Positions 1 through 51,041 of a DNA stretch of 51,041 nt are shown here, in pieces (positions within the stretch are counted from its first letter, which is position 1; each line of letters opens with the position of its first letter). This DNA comes from Saprospiraceae bacterium (GTDB lineage: Bacteria > Bacteroidota > Bacteroidia > Chitinophagales > Saprospiraceae), in NCBI GenBank assembly GCA_025056735.1, contig JANWVR010000009.1, positions 1 through 51,041 on the forward strand, read 5' to 3'. The notes beneath the pieces were generated by a model. That model saw nothing but the letters and a program-made list of their open reading frames with translations, was not told the DNA's origin and did no database searches. The position numbers were made by a program, and so were the translations under genes.

Positions 1-510
1 CGAGATATAGCCATCACGCGAGTTAATCAAGTATGGGTGGGCGATATCACATACCTTCCGCTGCAAGGCGGCAAATGGTTATACTTGGCTACTTGGATTG
101 ACCTTTATTCGCGTACGGTAGTAGGATGGCATCTGGCCGAAAACATGCGCGCTGAATTGGTGGGGCGTGCCTTGCAAAAAGCAATAGATGTTCGACGCCC
201 ACCACAGGGCCTTATCCTGCACACCGATCGAGGCAGCCAGTACGCCTCCAGAGCGTTTAGAGGGCTACTCAAAAGGCACCATTTTGAGCAAAGCATGTGC
301 CGTAAGGCCGATGCCTATGACAATGCCGTAGCTGAGTCCTTCTTCAGCCGCTTGAAGGCGGAAATGCTTCAGGGCGGTATTTTTCAAACCCTGGAAGACG
401 CTCAGACAGAACTTTTCCCCTATATCGAGGCCTATTACAACCGTAAACGGAGACATTCGGCGCTCGGGTACTTGAGTCCAATGGAATTTGAGCAAAAACA
501 TCTTTTCTAA
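1..510 (+). CDS. IS3-family transposase OrfB, DDE integrase core (5' partial)
   Basis: The frame is open from base 1 (Arg-Asp-Ile-Ala-Ile-Thr...), so the gene starts before the window and 169 codons remain. The first catalytic Asp is in VGDITY, the second in HTDRGSQY and the Glu in NAVAESFF. The second Asp and the Glu are separated by exactly 35 residues, the DD(35)E spacing of IS3 transposases. The C-terminal YYNRKRRHSALGYLSP block is also typical. The product cuts and joins the element's ends through a circular intermediate; in this family it is normally made by frameshifting from orfA. The visible part is intact, so the copy may be active. Confidence 0.93.
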   Translation, partial: RDIAITRVNQVWVGDITYLPLQGGKWLYLATWIDLYSRTVVGWHLAENMRAELVGRALQKAIDVRRPPQGLILHTDRGSQYASRAFRGLLKRHHFEQSMCRKADAYDNAVAESFFSRLKAEMLQGGIFQTLEDAQTELFPYIEAYYNRKRRHSALGYLSPMEFEQKHLF

Positions 511-520
511 CTTAACTTTG

Positions 521-545
521 TGTCCGGATTTTTGGGACCATCTCA
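521..545 (+). repeat. Probable right terminal inverted repeat of the IS3 element
   Basis: The 25 bp after the transposase stop read inward (minus strand) as TGAGATGGTCCCAAAAATCC then GGACA, a form common at IS3 ends. The terminal TGA serves as the stop codon of the interrupted reverse transcriptase. The matching left repeat is outside the window. Confidence 0.6.
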
Positions 546-866
546 CCCGTCCTCGTCCGAATGCGGCTGAATGACAAAGCCGTAGCTCGCATGCGGCCGC
601 TCTAAGTAGTAGAAGACCTGCAGATACTGATTGAGCGTGCGCTGTACTTGCTTCAATGCTGGCTTTGGGTCTTCAATCAGCTGGAACGAGCCGTCTTTTT
701 TGGGTACTTGAAACGTGCGGTACTGCGGATGCTGAACCAGGCGTTCCAAGAAAATCCGGTCCGCCTTGAGTAGAGACGCCAGTTCGGCAGGGCGACACAG
801 CGCCTTCTGGAAACGATGCAGGCTCGCTTGCGAGAAGGAAGCCCTTTGGTTAAAAGCGATAGCCAT
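543..866 (-). pseudogene. Reverse transcriptase, N-terminal fragment truncated by the IS
   Basis: About 107 residues remain from an ATG at 866 (a TTG at 926 is an in-frame alternative). The pattern matches the N-terminus of bacterial retron-type reverse transcriptases: a helical lead (RPAELASLLK), then a fingers block TFQVPKKDGSFQLIEDP, LKQVQRTLNQYL, and ASYGFV. In intact family members this is followed by the SI..NA..H and FxxDxxxF motifs, which are missing here. The frame stops at a TGA (545-543) that belongs to the IS end, so the catalytic palm, including YxDD, is separated from this fragment. The rest may survive beyond the left edge. Retron-type is my best reading, but group II intron or other RT clades cannot be excluded from this fragment. 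Confidence 0.72.
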
Positions 867-905
867 AACGATATTACAAGTTTTCGATAGCATCGCATCC
901 AAAGC

Positions 906-951
906 GCTTGAGGTAAGCGGAAGCAACTCAGGCTTCCTCCCTCGCCGGGAG
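906..951 (-). other. Two small stem-loops upstream of the reverse transcriptase remnant
   Basis: A 7-bp stem (906-912 with 927-933, one G-T pair, 14-nt loop) and a 5-bp stem (CTCCC 937-941 with GGGAG 947-951) lie between the small membrane gene and the RT start. Retron non-coding RNAs sit directly upstream of their RT, so this is where one would look for msr/msd. The stems are short, and I cannot identify a branching G or the a1/a2 pairing. Structure is seen; function is a guess. Confidence 0.25.
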
Positions 952-978
952 TTCGCGCCTCATCGGAAGGCAAAACGC

Positions 979-1167
979 CTACAGGTAGAAGTAGGCAAAC
1001 GCCAGGGCAAGCAAAATCAGAAAGATCACCCAGGAAAGGCAGCCGTCTAAGTTCTCCATCCTGGGCTCCTTCCGTATCATCAGCCTGCCCGTGAATAGGT
1101 CGCGCTCGATTACAATCCTCTCCCATGGCTTCAAGCGCTCGAAGTTGATGAAAGGCCAGAGTTCCAT
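979..1167 (-). CDS. Small hypothetical protein with C-terminal membrane helix
   Basis: A 62-residue frame starting ATG-GAA-CTC at 1167. The N-terminal about 40 residues are charged and polar (ERIVIERDLFTGRLMIRKEP). The last about 17 are strongly hydrophobic (WVIFLILLALAFAYFYL), which would make a single C-terminal transmembrane segment or tail anchor. It lies just upstream of the reverse transcriptase remnant on the same strand, 112 bp before the RT ATG. Upstream DNA is AT-rich (CTAAATTTTTTAG), as expected for a Bacteroidota 5' region. I recognise no family. Composition and context suggest a real gene, but its length makes this uncertain. Confidence 0.45.
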   Translation of the reverse strand: MELWPFINFERLKPWERIVIERDLFTGRLMIRKEPRMENLDGCLSWVIFLILLALAFAYFYL

Positions 1168-1498
1168 AACTAAAAAATTTAGTAGGTTTATGAAATCTGT
1201 TTAGCAATGACTAACTGTAGAATTTTGCCACAAAGTAACGAGTGTTAGCAACTGATTATCAAATCTTTAATACATCTCAGAGCGGACTTTTAAAAGCGCT
1301 TGATAGGCGGTCTCAAAGCCCTGAAAAGCGCTGCAAAAGACTCGCTAAAGCGGTGGAAAGACACGACACATTCCCCCATGGCAGCGGCCAACGCCTTGAC
1401 GAGCGTACCCAGATTGGCGCCCGTTAGACGCTCTGGGAGGCGCACGAAAGCTGTGCCAAATAAAAATAACTAAAAATTCCGATTGGCCAACTCTTTTC
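1168..1498. other. Intergenic region without a supportable gene
   Basis: No convincing gene is seen on either strand. A 51-codon minus-strand frame (1290-1445, GTG start) exists but has no recognisable motif. The right end holds the promoter of the following ATPase gene. Confidence 0.5.
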
Positions 1499-1506
1499 TA
1501 CTTTTG
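1499..1506 (+). promoter_or_regulatory. Bacteroidota -7 promoter element (TACTTTTG)
   Basis: TACTTTTG matches TANNTTTG and lies 25 bp upstream of the ATPase ATG at 1532, in an AT-rich stretch. The -33 element is weak. Confidence 0.6.
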
Positions 1507-1531
1507 CCGCCAGAAGCATTTAAGATATACT

Positions 1532-3766
1532 ATGTCTAAACAAAAACCCTGGAACTTAGAACTGTTCCGCGCCTTCGACGACAATTTCTCCGAAGACCAT
1601 CTACTAATCAACGCCCCCATCCGAAACTTTCTCGAAGATGAGTACATCTTCTTCCTTTCCGGTGCGAAAGGATTGGGAAAAACGCTCTTTTTGCGCTATA
1701 AAAGCCTGCTTTACCATCGGCGCTTCGGCCATTCTGTCAAATTTAACGTCAGCCAAACGGAACTCACCGAAAACCTGCGCCTACCAGCACAATATCTTTC
1801 CTACAAAGATTTGGATCGTTTCCGGACGGTGCAGCAATGGAGCGAATTGTGGGAACTGTCTTTCTATACCGTGGTTTTTCGGCTATTCGGGCTTACCCTG
1901 CCCAAGCCCATCGAGAGAATTTTACCCTTAGACTCAAATACCGACGTTTCTATCGCTATCAGCTGTTTGCTCAATCACCGAAACCGAGTACGCGAGTATC
2001 GAGATGCCCTTTTAGAATTTCAAGGTCGGCGCAATGAGGTGCAAAGCGCCGTCATTTTGTTTATTGATGACGTAGATCAGGCGCTTCATGAACTCCTCAG
2101 CAACTTTCCCAAAGAGCCCTCCCAAGATTATCAGCCCGTAACAGATGTTTGGGTAAATGCGCAGATGGGTTTGGTCAAGGCAGTGTACACCCTTAGCCGC
2201 CTGAACGCCCACATCAAAATCTACGGAACTATCCGTCGAGAAGCCTGGGAGGCATTTCAGGACCCAATGGCACTCAACTATCGGCGATATATTGCTGTGC
2301 TGGAGTACACCAAAGAGGAAGTGCAGGAAATATTCATCAAAAACATTTACCTCACGCCCCCCCAGAAAATGCCTAAATTGAATGCTTCCAACCCCGTTGA
2401 GCGATTCATTGGCTTCACGGAGATCCCACACCGATTCGCTAAGATGCCCAATGGCGAACCCAGACGCGAAAAAGTGCTTGATTTTATTTACCGCCATACC
2501 TACGGACGCCCCAGAGAAATTGTGTTGATGGGTCAGAAAATAGAGGACCTCGTCAGCGCAACGCATTACAAAGAGGCTACTGAGGAGCAACGTTTTCTCC
2601 TGCTCCGTCAGGTCGTCAACAAAATTGGCGGAGAAATCTTTGCTCAATATCGAGAGGAGATTATCCCCTACTTTGATGAGGCCGAATTAAACGACTTGAT
2701 CAGACGCATCGGCAGGAATGTGATCTTTCGAGAGCATTTTAATAGCTTGGGAGAGACGCTGCTCCGTCGCTATCTCAATTTTGGCCTCCTTGGCTATGTT
2801 CATCAGGGCGACCTGCAGGGCGGCTTAGTTCAACGATTTTTACCCCCCGCTACCTACAACTGTCATCGCCTGCGTCCATTGCCTAATACCGAATACCTCC
2901 TTGTCCACTCCACCTTAGACTCTCTAATGCTCGAGCACCATGCCTTAGGTACTTTCTATGATGAACGGAACATCATTGGCGATAGATACCCATTCGTACC
3001 CGTCGAACAGGCGCCTCAATACATCTTAGAGTACTATTTACCCAAAGGCGTCTCCGGGAATCGGTGGGGGGCTGGCAGCGAAAACGGAGGGCACCCTGAG
3101 TACGGTCTCGAGGAAGTTTACTGCACCTTTTTCAACTTCCACGAAAAACCACATCAATTCGTTGAGCGCTTTCATTCGGAGTTTCGCAAGGCGCATGAAC
3201 TCCTCACGCTTCTGGGGAGATTATGCAGCTGTCACCTCTTGTACCGAAGACTACACCGAACGGAATATCGGGAACAAAAAGAACGCTGTATAAAAGAAAT
3301 ATCTCGATACCAGGTCGTTCGCCCGTATCAAGCGAGGTTTAATGGCTTGAACGAAGAAATCACCCTGACGCGCTTTCTCGACCGATTAATCGGTCGCTTT
3401 GTCACGCTGGGCGCCCTCCTCGTGCTCGACCTGCATCTCGAGTGGATTCATGATCTCCTGACGCAGGGTCAGTTCGAATTCACTCCGCATGATAAACACC
3501 GCGCAAATGCCCTCACTTATCTTTCCCGCGCTTTCTACATCAAAGGACTTTCTCAAAACGAACCCAGGTGTCCCGACCGTCCAGAACACCTGCGCACCAA
3601 AGAGGAAATCTTCAGCCATCTCTCTCCCTTCGAACAAGACGAACTGCGTCGGTTCGCTAAGGACGTCGTCGAAGAAACCCTACACTTAAATTGGCTCGAC
3701 AAAGCTGCCGCCGAATGGCTCGACCAGAACGTCCTCAAACGAGTGTGGACTCCGCCCGGCCGATAA
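1532..3766 (+). CDS. Large P-loop ATPase of unrecognised family (744 aa)
   Basis: A cytosolic protein with no signal peptide or membrane segment. Walker A is GAKGLGKT at residues 44-51. Walker B is AVILFIDDVDQ at about 173-183, with the double Asp typical of STAND/AAA-type and KAP-like NTPases. A block at about 228-239 (IKIYGTIRREAW) resembles the post-Walker-B strand with the arginine of such ATPases. The remaining roughly 450 residues are mostly helical and aromatic-rich, and I recognise no effector or nuclease motif in them. Its neighbours are a reverse transcriptase remnant, an IS and a CRISPR-like array, so a defence role is plausible from context only. It is transcribed alone from its own promoter. 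Confidence 0.8.
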   Translation: MSKQKPWNLELFRAFDDNFSEDHLLINAPIRNFLEDEYIFFLSGAKGLGKTLFLRYKSLLYHRRFGHSVKFNVSQTELTENLRLPAQYLSYKDLDRFRTVQQWSELWELSFYTVVFRLFGLTLPKPIERILPLDSNTDVSIAISCLLNHRNRVREYRDALLEFQGRRNEVQSAVILFIDDVDQALHELLSNFPKEPSQDYQPVTDVWVNAQMGLVKAVYTLSRLNAHIKIYGTIRREAWEAFQDPMALNYRRYIAVLEYTKEEVQEIFIKNIYLTPPQKMPKLNASNPVERFIGFTEIPHRFAKMPNGEPRREKVLDFIYRHTYGRPREIVLMGQKIEDLVSATHYKEATEEQRFLLLRQVVNKIGGEIFAQYREEIIPYFDEAELNDLIRRIGRNVIFREHFNSLGETLLRRYLNFGLLGYVHQGDLQGGLVQRFLPPATYNCHRLRPLPNTEYLLVHSTLDSLMLEHHALGTFYDERNIIGDRYPFVPVEQAPQYILEYYLPKGVSGNRWGAGSENGGHPEYGLEEVYCTFFNFHEKPHQFVERFHSEFRKAHELLTLLGRLCSCHLLYRRLHRTEYREQKERCIKEISRYQVVRPYQARFNGLNEEITLTRFLDRLIGRFVTLGALLVLDLHLEWIHDLLTQGQFEFTPHDKHRANALTYLSRAFYIKGLSQNEPRCPDRPEHLRTKEEIFSHLSPFEQDELRRFAKDVVEETLHLNWLDKAAAEWLDQNVLKRVWTPPGR

Positions 3767-3982
3767 AAACCGGCGATGGTCGCGCCCCGTAGTCACTTAT
3801 TCACCTGCCCGCAACCATAAAAGCACCTTTTGCCTCCACTGCAAACAGGCAGAAGGCTGGCTCTTTCTCCATAGATAAAAGAGCGCCGACCGGGAATAAC
3901 CTAACCCGGCAAAGGCGCCAAATGCTCATCCTCACCCAACAAAGAGATAGCACCGTTGCTCGCAATTGCTCGCGACTCCTCG

Positions 3983-4087
3983 CCCCCAATCCTGCCTGAA
4001 AATGGATGGTACTCCTACAGAAATGTCAGTGTTAATTATTTTTTGTCTTGTGTCGCAATCCTGCCTGAAAATGGATGGTACTCCTAC
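3983..4087 (-). CRISPR. Minimal CRISPR-like array: two repeats, one spacer
   Basis: Two copies of the same 32-bp sequence (3987-4018 and 4056-4087) are identical at every base and lie 69 bp apart. Read on the minus strand, the first copy continues to a 36-nt unit (4087 to 4052). It begins GTAGGAGTACC and ends GGATTGCGAC, so the last eight bases, ATTGCGAC, look like a Cas6-generated 5' handle. A 33-nt spacer follows (4051-4019). The second copy (4018-3983) loses identity only in its last four bases, the usual decay of a terminal CRISPR repeat. DNA beyond the first repeat is AT-rich, as a leader would be. No cas gene is adjacent; a Cas6 gene lies about 44 kb away in this window. A chance duplication is the alternative. 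Confidence 0.6.
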
Positions 4088-4270
4088 CGAAGTGTTTGTA
4101 ACGTATTCATTGTCAATAGCATTTTTTTTGCTCAAAGTGGTGCAAATTTGACAGTTTAGAAGTTGTTAACAGTTTTAGGGGGTAGCATTTTTCACGTGTA
4201 AAGATAATGGACGACGAGCCTTTTCTCAGCAAAATTGTTTCCCAAAAATGTCAAGAAATGAATTATGAGC
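4088..4270 (-). promoter_or_regulatory. AT-rich leader-like segment of the CRISPR-like array
   Basis: This stretch abuts the undecayed repeat. It contains runs such as an eight-T tract (4122-4129) and is much AT-richer than the surrounding genes, matching the expected position and composition of a CRISPR leader for a minus-strand array. I found no exact TANNTTTG on the minus strand. Confidence 0.4.
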
Positions 4271-4397
4271 AACGAAAAGCGCTTCTCTTTGCGTTCCGCT
4301 GCAGTTAAAAAATAGAAACCTCAGTGAATGCGGGAAGCCTCGCCAGAGCGCGGCCTCTCATGAGTGCTCAACATCAGTTTTTGAAAAAAGGCCCCGC

Positions 4398-5114
4398 TCA
4401 CTCCGACATATCCATCGAATGGAACACGTTGAGCACGTCGTCGTCTTCTTCTAAGCGGTCAATGAGTTTAATGACCTGTTCGGCCTCTTCGTCTGAGAGT
4501 TTTTTGGTTACGGTCGGTATCCACTCCAGCTGGGAGTTGGTGGGTTCGATGCCGCGGTCTTCCAGCGCTTTTTGCATCTTGCCAAAGTCGGTGAAATCGG
4601 CATAAAGGACAACCTCGTCTTCGTCGTATTTGACGTCTTCCAGGCCGGCATCAATCAGTTCGAGTTCGAGTTCTTCCCAGTTTTGGCCCTCGTTTTTGAC
4701 TTTAAAGACGGCCTTGCGGTTGAAAAGATAGCTGACGCTGCCCGACACGCCCAGCGCTCCGCCGCAGCGGTCGAAGTGCAGGCGTATGTTGGCCACCGTG
4801 CGCGTAGGGTTGTCGGTGGCAGTTTCTACGAGCACGGCAATGCCGTGAGGCCCATACCCTTCGTACAAGATTTCCTGGTAGTTTTCGGCGTCTTTGCCGC
4901 TGGCCTTTTTGATGGCGTTTTCCACGTTGGCCTTGGGCATGTTAGCCTGTTTGGCGTTCTGGATGGCCACACGCAGGCGGGGATTATAATCTGGATTTGG
5001 CCCGCCGGCTTTGACAGCAATCGAAATCTCGCGCCCAATGCGCGTGAAGGTCTTGGCCATGTTGGCCCAACGCTTAAACTTTCGTTCCTTGCGGAATTCA
5101 AACGCGCGTCCCAT
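4398..5114 (-). CDS. yebC: YebC/TACO1-family protein
   Basis: 238 residues, the normal family length. The N-terminus (MGRAFEFRKERKFKRW...MAKTFTRIGREI) and blocks NPRLRVAIQNAKQANMPK, YEGYGPHGIAVLVE and FDRCGGALGVSGSV are the hallmarks of YebC/PmpR proteins. The acidic C-terminus (EEDDDVLNVFHSMD) is also typical. The family was long annotated as transcriptional regulators. More recent work on bacterial and mitochondrial members supports a ribosome-associated role in translating difficult sequences such as proline runs. It acts in the cytosol. The gene is monocistronic, with its promoter at 5155-5162. Confidence 0.95.
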   Translation of the reverse strand: MGRAFEFRKERKFKRWANMAKTFTRIGREISIAVKAGGPNPDYNPRLRVAIQNAKQANMPKANVENAIKKASGKDAENYQEILYEGYGPHGIAVLVETATDNPTRTVANIRLHFDRCGGALGVSGSVSYLFNRKAVFKVKNEGQNWEELELELIDAGLEDVKYDEDEVVLYADFTDFGKMQKALEDRGIEPTNSQLEWIPTVTKKLSDEEAEQVIKLIDRLEEDDDVLNVFHSMDMSE

Positions 5115-5154
5115 GTGTGTCGTTCGTCTTTTATCAATGCGAAAAAATGGCGCG

Positions 5155-5162
5155 CAAAGATA
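5155..5162 (-). promoter_or_regulatory. -7 element TATCTTTG for yebC
   Basis: Perfect TANNTTTG on the minus strand, about 40 bp upstream of the yebC ATG. Confidence 0.6.
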
Positions 5163-5193
5163 GGCCGACCTCGAATGGGGAGAACGGGGAGAG

Positions 5194-5214
5194 GAAAAAT
5201 GAAAAATGAAAAAT
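5194..5214 (+). repeat. Three tandem GAAAAAT heptamers
   Basis: Three exact 7-bp copies upstream of yebC. The same GAAAAATG-type sequence recurs at 39971-40114 and, inverted, at 45991-46020. It is a dispersed low-complexity motif seen between genes in this window. Confidence 0.7.
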
Positions 5215-5293
5215 GGGCGGCGCGTGGGTGGTTTCCGGCGCCTCGGGTTTGCGCTTCGTGTCCATTTGGAGTTTATCTGCGGTGTTCGATGAT

Positions 5294-5332
5294 GCGATAG
5301 CGCTGCCGGGCCGATGCCGACAGCGCTATCGC
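5294..5332 (-). terminator. 12-bp stem-loop after the first MauG-like gene
   Basis: GCGATAGCGCTG (5294-5305) pairs perfectly with CAGCGCTATCGC (5321-5332) around a 15-nt loop, 41 bp past the stop codon of the gene at 5373-6596. There is no U-run, so it may stabilise the 3' end or act as an atypical terminator. Confidence 0.55.
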
Positions 5333-5372
5333 GCCGAAGACGGTGGTCTTGATGCCTTTTGTGGGCGACTTT

Positions 5373-6596
5373 TTATTGCTTGAACGGACTGGAGAAGCGC
5401 GCGTCGGTGATCAGCTGGTCGTCTGTGAGCATTTCTAAGAAATCAACCAGATCCCGTTTGTCCTGTGGCGAAAAGTTGAAGTGTCTGGGGCCGCCTGCAG
5501 CGTTGCGCAGCAAAGGGTGGAGGTTGGGGTGCGGCTGAATGCCTGTGCTGTAAAAGTCTATGACCTCGCCCAGCGTTTTGAAGCGCCCGTCGTGCATGTA
5601 CGGCGCTGTCCTGGCAACGTTGCGCAGCGATACGGATTTGAATACGCCATTGTCTTTAGGGTTTCCGGTTACTTTGCCCTTACCCTGGTCCTTATATTCC
5701 ATAGATAAACCATTGCAGGCCTCAAATACCTCTTGAAAAGGCCGTATGGCCGAATGGCAGGACGAGCAGTGGCGGCCGAAAAGGCGCAGCCCGCGGAATT
5801 CGGAGACCGAGAAGCCCGCCGGTGGAGTGATGACGACAATCGTAGTGTCGCGTCCGCAGTAAATCGTGCGAACCGTGTCCTCGCTCGCCTTAGAGTGCGG
5901 GTCTCCGGCGTTCATTTCCATGGCTATGTCAAACGGTGAGCGCGTGCTCCCTATGGCCCGCACAAACTCCGACAGGGCCTGGAGCATTTCCGACTCCTTA
6001 GGCTCCGGGTGGCCAAACGCTTTGCGCCATAACGCCCGATAATAGTCTTTGGTACGGATGCGCTCCACAACTTCGGACAGCGTCATGTTCATCTCGCGCG
6101 GGCTGGTAATAGCCATGCGCGCAACTTCGTCTGCCGATGTGGTGCGTCCGTCCCAAAAGAGGGATGGGGCGCCGTGGGCGTTTAACGAGCGATAGTGCGC
6201 AGCAAAGCTGGCCGTATTCCCCAAAGGCAGCGATTGGCGCTCTATGCGCTGCCCGCTCGCCCCCAGGCTGAAACCTTTCGCATCCGCAAAAGCCCGCTTC
6301 TGGTCGTGACAGGAGGCACATGCCATGCTGCCATCTCGCGATAGGGACTTGTCATAAAACAGTACCCGCCCCAGGGCCGCCACAGCGTTGTCAATGGAGA
6401 CGGGTTGAAGCCCTGTTGCCCTCAGGTAATTGGGAAGCACAGTCGAGTAGTCGTAGTCCAATGGGTGGAAGGCCCGCTCAAGCATCCGCGTTTCGAGGAC
6501 GTCTGCAGACTCCTCTTGCACTGCGACAGGGCCCTCTTTCTTACACGCCGCAGCCAGCAGCACTAAGAAAAGCAACGGTAGCGTAATCTTTTTCAT
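5373..6596 (-). CDS. MauG/cytochrome c peroxidase-like di-haem lipoprotein, copy 1
   Basis: The start was set at 6596 because MKKITLPLLFLVLLAAAC is a lipoprotein signal with the lipobox cysteine at residue 18; an upstream in-frame codon adds a meaningless lead. The mature 390-residue protein has two c-type haem sites, CASCH (C93/C96/H97) and CSSCH (C277/C280/H281). A Met in APYMHDGRF (M334) sits where di-haem cytochrome c peroxidases place a haem ligand. It probably reduces peroxide or oxidises a partner in the periplasm, membrane-anchored by lipid. A paralogue lies immediately upstream (6824-8050) and shares its operator layout, suggesting duplication with retained regulation. The substrate is unknown. 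Confidence 0.88.
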   Translation of the reverse strand: MKKITLPLLFLVLLAAACKKEGPVAVQEESADVLETRMLERAFHPLDYDYSTVLPNYLRATGLQPVSIDNAVAALGRVLFYDKSLSRDGSMACASCHDQKRAFADAKGFSLGASGQRIERQSLPLGNTASFAAHYRSLNAHGAPSLFWDGRTTSADEVARMAITSPREMNMTLSEVVERIRTKDYYRALWRKAFGHPEPKESEMLQALSEFVRAIGSTRSPFDIAMEMNAGDPHSKASEDTVRTIYCGRDTTIVVITPPAGFSVSEFRGLRLFGRHCSSCHSAIRPFQEVFEACNGLSMEYKDQGKGKVTGNPKDNGVFKSVSLRNVARTAPYMHDGRFKTLGEVIDFYSTGIQPHPNLHPLLRNAAGGPRHFNFSPQDKRDLVDFLEMLTDDQLITDARFSSPFKQ

Positions 6597-6684
6597 AACG
6601 GTTGTCTTTTTTATGAAATAAAAGAAGGTATGAAATGCCTGAACACAAAGCACGCCACCCTCGTCTTTGCTATCAAGGTCGAAT

Positions 6685-6733
6685 GAGCGAAGGCTGCCCC
6701 CGGTTGGGTGAAAGCCGCCTGCGAATGTGTGAA
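6685..6733 (-). promoter_or_regulatory. Triple direct-repeat operator with 21-bp period, copy 1
   Basis: On the plus strand GAGCGAA (6685), GGGTGAA (6706) and GTGTGAA (6727) start exactly 21 bp apart. In the direction of transcription they read TTCACAC, TTCACCC and TTCGCTC. The proximal copy starts 89 bp from the start codon at 6596. The same arrangement at the same distance precedes the paralogue. Two-helical-turn direct repeats are typical of LytTR-type regulators, though these bases do not match their published consensus. Confidence 0.5.
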
Positions 6734-6763
6734 AGAAAAAATGCGGAGGGCCTGCTCAACAAA

Positions 6764-6799
6764 CAAGCCCGGGCCGCCTCGTAAGCAAACCCGGGCTTG
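6764..6799 (-). terminator. 10-bp perfect stem-loop after the second MauG-like gene
   Basis: CAAGCCCGGG (6764-6773) and CCCGGGCTTG (6790-6799) pair perfectly around 16 nt, 25 bp past the stop codon at 6824. On the minus strand it is followed by TTTGTT, a weak U-tract. Confidence 0.6.
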
Positions 6800-6823
6800 C
6801 AGTGTTGTATCCTCAACACGGCA

Positions 6824-8050
6824 TTAACGCCGGAAGGGATCCGAGAAACGCACATCGCCGCCGGGGCGGAAGTCTGTGAGCATTTTCAGAAAGCTGACCA
6901 GGTCTTCCTTGTCCTGATCCGAGAAGTTGAACCGCTTGGGCGAGCCGTCGGCATTGCGCAGCAGCGGGTGCAGGTTGGGGTGCGGTTGAATGCCCGTGCT
7001 GTAGAAGTCAATGACCTCTCGCAGCGTCTTGAACCGCCCGTCGTGCATGAACGGAGGCGTGAGCATCACGTTGCGCAGCGAGGCGGCTTTGAAGACGCCG
7101 TTGTCCTGCGCCTTACCTGTCCGCAGACCCTTGCCCTGATCCTTGTATTCTGTGCTCAGGCCGTTGCAGGCCTCGAAGACGGTTTGGAAGGGCCTGATGG
7201 GCGAGTGGCAGGAAGAGCAGTGGTTGGTGAACAGCCGCATGCCTCGAAATTCAGAAAGCGTGAAACCCGCTGGTGGCACAACCCGGGTAGTGGGAATGAC
7301 AATGGGCCCGTAGTAAAACACGCGAATAGAGTCCACCGTTACGGTAAATTGCGGATTGCCAGCATGGCGCTCCATGGCGGCGTCAAAGGGCGATCCGGCA
7401 GCGCTGATGGCGCCTACGAACTCCCCGAGCGCCTGCAGGGCTTCTGCCTCGGTAGGCGTGCTGTGTCCGAATGCCTTCTTCCACAAGTACGCATAGTAGT
7501 CTTTGGCGCGGATGCGTTCCATCCATTCCGACAGCGTCATGCCCATCTCGTGCGGGTTGGTGATGGCAAAACGCGATACCTCTGCAATAGACGTCGTCCG
7601 GCTATCCCACAACAAGGGCGGAGCGCCGTTCGCATCTAACGCGCGGTAATGCGCTGCGAAATTGGCCGTATTGGCTAAGGGCATGGACTGCCGCTCTAAG
7701 CGCTGATTGCCCACGCCCATGCTAAAGCCCATCAGATCGGAAAACGCGCGCGTTGGTTCGTGGCACGAAGCGCAAGAAATGCGCCCATCCCGCGACAGGG
7801 ATTTGTCATAAAACAACACTCGCCCCAGCGCAGCCTTGGCGTTGTCAATGGCAACCGGCTGCAGCCCAGCCGTTATCAGGTAGTTCGGAAGGTTGGGCGC
7901 ATAGTTGTAGTCTAAGTGCACCAGCGTGCGCTTCACAGCCAGAAGGCCTGGATCTGTTTCATCCGGAACCACAGCTACTGTGGACTCCTCCTTCTTACAC
8001 GCCACCCACAGCAGCGCAAAACAGGCGATCAATAAGGTAACCTTTCTCAT
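6824..8050 (-). CDS. MauG/cytochrome c peroxidase-like di-haem lipoprotein, copy 2
   Basis: Starting at 8050 gives a lipoprotein signal (MRKVTLLIACFALLWVAC, Cys18) and 408 residues; the frame continues 5' without meaning. The protein aligns along its whole length with copy 1: DYNYAPNLPNYL, GRVLFYDKSLSRDG, CASCHEPTRAF, LFTNHCSSCHSPIRPF, FEACNGLSTEYKDQGKG and PPFMHDGRFKTL. Both haem sites and the Met are kept, so this is a functional-looking tandem duplicate. It is separated from copy 1 by a stem-loop and its own operator, so the two are independent transcripts, probably under one regulator. Likely a periplasmic di-haem peroxidase or MauG-type oxidase; substrate unknown. Confidence 0.88.
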   Translation of the reverse strand: MRKVTLLIACFALLWVACKKEESTVAVVPDETDPGLLAVKRTLVHLDYNYAPNLPNYLITAGLQPVAIDNAKAALGRVLFYDKSLSRDGRISCASCHEPTRAFSDLMGFSMGVGNQRLERQSMPLANTANFAAHYRALDANGAPPLLWDSRTTSIAEVSRFAITNPHEMGMTLSEWMERIRAKDYYAYLWKKAFGHSTPTEAEALQALGEFVGAISAAGSPFDAAMERHAGNPQFTVTVDSIRVFYYGPIVIPTTRVVPPAGFTLSEFRGMRLFTNHCSSCHSPIRPFQTVFEACNGLSTEYKDQGKGLRTGKAQDNGVFKAASLRNVMLTPPFMHDGRFKTLREVIDFYSTGIQPHPNLHPLLRNADGSPKRFNFSDQDKEDLVSFLKMLTDFRPGGDVRFSDPFRR

Positions 8051-8138
8051 GGCGACAACTTTTTTGGTGAAGAATGCTCGAAGACCAAAAGGTCGCGCGC
8101 AATTTAAGGTATTAGCGCAAGAAAGTACAAGCGCAAAT

Positions 8139-8187
8139 GTGTGAAAACTGCCTGTGGGCGTACGAAAGCCATCTGTGGGTGTGTGAA
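8139..8187 (-). promoter_or_regulatory. Triple direct-repeat operator with 21-bp period, copy 2
   Basis: GTGTGAA (8139), GTACGAA (8160) and GTGTGAA (8181) start exactly 21 bp apart and 89 bp upstream of the start codon at 8050, the same geometry as in front of the paralogue. Between units the sequence is only partly conserved, so the heptamers are the constrained part. Confidence 0.5.
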
Positions 8188-8216
8188 TGCTCGCCGGGCG
8201 CCTTTTCCGGGCTGGT

Positions 8217-9143
8217 CTAAAGGGCCATATCCCGAAAAGGAATGCAGGTAGGAAAGCCTTTTTCGGCAAAGTATTGCTGCGTCTGCCAGGCCGCGAGCGG
8301 GCTGGCGGCCAGCACAAAGTCGCCGCCCCAGGCGCCGAGGCTTTTGACGACGCCAGGGAAGTCTTCAAATAGGGCCTCCTGCACGGGCGTGCGGGCCAGG
8401 GCGGGGGCCAGCAATTGCTCGTGCTCGCGCAGGCGTTGAGCAAAGTCCTCCAGCGTTTGAGCAGCAGCGCATTGGCGCGCTAAGGCAGAGATGGCATTCA
8501 GCCAGTCGGCGGGCGGAGTGGCCTTGCTCTGGCGGAAGCGGCGTATTTCGGCGTGGCTGTCCTGTTTTCTTTCTAAAAAAACAAAAAACAGGTGGTCGGC
8601 AAATGGCGGGTCGAACGGCGCTGCCTCCACGTGCGGGGTTTGGTGGGCCTCCAACTGATAGAAGATAGGCCCTGTCGCAAAGGCGCAGGCGATGTCGTAG
8701 CCCGAGCCGCCCAGGGTCTCGAACAGAACGGCATACGGGTCTACTGCTGCCCAGCGAGCTAAGGCGGCCACCAGCGTGCTGCTGCTGCCTAAGCCCCAGT
8801 GGAGCGGGTAATCGGCCTCTATGCGCACGTTCCATCCCTCCAGGTCGGCTAAGAAGTCGGCCCGCTGGCGGCGGCAGGCGAGCAGGAGGTCGCGCAGGCG
8901 CTCTGCGGTTTTGGGGTCGGATGTGCTCTCGATGCTGAGGGTCGGCAGGCTAAAGGCAGCCTCGAACCAGGGCGTTCCGTGTGCGTCCACGCTCGTCCAG
9001 CGCAGGGTGGCAGGCGTGTCGGAGGGTTGGGCGTGCAGCGTCTGGCCGTAGCGAACGGGCAGGGCCAGCGCTTCGGCTCCATCGAGCACGGCGTATTCGC
9101 CGGTGAGGAGCAATTTGCCGTGGGCGCGGATGACGGTACTCAT
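8217..9143 (-). CDS. GHMP-family kinase (mevalonate/phosphomevalonate kinase-like)
   Basis: The ATG at 9143 gives MSTVIRAHGKLLLTGEYAVLDG, the classic GHMP N-terminus. The ATP-binding loop is HWGLGSSSTLVAAL (the family PxxxGLGSSAA loop). GSGYDIACAFATGPIFYQ contains the substrate-site Asp, and GAWGGDFVLAAS is the C-terminal glycine motif. At 308 residues it has family size and is cytosolic. It most resembles the GHMP kinases of the Bacteroidota mevalonate pathway, where it would phosphorylate mevalonate or phosphomevalonate; which one cannot be told. The start codon overlaps the aroA stop (ATGA), so the two are translationally coupled, an unusual pairing of shikimate and isoprenoid genes. Confidence 0.85.
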   Translation of the reverse strand: MSTVIRAHGKLLLTGEYAVLDGAEALALPVRYGQTLHAQPSDTPATLRWTSVDAHGTPWFEAAFSLPTLSIESTSDPKTAERLRDLLLACRRQRADFLADLEGWNVRIEADYPLHWGLGSSSTLVAALARWAAVDPYAVLFETLGGSGYDIACAFATGPIFYQLEAHQTPHVEAAPFDPPFADHLFFVFLERKQDSHAEIRRFRQSKATPPADWLNAISALARQCAAAQTLEDFAQRLREHEQLLAPALARTPVQEALFEDFPGVVKSLGAWGGDFVLAASPLAAWQTQQYFAEKGFPTCIPFRDMAL

Positions 9144-10432
9144 TCGGTGTGTTCTTCGATGATGAAACCTGCTTGCTGCAGGTGCTCCCAAAATTGAGGG
9201 TACGATTTGTTTACTACCTCCGGATTTTCGATTTCAATAGGCCTTAGCAAGGCCAAAGGCGCAAACGCCATAGCCATACGATGGTCGCCATAGGTAGCAA
9301 AGCGCACAGGTGCGTCCCATCTGGCAAAGCCATGCACTAAGTAAGTGTTCGGATCCTGAGGCGACGGCTCAAAAGAGGCGTTTACCTTAGCCAGCTCGCT
9401 CCGAAGCGCTGCACAGCGGTCGGTCTCTTTCAGCGGAAGCGTTTGGAGCCCACTAAAGGCCGCCTTCTGGCCGCAGGCAGCGCACAGGACGGCAAAGGTT
9501 TGGGCCAGGTCGGGGTGATCGTTGCCGTCGAAATGCAGCAAGTCCTCATCCGGCCCGTCGGACTTTGCGGCGCGCAGGCGGGCACAGGGGCGTCCGTCCG
9601 GCGTTTCAAAGGCAGTTTGCACGCCAAACGGCATCGCCCATCGAGCTGCGATGCGGTCGCCCTGCCAGCTGTCGTCGGTCAGCCCTTCCAGCAGCAGGTG
9701 CGCCGACTCGGCCAGCGCAGCGATGGAATACCAGTACGAGGCTGCCGACCAGTCGGCCTCGATGCGCAAAAGCCGCGGGCGGTAAGGAGAGGGCTCCACG
9801 AGGATCTTTTCACCCCGCCGGAACGCCGCTGCGCCAAAGTACCGCATCACTGCCTGCGTCATCTCGAGGTACGACGTTGAGACGGGCGGCCCGTTCAGTG
9901 CTATTTCCAGCCCCCGCGGCAGACAAGGGCCGATGAGCATCAGCGCCGAGATGAACTGGCTGCTCACGCGGGCATCTATCCGCACGCGGGCGCGTTCTGT
10001 CCCTCCGGAGGGCGCTGGGCCGCAGATGCGCAGCGGCGGATAGCCTTCCCGCTTCAGGTATTCTATTGAAACGCCCAGTTGCCGCAGCGCCTCCACCAAA
10101 GGCCCAATCGGACGCTCCTGCATGCGCGCCGAGCCGGTCAGCTCGTGGCAACCCTCTTGCAGCGCCAGGTAGGCCGTCAAGAAGCGAAACGTCGTGCCCC
10201 CATCGCCAGCGTCATACACCTCGGGCCGCTCGCGCAGCAGGCGCAGCAGCGTGCGCGTATCGGCAGCAGCAGACAGGTTATCTAAGCCCTCCGCTGGGTC
10301 AGGAAGGCCACATAAAGCGTTGACAATGAGCGCCCGATTGCTGAGGCTCTTTGAACTGTTCAACGCAATAGGCACTGGCCGCTCCGGCGTCCCTATCCGG
10401 CGGGTCAGATGCGAAAGGCGATAAATACGCAT
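9140..10432 (-). CDS. aroA: 3-phosphoshikimate 1-carboxyvinyltransferase (EPSP synthase)
   Basis: 430 residues from the ATG at 10432, chosen because a TACCTTTG promoter lies only 5 bp upstream, ruling out the longer frame. Family motifs run in order: LNSSKSLSNRALI, AAADTRTLLRLL, GDGGTTFRFLTAYL, GSARMQERPIGPL, SSQFISALML, LPLKETDRCAAL and YGDHRMAMAFAPLALL. It condenses shikimate-3-phosphate with phosphoenolpyruvate in aromatic amino acid synthesis, in the cytosol. It is first in a two-gene operon with the GHMP kinase (4-bp overlap). Nothing in the active-site blocks looks defective. Confidence 0.95.
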   Translation of the reverse strand: MRIYRLSHLTRRIGTPERPVPIALNSSKSLSNRALIVNALCGLPDPAEGLDNLSAAADTRTLLRLLRERPEVYDAGDGGTTFRFLTAYLALQEGCHELTGSARMQERPIGPLVEALRQLGVSIEYLKREGYPPLRICGPAPSGGTERARVRIDARVSSQFISALMLIGPCLPRGLEIALNGPPVSTSYLEMTQAVMRYFGAAAFRRGEKILVEPSPYRPRLLRIEADWSAASYWYSIAALAESAHLLLEGLTDDSWQGDRIAARWAMPFGVQTAFETPDGRPCARLRAAKSDGPDEDLLHFDGNDHPDLAQTFAVLCAACGQKAAFSGLQTLPLKETDRCAALRSELAKVNASFEPSPQDPNTYLVHGFARWDAPVRFATYGDHRMAMAFAPLALLRPIEIENPEVVNKSYPQFWEHLQQAGFIIEEHTE

Positions 10433-10436
10433 GAAA

Positions 10437-10444
10437 CAAAGGTA
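10437..10444 (-). promoter_or_regulatory. -7 element TACCTTTG for aroA
   Basis: Perfect TANNTTTG ending 4 bp before the ATG. Transcription must begin at or next to the start codon, so the mRNA is leaderless or nearly so; this fixes the start at 10432. Confidence 0.7.
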
Positions 10445-10468
10445 GCGCAAATGCCCAGCAATCCGTAC

Positions 10469-10488
10469 CCGGAAACTCCAGTTTCCGG
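10469..10488. repeat. Dispersed palindrome, copy 1
   Basis: CCGGAAACTCCAGTTTCCGG is a perfect 9-bp inverted repeat around CC. The same core recurs at 13937-13956. Here it lies between aroA and the divergent ATPase gene. Confidence 0.75.
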
Positions 10489-10577
10489 CAGCCCATACTT
10501 CCCTTTCGGATAGTTCTTTCAATACCGTTGCTCCAACGTGCGATACAATGCCGGCGAGCCAACATTCCAAATTGCCG

Positions 10578-10585
10578 TATCTTTG
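10578..10585 (+). promoter_or_regulatory. -7 element TATCTTTG for the DUF4143 ATPase
   Basis: Perfect TANNTTTG 33 bp upstream of the ATG at 10619. A short inverted repeat, GAAAGT-TAG-ACTTTC (10592-10606), lies between the promoter and the gene and could be an operator. Confidence 0.6.
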
Positions 10586-10618
10586 CAGATAGAAAGTTAG
10601 ACTTTCAATTTGCAAAAA

Positions 10619-11782
10619 ATGATAGAGCGTATACTTGGCCTAAAAATCGCTGCGGCGGCCCAAAAAATGCCCGTCGTAGCGATAACCGGCCCTCGGCAAA
10701 GCGGCAAATCCACGTTGGTAAGGCAGGTCTTCCCTGCCCATACATACGTCAATTTAGAGGCGATTTCTGCGCGTAGGTTTGCGGAAGAAGACCCTGAGGG
10801 CTTCTTGCAAGGTCTGGGCGAGCGGGTTATTTTGGATGAAATTCAGCGGGCGCCGGATTTACTTTCCTACATCCAGGTGGCTGTTGATGAGGCTAAGGTT
10901 CCGGGGCAGTTCATCTTGTCAGGCTCGCAAAACCTGCTGCTGATGGAAAGCGTCTCGCAGAGCTTAGCCGGCCGGGTGGCCATTTTCAACTTGCTGCCTT
11001 TTTCGTTGGAGGAAATCAGGAGCACCGCCTTCGCGCTGCCCGACTACGAAGACTACCTGCTGAAAGGGTTTTATCCGCGTATCTACGACCTCGACCTGAA
11101 CCCGACAGAATGGCTGCTCGATTACATCCAGACGTACGTGGAGCGAGACCTGCGTCAGTTGATCAACGTCGAGAACCTGGGCGCGTTTCGTCAGTTTCTC
11201 GAAATTTGCGCCGGCCGCATTGGGCAATTGGTCAACCTGAGCGACATGGGCAGTCTTATTGGCGTGTCGCATACGACCGTGCAGAAGTGGTTGAGCGTGT
11301 TGCAAACCAGTTTCATCGTCCACTTACTGCGGCCGTATCACCGCAACTACAACAAACGCATTGTCAAAACGCCCAAACTCTACTTCTACGACACAGGGCT
11401 GGCCTGTGCGCTGCTGAACCTGCGCAGCAAAGACGATCTGAACCGGCACTTTGCCAAAGGAGCTCTGTTCGAAAATTTCATCATCAACGAGCTATTGAAA
11501 AACCACCTCAATCGCCACCTCTACCCGGGCAGCTACTTCTGGAACGCCGCCGGCAACCACGAAATTGACTTGCTACTGGATAAAGGCGGACGACTTTACC
11601 CCATAGAAATCAAAGCAGCCCGGACGATGAGCGCTCATTTTCTGGCCAGCCTGCGCTATTTCCAGGCACTATCGGGCGCCCGACCTGAAGATAGTTTCTT
11701 AGTGTACGGCGGCGATGAGTCTCAACAGCGCAGTATCGCGCGGGTGCTGAGCTGGCGGCAATTAGAGGCTATCCCGTTGTAA
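10619..11782 (+). CDS. AAA_14/DUF4143-family ATPase
   Basis: 387 residues from the ATG at 10619 (a TTG nine bases earlier is less likely). The N-terminal AAA_14 domain has Walker A GPRQSGKST (near residue 25) and Walker B VILDEIQRAPD (near 80), followed by FILSGSQNLLLMESVSQSLAGR. The C-terminal DUF4143 part contains a winged-helix-like block (LSDMGSLIGVSHTTVQKWLSVL) and a restriction-endonuclease-like fold: LFENFIINEL, then HEIDLLLDKGGRLYPIEIKA with the D..ExK-type residues. These proteins are widespread, patchily distributed and often near mobile or toxin-antitoxin loci; no biochemical role is established. It is a single-gene unit divergent from aroA. Confidence 0.9.
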   Translation: MIERILGLKIAAAAQKMPVVAITGPRQSGKSTLVRQVFPAHTYVNLEAISARRFAEEDPEGFLQGLGERVILDEIQRAPDLLSYIQVAVDEAKVPGQFILSGSQNLLLMESVSQSLAGRVAIFNLLPFSLEEIRSTAFALPDYEDYLLKGFYPRIYDLDLNPTEWLLDYIQTYVERDLRQLINVENLGAFRQFLEICAGRIGQLVNLSDMGSLIGVSHTTVQKWLSVLQTSFIVHLLRPYHRNYNKRIVKTPKLYFYDTGLACALLNLRSKDDLNRHFAKGALFENFIINELLKNHLNRHLYPGSYFWNAAGNHEIDLLLDKGGRLYPIEIKAARTMSAHFLASLRYFQALSGARPEDSFLVYGGDESQQRSIARVLSWRQLEAIPL

Positions 11783-12013
11783 CGCGCCACCAACCCGTCC
11801 CCGAAACGCCATATCAGTACCTTCAGCCATGCAGAAAGACGCCCATTGACTGTATTTCAACTAAAGTACAGATAACCCATCGCCTGACTTGTTATTGCAG
11901 GCGCGGCGCGCGGAGGCATTTCCATACCGATAGGGACAGCATGTTTGTATCTCTCGTCAAAAATCCGCATTATTGCCGGTAAATTCAGGTGTCACCCAAA
12001 CGGCGATCCCCCT

Positions 12014-12595
12014 ATGGAAATACATCCGCAATGCCTCCAGGGCTGCTGGACGGAAGGCTGGGCTTTAGACCTGCATACGTCGTCGAGCCGCCATACCTTC
12101 ACTGCTGGCTGGCTGACGGAGCGCACGCCTGTGGGCGAAGCGCTCTACCACTACAAATACGAGCTGAACCGCGAATACCTCCCTGCGCTGGCAGATACGG
12201 CAGCTGATTTTTTGAAAAAACGCCTGCCCAACTGGCGCATAGACCTGATCCTCCCCGTGCCGCCCTCCGACACGAGCCGGCCATTTCAGCCGGTGGAAGA
12301 GCTGGCATGCAAGATTGGAGCAATCACTGGCGTGCCGGTGGCTTTGCAGGTATTGCGAAAGGTGCGACCCACGTCGCAACTCAAAGAAATTGAGGATGCC
12401 GACCGGCGGCGCGCCCTGTTGGAGGGCGCCTTTTACATGGCCCCACACGCGCTTCACGGCTTGCGGGTGTTGATTTTTGACGACCTTTACCGCTCGGGCG
12501 AAACGCTCCGCGCCGTGTGTGAGATGGTTCTTCAGCGCGGCAGGGCGGCCCAGGTGTACGTCCTGACGCTCACAAAAACGCGCTCAAAGCGATGA
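12014..12595 (+). CDS. ComF-like phosphoribosyltransferase
   Basis: 193 residues from the ATG at 12014; a TTG frame from 11945 is possible but its lead looks non-coding. The PRPP-binding signature VLIFDDLYRSGETLRAV (two acidic residues, then the loop) is near residue 155. LILPVPPSDTSRPFQPVEELA and RKVRPTSQLKEIEDADRR match ComF-type proteins. The zinc finger that opens true ComF is absent, so this is a compact variant. It overlaps the following DprA-like gene by 4 bp (ATGA), so both are made from one mRNA. ComF and DprA are both competence-associated, but DprA-like/phosphoribosyltransferase pairs also occur in conflict-type loci. The actual substrate is unknown. Confidence 0.8.
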   Translation: MEIHPQCLQGCWTEGWALDLHTSSSRHTFTAGWLTERTPVGEALYHYKYELNREYLPALADTAADFLKKRLPNWRIDLILPVPPSDTSRPFQPVEELACKIGAITGVPVALQVLRKVRPTSQLKEIEDADRRRALLEGAFYMAPHALHGLRVLIFDDLYRSGETLRAVCEMVLQRGRAAQVYVLTLTKTRSKR

Positions 12596-13578
12596 ACGAC
12601 AACGGCTTTCTGTGGTATCGGTTGGTATGCGCCCCTGGCTTTGGGGCCAAAAGCGTCCACTACCTGCTGGAGCACATGCTGCAGCAGGGGCTGACGCTGT
12701 CCGATCTCTTTGTGCAGGAAGAGGCGGAGTTGCAGCGTCGCTTTCCGGCCATTGGCCAGGGGAAGCTCTCGCGAGCGCGCTTTGCTAACCTCTTGGATGC
12801 TGGGCGCGAGGAGCAACTGTGGGCGGAGTACGAAGCGCTTGTAGATCAGGGCGTTGCCCTCATCGGCTTAGATGACCCGCGCTATCCTCCTTTAGTGCGC
12901 CAACGCTTAGGCGACGAGGCGCCGCCGCTGCTCTATGCCAAAGGGCCGCTGGGATTGCTGCAACAGCCCGGCTTAGCCATCGCCGGTGCGCGCGATGTGG
13001 CGGAGGCGGAGCTGGCCATTGCGCGCGCCGTTGCTCAGGCCGCTGCCGCCAGTGGCTTCAACGTTGTGTCGGGCTATGCCAAAGGCGTGGACACCGCCGC
13101 CCATTTGGGCGCCCTGCAGGCCGACGGCACCACTACCTGCGTGCTCAGCTTTGGGCTGAACCACCTCTCGCTCAAAGACGTCCTGCAGGAACAGCGCTGG
13201 GAGCGCAATGCCCTGTTCGTCTCCCAGTTTGCTCCCTGGGAAAAATTCAGCGGCGCCAACGCCATGACGCGCAACCGCCTCATCTGCGCGCTATCGTGGG
13301 CGCTCGTCGTGGTAAAAGCCGGCCCAGAAAAAGACGCCGAAGGCCGCATGAGCGGCACTTTCAACGCCGGCGCTTCCGCCTTAGAACTGGGCCTCCCGCT
13401 GTGGGTGCTACACCCCGACCGCCTGGCCTCGCCCGTCCCCGGAAATGCCGCCCTCATCGAACGTGGAGGCCAGCCCTTCGGCTCAACGGAGGAAGTCGCC
13501 CAGCGCTTAGCCGCGCTGGAGCCGCCCTCAAAACCGCCGCAAGCGCCCTCAGCAGGTGAGCAAATGTCGCTGTTCTGA
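12592..13578 (+). CDS. dprA: DprA/Smf-like DNA-processing protein
   Basis: 328 residues. The Rossmann-like core carries the DprA pattern in diverged form: LAIAGARDVAEAE (for GxR), VVSGYAKGVDTAAHLGAL (canonical SGLAxGID..AH), VLSFGLNHL, MTRNRLICALSWALVVVKAG (for RNRiIaglS) and SGTFNAGASALELGLPLWVL. The LiSE motif reads FVSQ. There is no C-terminal winged-helix domain; the protein ends in a proline-rich tail. An N-terminal roughly 75-residue helical region may be the SAM/HhH-like part. Classical DprA loads RecA on incoming single strands; this divergent member, coupled to a phosphoribosyltransferase, could do that or act as a SLOG-type nucleotide sensor. Confidence 0.82.
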   Translation: MNDNGFLWYRLVCAPGFGAKSVHYLLEHMLQQGLTLSDLFVQEEAELQRRFPAIGQGKLSRARFANLLDAGREEQLWAEYEALVDQGVALIGLDDPRYPPLVRQRLGDEAPPLLYAKGPLGLLQQPGLAIAGARDVAEAELAIARAVAQAAAASGFNVVSGYAKGVDTAAHLGALQADGTTTCVLSFGLNHLSLKDVLQEQRWERNALFVSQFAPWEKFSGANAMTRNRLICALSWALVVVKAGPEKDAEGRMSGTFNAGASALELGLPLWVLHPDRLASPVPGNAALIERGGQPFGSTEEVAQRLAALEPPSKPPQAPSAGEQMSLF

Positions 13579-14035
13579 GCGTGTGCCCATACAGAAAGAG
13601 CTCGCGAAGACCAGGCATTCCCCCCTAAATCGGACAGAAAACAGGAGGGTAAATGCGTTTCCGAGCAGGCACACTTCTGCCTGCGGGCAAGCGCGTCTCT
13701 CGGCGGCCCTCTGTGCTCTCGGCGGTTAAAAAATTAAACACCACAGAGGACGCAGAGAAACGCAGAGCAAATGACTTGAGGCGTCGTCTTTATGGAACGT
13801 GCCGCCTTCCGCCTGGAACTTCCATCCTGTTCATCTACCATCCTGTAACCCTTTAGTTTACCGGAGGGTCTGGCGTGCCTCCTCCCTATCTTTTCATCTA
13901 TCACGCTGAAAGGCATCACATCTGGGCGGCCTGTAACCGGAAACTCCAGTTTCCGCTATTTGGCAGGTCTCAGGCGACTTTTCCCTCTGCGGTTCTTTGC
14001 GTTTTCTGCGGTTAGGTGGGGAGGCCGACACCCAG
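13579..14035. repeat. Intergenic region with dispersed repeats (no gene)
   Basis: No coding frame is credible here. CCTCTGTG (13708-13715) and CACAGAGG (13742-13749) form an inverted repeat. It is followed by CAGAGGACGCAGAGAAACGCAGAG, a CAGAG-rich motif that recurs in altered form near 13985-14016 and is a familiar intergenic element in several phyla. The second dispersed palindrome (13937-13956) also lies here. Confidence 0.5.
13937..13956. repeat. Dispersed palindrome, copy 2
   Basis: Shares CCGGAAACTCCAGTTTCCG with the copy at 10469; the outermost base pair is lost here. Both are preceded by GTA plus one base. Confidence 0.75.
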
Positions 14036-14310
14036 CCAAACAAGTTTGGCGGTTACTGGGCCGAACAAGTTCGGCGGTTACTGGGCCGAACAAGTTCGGC
14101 GGTTACTGGGCCGAACAAGTTTGGCGGTTGCTGGGCCGAACAAGTTCGGCGGTTACTGGGCCAAACAAGTTTGGCGGTTACTGGGCCAAACAAGTTTGGC
14201 GGTTGCTGGGCCGAACAAGTTTGGCGGTTACTGGGCCGAACAAGTTTGGCGGTTACTGGGCCGAACAAGTTCGGCGGTTACTGGGCCAAACAAGTTTGGC
14301 GGGTACTGGT
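14036..14310 (+). repeat. Tandem array of eleven 25-bp units, each with a small palindrome
   Basis: Eleven head-to-tail 25-bp units fill 275 bp exactly, of the form CCGAACAAGTTCGG then CGGTTACTGGG. Each unit contains a 5-bp inverted repeat around CAAG, extendable by one G-C pair. The third and twelfth bases vary together: G/C in units 2, 3, 5 and 10, A/T in units 1, 6, 7 and 11, and G/T in units 4, 8 and 9. Pairing is therefore kept in a plus-strand RNA. Because 25 is not a multiple of three and no unit has a stop, long frames open in several registers; these are artefacts. The array ends 9 bp before the stop codon of the convergent GSCFA gene. Confidence 0.95.
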
Positions 14311-14319
14311 CGTCTTGGC

Positions 14320-15303
14320 TTATAGGAGGGCGCTGAAGTGCGTTAGTTCTTCCGAGAAGTCCAGCGTTGGGTGTTGTTGGAGCAATTGCTGGATGGCGTT
14401 GTACTGTTGTTGGGCGAAGGCGCGGTGTTCGGGCGTGTCGGGGTGGAAAGGCCGGTGTGCTGCGGCGGCGCGGATGCGGGCGATGTCGGCGACGAGTTGC
14501 GCGGTTTGCGGAGGGAAGAAGGTCTGGCTGAAGTGTTCCCAGATGTAGTCCACGGCCACGTCGGAGGGGTGAGTCATGTCGGCGGCGTAGAAGCGGTAGT
14601 CGCGCAGGTCGTCGAGCATGAGTTCGTAGGCCGGGAAGTAGTGGACGAACGGGTATTGGGCGCACAGTTGTTCGCAGGCGAGCAGGAGGACGGCTTTGCT
14701 GCGCTGGTTTTCCACTAAGCCGTTGCGCAAGTGGCGCACAGGGCTGACGGTGAGGACGACATTGAGGTCTGGCCGGGCATTTTTCCATCGCTCCAACGCC
14801 GTGGCGAGGGCGCTGACGGTTTCCGCTACGGAGAGGCGGCGTTCGTCGAACCACGCTGCCGGCGCTTTGTGGTTATTGGCCACGATGCGTCCGCTTTGGC
14901 GCAGGGCAAAAACGTGCGCTGTGCCCAGCGTCAGGAGCAGGCGCTGGGCCGAAGCAGCAAAGGCGGCGGCCCGTTGGTGTGTGGCGCGCAGTTGGTGCTC
15001 GAAGGTCTCGCGCTCTGGGTGTGAGAAGCGCCCGTGGTGTTCCCAGCTGTGCCACAGGCCCTGGTGTTGGAAGATGGCTTCGGAGATGTCGGGCTCGCCT
15101 TCGAGCAGGCGCTCCAGCAGGCGAGCGATGGAAATCGGATTGTACAGGATGCCACTGGGATTGACGAGCACAGAGAACTTGTGCGCCCGGAGGCGTTCGC
15201 CGATGTGCTCGGAAAAGCAGGAGCCGATTACGACGATGCGGTCGGCGTGCGTCAGCGAAAAAGGCGCTTTCGACGGCGGCAAGACGGTGCGGAAGGTTTT
15301 CAC
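14320..15303 (-). CDS. GSCFA-domain protein
   Basis: 327 residues. The N-terminal motif VVIGSCFSEHIGERL gives the family its name. LLTLGTAHVFALRQSG, IVANNHKAPA, LTVSPVRHLRNGLVEN and FYAADMTHPSDVAVDYIWE follow in the usual order. The combination of Ser in GSCF, the Asn/His block and DxTHPS resembles the SGNH-hydrolase arrangement, so a hydrolase or acyltransferase acting on glycans or envelope components is inferred. No substrate is established. There is no signal peptide, so it should be cytosolic. It is a single gene whose 3' end abuts the 25-bp tandem array. Confidence 0.9.
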   Translation of the reverse strand: MKTFRTVLPPSKAPFSLTHADRIVVIGSCFSEHIGERLRAHKFSVLVNPSGILYNPISIARLLERLLEGEPDISEAIFQHQGLWHSWEHHGRFSHPERETFEHQLRATHQRAAAFAASAQRLLLTLGTAHVFALRQSGRIVANNHKAPAAWFDERRLSVAETVSALATALERWKNARPDLNVVLTVSPVRHLRNGLVENQRSKAVLLLACEQLCAQYPFVHYFPAYELMLDDLRDYRFYAADMTHPSDVAVDYIWEHFSQTFFPPQTAQLVADIARIRAAAAHRPFHPDTPEHRAFAQQQYNAIQQLLQQHPTLDFSEELTHFSALL

Positions 15304-15331
15304 ATAGAAAAATTTTCTCGGGCAAACATGC

Positions 15332-15339
15332 TACTTTTG
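15332..15339 (+). promoter_or_regulatory. -7 element TACTTTTG for the YbjN-like/protease operon
   Basis: Perfect TANNTTTG 32 bp upstream of the GTG start at 15372; no ATG is available between them. Confidence 0.65.
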
Positions 15340-15371
15340 CCGCTATCCTTCACTGCAAAACGGCAACTTGT

Positions 15372-16694
15372 GTGCGCTTCTTAAAACATCTTTTTGGCCC
15401 TGAGAAAATACAAGACCCACCTGAGCTGACTTTAGGGCGCTATACAGACGCTTTCAAATCGAAGGAACAGGTCGCCCACTGGGAGCGGGCCCTGAAGGCC
15501 CACGAGAAGGGCGCGTATCTGGACGCCTGCCGTTCGATAATGGAATACCTGTCCAACGGCGGTCGGTCGAGCGTAACGTGGGAGGAAAAAGACGGAACGC
15601 TGCACTTTCAAATCCGGCAAGGCTCTCAGCGGATCAGCGGCTGTGCTACGCCCGAGCGCGTGCGTGCCGAAAGCCGCCTGGCCCAGGCCGATACTTTGAG
15701 CGTCGGCTTTATGCGACGGCTTATGGAATACAATTACGAGCTGAAATTTTGCCGCTTTGCACTGGCGCCCGACAATGCCCTGACGCTTTGCTTCGAGACG
15801 GCGCCAACCGATGCCTCGCCGCTTAAGGTCGTGAGCGCGCTGCGCGAACTGGCCATTTGGGCCGACAAGCACGATGACCTGCTCTTGGACGAATTCAGCG
15901 TCCTGACCCCGGCGGAAGCGTTGCGCATAGAACTCCCGGCGGCAGAAAAAGAAGCCAAATACCATTTTATTTGCAAGGAAATACGGGCGGCGTTTGATTT
16001 AATGGACAAAAACGTCCCTAAGATGGAGCAGCACCCGGGCGCATATGCGTACCTGTTGCTGGCCGTCGTGTATCGGCTCGACTATCTGACGCGCCCCGAA
16101 GGTTTTATCATGGACGTGCTGGAGCGCGCGTCGCGAATGTATTTTGCCCAGGAAGGGCAGAACATCCACCTCAGGGTGATGGCCCTGCGCCGCGAATTGC
16201 AGAAGGTCCTCGACCGCCCGCGCGAGCAGGTGGTGGCAGAGCTGTACCGAACGGAGAGCGCTTTTGGCGTGGCGATGCCGCTGCCGTTTGAGCGCCTGAC
16301 TCAGCTAATCGAGAATGAGAAGCCCGCTATGGACTGGCCCTTAGAGCAGGGCTATGAAACGCTGGCAATGGCTGTGCCGCAGTACATCGTGTCCCATACG
16401 TTGTTTCAATACGTGCCGCCTAAGCCCGTGTACGAGTTGTTCCGCCTGTTTATGCGCGTTACGGAGACCGATTTCTTCCGGTCGCTGGGGCTCCAAACGT
16501 TTGTCGGGGCCTATGGCCAATTGGATAGGCGGGCCGTGCTGGCCGCCGTGGAGGACATTGTAGCGCGCAACCAGGCGGAGTTTCCTCGCCTGAAACCGGA
16601 AACCCGGCTGCTGGACTTTACCTCGATGCCGCGCTTTGCCAAAACGTTCTTAGAAATGATCTGCCGCTTAGACCTGACGACGCGGCAACGCTAA
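15372..16694 (+). CDS. YbjN-like domain protein of unknown function (440 aa)
   Basis: Starts at GTG 15372, consistent with the promoter at 15332. No signal peptide. Residues about 45-190 have the alternating strand/helix pattern of YbjN or secretion-chaperone-like folds: TWEEKDGTLHFQIRQGSQRI, CRFALAPDNALTLCFE, then VVSALRELAIWADKHDDLLL. The C-terminal half is helical and unrecognised. It is followed after 3 bp by a protease that ends in a similar YbjN-like domain, so the two products probably interact or share a ligand type. Fold assignment is by eye; I cannot name a family with certainty. Confidence 0.7.
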   Translation: MRFLKHLFGPEKIQDPPELTLGRYTDAFKSKEQVAHWERALKAHEKGAYLDACRSIMEYLSNGGRSSVTWEEKDGTLHFQIRQGSQRISGCATPERVRAESRLAQADTLSVGFMRRLMEYNYELKFCRFALAPDNALTLCFETAPTDASPLKVVSALRELAIWADKHDDLLLDEFSVLTPAEALRIELPAAEKEAKYHFICKEIRAAFDLMDKNVPKMEQHPGAYAYLLLAVVYRLDYLTRPEGFIMDVLERASRMYFAQEGQNIHLRVMALRRELQKVLDRPREQVVAELYRTESAFGVAMPLPFERLTQLIENEKPAMDWPLEQGYETLAMAVPQYIVSHTLFQYVPPKPVYELFRLFMRVTETDFFRSLGLQTFVGAYGQLDRRAVLAAVEDIVARNQAEFPRLKPETRLLDFTSMPRFAKTFLEMICRLDLTTRQR

Positions 16695-16697
16695 ACT

Positions 16698-17783
16698 ATG
16701 GCCGACTTTATTGATACCTACCGGGATGTCATCGTCCAGATAGCCACGCCTTTTGGCACGGGTACGGGTTTTTATCTGAAAGAATGGGACGTAATTGTTA
16801 CCAACCACCACGTGGTGGAGGGCGCGCGCCGCGCTGTGATTGACGGCAAGCGCTTTGCGAAGCAGCTGGCGGCGGTGCAATACATTGACCCCCGATACGA
16901 CCTGGCTTTTTTGTGCGCCCCGAAGGAGGCGGCTGAGTTGCCATCCGTTGCGCTGGCCGTGGATGTTCCGGTGCGCGAGCGCGACGCCGTTACGGCCATC
17001 GGGCATCCCTTTGGGCTGAAGTTTTCGGTCAAAAACGGCATCATCTCCAACGCGCGCGAGGTGATGAACGGCATTCCGTACCTGCACATTGATGCTGCCC
17101 TCAACCCGGGCAACTCGGGCGGGCCGTTGGTGGACCGCGAGGGCCGCGTGCTGGGGGTGAACACCTTCGTCTTACGCGACGGCGACAACATCGGTTTTTC
17201 GCTGCCGGTCCAGTTTCTGTACGAAGCCCTGCAGGCGTTTCGGGCGACCGGCGCCACCAACGTCTGCCGTTGCCCGGCCTGCCTCAATGCCGTGCACGAG
17301 CAAACCGTTGAGGGCCATTTTTGCAGCCATTGCGGCCAGCGCGTCCAGCTGCCCGCCTCGGTGGAGGAATACGAACCTGCTGGCGTGCCCCGCCTTTTAG
17401 AAAACATCATCCGGCGCTTAGGATACGACGCCGACCTCAGCCGCAGCGGCCCGCACGCCTGGGAAATGATGCGCGGAAGCGCTAAAATACGCCTCAACTA
17501 CCACGAACCCAGCGGCATCATCCACGCCGATGCCCTGCTGTGCCGACTGCCGCAGCAAAACATTAAACCGCTCTACGAATACCTGCTGCGCGAAAACTAC
17601 ACCCTCCAATGGCTTACCCTGTCGGTGCACGAGCAGAACATTTTCCTGTCGCTTATCGTTTTCGAGCACTATCTCACCGAAGACAATGGCGTGGCTGCCC
17701 TTCAACTTTTGCTCGAAAAAGCAGACTATTACGACAACCTGTTGGTGGAGCAATACGGAGCAACGTGGTTCGAAGAAGAGTAA
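16698..17783 (+). CDS. Cytosolic HtrA-like serine protease with zinc ribbon and YbjN-like domain
   Basis: 361 residues in three parts. Residues 1-180 are a trypsin-fold protease with a complete HtrA triad: H38 in TNHHVV, D68 in RYDLAFL and S140 in GNSGGP. Residues about 190-213 form a zinc ribbon (CPAC...CSHC: C192, C195, C209, C212). Residues about 225-361 look like a YbjN/chaperone-type domain (IIRRLGYDADLSRSG, IRLNYHEPSGIIHADALLCRL, LSLIVFEHYL). There is no signal peptide or membrane anchor and no PDZ domain, unlike DegP/DegS, so it should act in the cytosol. Operon with the upstream YbjN-like gene (3-bp gap). The role is unknown; regulated proteolysis guided by the C-terminal domains is inferred. 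Confidence 0.85.
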   Translation: MADFIDTYRDVIVQIATPFGTGTGFYLKEWDVIVTNHHVVEGARRAVIDGKRFAKQLAAVQYIDPRYDLAFLCAPKEAAELPSVALAVDVPVRERDAVTAIGHPFGLKFSVKNGIISNAREVMNGIPYLHIDAALNPGNSGGPLVDREGRVLGVNTFVLRDGDNIGFSLPVQFLYEALQAFRATGATNVCRCPACLNAVHEQTVEGHFCSHCGQRVQLPASVEEYEPAGVPRLLENIIRRLGYDADLSRSGPHAWEMMRGSAKIRLNYHEPSGIIHADALLCRLPQQNIKPLYEYLLRENYTLQWLTLSVHEQNIFLSLIVFEHYLTEDNGVAALQLLLEKADYYDNLLVEQYGATWFEEE

Positions 17784-17818
17784 CGCCACCCTCGGGCGAG
17801 GTATAAAAAAACGCCTCC

Positions 17819-17826
17819 TACCTTTG
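17819..17826 (+). promoter_or_regulatory. -7 element TACCTTTG for the BASS transporter
   Basis: Perfect TANNTTTG 14 bp before the ATG at 17841. Confidence 0.65.
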
Positions 17827-17840
17827 CCGACAAATCGCAG

Positions 17841-18740
17841 ATGTTTTTGCTCTCTTTGGCCCCGACGCAAATAGTAGATATGGCCGTGAGCGCCGTATTG
17901 GCGCTGATCATGTTTGGCGTAGGCCTCACGCTCACGGTGGATGACTTTGTGCGTATCGTGCGCTATCCTAAGGCCTATTTCTCCGCCCTTTCGGCCCAAA
18001 TGCTGGGCTTGCCTGTGCTGGCGTTCCTCATCAACCTAGTGGCGCCCATTTCTCCAGCCCTCAAGGTGGGTTTCCTCATCCTGAGCGCCAGCCCGGGCGG
18101 CGCCACGTCGGGCTTCCTCACCTATTTGTGGCGCGGCAATGTAGCGCTCTCCCTCTCGCTCACGGCCACCAACAGCTTCCTGACTCTGTTCACCATTCCC
18201 ATAGTGGTCAACGCTGCCCTGCTCTTTTTCCTGGGCCGCGGCACCGACCTCCATCTGCCCTTTTGGGACACCGTGCGGCAGGTGTTTTTTATCACCATCG
18301 TGCCGGCAGCGCTGGGCGTAGCCATCCGACACTATTACCCCTACTTCGCCCAGCGCGTCAGCCGCCCGGCGCGCTATGTGATGCTCATCTTGCTGGCCAT
18401 CGTCTTTTTGGTCAAAATGTTCGCTGGCGAACAGCACGGCGGCGCCGGGCTGACCTTCAATGACTTCCTGACCATCACCCCGGTGGCTTTGGTGCAAAAC
18501 GCTGCCAGCCTGTTCTTTGGCTATTCCTTCCTGCGCTGGATGGGCCAGCCACACCCTTCGCGCCTGACGGCCGCCTTTGAATGCGGCGTGCAAAACACCA
18601 CCTTAGCTTTCCTCATCGCCAGCGTGTTGCTCGGAAACCAGGAAATGGTCAAACCCGCCTTGGTGTACTCTTCCTACTCTTTCTGGACAGCCTGCTTGTT
18701 CGGCATAATCTCCAACCGCATCGCCAGCCAGCGGGCGTGA
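17841..18740 (+). CDS. Bile acid:sodium symporter (BASS/SBF) family transporter
   Basis: 299 residues with eight to ten hydrophobic segments, typical BASS length. Family signatures include MFGVGLTLTVDDFVRI after the first membrane segment, FLILSASPGGATSGFLTYLWRGN (the crossover motif that binds sodium), and AFECGVQNTTLAFLIASVLL (the second, symmetric crossover). It is an inner-membrane sodium-coupled transporter of organic anions. In bacteria the substrates are mostly unknown and rarely bile acids. It stands alone under its own promoter, with no metabolic neighbour to suggest a substrate. Confidence 0.9.
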   Translation: MFLLSLAPTQIVDMAVSAVLALIMFGVGLTLTVDDFVRIVRYPKAYFSALSAQMLGLPVLAFLINLVAPISPALKVGFLILSASPGGATSGFLTYLWRGNVALSLSLTATNSFLTLFTIPIVVNAALLFFLGRGTDLHLPFWDTVRQVFFITIVPAALGVAIRHYYPYFAQRVSRPARYVMLILLAIVFLVKMFAGEQHGGAGLTFNDFLTITPVALVQNAASLFFGYSFLRWMGQPHPSRLTAAFECGVQNTTLAFLIASVLLGNQEMVKPALVYSSYSFWTACLFGIISNRIASQRA

Positions 18741-18755
18741 GCCGGCGCCGCCGGC

Positions 18756-19238
18756 CTAACGCCGGTAAATCGCCAGCTCCCGGTAGCCTGTCAGACTGTC
18801 CGGCTCGCGCCGAAACTCTAAGTCTGTGGCCTCCAGCAGGGTGATCTCTGCCGTGGTGTAAATAAGGTTCCCGTCCAGCAGATGACCGCCTACGGTGCGC
18901 CCCTGGCCATCGGAAATAGACAGGTGAAAATGCCCGCCGGCCTCGGCGTGAAACGTGCCGACCAACGAGACGATCTCGTATTTGCCCTCCAGAACGACGC
19001 CCTCCTCCTGATCGGCAAACCGCAGATGAGCGCGCTGAAGGCTGCCCACGCACGTAACCACGCTCGCCGCACGCAGCCCGTGCTGACGCGCAAAAGCCAG
19101 CAGCGACGACTTCAAATCCGCTCCAGGAGGCAATCTAAACGCATACACCCGCGAAGCACTGCCCGCTCGCTCGCGCGGGCGATAAAAGGCCGTCAACGAC
19201 AGCAGGCTCATCAGACCCATCCACAAAAGTGTGCGCAT
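18756..19238 (-). CDS. DUF296/PPC-domain protein, probably exported
   Basis: 160 residues from the ATG at 19238. A hydrophobic N-terminus (MRTLLWMGLMSLLSLTAFY) looks like a signal or anchor. The rest is a single PPC/DUF296 domain: VYAFRLPPGADLKSSLLAFA, AASVVTCVGSLQRAHLRFA, GTFHAEAGGHFHLSISDGQG and TVGGHLLDGN, with the family's conserved GHxHxSxxD...GGHL pattern. The domain forms trimers and is found in plant AT-hook proteins and in small bacterial proteins of unknown role. An exported version is unusual; the histidines could bind metal. It is convergent with the BASS gene. Confidence 0.85.
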   Translation of the reverse strand: MRTLLWMGLMSLLSLTAFYRPRERAGSASRVYAFRLPPGADLKSSLLAFARQHGLRAASVVTCVGSLQRAHLRFADQEEGVVLEGKYEIVSLVGTFHAEAGGHFHLSISDGQGRTVGGHLLDGNLIYTTAEITLLEATDLEFRREPDSLTGYRELAIYRR

Positions 19239-19371
19239 AAAATAGAATAGAGGATTTTTTCCGGAAGATGACGCCAGAACCAATGCAGAAGACCGCTCGG
19301 GTGGCGAAAAATAGCTTTGCTAAATCCGGTGCTCTTTTAGCAACATTGTAGCAGGAGGCATCGCCTCAACC

Positions 19372-20889
19372 TCACCATTTTTCCTCGTCGTATTCCACTA
19401 AGTATGTCCGCACCTCCACACCTTCGATGACCTCGACGCCTTCTTTTACACTGTCGGGATAGCGAATGTTGTTGGGGCAGAAAACCAGATACACGCCCAC
19501 ACGCTGGCCCAGGCTGCGGCAATAGTAGGCCAACTGCTTCCTACCCTCCAAAAACTGGCGTTCGTAGTAGTAGATTTTTGTTTCCAGAAGATACTCCTCA
19601 CCTTTTACATGGATAATCAAATCACTGCGACCCAGACCGGTGTGTGCCTCGCGATAGCTTTTACCGCCCACCGCCTGAAGGAAGGCCTGGATGTAGGTCT
19701 CGAAGCTGTACACTAGTGCACTCTCTTTGAGGGACAGGTACTGTCCTTTTTCATCTTTCTCCCGAAAAGCGTTGAAGCCGCGTCGCTTGACGTAGGCTTT
19801 ATAGCCTTCGATGAGGCTATCTAACTGTAACTTACCTTTCTCATCCAATAACTCGTTCAGAGCCAGACGGCGCAAGATGCCTTCTTTTTCGCCATTGGAA
19901 TAGGGATAAAAAGCGTTGTGCAGTCGTTTCTTATAAAAGGGAACCCAAAAGGTTACATATCCTTCGCCGTCGTCTTTAATCAGGCCATTGGTATGCAATA
20001 ACTTAATGGCAGGCTGATCTATTCTAAACGGAATTTTATCCTCTGTAAACAGCAATCGCTCGACAAATGCCCGTTCCTCACGCGCCTTGTTGAGGATATT
20101 TTCAAAGTTTTTGTCAATCGAAAGGCGTATGTACCAATCCTCCACTACCCGGTAATGCTCCATGTTCAGGCAAGGGACGTTCGCATATCGAGTAACCAAT
20201 TGGCGAGCAAAGCCATTGACCAAGCCGGGCTGTCCGGCGGTAATGCGGAATAAGGTGTGTTTTACCTCGTTGTCAAACTGCTGTCCTGTCTCTGTTTCGT
20301 GCTGGCCCAACAGCTCATATACTTCTTCCTCCGTGAAGTAGGGCAATTCCAGATTATCGGCGATATTGAACGGCGAGGCGTTGTTGCTCACTACGCCCAG
20401 GATGTTGGTCACGCCCACTAAGATGACGCTTTTGAGGGCATGGCGCTGACGCGAGTGGTACAGATTGCGAATAGAGTGCAAAAAGACGCTGAAGTATTCT
20501 GGGTTAATTCCCTCTACCTCGTCCACAATGAGCACCCATTTTTTGTCCTTGACTTCAGAGATTCGGCTAAAACTAACGGGGATTTCACGCACGTCGCTGT
20601 GGTCTATTCCCCACGCTTCTTTCAGGTTTTTTGCCCATTCGTATAGGAATGCCTCTACCGATGCTGTTCGGTAGTTTTCAAAGTTCATTTGCGCTACTTC
20701 GTATCCTCTATCCTGCAGATACACGGCTAACTGCCGGAAGCAAGTGTTCTTACCTGTCTGTCGGGGCGCACATATGGTGAAGTATCGCTCCTGCTCCACC
20801 ATGCGCAGGCCTTCCACGATTTGTGGTCGTCGTTCGATGGTGTAGTGCCGCTCCGGGATGTTTGGGCCGGAAGTGTTGAATTCCCTCAT
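19372..20889 (-). CDS. AAA-type ATPase with C-terminal PD-(D/E)XK nuclease-like domain
   Basis: 505 residues. N-terminal ATPase: YFTICAPRQTGKNTCF is the Walker A position and WVLIVDEVEGINP is Walker B, followed by SVILVGVTNILG. The P-loop reads GKNT where relatives have GKT or GKS directly after the lysine, so nucleotide binding may be altered. The C-terminal domain has the restriction-like pattern GRSDLIIHVKGEEYLLETKIYY (Asp...Glu-x-Lys), then a conserved GxxQLAYY-type helix. Proteins of this AAA/DUF1703-like type are abundant, multi-copy and mobile in Bacteroidota; no function is established. It is a single gene with promoter at 20907-20914. Confidence 0.88.
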   Translation of the reverse strand: MREFNTSGPNIPERHYTIERRPQIVEGLRMVEQERYFTICAPRQTGKNTCFRQLAVYLQDRGYEVAQMNFENYRTASVEAFLYEWAKNLKEAWGIDHSDVREIPVSFSRISEVKDKKWVLIVDEVEGINPEYFSVFLHSIRNLYHSRQRHALKSVILVGVTNILGVVSNNASPFNIADNLELPYFTEEEVYELLGQHETETGQQFDNEVKHTLFRITAGQPGLVNGFARQLVTRYANVPCLNMEHYRVVEDWYIRLSIDKNFENILNKAREERAFVERLLFTEDKIPFRIDQPAIKLLHTNGLIKDDGEGYVTFWVPFYKKRLHNAFYPYSNGEKEGILRRLALNELLDEKGKLQLDSLIEGYKAYVKRRGFNAFREKDEKGQYLSLKESALVYSFETYIQAFLQAVGGKSYREAHTGLGRSDLIIHVKGEEYLLETKIYYYERQFLEGRKQLAYYCRSLGQRVGVYLVFCPNNIRYPDSVKEGVEVIEGVEVRTYLVEYDEEKW

Positions 20890-20906
20890 CGCCTTGCCTT
20901 TGCGGT

Positions 20907-20914
20907 CAAAGGTA
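20907..20914 (-). promoter_or_regulatory. -7 element TACCTTTG for the AAA/nuclease gene
   Basis: Perfect TANNTTTG 17 bp upstream of the ATG at 20889. Confidence 0.65.
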
Positions 20915-20965
20915 CGGCGGGGAGGCAGAATGGCGCTCGTGGGCCAAATGGCGCTGAGCGAGCGC

Positions 20966-22744
20966 TCAGGCTTCGAGCGTTCCGGCGGTCAGGAATTGCT
21001 TTTCATACAATTCGCGGTAGCGGCCGCCTTCGATGGCGAGCAGTTCGTCGGGTGGGCCGAATTCGCGCACTTCGCCGCGTTCGAGCACGAGGATGTTTTT
21101 GGCGTGCCGGATGGTGGAGAGGCGGTGGGCGATGACGATGCTGGTACGGCGAGCGATGAGACGCTCGATGGCGTACTGGATGACGCCCTCGGTTTCGGGG
21201 TCAATGGAGGAGGTGGCTTCGTCGAGGATGAGGATATCGGGATTGAAGACCAGCGCACGTACGAAGGCGATGAGCTGGCGCTGGCCCATGGACAGGGCCT
21301 GGCCGCGCTCCTGCACGGCGTATTGATAGCCGCCTGGAAGGCGCAGGATGAAGTCGTGGGCGCCAATGGTTTTGGCGGCCTCAATGACCTGTTCTTCGCG
21401 GATGCCGGGGTCGTGCAAGGTGATGTTTTCCAGCACGGTGCCGGAGAACAAGAACGGGTCTTGCAACACGACGGCCATGCGGCGGCGCAGGGCGTAGAGG
21501 TCGTACTCGCGCAGGTCGCGCCCGTCAATGCGGATGCTGCCCGAGCTTATTTCATAAAAGCGGTTGAGCAGGCTGATGATGGTCGTTTTGCCGCTGCCGG
21601 TACTGCCCACAATCGCCAACGTTTCGCCCGGCTCGATGCGGAAGGAGACGCCTTTGAGTACGGCCTCATCCAACTGGCCGGTGTAGGAGAACCACACCTG
21701 GTCAAATTCAACCAGGCCGCGCAGGCGTTCGGGCCGAAGGGTGCCGGTGTTGGCGGCGGTGTTTTTATTTTCCAAGAGATGAAACACCCGTTCGGCGGCG
21801 ATGAGACCCATTTGCAGGGTGTTGAACTTGTCGGCCAGCATGCGCACGGGGCGGTATAACATGCTGATGTAGAGCGGAAAAGCCACTAGCGTGCCAATGG
21901 TTACCTCTTCAGACAGCACGCCTCGCGCTCCGTACCAGACCATCAGGCCCAGCGACAGCGCTGAGATGATGTCCACCACCGGGAAGAAGATGGCGTAGGC
22001 CAGTATGGAACGCAGGTTGGCCTCGGTGTAGGCGCGGTTGATCTGGCGGAATTTTTGGGCCTCCTGCTCTTCGGCGTTGAATACCTGCACAGTGCGCATG
22101 CCGCTGATGCGTTCCTGCAGGAAACTGTTCATGGCTGCAATGTGGGTGCGCACCTTTTCGTAGCTCTGCCGGACGCTTTCCTTGAAGCGGTAGCTGCCCC
22201 ACAGCAGGAGCGGGAACACCGACAGTACCACTAAGGTCAGTTTCCATGAGGTATAAAACATGATGCCCATCACAGCCGCTAAGGCGAGCAAGTCGGCCAG
22301 AATGGTAATGCTGCCTTCGGCAAAAACGGTGTTAATGGCCTCAATGTCGTTGATGGTGCGCGTGGTGCTCTGGCCCACGGGCGTGCGGTCGAAGTACGAT
22401 AGGTTGAGCCGCAGCACGTGGTTGTACACCCGCACGCGCAGGTCGCGCACAACCATCTGGCCGATCCAGTCTGTGTAATACAGGAACACATACCGCAACA
22501 CCACTTCTACCAACAGCACGCCCGCAATCAGTAGGGCTACCCGGCTCATGCCCGCTACATCGCCCACGGCCACGTGGTCGTCCACCATGACTTGCAGCAG
22601 TTTTGGGCGCATAATGGCCAGCAACGCCAGCGCAATGGCCAGCGCGATGGTGAGCAGCAGCACGCCCTGGTAGGGCCGAACTAAGGCCATGAGGCGGCTG
22701 GCTAAGTGGGCGCGCCCGGATGTCGTAGCGGTGTTTTCGGTCAT
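20966..22744 (-). CDS. ABC exporter half-transporter (permease fused to ATPase)
   Basis: 592 residues from the ATG at 22744. The first about 330 residues hold six membrane helices of the exporter type with the coupling segment DRTPVGQSTTRTINDIEAIN. The nucleotide-binding domain has Walker A GSTGSGKTT, Q-loop VLQDPFLFSGTVLENI, signature LSMGQRQLIAFVRAL, Walker B ILILDEATSSID and the switch His in IVIAHRLSTIRHA. It works as a dimer in the inner membrane. MsbA-like lipid or drug export is likely, but the substrate cannot be read from sequence. The signature reads LSMGQ rather than LSGGQ, a common tolerated change. Confidence 0.93.
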   Translation of the reverse strand: MTENTATTSGRAHLASRLMALVRPYQGVLLLTIALAIALALLAIMRPKLLQVMVDDHVAVGDVAGMSRVALLIAGVLLVEVVLRYVFLYYTDWIGQMVVRDLRVRVYNHVLRLNLSYFDRTPVGQSTTRTINDIEAINTVFAEGSITILADLLALAAVMGIMFYTSWKLTLVVLSVFPLLLWGSYRFKESVRQSYEKVRTHIAAMNSFLQERISGMRTVQVFNAEEQEAQKFRQINRAYTEANLRSILAYAIFFPVVDIISALSLGLMVWYGARGVLSEEVTIGTLVAFPLYISMLYRPVRMLADKFNTLQMGLIAAERVFHLLENKNTAANTGTLRPERLRGLVEFDQVWFSYTGQLDEAVLKGVSFRIEPGETLAIVGSTGSGKTTIISLLNRFYEISSGSIRIDGRDLREYDLYALRRRMAVVLQDPFLFSGTVLENITLHDPGIREEQVIEAAKTIGAHDFILRLPGGYQYAVQERGQALSMGQRQLIAFVRALVFNPDILILDEATSSIDPETEGVIQYAIERLIARRTSIVIAHRLSTIRHAKNILVLERGEVREFGPPDELLAIEGGRYRELYEKQFLTAGTLEA

Positions 22745-22806
22745 AGAGAACAGTTCAAGGCACACAAACGGCGGCGAGGCGGAAAAGTTTGCCGGTCGCC
22801 GGCCTT

Positions 22807-24039
22807 TCAGCCGCCAAGGCCGAGCGCTTGCAGGGTTTCGATGTCCACGTTGCCGTCAGCAGGCAGGTCGTTTTCCGCCTGAAATCGCAGAATAGCGGCC
22901 TTTACCTGTTCGTTCAGCACGCCATCCACACGCCCTGCGTAGTAGCCGCGCGCTTTGAGCGCTTCCTGCAATTGTCGGATGTTCAGGTTGGCGAGTTTTT
23001 CTTCGCAGAGCACTTCGCGCCAGGTCCAGTAGCCGCCTCGGGTAATCAGCCGTTGTTTCATCACAGTGATGTATTCTGGCGGTGAGACCCGCGTTTCCAC
23101 CCCGCCGTCGCGCAGCAACACCTTGCGCTGGATGGGCGCATAGACGGCCGGAATGGAGTCGGTTTCTACGCGCGCTTCGCGGCGCAGCACCTTGCGGCGC
23201 AGGGTGAGGTACTCGTCGGAGGTGTTTGCCGGCGCCGTCGGTTCTTTTTGCCCTGGCCGGAGCTGCCAGCGGGTGATGATCTGGAAGTGGCCTGGCTCGG
23301 TTTGCTCTACGGCCCGGGCGGGCTCCTTGAGGCGCTCTGCGGGCTTTAACGTCGTTTTGGCCGGCACGATGGTGTAGCGGATGCAGTCGTCGGGGTCTTC
23401 GCTATCGCAGCCTATGGGCTCCTGGCGATAAACGGTTTCCATGCGGGCTGGTGTTTCCACAAGGCACCAGATGGCGCAGTTCTCCGGATCGGCCTCCAGA
23501 CAGCCGCCCGCGGGCTTCTTGCGTATCCAGCGCCGCCCCGGCGGACGCACTTCTACCTCTTGCGGAACCCAGCGGTAGCGGATGGGCAACACCTCTACCT
23601 TCTGGTGGGCGGGTTCTATCTCCACCGCTTCCTGCACCGACTCCCACACTGGCTCGCTGACCGCAAACACGCGCACCGGCGGCTGAAGCCAGAGGGTCTC
23701 CTGAACGGCCACATAGGCTTCGGGCTTCGCCTTGCGCCCCGCCGGCGAAAGCAGGATGCGCACCTCCTCCTCCGCCCATTGCGGCGCAATGGCCCTCAGC
23801 CGAACATGGGCAGGGCGCACCACATAGCTGTCTCGCCGCTCAGCCAGCAAAGGCGGCAAAGCCGCCAGTTCCTCTCGCTCAGGGCGCAAGATGATGTTCT
23901 CCGAAACCCACTCATAACGGTCGGGCACCAGACACTGCACGTAGCAACGCCCCGGCTGTGCCTGCGGCGGATGAAAATGCTGGGCCGATAGAGTAGAGGA
24001 AAGAAGAAGGCTGAAAGCCAGAAAAAGCCATTTAACCAT
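22807..24039 (-). CDS. Secreted repetitive protein with C-terminal peptidoglycan-binding domain
   Basis: 410 residues. The ATG at 24039 gives a signal peptide (MVKWLFLAFSLLLSSTLSAQ). The middle about 310 residues are built of irregular beta-hairpin-like segments that restart at aromatic positions: YVVRPAHVRLRAI, YVAVQETLWLQPP, YRWVPQEVEVRPP, YTIVPAKTTLKPA and YAPIQRKVLL. Cysteine-acid pairs are present (GCLEADPENC, GCDSEDPDDC). The last about 60 residues are a PG_binding_1 domain (NIRQLQEALKARGYYAGRVDG...LRFQAENDLPADGNVDIETLQALGL). It probably lies in the periplasm attached to peptidoglycan. I know no named function for the repeat part. Confidence 0.83.
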   Translation of the reverse strand: MVKWLFLAFSLLLSSTLSAQHFHPPQAQPGRCYVQCLVPDRYEWVSENIILRPEREELAALPPLLAERRDSYVVRPAHVRLRAIAPQWAEEEVRILLSPAGRKAKPEAYVAVQETLWLQPPVRVFAVSEPVWESVQEAVEIEPAHQKVEVLPIRYRWVPQEVEVRPPGRRWIRKKPAGGCLEADPENCAIWCLVETPARMETVYRQEPIGCDSEDPDDCIRYTIVPAKTTLKPAERLKEPARAVEQTEPGHFQIITRWQLRPGQKEPTAPANTSDEYLTLRRKVLRREARVETDSIPAVYAPIQRKVLLRDGGVETRVSPPEYITVMKQRLITRGGYWTWREVLCEEKLANLNIRQLQEALKARGYYAGRVDGVLNEQVKAAILRFQAENDLPADGNVDIETLQALGLGG

Positions 24040-24067
24040 AGCGCATCGGGCTGAAACGGATAGGCTG

Positions 24068-24075
24068 CAAAGGTA
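24068..24075 (-). promoter_or_regulatory. -7 element TACCTTTG for the peptidoglycan-binding protein
   Basis: Perfect TANNTTTG about 28 bp upstream of the ATG at 24039; it supports that start over the longer frame. Confidence 0.65.
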
Positions 24076-24164
24076 GAGCGCCAACGCGCAATGCCCCATC
24101 CATGGTTTGCCTGCTGCAAAGAGGCAAGAGAGGGCATCTGTCGGAGAATGTTCGGGGGCTTATT

Positions 24165-24707
24165 TCATTCTATGGAAAAAAAAGAAAAGTAAGTCTGGCC
24201 GTAATGGCGCACGTCGGTCAGGCGGGGGTGGTTAGAGAAGTCGCGCTGTGGATTGTGTTCCAATACGAATAGGCCGCCGGGGCGGAGGAGGTTGGCGTTC
24301 AGGATTTTAGTGGGCAAATTTTCCATATCGGGCAAAGCGTAGGGCGGCCCGGCGAAGATATAGTCGTACTGCTCGGAGGCGACGGCGATGAAGCGCAGAA
24401 CGTCCATCTGGTAGATTTTCAGGTAAGGCTCTATGCCCAATTGGGCGGCCATCTGGCGCACGAAGCGCACGCAGCCGGGGAATTTGTCCACGTAGGTGGC
24501 GTCGGTGCAGCCGCGCGAGATGAATTCGTAGCAATGGCTGCCTGTGCCGCCGAAGAGGTCGAGCATTTTCACCGCCTCAAAGTCTATGCGGTTGTTCAGG
24601 ATGTTGAACAGCGCCTCTTTGGCGAAGTCTGTGGTAGGGCGGGTGGGCCAGTTGGATGCGGGTGGTTCGAAGCGCCGCCCCTTAAATTTTCCTCCGATGA
24701 TACGCAC
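24165..24707 (-). CDS. rsmD: 16S rRNA (guanine-966 N2)-methyltransferase RsmD-like
   Basis: 180 residues, GTG start at 24707 (MRIIGGKFKGRRF, the family opening). RPTTDFAKEALFNIL and the SAM site LDLFGGTGSHCYEFISRG are clear. The catalytic motif, normally D-P-P-Y/F, reads FAGPPYAL here: codon GGG gives Gly in place of the Asp that holds the target amine. The rest is full length, so either the enzyme is weakened or the family tolerates this in the lineage. It follows DUF3822 after 6 bp, a common Bacteroidota arrangement. The product methylates the small-subunit rRNA during ribosome assembly. Confidence 0.88.
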   Translation of the reverse strand: MRIIGGKFKGRRFEPPASNWPTRPTTDFAKEALFNILNNRIDFEAVKMLDLFGGTGSHCYEFISRGCTDATYVDKFPGCVRFVRQMAAQLGIEPYLKIYQMDVLRFIAVASEQYDYIFAGPPYALPDMENLPTKILNANLLRPGGLFVLEHNPQRDFSNHPRLTDVRHYGQTYFSFFSIE

Positions 24708-24713
24708 GGTGAT

Positions 24714-25568
24714 TTAGCGGACGGATAGGCTCATCAACTCGAAGTAGCAATGGGCGGGTAAGGCGGTATTGGCGGCTTCGCGCGGCAGGCGCCAGGTGCT
24801 GACGGGTTCGGCGAAGCGCACGTTGCGTATGTATGCGAACAACTTTCGGTGCAATTCTGACTCCGGCATGATGGCGCCGGCCAACCACAGCGGCACCTGC
24901 TCAGGGCTCAGGCGAAACTGGTGGTACGCCAGCAGGGTATAGTACAGCAGGTCGTGGCCATCGGCAAAGGCGAAGGTATTGTAAAAGAGCAGGTTCTGGC
25001 GTTCGAGTACGACTATCTGCACAACGCGATGGCGCACGTGGGCCAGTACGGTGTGTTCCTGGCGCGCTGCCAGCGTGCGCGCGGCCAACAGCAGCGCGGC
25101 TGCCGAATGACGCAGGCGCGTTCCTGGAAACAGAGCCTGGAAAAGCCGTGCCTGTGCCCGGTCAGTCGCAGATACCAAGTAGGCATCCCACGGTGTCAGC
25201 TCTTCGCAGGCATAGGCGTAGTCGTCCGGTTCGAGCAACAGCCGGAAATAGCCGGCCAGGTCGCCGTGTTGAAACAGCCGGCGTGGCACCAACGTTGTGT
25301 TCGCGTGAAACAGAAAACCCTGTCGCTGCCCAAAAGGAAGATGCCACACCGGTGAGGACTCTAGCATGCGCTGCACGTGCGGCCCAATGCGCCAAAACGG
25401 CGCTTCAGGCTCCGAATAGTCGCGCTGTACGGCAGCCAGCACCTCGCCGCGCCCGTCCACTGCCGCATAGGCAGCGCTATCGGTGCCCATGATCACCCAC
25501 AACGTACACGCAGGCGCCAACTCGGCCGTCAGGCGGCTATCTATCCAGTCCACCGTGTGCTGATTCAT
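24714..25568 (-). CDS. DUF3822 family protein
   Basis: 284 residues from the ATG at 25568 (MNQHTVDWIDSRLT). Recognised mainly by its overall pattern and by its place directly upstream of rsmD, which is conserved across Bacteroidota. LWVIMGTDSAAYAAVDGRGEVL and VVQIVVLERQNLLFYNTFAF look like the repeated phosphate-loop strands of actin-like folds, so an ASKHA-type fold is plausible. No catalytic function is known. The gene is cytosolic and heads the rsmD operon. Confidence 0.8.
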   Translation of the reverse strand: MNQHTVDWIDSRLTAELAPACTLWVIMGTDSAAYAAVDGRGEVLAAVQRDYSEPEAPFWRIGPHVQRMLESSPVWHLPFGQRQGFLFHANTTLVPRRLFQHGDLAGYFRLLLEPDDYAYACEELTPWDAYLVSATDRAQARLFQALFPGTRLRHSAAALLLAARTLAARQEHTVLAHVRHRVVQIVVLERQNLLFYNTFAFADGHDLLYYTLLAYHQFRLSPEQVPLWLAGAIMPESELHRKLFAYIRNVRFAEPVSTWRLPREAANTALPAHCYFELMSLSVR

Positions 25569-25969
25569 ACTCAGGCTGCGCTCGCAGCGAAATTTTAATT
25601 CGCAAAGGTGCACCAAACTGCCGAAGTTTGGGTACTAATCCGACGTTTTTGGCGCAAAACGCGGTTATTGACGTTGCTTTCCAACCGCAAAGACACAATT
25701 ACGAGCCAATACTGCAGGCCAATCGGCCTTCCACAGCACAGACCCGTGCCCTCTTCAGGGACGTTGAGGAGCAGATGAATTCGACCCATTGGACGGCCTT
25801 ACCAATTTTTCACAGCGCGGGTAAGAGGAATGCTCTGGAGTAGTCTCTGAAGGCCTCTTGCGCCGTGGCGTTAGAGCCGTATGCGTCTTTCGAGCAGGAG
25901 ACTCTTCGCTGCTGAATGCCGCAGCGACTGCCTACCTTCGCCCCCCGTGCTACTTTAACCATCCACGTT
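25569..25969. other. Intergenic region, nothing identified
   Basis: About 400 bp between divergent genes. Short frames on both strands have no recognisable motif. TACCTTCG at 25933-25940 differs by one base from the -7 consensus and may be the promoter of the GH92 gene 37 bp before its ATG. Confidence 0.5.
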
Positions 25970-28939
25970 ATGCGCTACTGGATACTCCTGCTCGGCGGCC
26001 TGCTGGCCCTTTCCGCCCTACACGCGCAGCGCCCTTCACCCCACAGGGGCAGCGTTTTGCTCAACCTCGTCAATCCCTTCATCGGCACGGATGCCCACGG
26101 CCATACCTTCCCCGGCCCTACGGCGCCCTTCGGCATGGTGCAACTCGGCCCCGATACCCGCTTAGAAGGCTGGGACGGTTGCTCGGGCTACCACTATTCC
26201 GACTCAACAATCTACGGCTTCAGCCACACACACCTCAGCGGAACGGGCGCGTCCGACTATGGCGACCTGCTCATTCAGCCCTACCTGCGCGACCTGAGCT
26301 TAGAACCCGGCGGAAATGCTGCTCCTTTCGATAAAAGCAATGAAATCGCCGAGCCGGGCTATTACGCCGTAACGCTCAACCCCAACACGGTGGACGAAAT
26401 CTTCGCCGAACTCACCGCCACGGAGCGCGTGGGCGTGCACCGCTACACCTTCCCGGCCAACCGCGAATTTGCCCACCTGTTCATAGACCTGCGCCACCGC
26501 GACGAGGTGCTCCAGTCCAGCCTCTCCATGGTCAGCGACCGCGAATTAGTGGGCTATCGCACTTCCAGCGCCTGGGCCAAAGACCAACGCCTGTACTTTG
26601 CCATCCGATTCTCCAGACCCTTTTACAACCTGCGCATCTTCGACATGACGCAGGACCCCATCCGCTCGACACGCACTGTTACGAGCCGGGCCATTGTGTC
26701 GTTGGTGGATTTTTACAACTACAACGGCACGCCCATCACCGTAACCGTAGCCCTCTCGCCCGTTAGCGTTCAAAACGCCCGCCGCAACTTAGACGTTGAA
26801 TGTAACCACTTCCATTTCGACTCCGTCCGCATCCAGACACAGCAAAAATGGGCCGCCCAGCTGGCCAAAATTGATGTAGAGGGCGCTGAAAGCGAAGCGC
26901 AATTGCGTACCTTTTACACGGCACTCTACCACACTATGCTGGCGCCCAACCTGTACTCCGACGTCAATGGCGAATACCGCGGGCGCGATAAGGAGATTTA
27001 CAAGGCGGAGGGCTTCGACTATTATACTGTTTTTTCGCTTTGGGACACTTATCGCGCCCTGCATCCACTGCTGAACATTCTGGAACCCAAGCGCACGGGC
27101 GATTTCATCCAGACCTTCCTGCGCCAGTATGAACAGGGCGGCCTGCTGCCCGTGTGGGAACTAAGCGCTTGCGAGACGGACTGCATGATCGGCAACCACG
27201 CCATTCCCGTCATCGCCGATGCCTGGCGAAAAGGCATCCGCAACTTCGACGCGCGCCTGGCGCTCAACGCCATGCTCGCCAGCGCTCAGCAGGACCGTTA
27301 CGGCTTGAAGGCGTATAAAACCTTAGGCTACATCCCGTCCGATCAGGAACCGGAATCCGTCTCCAAAACGCTGGAATACGCCTTCGACGACTGGTGCGTG
27401 GCCCAAATGGCGTTGGCCTTGGGCGAAAAGGCGATTGCCGACACCTTCCTGCAACGGGCGCAGTACTACCAAAATCTCTTTGACCCGGACACACGCTTCT
27501 TTCGCGCGCGTAGCAACGGAACCTGGCACACGCCCTTCGACCCCTTTGAGGTCAACTTCAACTACACGGAGGCCAACGCCTGGCAGTATCGCTTTGCCGC
27601 CCCGCACGACGTATCGGGCATGATGCGCCTCTTCGGCAGCCCTGAAGCCTTTGCGCGTGCCTTAGACTCGCTCTTTGCCGCGCCCAGCCAAACCACCGGC
27701 CGCCAGCAAGCCGACATTACAGGCCTCATCGGCCAATATGTGCAGGGCAACGAACCCAGCCATCACATCGCCTACCTCTACAACTACGCCGGCCAGCCCT
27801 GGAAAACCCAACAGCACGTGCGCCAGATTATGGACGAACTCTACTCCGACCGCCCCGACGGCCTCAGCGGCAACGAAGATTGCGGCCAGATGTCGGCCTG
27901 GTACGTCTTCTCCGCACTGGGCTTCTACCCCGTTGTTCCTGGCAGCGACCAATACATCATCGGCACGCCGCTGTTCGAGAAGGCCGTCATTCACTTAGAC
28001 GATGGCAAAACCTTCACGGTGCTGGCTAAGGGCGTCTCCTCCAAGCGCCGCTATATTGCGCAGGCCTACTGGAATGGCCAGCCCTGGTCGCGTTCCTACA
28101 TCACCCACGACATGCTCGCCAGCGGCGGCGAATTGCGCTTCGACATGAGCGACCGCCCCACCGACTGGGGCAAAGCAGAGGCCGACCGCCCCGTAGCCGC
28201 CATTGAGGCGGAACCCATAGTGCCTGTGCCGTTTATTCACAGCGACGCTAAACGAGTGTTTGAAAAAACACAAACACTGCGCTTAGGCTGTGCCGACCCT
28301 AAGGCGGTTATCTACTACACCCTTGACGGAAGCGAACCCGAACCCGCTACAGCCCTTCGCTACAAAAAACCTATCGTCATCAAGGACAGCGTACATCTGC
28401 GCTTTATGGCGATGCGCGATGGCCGCCGCAGTATGATAGAAGAGGCCCAATTTCTGAAAATGCGTTCCAACCTGCGCGTCGTGCGCATCGCCTACCCGTA
28501 CAGCCCGCAATACACCGGTGGCGGCGACCAGGCGCTTGCTGACCTTTTGCCCGGCGGCGCAGACTTCCGCTCAGGCCGCTGGCAGGGCTACGAGGGCGTC
28601 AACTTAGACGTGGTGGTGGACTTAGGCAGCATCCGTCCCGTGCGCTCTGCCGGCATTAACTTTTTGCAGGACGAGAACTCGTGGATTTTTTTCCCAAAAA
28701 AACTCCGCGTCGAGGTCTCGAACGACGGCAAGACGTTCCGCCCCGCGGGCGAAGCGCTCAACGAGGTGCCACCCACCGCTACTGGCGCCATGCAACAGAC
28801 CCTGCGCGTGCCTCTAAGCGGTGTTTCGGCCCGCTACGTGCGTTTCGTGGGCGAAACGCTGGGCGTCTGCCCGCCCGGACACAAGGGAGCGGGCAAACCG
28901 TGCTGGGTGTTTGCCGATGAGGTGGCGATAGACGAATGA
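25970..28939 (+). CDS. GH92-family alpha-mannosidase with chitobiase-like and discoidin domains
   Basis: 989 residues from the ATG at 25970, which gives a signal peptide (MRYWILLLGGLLALSALHAQ). The GH92 part (about 30-760) opens with NLVNPFIGTDAHGHTFPGPTAPFG and contains GYHYSDSTIYGFSHTHLSG, YTVFSLWDTYRALHP and the active-site block GLSGNEDCGQMSAWYVFSALGFYPV. After it come a chitobiase-type segment (AVIYYTLDGSEPEPATALRY) and a discoidin/F5-8C-like domain near the end (LRVEVSNDGKTFRPAGE, RYVRFVGETLG). GH92 enzymes are calcium-dependent exo-alpha-mannosidases that trim N-glycans or mannans. This one is probably periplasmic or surface exposed. No SusCD pair is next to it, so it is not part of a visible utilisation locus. 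Confidence 0.94.
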   Translation: MRYWILLLGGLLALSALHAQRPSPHRGSVLLNLVNPFIGTDAHGHTFPGPTAPFGMVQLGPDTRLEGWDGCSGYHYSDSTIYGFSHTHLSGTGASDYGDLLIQPYLRDLSLEPGGNAAPFDKSNEIAEPGYYAVTLNPNTVDEIFAELTATERVGVHRYTFPANREFAHLFIDLRHRDEVLQSSLSMVSDRELVGYRTSSAWAKDQRLYFAIRFSRPFYNLRIFDMTQDPIRSTRTVTSRAIVSLVDFYNYNGTPITVTVALSPVSVQNARRNLDVECNHFHFDSVRIQTQQKWAAQLAKIDVEGAESEAQLRTFYTALYHTMLAPNLYSDVNGEYRGRDKEIYKAEGFDYYTVFSLWDTYRALHPLLNILEPKRTGDFIQTFLRQYEQGGLLPVWELSACETDCMIGNHAIPVIADAWRKGIRNFDARLALNAMLASAQQDRYGLKAYKTLGYIPSDQEPESVSKTLEYAFDDWCVAQMALALGEKAIADTFLQRAQYYQNLFDPDTRFFRARSNGTWHTPFDPFEVNFNYTEANAWQYRFAAPHDVSGMMRLFGSPEAFARALDSLFAAPSQTTGRQQADITGLIGQYVQGNEPSHHIAYLYNYAGQPWKTQQHVRQIMDELYSDRPDGLSGNEDCGQMSAWYVFSALGFYPVVPGSDQYIIGTPLFEKAVIHLDDGKTFTVLAKGVSSKRRYIAQAYWNGQPWSRSYITHDMLASGGELRFDMSDRPTDWGKAEADRPVAAIEAEPIVPVPFIHSDAKRVFEKTQTLRLGCADPKAVIYYTLDGSEPEPATALRYKKPIVIKDSVHLRFMAMRDGRRSMIEEAQFLKMRSNLRVVRIAYPYSPQYTGGGDQALADLLPGGADFRSGRWQGYEGVNLDVVVDLGSIRPVRSAGINFLQDENSWIFFPKKLRVEVSNDGKTFRPAGEALNEVPPTATGAMQQTLRVPLSGVSARYVRFVGETLGVCPPGHKGAGKPCWVFADEVAIDE

Positions 28940-29099
28940 GCCTGCGCGCTGCTCCGGCTGCCCTCCTGGCGCTGCCATCGTTGAGGCGAGGCAGCACACG
29001 GGTGGGCGATGGTGAAGTGAATGGCGGCCTCCCGCCACCGCTGAGGGCGTCTCAAACGCCTGTGGTGTTTTTATGGCGCTGAAAGGCATGACTGCCGTG

Positions 29100-29107
29100 T
29101 ATTTTTG
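29100..29107 (+). promoter_or_regulatory. -7 element TATTTTTG for the barrel protein/waaA operon
   Basis: TANNTTTG match ending 4 bp before the ATG at 29112; a near-leaderless start that excludes the longer upstream frame. Confidence 0.6.
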
Positions 29108-29111
29108 CCCC

Positions 29112-29888
29112 ATGTTTACGCTGTCTAAACCGCATTTTTGGGGGCTGTTGGTTGCCCTGTTCCTGTGGGCGCCAAAGGCGCACACTCAGCGCTTTCCCGA
29201 GCACCCTGAAACAGAAGCGCGCAACACCGGGCGCGCCATCCTGCTCAGCCTCAAGGTAGGCGCGCATTTGCCGGGCGGCGACCTGGCTCAGCGCTTTGGC
29301 CCTTTCGGCAGCATCGGCGGCAACGCCGAATGGATAGGGGAAAACAATTTTATTCTTGGCCTCGAAGGGCATTATTACTTCGCCGCCCCTGCCCGGGAAG
29401 ACCCTCTGGCCATTTTGCGCACGCCGGAAGGCGACCTCATTGGGCGCGACCAGTTTCTGGCCGATGTGGATTTGCGCGGGCGCGGGCATTATCTGGGCGG
29501 CGCCCTGGGTTATCTGTTCGCCCGCTCAGGCACGCGCTCGGGTCTGCGCGTTATGCTGGGCGCCGGCGTGGTGCGCCACAAAATTCGCGTGCAGGACGAC
29601 GACCGCACGCTCGTCCAGGTGCAGGGCGAATACGCCAAAGGCTATGACCGCCTCACGGGCGGGGTGGCGTTCAACCAGTTCATCGGCTGGCAGCACTTGG
29701 GACCCAATCGCCGCTCCAACTGGTTTGCCGGGCTGGAGTTCACCCAGGGCTTCACCAACACCCTGCGCGAATGGGACTTCAGCAGCATGCGGAAACTGGA
29801 TGCCCGCCGCACCGACCTGTGGTTTGGCATTCGCTTGGGCTGGACGCTGCCGCTGTACCAGACGCCGGCAGAGAAAATCTACTATTGA
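29112..29888 (+). CDS. Predicted outer-membrane beta-barrel protein
   Basis: 258 residues starting MFTLSKPHFWGLLVALFLWAP, a signal peptide. The mature part alternates polar and hydrophobic residues with aromatic girdles and glycine turns typical of an eight-to-ten-stranded porin-like barrel: ILGLEGHYYFAAP, GHYLGGALGYLFARSG, LRVMLGAGVVRHKI, NWFAGLEFTQGFTN and LWFGIRLGWTLPLY. I know no named family. Its stop overlaps the start of waaA (TGATG), so it is translationally coupled to a lipopolysaccharide-core enzyme and may serve outer-membrane biogenesis. Confidence 0.75.
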   Translation: MFTLSKPHFWGLLVALFLWAPKAHTQRFPEHPETEARNTGRAILLSLKVGAHLPGGDLAQRFGPFGSIGGNAEWIGENNFILGLEGHYYFAAPAREDPLAILRTPEGDLIGRDQFLADVDLRGRGHYLGGALGYLFARSGTRSGLRVMLGAGVVRHKIRVQDDDRTLVQVQGEYAKGYDRLTGGVAFNQFIGWQHLGPNRRSNWFAGLEFTQGFTNTLREWDFSSMRKLDARRTDLWFGIRLGWTLPLYQTPAEKIYY

Positions 29889-31120
29889 TGCGCTGGCTGT
29901 ACGACGTGGCCATCCGACTGCTGACAACAGCCATCTGGATGGCGCAGCCCTTTTCGCCCAAAGCCCGCCTTTGGGTGCAGGGGCGTAAAGGCTGGCGCAA
30001 CCGCCTGACGCCCGCACCGCCCGACCGGCGCCCGGTACTGTGGATGCACGTGGCCTCGCTGGGCGAGTTTGAGCAGGGGCGGCCCGTCTTAGAGGGTTTT
30101 CGCCAACAATACCCTTCGAGCTGGATCGCACTGTCGTTCTTTTCGCCCTCGGGCTACGAGGTACGCAAAAACTACCCCGGCGCCGATGTCGTGTGCTACC
30201 TGCCAGCAGACACGCGGCACAACGCGCGCGACTTCCTCAACTGCATCCAGCCCGATATGGCTGTTTTTGTGAAATACGACCTTTGGGCCAACTATCTTTT
30301 TCAGCTGCGCCAACGCAGCATTCCCACCTTCCTCATTGCGGCGCTCTTTCGGCCTGAGCAGCCTTTTTTTCGGCCCTGGGGCGGCTTGTGGCGGCAAATG
30401 CTGGGCTGCTTTTCGCATATTTTTACCCAGAATGCGGCCTCAGCTGGCTTAGTGCGCAGCATTGGCCTGACGGCGGTGAGTGTGGCCGGCGACACGCGCG
30501 TGGACCGGGTGCTGCAACTGGCACGGGATGCCAGCCCGATAGCGCCCCCGCCCTTCGAGGCCGACATTATTGCGGGCAGCACGTGGCCGGCTGACGAAGA
30601 CCTGCTGCTGCCGGTCATTCACATGCCCGAACTGGCGCATCTGCGTTGGATTATCGCCCCGCACGAGCCCTCTGAGCGGTACGTACGGCGTCTGGCCGGG
30701 CGCCTGCAACGGCCCTGGGCGCGCTATTCGCAATGGGACGGCCAGCTGCCCGCTGACGTTTTGATTATTGACAGCGTGGGCCTGCTGGGGCGGCTGTACC
30801 GATACGGGCGCATTGCCTACATCGGCGGCGGCTTTGGGCGCGGCATTCACAACACGCTGGAGCCGGCAGCGTATGGGTTGCCCGTCCTGTTCGGCCCCAA
30901 CTACGAGCGCTTCGAGGAGGCCCGCCAGCTGGTGCAGCGCGGCGGGGCCTTTGCGGTGCAGCACTCGGAGGAACTTCTGCGCGCGCTCCAGCGTTTACAG
31001 GGCGCCGATGAGTACCAGCGGGCTTCGGCGGCCGTTCAGCAGTTTCTAAATGAAAACCAGGGCGCTACGGCGCGGGTTTTGCAATTCATAGCGGAGCACC
31101 TCAACCCTGAAAAGCGATAA
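29888..31120 (+). CDS. waaA: 3-deoxy-D-manno-octulosonic acid transferase
   Basis: 410 residues from the ATG at 29888. The N-terminal hydrophobic stretch and MHVASLGEFEQGRPVLEGF (the Glu in the GE motif is the catalytic base) mark the family. ALSFFSPSGYEVRKNYPGAD, PDMAVFVKYDLWANYL, VAGDTRVDRVL and IGGGFGRGIHNTLEPAAYGLPVLFGP complete the GT30 pattern. It transfers Kdo from CMP-Kdo to lipid A precursor at the cytoplasmic face of the inner membrane. It is second in a two-gene unit behind the barrel protein. Confidence 0.94.
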   Translation: MRWLYDVAIRLLTTAIWMAQPFSPKARLWVQGRKGWRNRLTPAPPDRRPVLWMHVASLGEFEQGRPVLEGFRQQYPSSWIALSFFSPSGYEVRKNYPGADVVCYLPADTRHNARDFLNCIQPDMAVFVKYDLWANYLFQLRQRSIPTFLIAALFRPEQPFFRPWGGLWRQMLGCFSHIFTQNAASAGLVRSIGLTAVSVAGDTRVDRVLQLARDASPIAPPPFEADIIAGSTWPADEDLLLPVIHMPELAHLRWIIAPHEPSERYVRRLAGRLQRPWARYSQWDGQLPADVLIIDSVGLLGRLYRYGRIAYIGGGFGRGIHNTLEPAAYGLPVLFGPNYERFEEARQLVQRGGAFAVQHSEELLRALQRLQGADEYQRASAAVQQFLNENQGATARVLQFIAEHLNPEKR

Positions 31121-31174
31121 AATTTCGGCGTTACGCCTGCTCATCTTTTCCTGAACACATAAAACACCACACCT

Positions 31175-32593
31175 CTGACTACAGCTACTACCCAGGTACG
31201 CCGCTGGCGGCGCTGGCGTCATCTGCTTCAGCGCGCCCTTCGAAGCGAGGAGCTGGACTACACGCGCGGCAGCATAGACCAGGCCATCGTGTTGCTGGCC
31301 ATTCCTATGATTTTGGAAATGGTCATGGAGTCGCTGTTTGCGGTGGTGGATGCCTATTTTGTGGCGCAGATTGGCAATGCGGCAGTAACGACACTGGGCT
31401 TGACGGAGTCGGTGCTGACATTGGTGTATTCGGTGGCCATTGGGCTGAGCGCGGCAGCCACAGCGATGGTGTCGCGGCGGGTGGGCGAGGGTCGGCGTCG
31501 GGCGGCGGCGGTAGCGGGCGCCCAGGCGTTGCTCATTGCGCTGGGGCTGTCGGCCCTATTGGCCGTTCCGGGCTATTGGTTTTCGGGCGACATTTTGCGC
31601 CTGATGTCGAGCGACCCGGCGGTTGCGGAGACAGGCACGCCGTTTACGCGGCTGTTGCTGACGGCCAACCTGCCCATCTTGTTGCTGTGGATGCTCAACG
31701 GCGTTTTTCGCGGCGCGGGCGATGCGGCCACGGCCATGCGGGCGCTTTGGTTGGCCAATGGCGTCAATCTCGTGCTCGATCCGATACTCATCTTTGGCTG
31801 GGGGCCTTTCCCGGAGATGGGTCTGCTGGGCGCGGGCGTGGCCACCACCATCGGGCGCTCGGTGGGCGTGTTGTACCAGTTGTGGCATTTATTTGCCGTC
31901 GGGCGGGCCGTGCGCCTGCACGTGCGCTTCATGCTCCGGCCCTATTGGGGCATTGTGCGGCGGCTGTTGGTGATTGCCTCTGGCAGCACAGGGCAATATT
32001 TGATTGCTTCGTCGAGCTGGATTTTCCTGATTGGCATTCTGGGCCAGATAGGCACGACGGTTACCGCGGGCTATACCATTGCTATTCGGATCATGATTTT
32101 TACGCTGCTGCCGTCTTGGGGCGTGGCGAATGCAGCTGCCACATTGGTGGGGCAGAATCTGGGCGCGGGCCAGCCCGAGCGAGCTGAGCAGTCGGTGTGG
32201 CGGGCGGGCTTTTTCAATATGATTTTCATGGCTGTCGTGAGCGCGTGTTACCTCTATGCTGCCCCGGCGCTTATCGCGCTGTTTAGCGAGGACCCGCAGA
32301 CGGTGCAGTCGGGGGCGCTAGCGCTGCGGGTCATTTCTGCAGGTTATGTTTTCTACGGCTACGGCATGATTTTATCGCAAGCCATCAATGGCGCGGGCGA
32401 CACGCGGACGCCTACGCTGCTCAATTTCGTCTGTTTCTGGCTATTGGAAGCGCCTTTGGCCTGGTGGCTGGCCACCAAGGTAGGCTGGCAGGAAGAGGGC
32501 GTCTATTACAGCATTGTTATTGCCGAGTCTGTGTTGGCGCTGGCATTGGCCGCCGTTTTTCGATGGGGACGGTGGAAAAAGGCTGTGGTTTGA
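31175..32593 (+). CDS. MATE-family multidrug efflux protein (CTG start proposed)
   Basis: The first standard start in this frame is GTG 31289, inside the first membrane helix (AIVLLAIPMILEMV). The frame stays open for 38 more codons back to a CTG at 31175, giving (M)TTATTQVRRWRRWRHLLQRA then LRSEELDYTRGSIDQAI. The DYTxGSI...A block immediately before helix 1 is characteristic of Bacteroidota MATE proteins, so the real N-terminus lies upstream of 31289; no ATG, GTG or TTG exists there. Otherwise normal: twelve membrane helices, MESLFAVVDAYFV, AINGAGDTRTPTLLN. It exports drugs or metabolites in exchange for protons or sodium. Family sure; start codon inferred. Confidence 0.85.
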   Translation: MTTATTQVRRWRRWRHLLQRALRSEELDYTRGSIDQAIVLLAIPMILEMVMESLFAVVDAYFVAQIGNAAVTTLGLTESVLTLVYSVAIGLSAAATAMVSRRVGEGRRRAAAVAGAQALLIALGLSALLAVPGYWFSGDILRLMSSDPAVAETGTPFTRLLLTANLPILLLWMLNGVFRGAGDAATAMRALWLANGVNLVLDPILIFGWGPFPEMGLLGAGVATTIGRSVGVLYQLWHLFAVGRAVRLHVRFMLRPYWGIVRRLLVIASGSTGQYLIASSSWIFLIGILGQIGTTVTAGYTIAIRIMIFTLLPSWGVANAAATLVGQNLGAGQPERAEQSVWRAGFFNMIFMAVVSACYLYAAPALIALFSEDPQTVQSGALALRVISAGYVFYGYGMILSQAINGAGDTRTPTLLNFVCFWLLEAPLAWWLATKVGWQEEGVYYSIVIAESVLALALAAVFRWGRWKKAVV

Positions 32594-32720
32594 GAGCGCC
32601 CAAACCCCTGGCTTAGAGAACGGCTGTTGCCCACTGCCAGAAAGCTAATGGCTGCCGTGTTTTCCTATCAAAAATTGAGAGAGCATTTGAAAACCCTTTT
32701 TATACCCCACGCCCTGGCCG

Positions 32721-32728
32721 TACCTTTG
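32721..32728 (+). promoter_or_regulatory. -7 element TACCTTTG for the PTPS/folE operon
   Basis: Perfect TANNTTTG 59 bp upstream of the PTPS ATG. Between them a 12-codon frame (ATG 32738 to TAG 32776, MKTAPFSAFHRK) could be a leader peptide or chance. Confidence 0.6.
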
Positions 32729-32787
32729 CAGCCCTTCATGAAAACTGCGCCTTTCAGCGCATTTCATAGAAAATAGCGCCGCATCCT

Positions 32788-33204
32788 ATGGTTTATATCA
32801 CGCGCATCGAGCGCTTCAACGCTGCCCACAAACTGTGGGTGGATGAGTGGACGGAGGAGCAAAACTTCGCCATGTTTGGCAAATGCTCCAACAAAAACTG
32901 GCATGGCCACAATTACACGCTGCACGTAACCGTCAAAGGCCGCCCCGACCCGGTTACGGGCTTTATCATTGACGTGAAAAAACTCAGCACTATCATTAAG
33001 GAGCAGGTAGTGGATCATTTAGACCACAGCAACCTTAACTTAGACGTGCCCTTCATTCCTAAAGGAATGCAGCCCACCACCGAAAACTTAGTGCTGGTCA
33101 TCTGGGAGCGCCTGACAGAGGCCTTGAGGCCTTACCCGTGCCAGCTACACGCCATCAAGCTGTGGGAAACGGAGACGATTTACGCTGAGTACTACGGTGA
33201 GTGA
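32788..33204 (+). CDS. queD: 6-pyruvoyl-tetrahydropterin synthase / QueD family protein
   Basis: 138 residues. The zinc ligands of the T-fold are present: H14 (FNAAHKL), H39 and H41 (NWHGHNYTL). The catalytic Cys33 lies in FGKCSNKNWHGH. DHLDHSNLN and the late PTTENLVLVIWERL with KLWETETIYAEY supply the remaining active-site His and Glu. It acts on dihydroneopterin triphosphate made by the folE product 123 bp downstream on the same strand. Whether it makes carboxytetrahydropterin for queuosine (QueD) or pyruvoyl-tetrahydropterin is not decidable; no queC/E/F is present here. Confidence 0.9.
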   Translation: MVYITRIERFNAAHKLWVDEWTEEQNFAMFGKCSNKNWHGHNYTLHVTVKGRPDPVTGFIIDVKKLSTIIKEQVVDHLDHSNLNLDVPFIPKGMQPTTENLVLVIWERLTEALRPYPCQLHAIKLWETETIYAEYYGE

Positions 33205-33327
33205 ACTCAACACAACCTGAGGCTGTTTCACGGTTTAATGCGCGCCCAAGCGTTAACGCAGACGGCCCTGTCTGTGAGAAAAGACATGACCTGTGGGCTT
33301 TTTGAGCACGGCATTTCAACTTATCCC

Positions 33328-33897
33328 ATGAGCGATACTACGGACGTTATTCGCCGACAGTTCGAGAGCATTCTCGAGGCCATTGGCCAGAACCCTCACC
33401 GAGAGGGCCTGCTCAAAACCCCAGAGCGCGCCGCCAAAGCCATGCAGTTCCTGACCCAGGGCTATCATCAAGACCCGGTGGCCATCTTGCGCTCGGCTAT
33501 GTTTCAGGAGGATTACAGCGAGATGGTTATCGTCAAAGACATTGAGTTGTACTCCCTGTGCGAACACCACCTTCTGCCTTTTTTTGGCAAGGCGCATGTG
33601 GCTTACATCCCGAACGGCTACATCGTAGGGCTGAGTAAAATCCCGCGCGTGGTGGACGTCTTTGCCCGCCGCTTACAGGTGCAGGAGCGGCTGACCATCG
33701 AAATTCGCGACGTCATTCAGGAGACCCTGCGCCCTTGGGGCGTGGCCGTTGTCATTGAGGCGCAGCACATGTGCATGATGATGCGCGGCGTGCAAAAGCA
33801 GAACAGCGTAACCACCACTTCGGCCTTCACGGGCGAATTTCAGAAGGCCGAAACGCGCGGCGAGTTTCTCCGCCTCATCGGGACGCAGCTGCGTTGA
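33328..33897 (+). CDS. folE: GTP cyclohydrolase I
   Basis: 189 residues from the ATG at 33328 ([16 protein letters not shown]). Zinc ligands C78 and H81 ([20 protein letters not shown]) and C149 ([21 protein letters not shown]) are intact. [13 protein letters not shown] and [23 protein letters not shown] are standard. It converts GTP to dihydroneopterin triphosphate, the first step for folate, biopterin and queuosine. It is codirectional with the PTPS gene and probably in one transcript. Confidence 0.96.
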
Positions 33898-33912
33898 GCA
33901 CCGGGCGCGCGC

Positions 33913-34482
33913 TCAATCTTCGGCATCTTCGCTCCAGCGGTAGGTTTTCAATTGAAAACCGGCGAGGTCCAGCACGCGGTCAACGACCGTGGCGGCTATG
34001 TCTTCCAGCGTCTGCGGGCGCGAATAGAACGACGGGCAGGCCGGGCAAATGATGGCGCCTGCCTCGGTGAGCAGTTTCATGTTGTTCAGGTGAATAAGGC
34101 TCAGCGGCGTGTCGCGCGGCACCAGGATGAGCCTCCGGCGCTCCTTCAGAATGACATCCGCCGCACGGGTGATGAGGTCGTTGCTGATGCCTGCGGCAAT
34201 GCGGCCCAACATGCCCATGGAGCAAGGGCACACGAGCATCGTTTCGTAGCGCGCCGAACCCGAAGCAAACGGCGCGTAGAAGTCGTTTTTTTGATAAAAA
34301 TCAAACGGATAGGCCTCCAGCGCCGGCGGGCCGATCTCCAGTTCCCAGTTGACCAGCGCGTTGTCGGACAGCACTACGCCTACCGCAGTCCATTGTTCGC
34401 GCAGGGCAACCAACCTGTCCAGCAGCACTTTGGCGTAAATGGCGCCCGAAGAGCCGGTGATGGCGACGACGACTTTTTTCAT
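33913..34482 (-). CDS. ubiX: UbiX-family flavin prenyltransferase
   Basis: 189 residues. VVVAITGSSGAIYAKVLLDRL is the flavin-binding N-terminus; the block LVCPCSMGMLGRIAAGISNDLITRAADVILKERRRLILVPRDTPLSLIHL is almost diagnostic. It attaches a dimethylallyl group to FMN, producing the prenyl-FMN cofactor of UbiD-type decarboxylases, in the cytosol. Its UbiD partner is not in the window. It is convergent with folE and a single gene. Confidence 0.95.
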   Translation of the reverse strand: MKKVVVAITGSSGAIYAKVLLDRLVALREQWTAVGVVLSDNALVNWELEIGPPALEAYPFDFYQKNDFYAPFASGSARYETMLVCPCSMGMLGRIAAGISNDLITRAADVILKERRRLILVPRDTPLSLIHLNNMKLLTEAGAIICPACPSFYSRPQTLEDIAATVVDRVLDLAGFQLKTYRWSEDAED

Positions 34483-34726
34483 GCTGGTTTAGACAGGCGA
34501 GGGAGGAGAAATGTTTTCGTGAAGAAGTCGCTTACAATCGTTGCGCAAGATGGCAGCACGTTGCCTTCGTTGCGTACTATGACTCTTTTTCTTGCAGAAT
34601 ATGCTTGCAATTCGTTAGCTAGAGCATTTGCGTAAAAGTGGGTCTAGAGGCAAATTGGCGTCGTGGCATGGAGTTTTGTCTGTAAGAGGGCGGATGTACT
34701 GGCGCGACAAGCGCTCCAGCATCTGG

Positions 34727-35533
34727 CTATGGTTTTGAGTGGAGTGGTCGTAGCGCACTATTATTCAGATAGTCTGAACCCGATGTGGTCTCGCTGTTGT
34801 CTAAGGATAACTTTTTCGGGAAAGTCTTTGGCATTTCATCCCAGGTTTTTCCGTTGAGTAGCCGACCGTTTTTCTTTTTGTTTGTCCCGCCCCATTGTTT
34901 GAAAAAAAAGGGAACGCCGGCGGTTTGGCACCGTTGCTGGATGTCCAGCACCCATTCTGGGCGCATGGGTCTGGGACGGCGTCCGCTTTCGCCGCCGACG
35001 ATGACCCAGTCTATGCCGCTCAAGTTTATATCGGGTAAAGGCCCTATCAGCGGCTCGCAGGAGAGGAATTTAATCCAGGCGCCCGTTTTTCTCAGAGCGT
35101 CAATTCGGTACATTGCCTTTTGATTTTCCACCGAAATTCCCATCCAGATATTGCGTTGCCAATCGAGCCAGCCTTTGCTATCGTAATCGAGTAGCGTGTC
35201 TGCCCGCTTGGTAAGAATTTGAAAGATGTGCTGCGGATTTTCCTTCATCACGCGAAAAACTTCCTGGATGAAGCCAACGGGCACCTTTTCATGAAAAAGG
35301 TCGCTCATAGAATTGACGAACACCATTTTGGGCTTCTTCCACTGATAGGGTATCTCCAATTCGCCAGGGTGAATTTTGATGGAGAAGCCGTCCCGGTATT
35401 TTTCCAACCCCATCGCCTGCAGGCGGCGCGCCATTACTTCGGCATAGCAAAATTTGCAGCCGGCAGAGACCTTATCGCAACCCGTAGTAGGATTCCAGGT
35501 CATCTCAGTCCATTCTATACTGGATTGCGCCAT
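34727..35533 (-). CDS. Three-Cys-motif protein (phage Gp37/Gp68 family, DUF5131)
   Basis: 268 residues. The N-terminal cysteine motif C19-x6-C26-x2-C29 (GCDKVSAGCKFCYAE) resembles a radical-SAM cluster site. Further family blocks: PKMVFVNSMSDLFHEKVP, QILTKRADTLL, IWMGISVENQ, FLSCEPLIGPLP and WVIVGGESGRRPRPM, ending FFKQWGG. It starts 4 bp after the stop of tcmP, the gene partner that defines this two-gene module. The family is found in phages and mobile islands; substrate and reaction are unknown. Base composition looks AT-richer than neighbouring housekeeping genes, consistent with transfer. Confidence 0.9.
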   Translation of the reverse strand: MAQSSIEWTEMTWNPTTGCDKVSAGCKFCYAEVMARRLQAMGLEKYRDGFSIKIHPGELEIPYQWKKPKMVFVNSMSDLFHEKVPVGFIQEVFRVMKENPQHIFQILTKRADTLLDYDSKGWLDWQRNIWMGISVENQKAMYRIDALRKTGAWIKFLSCEPLIGPLPDINLSGIDWVIVGGESGRRPRPMRPEWVLDIQQRCQTAGVPFFFKQWGGTNKKKNGRLLNGKTWDEMPKTFPKKLSLDNSETTSGSDYLNNSALRPLHSKP

Positions 35534-35537
35534 AAGC

Positions 35538-36461
35538 TCATGTTTTATCTAAGATTTGAGCAGCGATCTTTTTAGCCGTCGGATTTCCGGAAGCAAAGAC
35601 GAAGTGAAAAATGGGAACACCCCTGCTGTTCCTTAAACAAAGCGGCTTTTCGGTTACATGAGTCCAGACCGTTTTCAGCCGCTCGACGTATATTTCCGCT
35701 ATCCGTTCAATAGGCCTGGTGATTTTAGAAATCTGTTCCTCTTGTCCGAAAAGCGTTGGAGAAACTTCGGTTTTGTAGAACCTTTCTCGGATTTCCTGTT
35801 CCGATAGCCCGAAGAAGGTCTCTAGCTTTTGGACATTCTGTAATTCTCCCTTCTTGTCCAACAGCCTGTTTACGATGACGCCGCTGGGTATCAAAATCCA
35901 GACATCCGAGCGCGTCCCCCTCAGCGCTTCGATAGACTCCCACTTCACCTGCATACCGAAAGGATCCAGAAAGACTAATGCGGCATATGTCTGGTTTTGT
36001 TTGAGGGCATTCGCCAAATCCAAAAGATGGGAGTTGCAATCCCCCGGCCTAAATATCAACTTTTTGCCTGCGCTTTGGGGGAGACCTTCTAAACGTTCTC
36101 GAAGCTGCGTCAACGCGCCCTCATCGTGGTCAATGAAGTAGTAGAAATCGAAAGCAAACCCGTCAATGGCCAGCACGCGCTCTGCGGAACCCTTGTACAG
36201 GGCCTCCTCTTCCGGAAGTATGGAGAGTTGTTGCTTCAGTTTGCTGTTTTCAACATCTCGCGTTCCACTGCCTGCAAAGCCATCGAAGTAGATCTTTTTC
36301 CAGTGTGGCTGGTTCTTCATGATTGTCAAATACGCGCGGACGTATTTGGCGAAAGCTTCTAATTTCCTTTCCGTCCAGGGGCCGCCCCAGCCGTGCTCTG
36401 GTTCGCTTACTCCTGCCCTTTCAGTGTCGCTTGCGGAGAAGTGCGGATATCGTTGTCTCAT
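35538..36461 (-). CDS. tcmP: Three-Cys-motif partner protein TcmP
   Basis: 307 residues. EHGWGGPWTERKLEAFAKYVRAYLTIM is the typical opening. IYFDGFAGSGTRD resembles a SAM-methyltransferase motif I, and AALVFLDPFGMQVKWESIEAL the catalytic DPF-type motif, so a Rossmann methyltransferase-like fold is inferred. The C-terminal part includes FHFVFASGNPTAKKIA. TcmP is defined by its adjacency to a three-Cys-motif radical-SAM-like protein, here directly downstream. No biochemical role is established. The operon has its own promoter (36540-36547) and a perfect palindrome (36499-36515) in the leader, suggesting repressor control. Confidence 0.9.
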   Translation of the reverse strand: MRQRYPHFSASDTERAGVSEPEHGWGGPWTERKLEAFAKYVRAYLTIMKNQPHWKKIYFDGFAGSGTRDVENSKLKQQLSILPEEEALYKGSAERVLAIDGFAFDFYYFIDHDEGALTQLRERLEGLPQSAGKKLIFRPGDCNSHLLDLANALKQNQTYAALVFLDPFGMQVKWESIEALRGTRSDVWILIPSGVIVNRLLDKKGELQNVQKLETFFGLSEQEIRERFYKTEVSPTLFGQEEQISKITRPIERIAEIYVERLKTVWTHVTEKPLCLRNSRGVPIFHFVFASGNPTAKKIAAQILDKT

Positions 36462-36498
36462 CCCGCCAGATATTTTTTGGTGAGCATATAGGGCTGAG

Positions 36499-36515
36499 GG
36501 AGCATGGCATGCTCC
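36499..36515 (-). promoter_or_regulatory. Perfect palindrome (candidate operator) upstream of tcmP
   Basis: GGAGCATG-G-CATGCTCC is an 8+1+8 inverted repeat between the -7 element and the start codon, 37 bp from the ATG. A dimeric repressor site or leader hairpin are the two readings. Confidence 0.5.
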
Positions 36516-36539
36516 TTCTTTTAATGTTTGATCACCTCA

Positions 36540-36547
36540 CAAAGGTA
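36540..36547 (-). promoter_or_regulatory. -7 element TACCTTTG for the tcm operon
   Basis: Perfect TANNTTTG 78 bp upstream of the tcmP ATG. Confidence 0.6.
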
Positions 36548-36600
36548 CGATATCCGCGTCGCCTATTTCCAAAAATAAGGCAGCCGCTACCATCCAAACT

Positions 36601-36822
36601 TCACTCCCACAACACACTATGCCCCCGCCGGATATACCGCCGGATATTCACCCAAAAGGCGATAATCAGATACACAATCAACGGCGAGCCCATGGCGATG
36701 AAGGAAGTGTAAATGAAATACTTGCGCACTTCGGCAGGTGCAATGCGCATCTTTTCGCCGACGTATTGGCAGGCGCCAAATGCGCGTCGTTCCGCTAAAT
36801 CCTTGAGCCAGTGGTGTAGCAT
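36601..36822 (-). CDS. PspC-like small membrane protein
   Basis: 73 residues from the ATG at 36822, picked because the promoter at 36851-36858 excludes the longer frame. GACQYVGEKMRIAPAEVRKYFIYTSFIAMGSPLIVYLIIAFWVNI matches the PspC domain: a short amphipathic helix, then one strong membrane helix, with a basic C-terminus (RRYIRRG). PspC proteins sense envelope stress in proteobacteria; stand-alone short versions in Bacteroidota are uncharacterised. Single gene, divergent from the ATP-grasp gene. Confidence 0.82.
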   Translation of the reverse strand: MLHHWLKDLAERRAFGACQYVGEKMRIAPAEVRKYFIYTSFIAMGSPLIVYLIIAFWVNIRRYIRRGHSVLWE

Positions 36823-36850
36823 AGAACCATAGATTGCGTGTTGGTAACGG

Positions 36851-36858
36851 CAAATATA
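36851..36858 (-). promoter_or_regulatory. -7 element TATATTTG for the PspC-like gene
   Basis: Perfect TANNTTTG about 28 bp before the ATG at 36822. Confidence 0.65.
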
Positions 36859-37021
36859 ACAGCGTGCGTACTTTTGGGTTCGCGCAAGACTCCAAACCAT
36901 TCGCCGACGCCGGCGTTTGCAGGGCCGCTCGAAATCATCGGCGGCAGCGACGCAGCTCAATGCTCGGGCGTCGAAGCGCCTGTAACATTGCCCATCTTTT
37001 AAAAGAGATGCCGTTGCTACC

Positions 37022-38521
37022 ATGCCAGCTAACTGGGAGTTCGATAGGGCCGCTTTTGAGGCGCTGCAAGCAGGGTTGGTTTGTCAATTTGAAAGCCATT
37101 TCCCAGATCCGTTGGCGCCCAAAACGGTCGTTGTCGTGCCCAGCCAGACGCTCGACCAGGAGATATTGGCTAAAGTGTCGGGCATCAGCCACTACGAAGA
37201 GCGGCTGCTGTGTTTGCTGATGCTGTTGCGCATGCCGCGCACGCGCATGATTTACGTTACCAGCTTGCCTATTGACGAGGCCGTCGTGGACTACTACCTG
37301 CACCTGTTGCCCGGCGTGCCGCCGCGACACGCGCGCCAGCGCCTGACCCTGCTCAGCTGCCACGACGGCTCGCCCCGCTCGCTGACGGAAAAAATTCTGG
37401 AGCGTCCTCGCCTGATTGAGAAAATCCGACAGCACATCCCCGAAGATCACGTCGCTCACATGGTGGGCTTTAACATCACGCCCTACGAACATCGTTTAGC
37501 CCTAAAACTGGGTATCCCCATCTATGGAACGCCGCACTGGTTTAGCCATTTCGGTACCAAAACCGGCAGCCGAGAGCTCTTCCGTCAGGCTGGTCTCCTC
37601 TTACCGCCCGGCTATGAGGGTCTGCGCGATATGACCGACGCCCTCCAGGCGCTTCGGATGCTCAAGTACGAACACCCGCACCTGCGCAAGGCCGTAGTCA
37701 AACTCAACGACGGTTTTTCGGGCGACGGCAATGCCACTTATTCCTATGAAAAACACGGCATGCCACACAGCGATGACGACTTGCGCGCCCATTTAAAATT
37801 GGTAGCGAAAGACATGGAATACGACACCTTCTCCCAAAAAATGGCACAAATGGGCGGCATTGTCGAGGCCTTCATTGACGGCGAGGAGAAAACTTCGCCT
37901 TCGGTGCAGTGCCGCATTACGCCGTTGCGGCAAATAGAGGTGGTCTCCACGCATGACCAGCTGCTGGGTGGCCACGACGGGCAGGTCTATCTGGGCGCCA
38001 CCTTTCCAGCGAACTCCGCTTACGCTAACGAAATCGGCCAGTTGGGCCACCGCGTTGCCCAGCGCCTGGCCGCCGAAGGCGTCATCGGCCGCTTCGGCAT
38101 TGACTTTGTCTCCGTCAAAGAGCCCGGCCACTGGTGGCAGCACTACGCCATCGAAATTAACCTGCGCAAAGGCGGCACCACACACCCCTACCTGATGCTC
38201 CAGTTCCTCACTGACGGCTACTACGACCACCACACGGGCGAATACCAGACCCCCCACGGGCAGGCGCGCTATTACTTTGCCACCGACAACATGCAATCAG
38301 ACGCCTATCGGGGCCTCACCCCCGACGACCTGCTCGACATTGCCGTATGCCACGACATCCACTACGACGCTGCGGTGCAAGAGGGTGTCGTTTTCCACCT
38401 GCTGGGCGCCCTGTCGCAATACGGCAAACTCGGCTCTGTGTGCATCGGCGCTACCCCAGAGCGAGCCAAAGGTTTTTATGAAAAAACAAAGGCTGTGCTC
38501 GACGAGGTAACCTCACTCTAA
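37022..38521 (+). CDS. ATP-grasp ligase of the PGM1-related peptide ligase type
   Basis: 499 residues. The first about 180 form a pre-ATP-grasp domain (VVVVPSQTLDQEIL, YEERLLCLLMLLRMPRTRMIYVTS, HMVGFNITPYEHRLALKLGIPIYG). The ATP-grasp core follows: KAVVKLNDGFSGDGNATY (ATP lysine and glycine loop), GGIVEAFIDGEEKTSPSVQ, and the metal-binding stretch GRFGIDFVSV...YAIEINLRKGGTTHPYL. The order matches proteins related to PGM1, which joins an N-terminal-capped peptide to an acceptor in pheganomycin synthesis. In Bacteroidota these are often stand-alone and their substrates are unknown. It overlaps the convergent downstream gene by 9 bp. Confidence 0.85.
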   Translation: MPANWEFDRAAFEALQAGLVCQFESHFPDPLAPKTVVVVPSQTLDQEILAKVSGISHYEERLLCLLMLLRMPRTRMIYVTSLPIDEAVVDYYLHLLPGVPPRHARQRLTLLSCHDGSPRSLTEKILERPRLIEKIRQHIPEDHVAHMVGFNITPYEHRLALKLGIPIYGTPHWFSHFGTKTGSRELFRQAGLLLPPGYEGLRDMTDALQALRMLKYEHPHLRKAVVKLNDGFSGDGNATYSYEKHGMPHSDDDLRAHLKLVAKDMEYDTFSQKMAQMGGIVEAFIDGEEKTSPSVQCRITPLRQIEVVSTHDQLLGGHDGQVYLGATFPANSAYANEIGQLGHRVAQRLAAEGVIGRFGIDFVSVKEPGHWWQHYAIEINLRKGGTTHPYLMLQFLTDGYYDHHTGEYQTPHGQARYYFATDNMQSDAYRGLTPDDLLDIAVCHDIHYDAAVQEGVVFHLLGALSQYGKLGSVCIGATPERAKGFYEKTKAVLDEVTSL

Positions 38522-39718
38522 AAAGTACGCTCCCAGAAAAGCGCCCACGGTAGCCACAAAGCCCATAAGGAATACGGTGTACGAGTAGGTGAGGAGGCGG
38601 TACTTTTTGTCCAGCACCTGGCCGAGGTAGTACAGGTCGCGCGTCATGTTGCCGAACAGGAGCCGTCCATCGCGCAGCATGGCGTCGGTGGCTTCTTCGT
38701 ACTGGTCTAAGGTGAGGTGCACAAAACTGCCGAAAAACACAGGGCTGGGCGTCTGGCCTGGGGTAGGTGGCAGGCTCGTTACGCGCGGGCGCGAGGAGAG
38801 CACGGCGAAGGTGAGCGAGGTGAGGCTGGTTACCAGGAACAAGATGATGGGCAACACATACAGCGGGTTTCGATTGGTCAGCGTCTGGTAGGTCAGCAGC
38901 GAAATGGCCACCGACAGCAGGATGGAGTTAACGCTGATCATGATGTGCGCTTTGTTGTCGGCGATGGCGCTCAGTCGGATGTGGTTGGCATAGTTTGCGC
39001 GGAAATAGGTCTGGATGCTCGAGCGCAGTGGGCGGCGGGCTAAGCGCTCAAAGCGTTCCGTCTTGCGTTCGCGTTTGCGCGGGCGTTCGGTCTCCTCTGC
39101 CTGTCCGTTGCGCGCCTGCAGCAAGGCTAAGGCGGGTTCGAAGTGCCGTTTAGCGTAAGATGTGTAAAAGCGCACGCGCTGGCGTTCGGCGTCCGTCCAG
39201 AGGCGCCATTCGGCGTCGGAGAAGGTTTTTTGCTCCAACCATTCCAGCTCTAAGCGCAGCAGGGCCAATCGTTCAGCGCTGTTGGGCCCCCAGTCCGTCA
39301 GGGCGATGGCATCGCGCAGCAGCATGGCCTCGGGCGTTCCGGGTGGCTTAGCGTCGTAAGCGGCGGCGATGCACCCACGTACGCGGCGAATGAGTTCGGG
39401 CGCGCAACGCTGGCTGACTAAGAAGAATTCCGCCCGAATAGCGCTGGCATCAGCCGGGGCTGCCGGGTTTTCTAAATAGCCGATGTTGAAAAACCACGCC
39501 GCCAGCAGCGCCACCTCAGCCGCATCGTCGGGCGCGCGTTCCTCGCGGGCCAAAAAGGCCACGCGCTCGGCCACCTCGGCCGCCTGCGCGTAGTTGTGAA
39601 AGGCTAAACGCGCATCATGCCGCTCATTCCACAAGCGCAGCACATGTGCTTGAGCCGCCGACGCTAACGCCTCTATGCGTTCGCCGCCCACAGGAAATGC
39701 TATCGTTTTTGTCTCCAT
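38513..39718 (-). CDS. Pycsar-effector-like membrane protein with degenerate HD domain
   Basis: 401 residues from the ATG at 39718. The N-terminal half is an HD-fold: H41 of FHNYAQAAEVAERVAFLA is kept, but the HD dyad, expected in AAWFHDIGY, reads AAWFFNIGY (F77-N78), so metal-dependent hydrolysis should be lost. The C-terminal half is a DUF5706/PycTM domain: IADNKAHIMISVNSILLSV, three membrane helices in total, and DLYYLGQVLDKKYRLLTYSY. In Pycsar defence such proteins respond to cyclic pyrimidine nucleotides and disrupt the membrane. No cyclase is adjacent; HD-PycTM fusions also occur outside defence loci in Bacteroidota. Promoter at 39740-39747. Confidence 0.85.
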   Translation of the reverse strand: METKTIAFPVGGERIEALASAAQAHVLRLWNERHDARLAFHNYAQAAEVAERVAFLAREERAPDDAAEVALLAAWFFNIGYLENPAAPADASAIRAEFFLVSQRCAPELIRRVRGCIAAAYDAKPPGTPEAMLLRDAIALTDWGPNSAERLALLRLELEWLEQKTFSDAEWRLWTDAERQRVRFYTSYAKRHFEPALALLQARNGQAEETERPRKRERKTERFERLARRPLRSSIQTYFRANYANHIRLSAIADNKAHIMISVNSILLSVAISLLTYQTLTNRNPLYVLPIILFLVTSLTSLTFAVLSSRPRVTSLPPTPGQTPSPVFFGSFVHLTLDQYEEATDAMLRDGRLLFGNMTRDLYYLGQVLDKKYRLLTYSYTVFLMGFVATVGAFLGAYFLE

Positions 39719-39739
39719 GCGCTTACTCGTGAATTGCTG

Positions 39740-39747
39740 CAAAAGTA
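39740..39747 (-). promoter_or_regulatory. -7 element TACTTTTG for the Pycsar-effector-like gene
   Basis: Perfect TANNTTTG 21 bp before the ATG at 39718. Confidence 0.65.
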
Positions 39748-39845
39748 GCCCTCATCCCTATCACAAGCGTCAGGCCAGATTTTCAGACACAAAAAAGCCC
39801 TGCCAACATTGCATCGGCAGGACTATCCCGTTTGACATATTTTCG

Positions 39846-39929
39846 TGACCACGACTGGAGTCGAACCAGCACATCCTTTCGGACACTACCCCCTCAAAGT
39901 AGCGCGTCTACCAATTCCGCCACGTGGCC
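39846..39929 (-). tRNA. tRNA-Leu (anticodon GAG)
   Basis: 84 nt. The acceptor stem GGCCACG pairs with CGTGGTC (one G-T). D-arm GCGGAATTGGTAGACGC is the class II leucine form. The anticodon stem CTACT/GGTAG encloses loop TTGAGGG with anticodon GAG. A long variable arm (TGTCCGAAAGGAT) and T-arm CTGGTTCGACTCCAG follow. CCA is not encoded. It reads CUC/CUU codons. Confidence 0.95.
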
Positions 39930-39970
39930 GTACTTCAGGCAAGGGTTGCTAAAAGTGGGTGCAAAGATAG

Positions 39971-40114
39971 GGGAGAAATGAAAAATGAAAAGGGAAAAGT
40001 GAAAAATGGAAAGGGAAAAGGGAAAAATGAAAAGTGAAAAATGAGGAGTGAAGAATGGGAGGTAAAAATCGGAAAATGAAAGGCGAAAGATGGCAAATGT
40101 AAAATTAAAAATGG
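39971..40114. repeat. Purine-rich degenerate GAAAAATG repeats
   Basis: About 140 bp of imperfect 7-9-bp units (GAAAAATG, GGAAAAGT, GAAAAGTG) directly upstream of tRNA-Leu and downstream of udk. It is non-coding. The same motif occurs at 5194-5214 and inverted at 45991-46020. Confidence 0.75.
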
Positions 40115-40194
40115 AGGTTTTTGCTTTAAAAAGCAATGAATGTGTGGAAATTCGTGCTTGCTTCCGAGGTTTGTGCTGCGGTTGCTGCTGGTGA

Positions 40195-40851
40195 TTATGG
40201 CCTTGCCTGAGCGTGCTGGCCGAGCCGGTGGTGGATAAAGCCCGTTACTACGGCTAAGGCCTGGTCGAAGTGTCGGTTGTTGTTGACGACTAAGTCTGCC
40301 TCTTCGCGATAGGGTAGGATGTAGCGCTCGTAGGCCGGCAACACGTGGTGCTGGTATTTGTAGAGCACGTCCTCGATGGGGTAGTTGCGTTCGATTTGGT
40401 CGCGGTAGATGCGGCGGATGACCTTGAGGTTTTCTTTGGTATTAATGAAAATTTTTAGGTCGAGTTGGGCTGCCACCTTTTTGTAATGGAAGACGAACAA
40501 CCCTTCTACCACAATAATAGGGGCGGGCTTGACAACGATAATGCGGGGCGTGGCCAGCGGGTTGTTGTAGGTGTACTCCTCGCGCTCGACGGTTTCGCCC
40601 CGGCGCAGGCGCTCTAAGTCGCGGCGAAAGGCTTTTTTATCGAACGACTTGGGCAGGTCGAAGTTGTGCTCGCCCCGCTCGTCGGTGTGTTGTTGGTCGC
40701 GTGGGAGGTAGTAGTTATCTTGCGAAAGCAGGCATACCTCTCCTGACGAAAACTGCTCGCACAAGCGCTTTACGAAGGTCGTTTTGCCACTGCCGCTACC
40801 GCCGCTGATGCCTATGGTGAACGGAATAAAAGGTGATGGGGCGTCACTCAT
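40195..40851 (-). CDS. udk: Uridine kinase
   Basis: 218 residues from the ATG at 40851. P-loop GISGGSGSGKTTFV (about residues 14-27), substrate block LLSQDNYYLPRDQQ with the Tyr/Asp that contact uridine, NFDLPKSFDKKAF, and IIVVEGLFVFHYKKVAAQLDLKIFIN with RRIYRDQIERNY (lid). It phosphorylates uridine and cytidine in pyrimidine salvage in the cytosol. Length and motifs are complete. Single gene. Confidence 0.93.
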   Translation of the reverse strand: MSDAPSPFIPFTIGISGGSGSGKTTFVKRLCEQFSSGEVCLLSQDNYYLPRDQQHTDERGEHNFDLPKSFDKKAFRRDLERLRRGETVEREEYTYNNPLATPRIIVVKPAPIIVVEGLFVFHYKKVAAQLDLKIFINTKENLKVIRRIYRDQIERNYPIEDVLYKYQHHVLPAYERYILPYREEADLVVNNNRHFDQALAVVTGFIHHRLGQHAQARP

Positions 40852-40925
40852 GCCGTATGCTTTTGCGCGCAAAAATAGGATGCCTCGCATTTGCAGTGGG
40901 TAAGGGCACTCTATTCACAGTAAAA

Positions 40926-40972
40926 GGCAGCTGCACGAAAAGAGCTGACCTCGCTCTTCCTGTGCAGCTGCC
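40926..40972 (-). terminator. Strong Rho-independent-like terminator
   Basis: GGCAGCTGCAC (40926-40936) and GTGCAGCTGCC (40962-40972) pair perfectly; inside, AAGAGC pairs with GCTCTT. On the minus strand the stem is followed by TTTTACTG. It lies 48 bp past the stop of the helical protein gene (41021). Confidence 0.8.
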
Positions 40973-41020
40973 GTCTTTCTCATGCGCCGATGCACTTCAG
41001 CGCCTTGGGAACTGCCCGTT

Positions 41021-41383
41021 TCAGGCAGTTTTCTCTTCGTCCTCGTCGCCCAGCAGCTCTTTCGCCTTGTCAGAAATGTAGCCTAAGGCGCCGCCTTCGT
41101 GCGAGGTGATTTTCTCCTTCGCCGCCTGTAACTCGGCAGCTTTCTCTGCAGCCTCGCGCTTGACCTCAGCGGCCATTTCCTCGGCCTTCTCGCTCCACTC
41201 TTCCAAGCGTTCGCTGGCGGCCTCCTTCAGCTGTTCCAGTTTCTCGCCAGCCGCCTCTACGATGGGCGCTACCTTTTCGGCGGCCTTTTCGCCCAACTCG
41301 TTGATCTTTTCAGCGGCGTCTTCGGCCAGCTCCCGAACGGAGTCCAGAAATTCCTCTACTTTGCTTTTTTCCTTTTCCTCCAT
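41021..41383 (-). CDS. Lys/Glu/Ala-rich helical protein, unknown function
   Basis: 120 residues, almost entirely one predicted amphipathic helix or coiled coil with 11-residue-like repetition (ELAEDAAEKINELGEKAAEK, LEQLKEAASERLEEWSEKAE, KREAAEKAAELQAAKEKI). The composition recalls LEA-like stress proteins, YtxH-type proteins and apolipoprotein-like helices; no specific family can be named. No signal peptide. The end is acidic (LLGDEDEEKTA). It is monocistronic with a strong terminator downstream. Confidence 0.75.
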   Translation of the reverse strand: MEEKEKSKVEEFLDSVRELAEDAAEKINELGEKAAEKVAPIVEAAGEKLEQLKEAASERLEEWSEKAEEMAAEVKREAAEKAAELQAAKEKITSHEGGALGYISDKAKELLGDEDEEKTA

Positions 41384-41425
41384 GACAATTTAGATGTTTG
41401 ATGTGTGTGTTAAGTGGCTATTTTT

Positions 41426-42670
41426 TCAGCTGCGCTCTTCCCAGACCTGGGCTAAGTGCACGATGGTTTCGGCGGCTTTTTCCATGTCCTGCACCGACAC
41501 CCATTCGTATTTGGAATGGAATGCGTGCTCGCCGGCGAAGAGGTTTGGGCAGGGCAGGCCCATGAACGACAGGCGCGAGCCGTCGGTGCCGCCGCGAATG
41601 GCGCGCCGGATAGGCTGGTCGAAGCCGGCTCGTTTGAGGGCCTCAATGGCGTTTTCCACCACGTGTGGGTGGCGGCGCAGCACCTTGCCCATGTTGCGGT
41701 ACTGCTGCACGATTGTCACTTCAGCGCGCGAGTTAGGGTATTGTTTCACCACGCTATCCACCACCTTTTGCAGGGTGCGGGCGTGGCGACGCAGGCCGGC
41801 TTCTGTGAAATCGCGCAGGATGAATTTCATCGTTGCTTTTTCCAAGCCGCCTTCGATGAAAGTGGGGTGTATAAAGCCCTGGCGGCCTTCGGTGTGTTCG
41901 GGGCTGAAGCGGTCGGGCAGTTTGGCCAGTATCTTGCCCGCAATTTTCAGGGCGTGCTCCATTTTTCCTTTGGCAAAGCCCGGGTGGGCCGACACGCCAT
42001 GAATGACGACGGTGGCGCCGTCGGCGCTGAAGGTCTCGTCCTCGATGCTTCCGGCGGTTTCGCCGTCAATGGTATAGCCGTAGCGGGCGCCGAGTTTTTT
42101 GAGGTTGACCTTATCCACGCCGCGCCCGATTTCTTCGTCGGGGGTGAAGAGGATGCGGATTTTGCCGTGTTTGAGGTGTGGGTTGTTCACTAAAATATGC
42201 GCGGCGTCCATGATGGCGGCGATGCCGGCTTTGTTGTCGGCGCCCAGCAGGGTGGTTCCGCTGGCCGTAACGATGTCGTTGCCGTGCTGGTGTTTGAGGT
42301 CTTCGTGCTCGCTTTCGCGGATGACGATGCTGGGGTCGTCGGGCAGCACGAGGTCCTGGCCCTGGTAGTTGCGGTGCACGATGGGCTTGACGCCGGCGCC
42401 TGAGCAGTCAGGGGCGGTGTCCATGTGCGAGCAAAAGCAAATGACCGGGACTTTTTTGTCGGTGTTGGCCGGTATGGTAGCATAAACGTAGCCGTATTCG
42501 TCGAGTTCAGCATCGGTCAAGCCCATGTCGTGCAGTTCTTGCACGAGGAGGCGCCCTAAATCCTTTTGTTTTTCGGTGCTGGGCGTGGTCTTGCTCTCCG
42601 GGTCGCTTTGCGTATCTATTTGCACGTAGCGCAGGAAGCGCTCCAGAGCGGTGTGCTGGAATTTAGCCAT
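41426..42670 (-). CDS. pepT: Peptidase T (aminotripeptidase)
   Basis: 414 residues from the ATG at 42670 (MAKFQHTALERFLRYVQIDTQSD). M20 metallopeptidase motifs: CFCSHMDTAPDCSG (first zinc His and Asp), LLGADNKAGIAAIMDAA (bridging Asp), FTPDEEIGRGVDKV (catalytic and metal Glu), YTIDGETAG and the late GGTDGSRLSFMGLPCPNLFAGEHAFHSKYE (final His). It removes N-terminal residues from tripeptides in the cytosol. The start overlaps the upstream small gene by 8 bp, so the two are cotranscribed. Confidence 0.95.
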   Translation of the reverse strand: MAKFQHTALERFLRYVQIDTQSDPESKTTPSTEKQKDLGRLLVQELHDMGLTDAELDEYGYVYATIPANTDKKVPVICFCSHMDTAPDCSGAGVKPIVHRNYQGQDLVLPDDPSIVIRESEHEDLKHQHGNDIVTASGTTLLGADNKAGIAAIMDAAHILVNNPHLKHGKIRILFTPDEEIGRGVDKVNLKKLGARYGYTIDGETAGSIEDETFSADGATVVIHGVSAHPGFAKGKMEHALKIAGKILAKLPDRFSPEHTEGRQGFIHPTFIEGGLEKATMKFILRDFTEAGLRRHARTLQKVVDSVVKQYPNSRAEVTIVQQYRNMGKVLRRHPHVVENAIEALKRAGFDQPIRRAIRGGTDGSRLSFMGLPCPNLFAGEHAFHSKYEWVSVQDMEKAAETIVHLAQVWEERS

Positions 42671-42971
42671 GAGTATTTGCTGCATTTTCGTCGGCAGGCG
42701 TAGCCTCTACCGGCATGTTTTTTTGTATTTTTTGATAAAATTCTCGCGATTTTTCGGACAGTTGGGCGGCGTCGAAGGCCATGTTTCCCAGGATGTCCAA
42801 CAGGCAGTTGATGCGGCCTTCGGTATCGAGGAACTTGTTAATGACAGCAATGCGCCGCTGCTCGACGATGCAGTAGCCGCTCTGAAAATTGCCCTTTTCG
42901 TAGCGGATGGCGTAGTCGAGTTCATCAAAGAGCTCCTCGAGTTTTTTTAGCGTGGACTGGGTATAGCGCAT
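42663..42971 (-). CDS. Conserved hypothetical small protein upstream of pepT
   Basis: 102 residues: LKKLEELFDELDYAIRYEKG, then NFQSGYCIVEQRRIAVINKF, LDTEGRINCLLDIL. I recognise it as a short conserved Bacteroidota protein but know no function; the pattern is a compact alpha/beta fold with no membrane segment. The C-terminal about 20 residues are low complexity. It overlaps pepT by 8 bp (ATGGCTAA), indicating translational coupling. Confidence 0.78.
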   Translation of the reverse strand: MRYTQSTLKKLEELFDELDYAIRYEKGNFQSGYCIVEQRRIAVINKFLDTEGRINCLLDILGNMAFDAAQLSEKSREFYQKIQKNMPVEATPADENAANTHG

Positions 42972-42994
42972 GGGTTGTGCCTATCTTGCGGCGG

Positions 42995-43002
42995 CGAAGG
43001 TA
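42995..43002 (-). promoter_or_regulatory. -7-like element TACCTTCG for the small gene/pepT operon
   Basis: One mismatch to TANNTTTG, 23 bp upstream of the ATG at 42971. The same TACCTTCG variant precedes maeB. Confidence 0.45.
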
Positions 43003-43063
43003 TGAAGCAAATCTGGCTTCTGGGTTGTTAGCGCGACGACGCATAGGAGTAGAAAACGCAAGT

Positions 43064-43071
43064 TAAATTTG
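43064..43071 (+). promoter_or_regulatory. -7 element TAAATTTG for the toxin-antitoxin pair
   Basis: Perfect TANNTTTG 17 bp before the antitoxin ATG. Confidence 0.6.
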
Positions 43072-43088
43072 CAGGTAAATAAACGGCT

Positions 43089-43313
43089 ATGAACAGAGAA
43101 ATTCAGGTGCAATATCTGACGGATGAGGCAGGCAACAAGCAGGCGGTAGTTGTCCCTTTTGAGGAATGGCAAGAAATTCTGCGCGAGTTAGCAGAGTTCC
43201 ATGCGTTACATGCCTTCAGAAGACGCTTAAAGACAGGGTTTGCTGAGGTGAACGCTATACGGCGAGGGAAGGCGCCGCGTACTACCCTGATCGAATTTTT
43301 GAATGAAGGTTAA
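43089..43313 (+). CDS. Antitoxin-like protein (Phd/RelB-like)
   Basis: 74 residues. The N-terminal VQYLTDEAGNKQAVVVPFEEWQEILRELAE has the strand-strand-helix pattern of Phd/YefM-type antitoxins (a Val-Pro-x-x-x-Trp/Tyr block before the helix). The C-terminal half is basic and helical and would wrap the toxin. It overlaps the next gene by 11 bp, the usual antitoxin-first order, with a promoter directly upstream that it would autoregulate. The family is not exact; the call rests on size, order and overlap as much as on sequence. Confidence 0.75.
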   Translation: MNREIQVQYLTDEAGNKQAVVVPFEEWQEILRELAEFHALHAFRRRLKTGFAEVNAIRRGKAPRTTLIEFLNEG

Positions 43314-43686
43314 TGTAATCGCTACGCCTCGTTTTCAACGGGAGGTGAAACAGCTCATGAAAAAGTTCCGTTCGCTTCCGTCGGAGCTTCGAGCGTTGGC
43401 GTTCGCCTTGCAGCAAAATCCCAAAATGGGCATACCCATCGGACGCGAAGTCTATAAAATACGCCTGTCGGTGAGAAGCAAAGGGAAGGGCAAGAGTGGC
43501 GGGATGCGGGTTATCAGCTATGTGGAATTTACTGATGCTCAGGATACCGTGGTGGCCGATGTCTATCTTCTTGCCATCTATGACAAATCGGCGTTTGAAA
43601 ACATCCCAGATAGCGTTTTAAGGAAATTAGTGGCTGATATCCAGGAGGAAATGCAGAGCGAAGGAGACGCAGGCGAAACGGAGTAA
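43303..43686 (+). CDS. RelE/ParE-superfamily toxin-like protein
   Basis: 127 residues. MKVNVIATPRFQREVKQLMKKF is the typical RelE/HigB/ParE opening strand and helix. KIRLSVRSKGKGKSGGMRVISYVEF and ADVYLLAIYDKSAFENIP match the core strands of the fold (the KGKSGGxRVIYY-type block of Bacteroidota members). In intact systems such proteins cut mRNA on the ribosome or poison gyrase; which applies is unclear. Paired with the upstream antitoxin by an 11-bp overlap. Confidence 0.85.
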   Translation: MKVNVIATPRFQREVKQLMKKFRSLPSELRALAFALQQNPKMGIPIGREVYKIRLSVRSKGKGKSGGMRVISYVEFTDAQDTVVADVYLLAIYDKSAFENIPDSVLRKLVADIQEEMQSEGDAGETE

Positions 43687-43750
43687 GGACTATGTCTGTG
43701 GTTGCGCCTGAACGTGGAAGGGCAGTAATGATAAAAAACGATACAAACAC

Positions 43751-44407
43751 ATGCGAAAAAAAGACGCGCACATCGAGCCTTTGCGCCGGTATCTGTGGAC
43801 CCTCGAGGGGCTAATGGTTGTTTTAGCGGGATGGCTGCCCGGCGACATGTACGCCCAGCGCTTCCAGGCAGGCATCATTGCTGGCCTGACGGCCTCGCAA
43901 ATTGACGGCGACGCCTCGGCGGGTTACCACAAGTTGGGCCTCCAGGGCGGCCTGCGCGGAAATGTTTACCTGACGGAGTCTCAGTTTTTCAGCGTAGAGC
44001 TGCTCTACACCCAGCGCGGCTGCCGCAGCGAGGCCGACGACCCGGTGTTTTTCCGGACGACGCTGCACTATGCCGAAATTCCGTTGCAGTGGCACTGGCG
44101 TCTCTGGAGCAACGACGGCGGTCAGTCCGTTGTGCTCAATGCCGGCATTGCCTACGGCCGCCTGCTGGGCAACACCAACGACGCCGAACTGGGAGGCGGC
44201 ATCACCGCCGCGCTGCCCGACCTGCGCCGCAACAGCTTCTGTGCGCTCGGCGGCCTGAGCATCCACGCTTCCGAGCGCATAGCCTTCACCTTTCGGTACC
44301 ACCACGGCATCAACCGGCTCTACGACCCTTTCGCCAAACCCGGTACCAACTTCGCTAACTCGCTCTTAGAGCGCTTCTTAGCCTTCCAGGCCATGTACCT
44401 CCTGTAG
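43751..44407 (+). CDS. PorT-like outer-membrane beta-barrel protein
   Basis: 218 residues. The hydrophobic segment at about 17-35 (LEGLMVVLAGWLPGDMYAQ) is a signal peptide preceded by a charged lead. The mature protein fits the OMP_b-brl_2 pattern: FQAGIIAGLTASQIDGD, LGLQGGLRGNVYL, FSVELLYTQRG, YAEIPLQWHWRL, SVVLNAGIAYGRLLG, IAFTFRYHHGINRLY. The ASQIDGD...G.x.GG block after the signal is a hallmark of this family. Probably an eight-stranded barrel; role unknown. Convergent with the ligand-binding lipoprotein gene. Confidence 0.82.
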   Translation: MRKKDAHIEPLRRYLWTLEGLMVVLAGWLPGDMYAQRFQAGIIAGLTASQIDGDASAGYHKLGLQGGLRGNVYLTESQFFSVELLYTQRGCRSEADDPVFFRTTLHYAEIPLQWHWRLWSNDGGQSVVLNAGIAYGRLLGNTNDAELGGGITAALPDLRRNSFCALGGLSIHASERIAFTFRYHHGINRLYDPFAKPGTNFANSLLERFLAFQAMYLL

Positions 44408-44518
44408 CACCCCGTACCGACCCGTCTTATTCGGTCGTTGGGCTTTCCTGTGCTAAGCAACACTCTGCTTCTGCAGCGCAGGCAACCTGTCAGCTCTATG
44501 GGCGGCATCCACTTAGAA

Positions 44519-44540
44519 GCGCGAGAGCGCGGCGTTTTTT
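44519..44540 (+). terminator. Weak terminator: GCGC-GAGA-GCGC then T-run
   Basis: A 4-bp GC stem with a GAGA loop is followed by GGCG and six T residues (44535-44540), about 110 bp past the barrel gene stop. The stem is short, so the call is tentative. Confidence 0.35.
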
Positions 44541-44544
44541 CTTT

Positions 44545-45873
44545 TCACCATGCCGGCTCGAAGCGATAGTTTTGAAATCGCAGGATATGTACGGAAGTAT
44601 TCTCTATGTAGTCGTAGTGAGCAGACAGGCGTTCGGTAGGGGCGGGTCCTTCGGCGGGCACGCGAGCGAAGCGGTAGGTGCCGCGCAGGCCGTTGAAGAG
44701 CGGTTCGGCAGGTAGGCGTTGGGGAAAGCTGAGTCCGAAGCGTTGGAGCCATTGCCCCATAAGCATGAGCACATCATAGCCGTTAAAGGCGTCGTCATCG
44801 GGCACCGTTCCGTAGGCGTCATAAAATGTTTGCTGAAAGGCGCGCACGGCCTCATTAGAAGGGTCTATGTAGGCGGCTGAGGAGATGTGGACATTGAGGT
44901 CTGCGAAATACTCCGGCTCGATGTTTTCAAATTGTCGCCATTGAGGCATGCCGTATACGGCTACGGGGCGTCCCCGTCGCGCGGTGCTGAGTTTTCGGAA
45001 GAAGGCCATGACGAAGTCCTGGTTGCCCCAAGTAGGCAGTATGAACACGGTGGTCTGGCCTGGTCGGAAACAGGGTTCGAGGTCTATTTTATCGAAGTAA
45101 TTGCCCTCGTCAGGAGTGAGTATTTCTGCGAAACGGCGTCCGTTTGTGGGTTGAAAGAAGGCAGAGCGTTCTGCTTCGCGGCGGCGCAGGATAAGGCTGA
45201 CGTTTTCCGGTCGGTAGCGCGCCAGGATGTGCTGCGCGATGGCGGCGCCGTGGGCGCGCAGGGAGGGTGTGATCTGGATGAAGTCCGGGTTTTGGCGGGT
45301 TAGGCCCAGAGTAGGGCTTTCAGGCGAGATCACAATTTGGCGATTTTGTTTGGCGCGTTCGGCCATGAGGCTAATGTGGCTGGGCCGCATGGGTCCTACA
45401 ATGACCTGAGCTTTTTGTACGCGCGGGTGGTCGAGCAGGCGCTGGAAGTCGGCGTCATTCAGGCGCGTATCGAGCACCTCTATTTCTAAGTTCAGGTTTG
45501 TTTCAGAAAGACGTTTGAGGGCCAGCATGGCGCCGGCGTAGAACTGTAGGGCGGGCAGGCTGCGTTCAGGCAGGGTAATGCCTTGTGGATCAGCCAGGTC
45601 GGTTAGGAAGGGCAGCAATAAGGCGATGCGGTAGGGGGACGTACTGCTGGAGGGGCGGGTGGGTTCGTCTCCGATAGGCGGTTGGGTGCTAGGAGCAGGT
45701 CTCCAGCGGATGGTATCCATGGACTGTTGGGGTGCAGAAGGGCGGTCGGCTGGGCGCGTAGGAGCCGGGCGTTGCGATGGAGGAGGCGCGGGTCTTGCTG
45801 AGCGCCGGACAGGATCGCAGGCCGACCAAAGCACCGCAATAATGCAAAAAGCCCAAAAAAACGGTCGTTTCAT
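44545..45873 (-). CDS. Lipoprotein with periplasmic ligand-binding (receptor family) fold
   Basis: 442 residues from the ATG at 45873, giving a lipoprotein signal (MKRPFFWAFCIIAVLWSAC, lipobox Cys19). A proline-rich linker (about 20-80) leads to a Peripla_BP_6-type domain: RIALLLPFLTDLADPQG, PALQFYAGAMLALKRL, VIVGPMRPSHISLMAERA, IVISPESPTLGL, AIAQHILARYRPENVSLILRR, and AFNGYDVLMLMGQWLQRF. This fold binds small ligands in ABC importers and, in LpoA-like proteins, regulates peptidoglycan synthases. Bacteroidota members of this type are usually stand-alone. No transport genes are nearby, so a sensor or LpoA-like role is as likely as uptake. Confidence 0.82.
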   Translation of the reverse strand: MKRPFFWAFCIIAVLWSACDPVRRSARPAPPPSQRPAPTRPADRPSAPQQSMDTIRWRPAPSTQPPIGDEPTRPSSSTSPYRIALLLPFLTDLADPQGITLPERSLPALQFYAGAMLALKRLSETNLNLEIEVLDTRLNDADFQRLLDHPRVQKAQVIVGPMRPSHISLMAERAKQNRQIVISPESPTLGLTRQNPDFIQITPSLRAHGAAIAQHILARYRPENVSLILRRREAERSAFFQPTNGRRFAEILTPDEGNYFDKIDLEPCFRPGQTTVFILPTWGNQDFVMAFFRKLSTARRGRPVAVYGMPQWRQFENIEPEYFADLNVHISSAAYIDPSNEAVRAFQQTFYDAYGTVPDDDAFNGYDVLMLMGQWLQRFGLSFPQRLPAEPLFNGLRGTYRFARVPAEGPAPTERLSAHYDYIENTSVHILRFQNYRFEPAW

Positions 45874-45895
45874 AGATAGGAACGGTATGTATCGG

Positions 45896-45903
45896 CAAAA
45901 GTA
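45896..45903 (-). promoter_or_regulatory. -7 element TACTTTTG for the ligand-binding lipoprotein
   Basis: Perfect TANNTTTG about 22 bp before the ATG at 45873; it excludes the longer frame. Confidence 0.65.
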
Positions 45904-45990
45904 AGACGGCGCGCTCGCGTCAGTCAGCCCAGCGCGCCCCCCCAATAAAAAGCATCCGTGTCGGCCTTCATCCCACAACCCAACGCTACT

Positions 45991-46020
45991 GTTCACTTTT
46001 CATTTTCCACCTTTCATTTC
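45991..46020. repeat. Inverted copy of the GAAAAATG-type motif at the maeB 3' end
   Basis: CACTTTTCATTTTCCACC then TTTCATTTC is the reverse of the purine-rich motif at 39971-40114. It runs into the last codon and stop of maeB. Confidence 0.55.
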
Positions 46021-48305
46021 TCCTGCGCATCCACCACAGCCATGGCTGTCATATCCACGATTTCGCGCACAGAAGCGCCCATCTGCAGCACATGAATGGG
46101 CTTTTTCAGGCCCGTGATGATGGGGCCAATAACTTCGATGCCGGCTAAGCTGCGCATTAGGTTGTAGGCAATATTGGCTGAGGATAAGTTAGGAAAAATG
46201 AGCGTGTTGGCGGGCCCGTCTGCAAGTGTGCTAAACGGGTAGTTCTGGCGCAGTAATTCCATATCGAACGCTAAGTGGGCCTGCATTTCACCGTCAATGA
46301 CCCAGTTAGGGTGTTTCTCCTTAAGTATGGCGGTTGCTTGGCGCATTTTAATAGCAGACGCCCCATCGGACACTGAGCCGAATGTGGAGTAAGTGACCAA
46401 AGCGATGCGCGGTTTGAGGTTGAATTTCTCCACCTGTTGGGCGGTTTGCTCGGCAATTTCAACGACCTCCTCAGCAGTAGGGTCGAGGTTGATGGCGGCA
46501 TCAGCGATGAAGATAGGCCCTAAGCGGCTCATGAGGATGTACATAGCCGATACACGTTTCAGTCCTGGCCGTGGGCCAACGACGCGCAAGGCTGGTCGTA
46601 TGGTATCGGGGTAGTTGCGCGTCAAGCCTCCAATCATGGCGTCGGCATCGCCATTTTCCACCATTAGTGCGCCAAAATAATTGCGATGCCGTACGATTTG
46701 GCGCGCCTCGCGATAAATGATGCCTTTGCGCTGACGCTTTTCGTAAAGAATCTGGGCGTAGCGCTCTAAGCACGCTTCTTCTTCCGCCGACACCGGTATT
46801 TTAGGGTCAAGGATGGGGGCATCCTGGATGGCTAAGCGGTGTTCTTGGATCAGCCACTGGATGCGCTCTACGTTACCCAGTAAGATAGGATAAGCAATTT
46901 TTTCCTCCATGACGACCTGGACGGCCTTGAGCACGGAGAGGTTTTCGGCGTCAGCGAACACCACGCGCTTAGGGTTGCGGCGGGCTTTCGTTTGAATGAC
47001 GCGCGTCAGCGTGTTGTCTACGCCGAGGCGATGCGCCAGCTGGTTTTCGTAAGCGACCCAGTCCGTAATAGGTTGTTGCGCAACACCCGAGTCCATGGCT
47101 GCACGCGCTACGGCGGGTGCTACGGTAGTTATCAGGCGCGGATCTACCGGCTTAGGAATGATGTAATGCGGTCCAAACACTAAGTTGGTGCTTCCGTAGG
47201 CCAAGTTAACGATGTCAGGCACGGGCTTTTTGGCCAGGTCGGCCAGCGCACGCACGGCGGCCAATTTCATCTCCTCATTGATAACGCGCGCACGCACATC
47301 CAGGGCGCCTCGAAAGATGAAAGGGAACCCCAGTACATTATTAACTTGGTTGGGGTAGTCCGAACGACCGGTAGCCATGATGATGTCTGGTCGGGCTGCT
47401 GTTGCTTCTTCATAGCTGATTTCAGGGTCAGGGTTAGCCATGGCAAAGACGATGCAATTGGGTGCCATGGAGCGCACCATGTCCTGGGTTAGGATGTTGC
47501 CGACCGAGAGGCCAACGAACACGTCAGCGCCTCTGAGCGCATCTGCCAGGGTGGTATCGGCAGGCAAGCGGTCATTGACAAACTCGCTCTTCTTGCCGTC
47601 GAGGTTGGTGCGCGAAGGGTGCAACAGCCCCTTGCTGTCGAACATGAAGATGTTTTCTTTGTGAGCGCCCAGCGAACAGTAAATGCGTGCGCAAGAAATG
47701 GCCGAGGCGCCGGCGCCATTCATCACAATTTTGACTGCAGTGATGTCTTTGTTCACCAGCTCTAAGGCGTTGAGCAATGCCGCGCCGCTAATGATGGCTG
47801 TGCCGTGCTGGTCGTCGTGCATGATAGGTATGTTGAGCTCCTTTTTTAGGCGCTCTTCAATCTCAAAGCACTCGGGTGCAGAAATATCCTCCAGGTTGAT
47901 GCCTCCGAAGGTAGGTTCGAGGATCTTGACCGTACGCACAAACTCATCCACGTTGGTAGTGTCTAGCTCGATATCAAAGCAATCAATATCGGCATAAATC
48001 TTAAACAGTAGTCCCTTGCCCTCCATGACAGGCTTACTGGCCAAAGCGCCTAAGTTACCTAAACCCAGTACAGCAGTGCCATTGCTGATGACGGCCACCA
48101 GATTGCCTTTCGTCGTGTAGCGATAGGCGTTGTCAGGGTGCTCAGCAATAGCAATGCAAGGAGCAGCCACTCCGGGCGAGTAGGCCAGGGAAAGGTCGCG
48201 TTGGTTAGCTGTTTCCTTAGAGGGAATGACTTCCAGCTTACCTGGACGGCCTTTAGCGTGATAGTACAGGGCTTCCTCGGTGAGTTTTGTTGTCTTGTTG
48301 TTCAT
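46014..48305 (-). CDS. maeB: NADP-dependent malic enzyme, MaeB type (malic + phosphotransacetylase-like)
   Basis: 763 residues from the ATG at 48305. Residues 1 to about 170 are the malic domain ([31 protein letters not shown], the metal-binding [11 protein letters not shown]). About 170-420 is the nucleotide-binding domain ([30 protein letters not shown]). About 430-763 is a phosphotransacetylase-like domain ([55 protein letters not shown]), thought to regulate activity through acetyl-CoA rather than catalyse. It converts malate to pyruvate with NADPH formation, linking the TCA cycle to biosynthesis. Single gene. Confidence 0.95.
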
Positions 48306-48335
48306 AGCTTCTATCCGAAAATGCGATTTGCGCGG

Positions 48336-48343
48336 CGAAGGTA
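48336..48343 (-). promoter_or_regulatory. -7-like element TACCTTCG for maeB
   Basis: One mismatch to TANNTTTG, 30 bp upstream of the ATG at 48305. Confidence 0.45.
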
Positions 48344-48518
48344 GGCAGGAGCTCCCTGCTATACTTCGTCTGCCTGCAAACAAGAAGGTGTAGAACCCAA
48401 GAAGTGACGGCCACTGGCCGCTGTCTTTATCTCGTTTGTACTTGCTTCAGCGCCTTTTTGCGCTGGGAAAAATAGCAATGAAGAGAGTGTACTTCCAGCA
48501 GAAGGGTGTTCAGGCTTC

Positions 48519-49235
48519 TCATTGCCCCGGCGAATCGCTGATGGCCGTGCGCTCATGTTTGGGTGGAATGGGCCTTACGACACCCCAGCCGCCACTGCAG
48601 CCCTTGCCCAGGCCAACGTAATCCGGCAAAAAGACGTTGGCAGCAAACTCTAACGAGAAGGCCAAAACACGCACGCCTTTATACGATACCCAGCGCTCGT
48701 CTTTCTTACTGAGTAGCTTCACCTCTACGGTGCGCTCCGGCGTGTAGCCCATTTGCTGAAGAAAAGCCACCACCTGGTTTTGCAGGATTTTTTCTAAAAG
48801 GTACATCCGCTCTACTAACCCACTCAACCGATTGTATGTCGCATAGTTATCCTCGTTGAGCGCAATCCAATTGCGGATGTGGTAATAGCGCATTTTGTCC
48901 TCTACGCTCAGGGTATATTGCCGTACGTCTAACCGAGCAATCCGAATGGGTACGTGCCGACCGTTCAGAATGACATTCCAGTCGGGCTTAGAGAAGAAGT
49001 GGTAGGCCTCCTCGATGCCTTCGTTAAGGCACAGCAGCATAGGGCGCCCTTTGTCGTGTTTGTACTGGATGAGCGGTTGGCGGTAATGGTAACCGCCGGT
49101 CTCGTTGTCGTGATTGTGAAACATCTCATGCTCCAGACCTGCCTTGAGGGCAATGGCGGCGCGCAAATAGCGCAACTCCCATGGCTCAATGTGGGTATCG
49201 AAGGTAACGGATAGAACGCGCAGTTTTTCGTCCAT
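48519..49235 (-). CDS. cas6: Solitary CRISPR-associated endoribonuclease Cas6
   Basis: 238 residues. The C-terminal glycine-rich loop reads VLAFSLEFAANVFLPDYVGLGKGCSGGWGVVRPI, the Cas6 signature (usually GLGKxxSxGFG). The N-terminal half has FHNHDNETGGYHYRQPLIQYK, in which one of the histidines near residues 40-50 is likely catalytic, and CLNEGIEEAYHFF. The layout fits the Bacteroidota Cas6 type with two RAMP-like halves. It would cut CRISPR precursor RNA to leave an 8-nt 5' handle, as the ATTGCGAC end of the repeats at 3983-4087 suggests. No other cas gene is next to it: maeB is downstream and a permease gene lies upstream on the same strand. Confidence 0.85.
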   Translation of the reverse strand: MDEKLRVLSVTFDTHIEPWELRYLRAAIALKAGLEHEMFHNHDNETGGYHYRQPLIQYKHDKGRPMLLCLNEGIEEAYHFFSKPDWNVILNGRHVPIRIARLDVRQYTLSVEDKMRYYHIRNWIALNEDNYATYNRLSGLVERMYLLEKILQNQVVAFLQQMGYTPERTVEVKLLSKKDERWVSYKGVRVLAFSLEFAANVFLPDYVGLGKGCSGGWGVVRPIPPKHERTAISDSPGQ

Positions 49236-49335
49236 GAGGCTTGTGCTCGCTTCGGTAGGGAAAACTCAGACTTCAACAGCCGAAGCGCTTGTTTTTTCTG
49301 CAGGAGTCTGGGAAGACGAATACAAAATACCATTA

Positions 49336-49343
49336 CAAATATA
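49336..49343 (-). promoter_or_regulatory. -7 element TATATTTG for cas6
   Basis: Perfect TANNTTTG on the minus strand, 100 bp upstream of the cas6 ATG, leaving an unusually long leader. Confidence 0.45.
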
Positions 49344-49430
49344 GTGCCTTTCTTGAATGCAGCCAGATGGAATACATGTAGGCAAGGAGGTACGGTCTCT
49401 CTCGACACCTCGCTCACCGCTGAGAAAACC

Positions 49431-50711
49431 CTATCGAAAATGGATCACCCGAACAGGCGAAACCCGCCCTACCGCGTAAGACGGCAGAAGGAGGAAAATC
49501 AAAATTACCAGCAAAAAGCCAGCATTCAGCGCCGCCCAAACGGGCCATTGCACGTGTACGGGCGCGTAGGAAAGGTAGTAATCCGCCTCGTTGAGCGTAA
49601 TGAAGCGATAGCGGTCTTGCAAATAGCAGAAGCCCAGCCCAATAAGATTGCCCCAAAACAGGCCGTTCGCCGTGATGAATGCCGCCTGATAGAGAAATAT
49701 CTGGCGAATGCGCCCTGAGGTGGCGCCCAGCGCTTTCAAGACGCCAATCATATGCGCGCGCTCCAGCACCAGCACTAACAGGGCCGTTACCATGTTCACG
49801 ATGGCCACGGCCAGCATAAGCAGAAAAATGACCACCTCGTTGTAATCCTGTAACTGCAGCCACTCGAAAATGGCCGGAAATTTCTCGCGCACCGTCAGCA
49901 CGAGCATTTCTGACGGCACAACCTCGTCGTACAGGTATTCGGCGTACAGGTTCATGTCGCGCACGTCGTCCAACCATACCTCAAAGCCCGCCACTTCGTC
50001 TTCCGACCAGCCGAGCAGCTCCTGCACAACGCGGATATCGCAAAGGGCAAACTTGCGGTCGTACTCCTCCAAACCTGTCTTGTAAATGCCGCACACCCGG
50101 AAGAGCCGCCGTGTCTGGGCGTTGTTCTTCACAAAATGCACGATGAATTTATCGCCCACGCCCACCTCGAGCCGGTCGGCTGTCTGACGGCTGAGGACGA
50201 TCTCGCGCGAAGGCATAGAGTCGTGAAGCATTATAGGCTGCCCTTCCTGCAAGTAAGGGCGCAGGTGTGCCCAGTCGAAATCCGAACCGATGCCCTTGAG
50301 CAAAATGCCCTCCAAGGCGTTGTCGGTGCGAATGATGCCCGGCTTGAGAGCAAACACCTGCACATGGTGAATGCCACCGCGCGAACGCATCGGCCTCAAA
50401 GAAGTCGCATCGGAAGGCGTGTATGCGATGCTGTTCAGCGTGTCTAAAACAGCGCGAAAGGACAAATCCCGCCGCACCGGATGCGGCTCAAACGTGAGCA
50501 AATAGCTCCGATCGGTCAGGTGCAGGTGCCCCCAAAATTCAAAAATTTTCCGGCTAATCTCCGTCTTGAAGCCCGACACCAATGCTGACGCCGTCACCAT
50601 AACTGCCACGCTGAGCGCTACCGCTGCCGCGGCGATACGCACAATGATCCGCGACTGGGCCTTACTCCCCGAACGCGTCAGACGCCAGGCTATAAAAAAG
50701 GGCAAATTCAC
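49431..50711 (-). CDS. LolC/LolE/FtsX-like ABC transporter permease
   Basis: 426 residues. GTG at 50711 is chosen because a TACATTTG promoter (50716-50723) ends 4 bp before it, while the only ATG upstream (50768) lies outside the transcript. (M)NLPFFIAWRLTRSGSKAQSR and the first membrane helix (IAAAAVALSVAVMVTASALVSGFK) are the typical LolE opening. A large extracytoplasmic (MacB_PCD-like) domain follows (about 60-290), then three C-terminal helices (IFLLMLAVAIVNMVTALLVLVLERAHMIGVLKALGATSGRIRQIFL). It belongs to complexes that move lipoproteins or other substrates from the inner membrane. The ATPase partner is not adjacent. Confidence 0.9.
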   Translation of the reverse strand: MNLPFFIAWRLTRSGSKAQSRIIVRIAAAAVALSVAVMVTASALVSGFKTEISRKIFEFWGHLHLTDRSYLLTFEPHPVRRDLSFRAVLDTLNSIAYTPSDATSLRPMRSRGGIHHVQVFALKPGIIRTDNALEGILLKGIGSDFDWAHLRPYLQEGQPIMLHDSMPSREIVLSRQTADRLEVGVGDKFIVHFVKNNAQTRRLFRVCGIYKTGLEEYDRKFALCDIRVVQELLGWSEDEVAGFEVWLDDVRDMNLYAEYLYDEVVPSEMLVLTVREKFPAIFEWLQLQDYNEVVIFLLMLAVAIVNMVTALLVLVLERAHMIGVLKALGATSGRIRQIFLYQAAFITANGLFWGNLIGLGFCYLQDRYRFITLNEADYYLSYAPVHVQWPVWAALNAGFLLVILIFLLLPSYAVGRVSPVRVIHFR

Positions 50712-50715
50712 CGCA

Positions 50716-50723
50716 CAAATGTA
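50716..50723 (-). promoter_or_regulatory. -7 element TACATTTG fixing the permease start
   Basis: Perfect TANNTTTG ending 4 bp before GTG 50711, giving a leaderless or near-leaderless mRNA. Confidence 0.65.
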
Positions 50724-50791
50724 GCCCTCCCGCCAACACCTCTCCTGCAGAAGATGAAAAAACCTCAACGATAAAATTTTTTATGAAAAAA

Positions 50792-50859
50792 AAGTGGTTT
50801 ACATTTTAAACTACTTTACTTTTGCATCAAGTTTAGAATTTAACCCGACACTACTTTTG
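50792..50859 (+). promoter_or_regulatory. Tandem promoters and inverted repeat before the right-edge gene
   Basis: Two TACTTTTG elements (50817-50824 and 50852-50859) precede the ATG at 50887. AAGTGGTTT (50792-50800) and AAACTACTT (50808-50816) form a 9-bp stem with one G-T pair right against the first element and could be an operator. Confidence 0.55.
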
Positions 50860-50886
50860 TCTTAAAACATTCAAAATCAGCAAGTC

Positions 50887-51041
50887 ATGTCAAACGAAGG
50901 AATGGAAAACGACATCCTCGACCCGCGAGAGAGCATGCGGGTCATCCGGCAGGTGATTGATGTTGCCAAAAGGAGCGCGCAAGAAGACGGTTTTCATTTT
51001 ATGCTCTGGGGGGTCATCGTCCCGGTAAGCGCGGTAACAGA
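50887..51041 (+). CDS. Hypothetical membrane protein, N-terminal part (3' end outside window)
   Basis: 51 codons are visible: MSNEGMENDILDPRESMRVI then RQVIDVAKRSAQEDGFHFML and WGVIVPVSAVT. An amphipathic helix (ESMRVIRQVIDVAKRS) leads into a Gly-Phe-His-Phe-Met-Leu-Trp-Gly block at the start of a membrane helix. This pattern is familiar from multi-pass Bacteroidota proteins of unknown function that are often followed by a winged-helix regulator. That neighbour cannot be seen here. Two promoters precede it. Confidence 0.7.
   Translation, partial: MSNEGMENDILDPRESMRVIRQVIDVAKRSAQEDGFHFMLWGVIVPVSAVT

Follow-up and report, generated by a model that had tools for sequence, protein, structure and literature searches.

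A CRISPR array consists of direct repeats of about 23-50 nt with unique spacers of similar length between them. In type III systems, a reverse transcriptase (RT) can be encoded beside cas1, and the RT-CRISPR clades described in the accessible part of Toro et al. (2017, PMC5541045) comprise such enzymes. The same part of that paper names the VTG motif as specific for retrons, reports that Haliscomenobacter hydrossis has a retron-like RT next to CRISPR, for which it suggests a recent retrotransposition. According to the accessible part of a second paper (PMC11014452), some CRISPR RTs are related to retrons and have a separate origin. Searches of one literature library for Saprospiraceae CRISPR with reverse transcriptase, and for Lewinella retron with cas1 and CRISPR, returned no paper.

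We analyzed a stretch of 51,041 nucleotides from a Saprospiraceae bacterium (contig JANWVR010000009.1 of assembly GCA_025056735.1, positions 1 to 51,041; hereafter the window), which carries an array with a single spacer. Its closest counterpart is a type III-B locus of a relative (genome G016, locus L084) with a free-standing, unfused CRISPR RT by cas1 and cas2. Both loci have repeats of the class GTAG/GTCG...ATTGCGAC and RTs of the same clade, and in both the array and the RT are on one strand. Unlike L084, the window has a truncated RT, one spacer only, no Cmr operon and no Cas6 of the matching lineage, and neither cas1 nor Cas10 was found. The array resembles orphan CRISPR arrays in having no intact cas genes beside it, but it differs from them in that its repeat and the RT fragment allow it to be traced to a type of locus. 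We consider it likely that the array is what remains, in shrunken form, of a type III CRISPR locus of the RT-Cas1-Cas2 kind with a free-standing RT. The best-preserved relative, L084, is of subtype III-B. One repeat-spacer-repeat unit near a broken-off RT gene gives the impression of a ruined immune locus of known kind and not of a new system. The features of the window are as follows.

1-540, plus strand: transposase with rve/rve_2 domains and the right end of its element, which we take to be of the IS3 type; the contig begins inside the element
543-866, minus strand: N-terminus of a CRISPR-type (retron-like) RT, about 108 codons, stopping before the catalytic region
1532-3766, plus strand: P-loop ATPase, 744 aa, Sll1717-like below the family cut-off, no Pfam match; between the array and the RT fragment
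3983-4018, minus strand: terminal repeat, 33/36, decayed in its last four bases
4019-4051, minus strand: single spacer, 33 nt, 24% GC, no credible protospacer
4052-4087, minus strand: leader-proximal CRISPR repeat, 36 nt, intact, with ATTGCGAC at its end
4088-4300, minus strand: AT-rich leader, 37% GC, positioned 5' of the intact repeat (compare L074, L084 and L086); the right limit is arbitrary
48519-49235, minus strand: Cas6b of 238 aa, intact and standing alone, flanked by genes for a malic enzyme and an FtsX-type permease; may act in trans as processing enzyme

Structure of the array

An earlier note on this DNA had described two copies of a sequence, identical over 32 bp and 69 bp apart, as a 36-nt minus-strand unit with an AT-rich leader and a decayed terminal repeat, and this description proved correct. 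The 32-bp identity lies between 3987-4018 and 4056-4087, and the minus-strand 36-mer of the right copy (4052-4087) is GTAGGAGTACCATCCATTTTCAGGCAGGATTGCGAC. The 33/36 identity of the terminal repeat to this unit is due to mismatches at three of the last four bases, and the leader side (4088-4300) has 37% GC compared with 57% for the window. With a 36-nt repeat, a 33-nt spacer and a 69-bp period, the unit has the make-up of a CRISPR array, two repeats being the minimum. It is the sole exact repeat of at least 20 nt at 50-90 bp spacing in the window, aside from a tandem array near 14 kb, which is built of 25-bp units and occupies 13960-14359. On the minus strand, the 8 bases 5' of each repeat (4019-4026 at the spacer end and 4088-4095 at the leader end) match at 6/8 positions.

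The repeat was searched against its own genome (3.74 Mb, 152 contigs, 100% completeness score), a check that the earlier note had proposed. Exactly two copies within three mismatches were found, both in the array and none scattered, and the backwards-read control of the genome gave zero. At the same tolerance the 32-mer was absent from the other 397 of 398 family genomes searched. Viral contigs held no exact 32-mer, and leader plus array had no match among plasmids. The repeat-end pattern gave three single matches in genome contigs, from a cyanobacterium, a myxobacterium and an actinomycete. Folding of the repeat equaled that of shuffled sequences (z -0.19) and was uninformative; Rfam at gathering scores returned tRNA only.

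The spacer search against phages and plasmids, also proposed earlier, yielded no credible match: all matches to phages (query with repeat margins) and plasmids had E values of at least 1. A 24-nt and a 19-nt part of the spacer had no exact match in viral contigs. The middle 19-mer matched one viral contig, with about 25/33 positions agreeing by eye in A-rich, low-complexity sequence, and we take this to be a chance match. Within seven mismatches, the spacer occurred at its own site only among the window and the fetched stretches.

Kinship of the repeat

Pairs of ATTGCGAC, the 8-nt handle of the repeat, 50-75 nt apart were sought in 198 relatives. Matches were obtained in 31 of the 198 genomes, and some were clearly repeats within coding sequence. 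The window's own genome gave no match; reading backwards as a control produced a small number of scattered matches, including one in that genome. Among the matches listed, 16 stretches from 15 genomes were examined, and CRISPR-like repeats were present in 14 of the 16; L079 had a short tandem repeat and L080 nothing.

The window repeat agreed with the repeats of G340 and G408 at 29/36 positions each and with one of G016 at 26/36. Because the handle had served as the search key, kinship was scored outside it, over 28 nt. Identity was 21/28 for G340, 21/28 for G408 and 18/28 for G016 (binomial p 4e-8, 4e-8 and 1e-5, values uncorrected for base composition and for selection from 16 variants, though 4e-8 leaves room for both corrections). 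A second G016 variant reached 16/28, and the other 12 of the 16 repeat variants compared had 7-14/28. The G340 array, with 41 copies in two variants (28-29/36 to the window repeat), adjoins RT, cas1 and cas2.

Repeats with a GTAG or GTCG start and a ATTGCGAC end were found, among the stretches examined, in G340, G408, G016, G067 and G392, and in 5/5 of these genomes RT, cas1 and cas2 stand beside the array. The three genes are on five of the seven stretches concerned (L074, L084, L086, L162 and L166); the remaining two (L075 and L087) come from other contigs of two genomes already among the five. In all five stretches with array and RT an array lies downstream of cas1, and only in G016 is there also one upstream of the RT, as in the window. 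A decayed array end occurs in L074 too. The fullest locus is L084, which is near-complete and has two arrays, one between Cas6b and RT and one after Cas2. By Pfam it encodes Cmr2, Cmr3, RAMP, Cmr5, RAMP, Cas6b, RT, Cas1 and Cas2. The two RAMP proteins occupy the positions of Cmr4 and Cmr6, and the first ORF, which has no Pfam match, was called cmr1 by position. Locus L166 (contig C669 of G408, repeat 29/36) also looks worn: its RT match is split in two and its Cas6 span contains a stop. In G365, a 17-repeat array with a ATTGCGAC end belongs to a different repeat class and lies on an 11-kb contig on which no cas gene was seen.

Reverse transcriptase fragment

The ORF at 543-926 is 53% identical to the G016 RT over 77 residues; the start codon at 866 was our choice, the ORF being open to 926. 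The fragment ends 5' of the catalytic region of the aligned intact RTs, and the IS element ends where the RT frame is cut. A search with the full G016 RT found no further piece in the window's genome. The fragment lies about 3 kb from the array on the same strand. The earlier statement that no cas genes are adjacent therefore stands for intact genes near the array, but not in view of the RT fragment at 543-866 and of the Cas6 at 48519-49235.

With the fragment as query, 32 of the 198 genomes matched, the window's own included. From the 35 places in other genomes, 29 loci were retrieved, and cas1 was found in the flank of about 1.5 kb in 21 of these 29, including the 17 that matched best. A tree of 30 rows was calculated from the 21 cas1-adjacent RTs, the window fragment and eight others. 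The cas1-adjacent RTs and the window fragment were split from the eight others by a 100/99 branch. Within this clade of 22 rows, the window RT grouped with the RTs of G016, G340, G392 and G067 in a subset of 12 rows (96/93), a placement made from about 100 residues with 28% of the columns filled and a branch of 1.43, which leaves the nearest neighbor unsettled. The RTs near CTTCCA-type arrays (G328 and G287) are outside this subset, and RTs of the wider clade are also found near other repeat classes (L081, L155, L156 and L164). The fragment falls within the CRISPR clade but is truncated at the IS element, and cas1 was not found.

PADLOC labeled the RT as a retron, and NCBIfam matched far below cut-off. 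This assignment was rejected, as the same PADLOC labels are given to two intact cas1-adjacent RTs and so do not separate a retron from a CRISPR RT. The VTG motif is present in three of the four aligned intact RTs (G016, G340 and G067, not G392). Together with the retron-related CRISPR RTs noted in the accessible part of PMC11014452, this makes the RT type an already known kind. Compared with the accessible part of Toro et al. (2017, PMC5541045), cas1-adjacent RTs here recur in 21 of 29 loci and form one tree group. Across L090-L118 the retron-like cas1-adjacent RTs are one recurrent group, against the recent retrotransposition suggested there.

The array and the RT fragment are in a region of lower GC content (49% for bases 541-4390, 57% beyond). 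In DNA comparisons with the close relatives G365, G254 and G040, the alignment breaks off at 4391-4398, next to yebC. At this spot, which carries the array in the window, G365, G254 and G408 encode a protein presumably of the metallo-beta-lactamase fold, a name of our own giving. G040 there encodes Csm4, Csm5 and two CARF-HEPN proteins of the Csx1/Csm6 type (L042, 4682-9532), so the spot took up type III parts at least once more. Elsewhere in the window, the protein at 10610-11782 matches the PADLOC candidate family PDC-S01 (3.6e-106).

Other cas genes in the genome

Profile searches of the window's own assembly found neither Cas1 nor the Cas10 palm2 domain (PF22335), and these absences carry weight because both models detect the G016 proteins. 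PF03787 matched two proteins only; NCBIfam identifies each as Cmr1, and each is cut short by the end of its contig. They are fragments of two different genes (L038, 18938-19546, at the end of contig C60; L039, 19465-19815, at the end of C16) and the only effector traces in the genome. Genes in the neighborhood of Cas6 kin in L152, L155 and L082 match the C60 Cmr1 (33-39%). As no Cas10 effector operon was found in the assembly, the locus was classed as a relic and not as a complete system. The genome is a draft of 152 contigs and the contig with the array breaks inside an IS, so missing genes may be unassembled.

A search with PF17262 identified exactly one Cas6b in the genome, 44 kb from the array in the same window. 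The protein at 48519-49235 scored 100.7 bits with PF17262 (cut-off 39.4) and 68.6 bits with PF17955 (cut-off 25), full-length over both. A search of the genome for Cas6 with PF10040 was negative; this model is blind to Cas6 of this type, as the G016 Cas6 matches PF17262/PF17955 and not PF10040. The window Cas6b is 29-33% identical to the four Cas6s encoded on the same stretch as a GTAG/GTCG array (G016, G067, G392 and contig C669 of G408); the G340 array stretch has no Cas6. In a Cas6 tree with several long branches, six Cas6s of RT loci of the G016 type were on one side of a 99/99 branch, and the window Cas6 was on the other side with 16 more. A counterpart in G365 is 89% identical and lies beside the same malic enzyme. 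Kin in G390 (75%) and G378 (70%) are on stretches where the arrays seen end in ATTGAAAC, and those in G328 and G287 (65-66%) are near CTTCCA-type arrays ending in ATTGCGAC. G408 carries both Cas6 kinds. By these comparisons, the lone Cas6b is assigned to a lineage other than that of the Cas6s beside the window's repeat class. The earlier proposal of a Cas6 acting in trans was right in that a Cas6b is present at 48519-49235, but service to this array found no support, given the 29-33% identity and the 99/99 branch. Processing of array transcripts to crRNA in trans by the lone Cas6b is possible.

Alternative explanations

The array might still work in minimal form, with the lone Cas6b cutting its transcript for a Cmr complex whose genes are unassembled; this would be compatible with an origin as an RT-CRISPR relic. 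The Cas6b ORF is full-length over both Pfam domains, the ATTGCGAC end is common to the window repeat and the arrays near the G328 and G287 Cas6s, and G365 combines the 89% identical Cas6, the same malic enzyme and a 17-repeat ATTGCGAC array. The Cmr1 fragments run off the ends of C60 and C16, so effector genes may be missing from the assembly only. However, the Cas6s of G016-type RT loci are parted from the window group by the 99/99 branch, with both kinds in G408, and the arrays near the closer kin in G390 and G378 end in ATTGAAAC and not in ATTGCGAC. Moreover, PF03787 yielded the two Cmr1 fragments only, PF22335 no Cas10, and the repeat folds no more than shuffled sequences (z -0.19). We regard a working array as unlikely. 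It is improbable, too, that the single spacer is kept as a fixed guide, in a one-crRNA array that has lost its own adaptation and effector genes and whose transcript the lone Cas6b of the other lineage, recognizing the ATTGCGAC end, would process for a Cmr complex of foreign origin or for regulation.

That the assembler kept a short version of a longer array would fit a draft of 152 contigs in which this contig starts inside an IS and both Cmr1 contigs break within the gene. Yet a single contig contains the leader, the intact repeat, the decayed terminal repeat and the trailer, and the RT truncation is a separate sign of decay, which leaves such a collapse with little probability. The earlier note had left open whether the array is shrunken or young. 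The single spacer would suit a young array starting from a single repeat, but no Cas1 was found, the CRISPR-type RT 3 kb away is truncated, and the far repeat is decayed in the manner of array ends (compare L074); the array is thus better described as shrunken, and a young one is very improbable. A chance or regulatory direct repeat, which two copies, the absence of a protospacer match and the 6/8 bases matching beyond the 5' end of the repeat would allow, is scarcely credible against the 21/28 identity outside the handle to the G340 and G408 repeats, the unit length, the leader, the decayed terminus and the nearby CRISPR-type RT. On its sequence features we regard the array as a genuine CRISPR remnant.

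Probable decay of the locus

As a remnant of a type III locus with a free-standing RT, the array would descend from a long one to whose leader end Cas1-Cas2 added new units, probably with help of the RT, as the family suggests. An IS3-type element would then have inserted into the RT gene. The C-terminal part of the RT, cas1 and the Cas10 palm domain, none of which was found in the assembly, would have been lost, and the array would have been reduced to one spacer and a decayed last repeat; we infer this order of losses, as we do the common origin of array and RT fragment. Against the relic reading, the two are 3 kb apart with the ATPase gene between them. If transcribed, the array RNA might be cut to crRNA by the lone Cas6b, with no complete effector visible. 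Since searches for Cas1, the Cas10 palm and the missing part of the RT were negative, the array probably cannot grow, and we infer that the relic is probably inert at present, above all in adaptation.

The locus provides a traceable case of the death of an RT-CRISPR locus, in which the RT is cut by a mobile element and cas1 and effector genes are missing. One spacer and a lone Cas6 are what is left. Within one genus, two Cas6 groups go with different repeat classes, some of which share the same 8-nt end, and this makes cross-processing between them testable.
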